In this document: positions 1 to 6,226 of the stretch, piece after piece
Layout: each line of letters opens with the position of its first letter
How positions within the stretch are numbered: position 1 is the stretch's first letter
Origin: an uncultured candidate division Zixibacteria bacterium
GTDB taxonomy: Bacteria > Zixibacteria > MSB-5A5 > GN15 > FEB-12
DNA: 6,226 bases
Direction of reading: 5' to 3'
NCBI GenBank assembly: GCA_913009765.1
Contig: CAJVYT010000269.1
Location: 1-6,226 of the forward strand
Program-made: the position numbers and the translations under genes
The notes under the pieces: generated by a model
What the model was told of the DNA's origin: nothing
The model's input: only the letters and a program-made list of their open reading frames with translations
Database searches by the model: none

Positions 1-70
1 TTTTTTTTTTTTAATGATACGGCGACCACCGAGATCTACACTCTTTCCCTACACGACGCTCTTCCGATCT
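1..70 (+). other. Illumina P5 / TruSeq universal adapter with poly-T lead (assembly contamination)
   Basis: Twelve T residues (1-12) are followed at 13-70 by the full 58-base P5/TruSeq universal adapter, starting AATGATACGGCGACCACCGA and ending CGCTCTTCCGATCT, with no mismatch that I can see. The homopolymer outside it is the reverse complement of the poly-A that appears when a read runs off the end of a short library fragment. This is library sequence carried into the assembly, so genomic sequence begins at about 71. It must not be read as a terminator T-tract or a promoter. Confidence 0.98.
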
Positions 71-130
71 ACAAATTGCTGCTTTTTACAATTTCCGGCA
101 ATATGTGTATATAACCATTTATTATATCAC

Positions 131-161
131 GAGATATGAGATATATAATATCCCATATCTC
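131..161 (-). terminator. Long hairpin just downstream of the bc operon (possible 3' end structure)
   Basis: Arms 131-144 and 148-161 pair as GAGATATG/CATATCTC (8 bp), one A-C mismatch, then GATAT/ATATC (5 bp) around a three-base loop. It starts 14 bases past the stop codon of the last operon gene (176-178). No T-run follows it on the minus strand, so it is not a textbook rho-independent terminator. It could protect the mRNA 3' end or act in Rho-dependent termination. The rest of 71-175 has no gene: the minus-strand frames entering it close quickly. Confidence 0.4.
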
Positions 162-175
162 TCTATGTTTAATTA

Positions 176-1414
176 TTACTTCTTTTCCACTTTCCTAATA
201 AAAAGATATAATCCGATAACCAATAATGTAAAGATAAGTGACGCAACTCCAAGTCCTTTACGACGGAAATAAAATTCATCGATAAGAGAAGCAGAGTTTT
301 TCTTTACCTCTTCGGCTTGTTTCATCCCTTGTTCAGCACTCGGTAAGACAGAATCTAAGTTAAACGAATGCAGTTTAGTGCGTGTATGAATCAATGATTG
401 TTGAACTTCGTTCATAGTAAATTCAACATCAGTGGTAGACATTTCTTTTTCCTTGGCATCATCAAGCAAGGCTTGTGCTTCCTTTTGAGACTGCACCAAT
501 GCCTTTAAAGCATTTGAAATTCCGCCAGCTGTTGCAATACCTTTAGTACCGTCATCAACGGAATGACATTCAACACAAAGAGCCGGTTCTTTAGTACCAA
601 TCCATTTATCTTCCGGTTTTAAAATCTTGTGGTTGGAATGGCAAGTCATACACATAGGGAAATCATTTTCCTCAAACGCCACTTTATGGGGTGAGTTGTT
701 AAACAATTCCGACTCAATTGCATGACAATTACCACACACAGCAATTAAAGAAGCGACTCCCGGAGGAGCAGCACCATGATTACCATGACAGTCATTACAG
801 ACCGGAGCAGAAAGATCACCCTTTTCAAACAAAGCATACCCATGTACTGATTGCTTGTAATCAGCAACAGGGGTAGAATCAAGTCCGTATTTTTTCATCA
901 ATTTATCATTACTATGACATTTTCCACATGTTTTGGTGATATTTAACGGATGAGTACTGGAATGCGGAAGTTTGGCTGTATTGATTTGATGCACTGTGTG
1001 GCAGGAGATACAATTTGCCACATTGGTGTCACCTTTTTTCAATAATTGTTTGCCATGAACCGATGTTTTATATTTATCAAACTGATCGGTAGGCAATGAT
1101 GGATTATGGTCATGCATATACGCCGCATCAGAATGACATCTGGCACAGAATTTTGGAACATCTTTATATGACGGAACCCCGCGGTAGGTCTTTGAGTCAC
1201 GAACATCGTCCATATCATCAAGCGATGCATCACCACCATGACAGTCAACACACCCAAGACCTTTTTGGATATGGATATCTTTAGATATCAAATGTGATGG
1301 ACCGTCAGCATCTTCAAAATCTGAATGACAGGTCAAGCAGTTATTTTCAGCAGCTGAAACCATTACGGCAGAAAATATACAGATCATAAGATATATGAAA
1401 CTTTTTTTATACAT
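176..1414 (-). CDS. Membrane-anchored nonaheme c-type cytochrome of a Rieske/cytochrome b complex
   Basis: Predicted periplasmic electron-transfer subunit that takes electrons from the Rieske protein, in place of cytochrome c1 or f. From the chosen start it has 412 residues: a signal peptide (YKK, a hydrophobic stretch, likely cleavage near VSA/AE, about residue 21), then nine CxxCH heme sites at residues 26, 55, 90, 135, 163, 206, 227, 255 and 280. A helical, coiled-coil-like linker (about 298-380) follows, then one transmembrane helix (387-406) and a basic tail, giving an N-out, C-in anchor. Modules repeat: YKxSVHG lies exactly 20 residues before CxxCHxxH at 135 and at 206, and a looser SPH version precedes 255. 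The upstream SVHG-type and downstream CxxCHxxH histidines are candidate distal heme ligands. It is the last gene of the operon, three bases after the cytochrome b stop. Start: AGGAG abuts the first ATG (1420) but lies six bases from the ATG at 1414, so 1414 is preferred. The fold resembles multiheme cytochrome c3/NapC-like families; the exact family is not certain. Confidence 0.9.
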   Translation of the reverse strand: MYKKSFIYLMICIFSAVMVSAAENNCLTCHSDFEDADGPSHLISKDIHIQKGLGCVDCHGGDASLDDMDDVRDSKTYRGVPSYKDVPKFCARCHSDAAYMHDHNPSLPTDQFDKYKTSVHGKQLLKKGDTNVANCISCHTVHQINTAKLPHSSTHPLNITKTCGKCHSNDKLMKKYGLDSTPVADYKQSVHGYALFEKGDLSAPVCNDCHGNHGAAPPGVASLIAVCGNCHAIESELFNNSPHKVAFEENDFPMCMTCHSNHKILKPEDKWIGTKEPALCVECHSVDDGTKGIATAGGISNALKALVQSQKEAQALLDDAKEKEMSTTDVEFTMNEVQQSLIHTRTKLHSFNLDSVLPSAEQGMKQAEEVKKNSASLIDEFYFRRKGLGVASLIFTLLVIGLYLFIRKVEKK

Positions 1415-1420
1415 TGTCAT

Positions 1421-1425
1421 CTCCT
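1421..1425 (-). promoter_or_regulatory. Ribosome-binding site deciding the cytochrome c start
   Basis: The minus strand reads AGGAGATGACAATG. The AGGAG touches the first ATG (1420-1418), leaving no spacer, but has a six-base spacer to the second ATG (1414-1412). The site overlaps the cytochrome b stop codon (TAG, 1426-1424), so translation of the two genes is probably coupled. Confidence 0.75.
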
Positions 1426-2533
1426 ATTTAACCATATAACCGTAAAAGGTCATGAATATTATAAACGCTAACACAAAATATCCAAATGCCGTAAACAATT
1501 TAGATTTTTGATCAACTGCTGATTTTTTATCTAAAAATGGAACTAATGCCCAAATGAGACCACCAATTGAGAATGCAAATATTCCAACTAATTCCCCTTC
1601 TAAAAAGAGAATGTGAGCCGGAAGCATCTTAAGTGCCTGGAAAGCAAACATAAAATACCATTCAGGACGAATGATCGGAGGAGGCGGAGCGAATGAATCG
1701 GCTTTTATGCCTAAAGGCCAGTGAATGACACCAATACCATCGGGGAAAAATGTTGCTAAAACCGCAATTACATTTAGAACTATTAACCAGACTAATAAAT
1801 CACGTAGAATAAAGTTCGGGAAGAACTTCATATATTTCTTTTCACCGGCAGGCTTGTTTGCCCACTCTATAGGTTCGCTCATACCCTGACGCTGTACAAA
1901 TATCAAATGTGCTGACAATAAAACAGTAAATATTCCCGGAAGAATAGCAACATGCAATCCAAAGAAACGTCCGATAGTTGCTCCTGTGACTTCTTCGCCT
2001 CCTCGCATAATAATCAATAATTGATCACCTATAACCGGAACGGCACCTGCCATGCCGGTTCCCACACGAGTAGCAAAAAATGATAGTTCGTTCCAAGGAA
2101 GTAAATAACCTGAAAATCCAAATAACAGGGCAAGTCCAAATAAACCCATCCCTGACAGCCATGTCATTTCTCTTGGTTTGCGATATGCTTTGGTAAAATA
2201 AACAGTAAACATGTGTAAAAACACAAAGAACACCATTAAATTGGCAGACCACGAATGTATCGCACGTACTAACCATCCAAACGAAACAGTACTGACAATA
2301 AACTGTACCGATTCAAAAGCCGAATCGGCTCCCGGACGATAATACATAAGTAATAAAATTCCTGAGACAACCTGAACTATAAAAAGAAATAAAGAAATTC
2401 CGCCTAAATAGTAAAAACTTGAATGCGAGTGAGTTGGAACTACTTTAGAACCCATGTAATCGACTAAGGCAGAAATTTTAAATCTGCTGTCGACCCAATC
2501 ATACATCTGTGAAGAAAGGTTTTTATCACTCAT
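1424..2533 (-). CDS. Cytochrome b subunit of a quinol-oxidising bc complex (fused b6 + subunit IV type)
   Basis: Integral membrane diheme cytochrome of 369 residues that forms the quinol oxidation (Qo) and reduction (Qi) sites. Seven membrane helices are visible at about 40-64, 92-114, 127-146, 190-213, 244-263, 314-334 and 346-366, matching b6 (four) plus subunit IV (three) joined in one chain. Heme ligands are His93/His107 in helix B (13 residues between) and His194/His209 in helix D (14 between). The longer helix D spacing is the b6f-type pattern rather than the mitochondrial one. The Qo motif PEWY is intact at 290-293. The segment FYYLGG (40-45) aligns with FYCLGG of b6 and has Tyr42 where b6 carries the Cys that binds heme ci; the protein has no cysteine at all. 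Its ATG overlaps the Rieske TGA by one base (TGATG), with AAGGAAGG (2540-2547) six bases upstream. The naming qcrB/petB is ambiguous, so no symbol is given. Confidence 0.96.
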   Translation of the reverse strand: MSDKNLSSQMYDWVDSRFKISALVDYMGSKVVPTHSHSSFYYLGGISLFLFIVQVVSGILLLMYYRPGADSAFESVQFIVSTVSFGWLVRAIHSWSANLMVFFVFLHMFTVYFTKAYRKPREMTWLSGMGLFGLALLFGFSGYLLPWNELSFFATRVGTGMAGAVPVIGDQLLIIMRGGEEVTGATIGRFFGLHVAILPGIFTVLLSAHLIFVQRQGMSEPIEWANKPAGEKKYMKFFPNFILRDLLVWLIVLNVIAVLATFFPDGIGVIHWPLGIKADSFAPPPPIIRPEWYFMFAFQALKMLPAHILFLEGELVGIFAFSIGGLIWALVPFLDKKSAVDQKSKLFTAFGYFVLAFIIFMTFYGYMVK

Positions 2534-2982
2534 CAGCTGCCTTCCTTACTGACAAAGATAGTTTCCCCAACTTCTTTTACTTGAAATTGAAAAAGTGGAC
2601 GAGGTGGTGGACCGGAAATATTGGCTCCATCCATGGTGTAACGTCCGTTATGACATGAACACCATATAATCCCTAAATCGGGACGATGCTGTACAGTACA
2701 ATCAAGATGGGTACAAACAGCACTTAAAGATTTGAGTTCATTTTTATCTGTTAAAAAAATAATTCCCAAAGCCCGACCATATTTAAAATATTTTGCTTTT
2801 TGGGGTTCACTTTCAATATCCGTACGTGAAAATGAAAGTTTCAGCTGTGACAGTTTTGCTTCTGCAAGTTTTGGAGGAGTGATGTATTTAAACATCGGAT
2901 AAAAAATTGCTCCAATAGCCAGTAAAGCAGAACCGCCTAAAGCTGTTTCAAGGAAACCACGACGTGATTTTTCTCCTGACAC
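2533..2982 (-). CDS. Rieske [2Fe-2S] iron-sulfur protein of the bc complex
   Basis: Exported electron carrier of 149 residues that accepts one electron from quinol at the Qo site and hands it to the multiheme cytochrome. A twin-arginine signal-anchor opens the protein (SRRGFLE at 6-12, hydrophobic to about 33), followed by a flexible linker and the Rieske domain. Box I is CTHLDC (90-95) and box II CSCHNGRY (108-115): cluster ligands Cys90, His92, Cys108 and His111, with Cys95 and Cys110 for the disulfide. Box II differs from the usual CPCHGSxY: the Ser that hydrogen-bonds the cluster sulfur in high-potential proteins is Gly113, while Tyr115 is kept. Box I has Asp instead of Gly before its second Cys. 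These changes fit a lower-potential, menaquinol-linked Rieske protein (inference). The start is GTG with GAGGAG at 2988-2993, five bases away. First gene of the operon. Confidence 0.95.
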   Translation of the reverse strand: MSGEKSRRGFLETALGGSALLAIGAIFYPMFKYITPPKLAEAKLSQLKLSFSRTDIESEPQKAKYFKYGRALGIIFLTDKNELKSLSAVCTHLDCTVQHRPDLGIIWCSCHNGRYTMDGANISGPPPRPLFQFQVKEVGETIFVSKEGS

Positions 2983-2987
2983 AACTT

Positions 2988-2993
2988 CTCCTC
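2988..2993 (-). promoter_or_regulatory. Ribosome-binding site of the Rieske gene (GTG start)
   Basis: GAGGAG on the minus strand, five bases before GTG (2982-2980). It supports the non-ATG start, since the Tat motif SRR begins only six residues in and would be lost from any later start. Confidence 0.8.
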
Positions 2994-3033
2994 TATTTTG
3001 TTTACTCTTTTCTTATTAACTTTTCTATTTAAC

Positions 3034-3042
3034 ATTATCACA
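3034..3042 (-). promoter_or_regulatory. Possible extended -10 promoter of the bc operon
   Basis: In the 97-base gap between ridA and the Rieske gene the minus strand reads TGTGATAAT at 3042-3034, one base away from the extended -10 form TGnTATAAT. No convincing -35 box stands at the right distance; TTGTTT at 3059-3054 is only 14 bases upstream. The gap is very AT-rich, so chance matches are likely. The operon could also be read from an upstream promoter. Confidence 0.25.
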
Positions 3043-3079
3043 AACATATATAAAAACAAGACAATATCAATACTTTTTA

Positions 3080-3463
3080 TTATAAAACTGCTACCGCATC
3101 TATCTCAACTTTTACATCTTTAGGTAAACGGCTCACTTCAACGGTGGCACGTGCCGGAGGATTTTCAAGAAAATAAGATGCGTATACTTCATTTACCGTA
3201 GCAAAATCATTCATATCAGCAAGATAAATAGTCGTTTTCACTACATCAGCATATTCGGCAGAACCTGCTTTGAGAACTGCACCAAGGTTTTCCATCACTT
3301 GCTTACATTGTTCAGCAGCAGTATTTCCGACTATTTCCATAGTGTGTGGATCAAGTGGAATATTTCCGGAAACATATATTGTCTCTGAGCAGGTTACTTT
3401 CACAGCCTGGGAATACGGTCCGATTGCATGAGGAGCTAAATCGGTTAACACAATTGTTTTCAT
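3080..3463 (-). CDS. ridA: RidA family enamine/imine deaminase
   Basis: Cytoplasmic trimeric enzyme of the RidA/YjgF/UK114 family, which hydrolyses reactive 2-aminoacrylate and related enamines/imines made by PLP enzymes to 2-oxoacids and ammonia. The 127-residue product is of standard length. Visible signatures are IGPYSQAV (14-21), SGNIPLDP (32-39), PPARATVEV (102-110) and VEIDAVAVL at the C-terminus. Counting from the ATG at 3463, the key residues fall at Tyr17, Arg105 and Glu120, the same numbers as in E. coli RidA, where Arg105 binds the substrate carboxylate. That agreement supports this start over the longer TTG frame from 3484, whose first codons are the ribosome-binding site itself. 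It stands alone between gaps of about 100 bases, and a link to the bc operon is not evident. Confidence 0.95.
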   Translation of the reverse strand: MKTIVLTDLAPHAIGPYSQAVKVTCSETIYVSGNIPLDPHTMEIVGNTAAEQCKQVMENLGAVLKAGSAEYADVVKTTIYLADMNDFATVNEVYASYFLENPPARATVEVSRLPKDVKVEIDAVAVL

Positions 3464-3466
3464 CAT

Positions 3467-3473
3467 ACCTCCT
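3467..3473 (-). promoter_or_regulatory. Strong ribosome-binding site deciding the ridA start
   Basis: AGGAGGT on the minus strand is followed directly by ATGATG. The second ATG (3463-3461) has the better spacing, and the protein numbering of the catalytic residues agrees with it. The longer frame from TTG at 3484 would have to translate through this site. Confidence 0.8.
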
Positions 3474-3495
3474 AAGTATGACAATAATCAAAGGC

Positions 3496-3503
3496 ATTTT
3501 ATA
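3496..3503 (-). promoter_or_regulatory. Possible -10 element for ridA
   Basis: The minus strand shows TATAAAAT at 3503-3496 in the spacer between the HD-GYP gene and ridA, about 33 bases before the ridA start. No recognisable -35 box lies 16-18 bases upstream, and the spacer is AT-rich, so this is only a candidate. Confidence 0.25.
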
Positions 3504-3564
3504 AACGCAATCAAGTGATTTTTATTATTGGAAAATACCGCAGATTGAAATATCTTAAAATTGA

Positions 3565-4548
3565 TTAGGTAACTTCAAGACCGTTTGGACCCATAAGTGC
3601 AACAAATGCTTTCATTGCTTCATCATCGTATGCCCCTTTAATTGAGAACATAACTTTTAAGGCAGGAAATGTATCTTTTGCTCGTTGATAAACACGTTCG
3701 GTAGTCATAGCATCAAATGAATCGGCAATGGCAACTATTTTTGAAAAAATATGCATTTCATTTAACGTTATCCCATTCGGATATCCCGACCGGTCACCTC
3801 TTTCATGATGCTGCAAAATAGGGTACATTGATGCTTCGGAGATTTCATTTGTCTCCCGCATAAGATCATCGCCCCATTTGGGATGTTTTTTCATAATTTC
3901 AAACTCAATAGAATTTAAAGCAGAACGTTTATGTAAAATTCTTTCAGAGACTTTTGATTTACCTACATCATGAAGCAATGCACCGACACCAAGTTCAAAT
4001 AAAAAATCCTTGTCATGGAATCCCATCTGTTGTGCAAGAGCTATTGCAAATGTACAGACATTTACCGAATGGGTGTAGGTATAATAATCAAAAGAGGAAA
4101 TTTTCATCAGCGAATGGAATGCTTCTTGACCCTTTAAAATATAATCAATCGTATTTCCAACTAAATGTTTGGAACGTTTGATATTCTCACCATACGTTGG
4201 TCTGCTTAAAACATCTTTTACTAAACCGGTAGATGTTTCATATAAAATACCTGCTTTTTTAATTTCAGGTATCTGAGGATCGTGAATTATTTTATCTAAA
4301 TTCTTTTCAATATACAGTTGATATTTGTGTTTACTTTCTGAGCTGATATATACTTTTTCAACTGAATTATCCAACAGTTTCTGACGGGTTCGGTCGGTAA
4401 AGGGAAGGTCGGCTGAACGATATAATACTAAATTTCTATTTATATTGAGATATAAATCAAAATTTAAGACAGAATCAATTCTGATAGAATCAAGCTGTAT
4501 TGGAATAAATTTTTGATCTACTTTTGTATCTGTCGAAATAATGCTCAT
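3565..4548 (-). CDS. HD-GYP domain protein, probable cyclic-di-GMP phosphodiesterase
   Basis: Cytoplasmic signalling enzyme of 327 residues expected to hydrolyse c-di-GMP. Residues about 1-90 form an N-terminal module of the kind that often precedes HD-GYP domains (key stretch FDLYLNINRNLVLYRS, then a VEKVYIS strand); its ligand is unknown. The HD-GYP domain runs from about 145 to 320. Metal-site residues are all present: His160 (THSVNV), His193-Asp194 (LLHDVGKSKV), His222 (KKHP), His247-His248 (QHHER) and Asp276 (IADSFDAMT). The GYP signature is RSGYPNG (253-259). The usual HHExWDGSGYP reads HHERGDRSGYP here, with W to G and G to R changes. The Glu that builds a trinuclear site in some members is a Tyr, as in most binuclear enzymes. 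No membrane helix or receiver domain is visible. The ATG at 4548 has only a weak purine-rich upstream sequence, but no other Met exists before residue 148. It lies downstream of a terminator, so it should have its own promoter. Confidence 0.93.
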   Translation of the reverse strand: MSIISTDTKVDQKFIPIQLDSIRIDSVLNFDLYLNINRNLVLYRSADLPFTDRTRQKLLDNSVEKVYISSESKHKYQLYIEKNLDKIIHDPQIPEIKKAGILYETSTGLVKDVLSRPTYGENIKRSKHLVGNTIDYILKGQEAFHSLMKISSFDYYTYTHSVNVCTFAIALAQQMGFHDKDFLFELGVGALLHDVGKSKVSERILHKRSALNSIEFEIMKKHPKWGDDLMRETNEISEASMYPILQHHERGDRSGYPNGITLNEMHIFSKIVAIADSFDAMTTERVYQRAKDTFPALKVMFSIKGAYDDEAMKAFVALMGPNGLEVT

Positions 4549-4633
4549 CTGTTTTTTCTGCTTTATAGCTGTATCTTTATCGTAAATAATATATTACATA
4601 TTTTTTATCGGCAGAATGTTTGATTTGGTTCAT

Positions 4634-4662
4634 AAAAAACCCTCTGAAAGAATTTCAGAGGG
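4634..4662 (-). terminator. Rho-independent terminator
   Basis: A perfect 10-bp stem, CCCTCTGAAA (4640-4649) with TTTCAGAGGG (4653-4662), closes a three-base loop. On the minus strand it is followed by six T (4639-4634). It lies 55 bases past the stop of the unknown gene at 4717-5340 and should end that transcript before the HD-GYP gene. The plus strand has no T-run after the stem, so it acts on the minus strand only. Confidence 0.92.
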
Positions 4663-4716
4663 ATATGTAGGAGGGAGCAAAGATTAGGGCATGAGACCCT
4701 ATATAGAGTAATAACC

Positions 4717-5340
4717 CTATTGTGTGTTGTAATTTTTTATTGTACTCATAACGGAATTCAATGAAGTTGTTATATTCGTAAGTATTTTCGAGTATTTTTT
4801 CAGCAGTTCAGAGTACTGCCAACGCATTTGAAATGCTTTTTCAGGAAAATCAAAAAGTTCAAGTAGTATTGTTTTATAGATTTCATCAATATATTGGACT
4901 ACATAATACGGATAATCAGGAATATTTACATCCTGCACTTCACCTTTGCTAATTCGTTCGCAATAGACTTCAATCTTTTCAAGCATAACAGTTCCAAAAC
5001 ACCACGGAGTCATTACAATACCTAAATTGGCTCCATCGGTGTAAAAACGTCTGATATTTTTCATCAGAAGGTCAATAATGACTGATTTGGCTCTATAAAA
5101 GGCAATTGATTCATTAAATTCAGATGTAGTCGTCATCAGTTTTTCTGAGAGTTTTGCTCTTTCTAAATTGGCATTTTCATACGCTAATTCAAGAAAACGG
5201 TAAAAATCATCAAAATAGACCTTACTGTTTTCAGACAGTGACATTATATAATAGCCGTATTCATCATTGCGAATCTTTGGATCGTTGGTGCTTTCTAATC
5301 TTTCTTGTGAAAATCCTCTTTGATATCTGCCGTCTAACAT
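4717..5340 (-). CDS. Unrecognised helical protein, own transcription unit
   Basis: I do not recognise this 207-residue protein. It has no signal peptide and no clear membrane helix, and is rich in Tyr, Phe and charged residues, with long amphipathic helices (about 40-100 and 145-200). Distinctive spots are RFYTDGANLGIVMTPWCFG (98-116), which looks like a conserved core, and a second Cys at 127 (EVYCERI). It is probably cytoplasmic and mostly alpha-helical; no enzyme motif or DNA-binding motif is evident. Start choice: the frame extends to an ATG at 5367 with a poor upstream sequence, whereas the ATG at 5340 has AGGAG five bases upstream, so 5340 is preferred (nine residues shorter). It is monocistronic by context: an extended -10 promoter near 5442-5450 in front, a strong terminator behind. 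Confidence 0.8.
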   Translation of the reverse strand: MLDGRYQRGFSQERLESTNDPKIRNDEYGYYIMSLSENSKVYFDDFYRFLELAYENANLERAKLSEKLMTTTSEFNESIAFYRAKSVIIDLLMKNIRRFYTDGANLGIVMTPWCFGTVMLEKIEVYCERISKGEVQDVNIPDYPYYVVQYIDEIYKTILLELFDFPEKAFQMRWQYSELLKKYSKILTNITTSLNSVMSTIKNYNTQ

Positions 5341-5345
5341 AAAGT

Positions 5346-5350
5346 CTCCT
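5346..5350 (-). promoter_or_regulatory. Ribosome-binding site deciding the start of the unknown gene
   Basis: AGGAG on the minus strand with a five-base spacer (ACTTT) to the ATG at 5340-5338. The longer frame from 5367 would run through it and has no comparable site of its own. Confidence 0.75.
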
Positions 5351-5441
5351 ACTTCTTTTATTGTCATCTGCTTAGCTATACTGCAACCAATTTGCCAAAC
5401 ATGAAAATAATCGTTCTCTTTTGAAACAAGATAGTTATCTC

Positions 5442-5450
5442 ATTATAACA
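5442..5450 (-). promoter_or_regulatory. Extended -10 promoter of the unknown gene
   Basis: The minus strand reads TGTTATAAT at 5450-5442, a perfect match to the extended -10 form TGnTATAAT. The -35 region (around 5465-5470, CAAGCA) is poor, as is common with extended -10 promoters. Transcription would begin near 5435, giving an untranslated leader of about 95 bases before the ATG at 5340. Confidence 0.55.
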
Positions 5451-5702
5451 CAAAATGTTATCGCTGCTTGACCTATAGGAAGAGACAGGCTGATTATGTA
5501 AATGAATTGAGCATTTATATGCAGAACATGAATTTCAACTCATATATATGCATTTGATGTACCTAAAATATGCTATCTGCCAATAATGCCTGTATGTGCA
5601 AAAACAGAACAACATGGACAATAGAGGGTAAGTTATTGCAGTAGTTAGTCGATATTATTTATTAGAATATGAATATTATTTAATTGTTTTTGGGAGTTTT
5701 AC

Positions 5703-5936
5703 ATGAATAACGGTAACAATGGGCAAAAAGTAAAAAAGGGTAAATCAAAAAAAATCAAATTTAAAAAATCTAAAGATTATTCACCTGATGTTTTAAAACA
5801 AAAAGAAAAGCGTTTCACTAAACATGACCGTCGTGAAAAGTTAAATTTGCTCAGGTTAGATGAATTGGCAGAATTTGACGATTTAGCTGAGTTTGAAGAT
5901 TTATTAACTGACTATGAAGAATTAGCTGAAATATAA
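5703..5936 (+). CDS. Small charge-polarised protein, function unknown
   Basis: Predicted 77-residue cytoplasmic protein, the only plus-strand gene here. The ATG has GGGAG (5692-5696) six bases upstream, which supports translation. The composition is strikingly split: residues 9-47 are Lys/Arg-rich (QKVKKGKSKKIKFKKSK and KRFTKHDRREK), while 53-77 are acidic with repeating leucine-acid words (DELAEF, DDLAEF, EDLLTDYEELAEI), likely one amphipathic helix. There is no cysteine, signal peptide or membrane segment. The basic half could bind nucleic acid or ribosomes and the acidic tail could mask it or bind a partner, but that is speculation. It faces the Fe-S gene tail to tail with 25 bases between the stops and no hairpin terminator visible. 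Confidence 0.7.
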   Translation: MNNGNNGQKVKKGKSKKIKFKKSKDYSPDVLKQKEKRFTKHDRREKLNLLRLDELAEFDDLAEFEDLLTDYEELAEI

Positions 5937-5961
5937 TATTAACAACAACTTCATTTCATCT

Positions 5962-6150
5962 CTATTTACATTTAGTTTGCTCATGTTCGGGGTTTTTTAG
6001 TATTTTAGCAGTATTGATTACAGTGCAAGTCGGACACGAACAAACCCCCGCACGGAAATTACCCTCTATTGCTATTGTCGGACAGTTTTCAATACAGGCA
6101 CCACACGCCTGACAGGCATCAAGATTAACGACCCAAGATTTTTTTGTTTC
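5962..6150 (-). CDS. Ferredoxin-like 4Fe-4S protein, 5' end missing (cut by adapter)
   Basis: The last 62 residues of an iron-sulfur protein are genomic. A [4Fe-4S] motif CQACGACIENCP is present (Cys 13, 16, 19 and 23 of the fragment), followed by an unusual second cysteine group, CSCPTC (37-42), and a final Cys61 in TKCK. That second group does not match the usual second CxxCxxCxxxCP of a bacterial 2[4Fe-4S] ferredoxin, so it may bind a different metal or form disulfides. The open frame continues to an ATG at 6186, but everything upstream of 6150 is Illumina adapter: the apparent start MLLEFRRVLFRS is the well-known translation of that adapter. The true N-terminus, start and upstream genes lie off the contig. 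Redox partner and pathway cannot be inferred. Confidence 0.85.
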   Translation of the reverse strand, partial: ETKKSWVVNLDACQACGACIENCPTIAIEGNFRAGVCSCPTCTVINTAKILKNPEHEQTKCK

Positions 6151-6226
6151 AGATCGGAAGAGCACACGTCTGAACTCCAGTAACACTGATATATCTCGTA
6201 TGCCGTCTTCTGCTTGAAAAAAAAAA
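6151..6226 (+). other. Illumina TruSeq index adapter with poly-A tail (assembly contamination)
   Basis: From 6151 the sequence is the TruSeq indexed adapter (AGATCGGAAGAGCACACGTC onward), with barcode ACTGAT at 6185-6190 (the index 25 form, followed by AT) and the P7 end finishing GCTTG at 6215, or 6216 counting its last base, then poly-A to 6226. One mismatch is visible: A at 6182 where the adapter has C (CCAGTAAC for CCAGTCAC). This is read-through sequence, not genome; its reverse complement supplies the false start of the neighbouring Fe-S reading frame. Confidence 0.98.

What the first reader, a model, noticed from the sequence alone, without database searches (positions are those of the whole stretch)
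176..2982. Rieske/cytochrome b operon whose third subunit is a nonaheme cytochrome
In place of a monoheme c1 or f, this operon ends in a tail-anchored nine-heme protein. Nine hemes could carry electrons from the Qo site well away from the membrane, to periplasmic reductases or an outer-membrane conduit. Multiheme c partners of bc complexes are known in several anaerobic lineages, but this nine-heme, C-terminally anchored form with a long helical linker may be a distinct subtype.
Basis: partly seen in the sequence, partly recalled or inferred. Interest (0 to 1): 0.7.

Follow-up and report, generated by a model that had tools for sequence, protein, structure and literature searches.

The report
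Nine-heme subunit of respiratory complex III
This DNA encodes a version of respiratory complex III, found in many little-known bacterial groups, in which the usual one-heme output protein is replaced by a membrane-anchored protein with nine hemes that probably acts as an electron wire into the space outside the inner membrane.

Summary
In detail: minus-strand operon Rieske (2982-2533), cytochrome b (2533-1424), then a 414-aa protein with nine CXXCH motifs, a signal-like N-terminus and a C-terminal membrane helix (1420-176). It is not a one-off. Of 121 distinct homologues collected (window included), 119 sit next to cytochrome b; 110 carry nine motifs, 8 carry eleven. Record titles name about a dozen groups. 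In three genomes of two phyla cytochrome b and the nonaheme protein are one natural polypeptide, the best evidence that they form one complex. The "helical linker" is conserved and carries an invariant histidine (H351), so it is probably part of the heme fold. Cytochrome b is unsplit and lacks the b6f heme-cn cysteine; the Rieske lacks the potential-raising serine, as expected for menaquinol. In 12 of 80 related loci a NuoEFG-less complex I cluster follows. Most likely: a menaquinol:multiheme-cytochrome oxidoreductase running a Q cycle and delivering electrons to a nine-heme wire; the final acceptor is unknown. Multiheme Rieske/cyt b complexes are known (anammox, Geobacter), so this is a new variant of a known kind. 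My searches found no description of this nonaheme type, but the library is partial.

The parts
2533..2982 (-). Rieske [2Fe-2S] protein, 149 aa, GTG start, twin-arginine-like N-terminus (SRRGFL) and one N-terminal hydrophobic segment
   Evidence: ORF; PF00355 31.1 bits (cut-off 20.3); N-terminus; that SRRxFL is a Tat motif is recalled
2698..2715 (-). first cluster-binding motif CTHLDC
   Evidence: translation; same pattern in the Rieske ORFs
2638..2661 (-). second cluster-binding motif CSCHNGRY: Gly where high-potential Rieske proteins have Ser, Tyr kept
   Evidence: Ser absent at this place in 135 of 135 Rieske ORFs (Gly 134, Ala 1; some genes counted more than once)
1424..2533 (-). cytochrome b, 369 aa, unsplit, seven hydrophobic helices, four heme His (13 and 14 residues between them), Tyr where b6 has the heme-cn Cys
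   Evidence: the role of the b6 Cys is recalled
1655..1666 (-). PEWY motif of the quinol-oxidation (Qo) site
   Evidence: translation; PEWY in 133 of 145 NHC-labelled cytochrome b ORFs
176..1420 (-). nonaheme c-type cytochrome (NHC), 414 aa, third subunit
1349..1420 (-). N-terminal signal sequence of NHC
   Evidence: hydrophobic segment 3-27; cleavage not tested
1325..1339 (-). heme 1 motif CLTCH
   Evidence: positions; invariant in A3
1238..1252 (-). heme 2 motif CVDCH
   Evidence: invariant in A3
1133..1147 (-). heme 3 motif CARCH
   Evidence: invariant in A3
998..1012 (-). heme 4 motif CISCH
   Evidence: invariant in A3
914..928 (-). heme 5 motif CGKCH
   Evidence: invariant in A3; one homologue outside A3, L037, has CAKFH
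785..799 (-). heme 6 motif CNDCH
   Evidence: invariant in A3
722..736 (-). heme 7 motif CGNCH
   Evidence: invariant in A3
638..652 (-). heme 8 motif CMTCH
   Evidence: invariant in A3
563..577 (-). heme 9 motif CVECH
   Evidence: invariant in A3
263..541 (-). C-terminal helical domain (helices 294-324, 330-352 and the first part of 355-413)
   Evidence: AlphaFold2 model, mean pLDDT 93.9
368..370 (-). His351, invariant, in the helical domain; proposed distal heme ligand
   Evidence: 93 of 93 rows; the ligand role is inferred
182..262 (-). C-terminal membrane anchor of NHC (residues 387-413)
   Evidence: hydropathy peak 2.55; helix in model

Best explanation
A complex-III-type menaquinol oxidoreductase made of Rieske, seven-helix cytochrome b and a nine-heme, tail-anchored cytochrome (NHC). 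Menaquinol is oxidised at the Qo site of cytochrome b; one electron goes down the two b hemes to the Qi site and the other to the low-potential Rieske cluster, so a Q cycle moves protons (inferred from the conserved His ligands, PEWY and Rieske motifs). The Rieske then reduces a heme of NHC instead of c1 or f, and the nine hemes carry electrons away from the membrane to soluble or envelope cytochromes (inferred). The C-terminal helices anchor NHC and probably give a heme ligand (H351). Shown here: gene set, conservation, pairing, natural cyt b-NHC fusions. Inferred: electron path, quinone type, heme ligation. Unknown: the final acceptor.
For: Pairing: 119 of 121 distinct NHC ORFs are next to cytochrome b; the two misses are cut by contig ends. 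Order Rieske-cyt b-NHC in 68 of 81 (80 loci plus window), NHC first in 3, fused in 1. Natural fusions of 852, 855 and 832 aa with 9 CXXCH each, in two phyla. Cytochrome b: 13 residues between helix B ligands in 142 of 143 and 14 between helix D ligands in 144 of 144 NHC-labelled rows with both His; PEWY 133 of 145. Rieske: Ser replaced in 135 of 135; a Ser mutant in yeast drops 130 mV (PMC12954380, passages), so a low, menaquinol-type potential is expected. NHC: seven further invariant His, His/Met at 245 in 91 of 93, Met102 in 91 and Met175 in 92 of 93: enough ligands for nine six-coordinate hemes. One cyt b clade.
Against: No biochemistry. The three-subunit complex was not modelled; the fusion model is only moderate (pLDDT 74.6, pTM 0.61) and I had no coordinates, so heme positions and Rieske contact are untested. 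Neighbouring genes differ between groups and name no single acceptor. L204 has NHC and Rieske but no cytochrome b within the 6.2 kb fetched. One Rieske/cyt b pair whose cyt b falls in the NHC clade has no NHC within 14 kb (L197). The window's own genome is not held.
Confidence: 0.75

Rival explanations
1. NHC is itself an enzyme of the HAO / octaheme nitrite reductase / NrfA kind: one heme is an open active site and the complex couples menaquinol oxidation directly to reduction of a nitrogen or sulfur compound.
Confidence: 0.12
2. The complex mostly runs backwards or as an electron inlet: NHC takes electrons from outside donors and cytochrome b reduces quinone at the cost of membrane potential.
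For: Multiheme wires are bidirectional in principle (recalled). In 12 of 80 loci complex I genes follow NHC, which could use that quinol for reverse electron flow.
Against: 17 of 19 genomes have a COX1-family gene, giving an ordinary downhill sink. Nothing in the window points to an external donor. A low-potential menaquinol-type Rieske fits quinol oxidation.
Confidence: 0.08
3. NHC is co-expressed with, but not a subunit of, the Rieske/cyt b complex (a separate periplasmic hub).
For: In three loci NHC precedes Rieske-cyt b; in L030 a 553-aa membrane protein lies between cyt b and NHC; in L204 NHC and Rieske stand without cyt b.
Against: Natural cyt b-NHC fusions; tail anchor; near-total pairing; no c1 or f gene lies beside the pair in the window.
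Confidence: 0.05

Closest known systems
Anammox Rieske/cytochrome b complexes of Kuenenia (Kuste4569-4574, Kustd1480-1485)
   Same: Rieske plus cytochrome b with a large membrane-anchored multiheme c subunit in place of cytochrome f, menaquinone organism (PMC12954380, passages)
   Different: There hexa- or octaheme, b6-like cytochrome b with separate subunit IV, heme cN, NAD(P) oxidoreductase subunits, and Rieske with the Ser kept (+303 and +335 mV). Here nine hemes, unsplit cytochrome b, no heme-cN Cys, Ser replaced, no NAD(P) oxidoreductase gene in the window. Homology of NHC to Kustd1485/Kuste4573 not tested.
Geobacter ext cluster (ExtM-ExtN-ExtO-ExtP, GSU2930-2937)
   Same: Rieske and cytochrome b genes clustered with multiheme cytochromes (PMC2825233 and PMC5877670, passages); window cytochrome b matches the ExtP model over residues 31-220 (217 bits)
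   Different: ExtP cut-off (290 bits) not reached; ExtP is 23 kDa with a separate membrane protein ExtQ; the cytochromes have 10, 12, 5 and 2 or 4 hemes in separate proteins; a porin-like ExtI is present
Cytochrome bc1 and b6f complexes
   Same: Rieske, cytochrome b with four His ligands, PEWY, Q-cycle parts
   Different: No c1 or cytochrome f; nine hemes; cytochrome b of seven helices in one chain; no b6f heme-cn Cys
Rieske/cyt b next to NapM and eHao in Caldithrix abyssi
   Same: Rieske/cyt b without a monoheme c gene nearby, with multiheme acceptors proposed (PMC5317091, passages)
   Different: Part of a nap cluster with an octaheme HAO; the paper finds only that pair in the type strain. 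The operon here is a different pair with its own NHC.
HAO / octaheme nitrite reductase / NrfA superfamily
   Same: Model of NHC resembles them and profile match 99.7; octaheme members also stand beside cytochrome b genes
   Different: Nine motifs, not eight or five; tail-anchored; not listed for PF13447/PF02335; relation not certain

Membership tests
Rieske/cytochrome b (bc-type) complexes | Rieske protein with both Cys/His cluster motifs | tested here: met
   PF00355 over cut-off; CTHLDC and CSCHNGRY
Rieske/cytochrome b (bc-type) complexes | Cytochrome b with four heme His and a PxWY Qo motif | tested here: met
   PF00033 165.5 bits; His and PEWY conserved
Rieske/cytochrome b (bc-type) complexes | Stable complex with quinol:cytochrome oxidoreductase activity | not testable with these tools
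   needs purification; only gene fusion as indirect evidence
Cytochrome bc1 | Third subunit is a c1 (mono- or diheme) | tested here: not met
   nine CXXCH, class III-type Pfam matches, no c1 family at E 0.001
Cytochrome b6f | Cys binding heme cn in cytochrome b6 | tested here: not met
   Tyr at that place (alignment); Cys in 2 of 145 NHC-labelled rows
Cytochrome b6f | Cytochrome b split into b6 and subunit IV | tested here: not met
   one 369-aa ORF
Anammox-type Rieske/cyt b with NAD(P) oxidoreductase | NAD(P) oxidoreductase subunit in the cluster | tested here: not met
   none in the window; downstream of NHC the window ends
Geobacter Ext complex | Cytochrome b is ExtP | tested here: not met
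   217.4 bits against cut-off 290
Geobacter Ext complex | c subunit homologous to ExtM or ExtN | not tested
   those sequences were not fetched
HAO / ONR / NrfA superfamily | Shared fold of the heme core and C-terminal helices | tested here: inconclusive
HAO / ONR / NrfA superfamily | Recognised by PF13447 or PF02335 | tested here: not met
   not listed at E 0.001
DmsE/MtrA decaheme cytochromes | Score over TIGR03508 cut-off | tested here: not met
   54.4 bits against 192.2

The most novel reading that the evidence does not exclude
A separate class of complex III: a menaquinol:nonaheme oxidoreductase, with an HAO-derived but purely electron-conducting nine-heme subunit, that took the place of c1/f complexes across a dozen mostly uncultured groups, is the only Rieske/cyt b complex in some of them, and in Zixibacteria-like organisms is laid out with an NuoEFG-less complex I as one quinone-coupled chain ending in a periplasmic wire.
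Probability: 0.4. Interest if true: 0.75.

Novelty: new variant of a known kind. Interest (0 to 1): 0.55.

Why it matters
Complex III is one of the central coupling sites of respiration, and its output subunit is usually taught as a one-heme c1 or f. A conserved nine-heme output subunit in many groups known mostly from metagenome-assembled genomes means that these lineages may couple the Q cycle directly to a multiheme wire, with no small soluble cytochrome c step. The natural cyt b-NHC fusions give single-polypeptide targets for structure work, and the replaced Rieske serine plus the His/Met positions give predictions about potentials that can be measured.

Tried and rejected
Own genome: none held. 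Solved-structure sequence search of NHC: no match at E 0.001. Plasmid search: only distant bc-type cytochrome b; four records used as outgroups. My first NHC profile had taken in multiheme-b561 fusions; its '0-heme' matches are b561 membrane domains where tested and were not used; a clean profile from A2 was used afterwards. Mixed alignments A4 and A5 for the fusion placed NHC rows wrongly and were dropped. No model coordinates reached the Python box, so heme ligation could not be measured. Foldseek gave nothing below E 0.25; families absent are not excluded. NrfA-family search of 19 genomes: weak matches in 10, over cut-off in 5, so no ammonifying acceptor is argued. Promoter/terminator scan: promoters 10 found against 12.0 in shuffles, terminators 4 against 2.2; nothing built on it. 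Idea that NHC mostly pairs with another enzyme: rejected, 119 of 121 beside cyt b; the clear exception is L204.

Literature searches: (CC-licensed PMC only). 'nonaheme'+'Rieske' and 'nine heme'+'Rieske'+'cytochrome b' gave 0 papers. Papers seen as passages: PMC5317091, PMC2825233, PMC12954380, PMC5877670, PMC10439189, PMC6896113; others in listings only. PMC3839093 (Dibrova 2013) is not held; from recall, reviews of bc evolution mention multiheme partners, so prior notice of this type in subscription papers is possible.
Full report
WHAT IS THERE. The window carries three genes in one tight minus-strand operon: Rieske (2982-2533), cytochrome b (2533-1424, overlapping the Rieske stop by one base) and a 414-residue cytochrome (1420-176, three bases after the cytochrome b stop). 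Pfam identifies Rieske and cytochrome b over its cut-offs; the NCBIfam matches of these two are all below their cut-offs. The cytochrome hits only general multiheme families over cut-off and falls far short of named ones such as DmsE (54 of 192 bits). It has nine CXXCH motifs, a signal-like N-terminus and a C-terminal hydrophobic helix. I call it NHC.

HOW COMMON. A protein search scored 8000 candidates and 6028 passed E 0.001, a capped count. Their record titles name Zixiibacteriota, FCB group, Calditrichota, KSB1, Neomarinimicrobiota, Deltaproteobacteria, Aminicenantes and other Acidobacteria, Eisenbacteria, Latescibacterota, Bacteroidetes/Ignavibacteria, Gemmatimonadota, Krumholzibacteriia and Rokubacteria. 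In phylum samples the A2 profile matched at E 1e-80 in 76 of 132 genomes (phylum of L001), 41 of 199 (of L037; this count includes partial matches to long fused multiheme proteins), 7 of 198 (of L034), 39 of 95 (of L078) and 18 of 198 (of L067), and at E 1e-60 in 37 of 199 (of L032). Only the 52 loci fetched from these, and eight more, were checked for neighbours.

PAIRING. Over window, L001-L080 and L111-L162, taking ORFs over 300 bits to the A2 profile and merging identical mature sequences, there are 121 distinct NHC ORFs; loci L081-L110 were left out because they cut the gene. 119 have a cytochrome b on the same strand within 2.5 kb. The two others are cut by contig ends: L036 starts at base 6, and L056 stands behind the 553-aa membrane protein that in L030 lies between cytochrome b and NHC. 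Heme motifs: 9 in 110, 11 in 8 (L033, L053, L067, L070 and four from the phylum of L067), 8 in 1 (L037, one motif reads CAKFH), 7 and 6 in two with broken frames. Gene order Rieske-b-NHC in 68 of 81, NHC-Rieske-b in 3, b-NHC without a called Rieske in 7, fused in 1, no cyt b in 2. Of those 7, five have cyt b cut at the contig start, L046 shows Rieske motifs upstream without a long frame, and L048 shows none. Eight further places with long open frames were fetched (one, L209, is the L054 place again): seven have cytochrome b beside or fused to NHC, and L204 has NHC followed by Rieske but no cytochrome b in 6.2 kb. L204 is the one clear exception I saw.

FUSION. In L032 and L113 (two genomes of one phylum) cytochrome b and NHC are one ORF of 852 and 855 aa with nine motifs at identical places, joined by about 100 residues. 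A third fusion, 832 aa, also with nine motifs, is in L206, from the phylum sample of L037. Natural fusion in two phyla is the strongest sequence evidence for a physical complex. Other long frames were not all checked. A model of the L032 fusion with 28 aligned rows is moderate (pLDDT 74.6, pTM 0.61); I use it only for secondary structure, which fits seven membrane helices in the cytochrome b part and further long helices in the joint.

CYTOCHROME B AND RIESKE. In 145 NHC-labelled cytochrome b ORFs (with repeats of some genes) 13 residues separate the helix B ligands in 142 of 143 rows with both His, and 14 the helix D ligands in 144 of 144; PEWY in 133; the b6 heme-cn Cys position is Tyr in 133 and Cys in 2. 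The window's chain has seven hydrophobic helices. In 135 Rieske ORFs (with repeats, and with a few from pairs without NHC) the second motif is C-x-C-H-N-G-x-Y/F or close to it: Gly in 134 and Ala in 1 at the Ser place. PMC12954380 (passages) reports that losing this Ser costs 130 mV in yeast. So a low-potential, menaquinol-type Rieske is expected; this is inference.

TREE. FastTree on 214 N-terminal columns, 141 distinct tips from 175 ORFs plus two b6 sequences (short or identical rows dropped): all 113 NHC-labelled tips fall on one side together with two others, L087 and L105, support 0.80. L087 is a real exception: in L197 this Rieske/cyt b pair has no NHC within the 14 kb fetched. L105 is divergent (254 bits) and its place is weak. 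Five divergent cases from the phylum of L034 (L143-L147) keep nine motifs beside cytochrome b; in L146 and L147 the cytochrome b appears as two ORFs, the first scoring 238-244 bits to ExtP, a possible link to the Geobacter type.

A SISTER ARRANGEMENT. All 11 of the 11 longer octaheme loci have a cytochrome b gene directly beside them on the same strand (265-331 bits to my profile, against 309-624 bits for cyt b in most NHC loci); a Rieske match was seen in only 1 of 11, as the stretches end soon after cytochrome b; of the 16 shorter octaheme loci only 1 has cytochrome b. In L052 such a set (Rieske, cyt b, 8-heme PF13447 protein) stands on the same contig as an NHC operon. So two kinds of multiheme-partnered Rieske/cyt b exist side by side; the octaheme one resembles what is reported for Caldithrix (PMC5317091) and anammox.

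SURROUNDINGS. Upstream of the operon the window has RidA (3080-3484), an HD-domain protein (3565-4548) and an unknown protein (4717-5367), in the same order as in L001, L002 and L004. Downstream the window ends in adapter sequence. In L001 the next genes are NuoA, B, C, D, H, I, J, K, L, M and a further LMN-type gene at the end of the stretch, with D followed directly by H, so no NuoEFG between them. Two or more complex I genes follow NHC in 12 of 80 loci, some cut short by contig ends. In 23 of 80 loci a cytochrome b561-type membrane domain, alone or fused to many hemes, lies in the stretch. 40 of the 63 loci of at least 9 kb hold two or more multiheme ORFs, NHC included. In 4 of 19 genomes the NHC-linked cytochrome b is the only PF00033 match (G002, G003, G004, G011; these may be incomplete genomes); 17 of 19 have a COX1-family gene, G004 and G009 do not. 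So the chain may end in an oxidase in some organisms and in multiheme partners in others.

MECHANISM. Most likely a Q-cycle menaquinol oxidase whose high-potential branch goes Rieske to NHC. Positions where Met is or may be a ligand suggest one or two higher-potential hemes fit to take the electron from the Rieske, and His/His hemes for onward transfer. The path, potentials and acceptor are inferred.

NOVELTY. Multiheme Rieske/cyt b complexes are known from anammox bacteria (PMC12954380) and Geobacter (PMC2825233, PMC5877670), and PMC5317091 describes a Rieske/cyt b pair without c1 in Caldithrix (all seen as passages). None of these passages describes a nonaheme type, and searches found no paper; the library excludes most subscription papers. 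Verdict: new variant of a known kind, widespread and well conserved.

Noticed in passing
window 1-70 and 6151-6226: Untrimmed Illumina-type adapter sequence (recognised from memory) at both ends with poly-T/poly-A; the N-terminal part of the ORF at 5962-6225 is adapter-encoded.
   Followed up: no
L001 11510-21236 and 11 other loci: Complex I genes (in L001 NuoABCD-HIJKLM and one more LMN-type gene, no NuoEFG between D and H) downstream of NHC in the window's close relatives.
   Followed up: partly
L052 12689-15931; L167, L170-L172, L175, L182, L185-L189: Cytochrome b directly beside octaheme PF13447 (HAO-family) genes: a second multiheme-partnered Rieske/cyt b type, in L052 on the same contig as an NHC operon.
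   Followed up: partly
L030 8313-9974, L029 3610-5283 and 9 other loci: A ~553-aa membrane protein (DUF2339-like end) near NHC, in L030 between cytochrome b and NHC: possible extra subunit.
   Followed up: partly
L050 11352-14156, L017 1934-4717, L023 8525-11398, L065 12066-14984: 19-heme proteins with a b561-type membrane domain near the NHC operon; in L050 one profile match (117 bits) runs through a stretch holding nine motifs in both proteins, hinting at a shared heme module.
   Followed up: partly
L197 5324-6846: Rieske/cyt b pair whose cyt b falls in the NHC clade but with no NHC nearby.
   Followed up: partly
L204 1163-4130: NHC followed by Rieske but no cytochrome b in the 6.2 kb fetched; ORFs beyond it look like a membrane protein and a response regulator.
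   Followed up: partly
L146, L147: Nine-heme NHC beside an apparently split, ExtP-like cytochrome b: possible intermediate between the b6-type and unsplit forms.
   Followed up: partly
window 5962-6150: Partial ferredoxin-type protein (CxxCxxC motifs, weak HgcB-like score, below cut-off).
   Followed up: no
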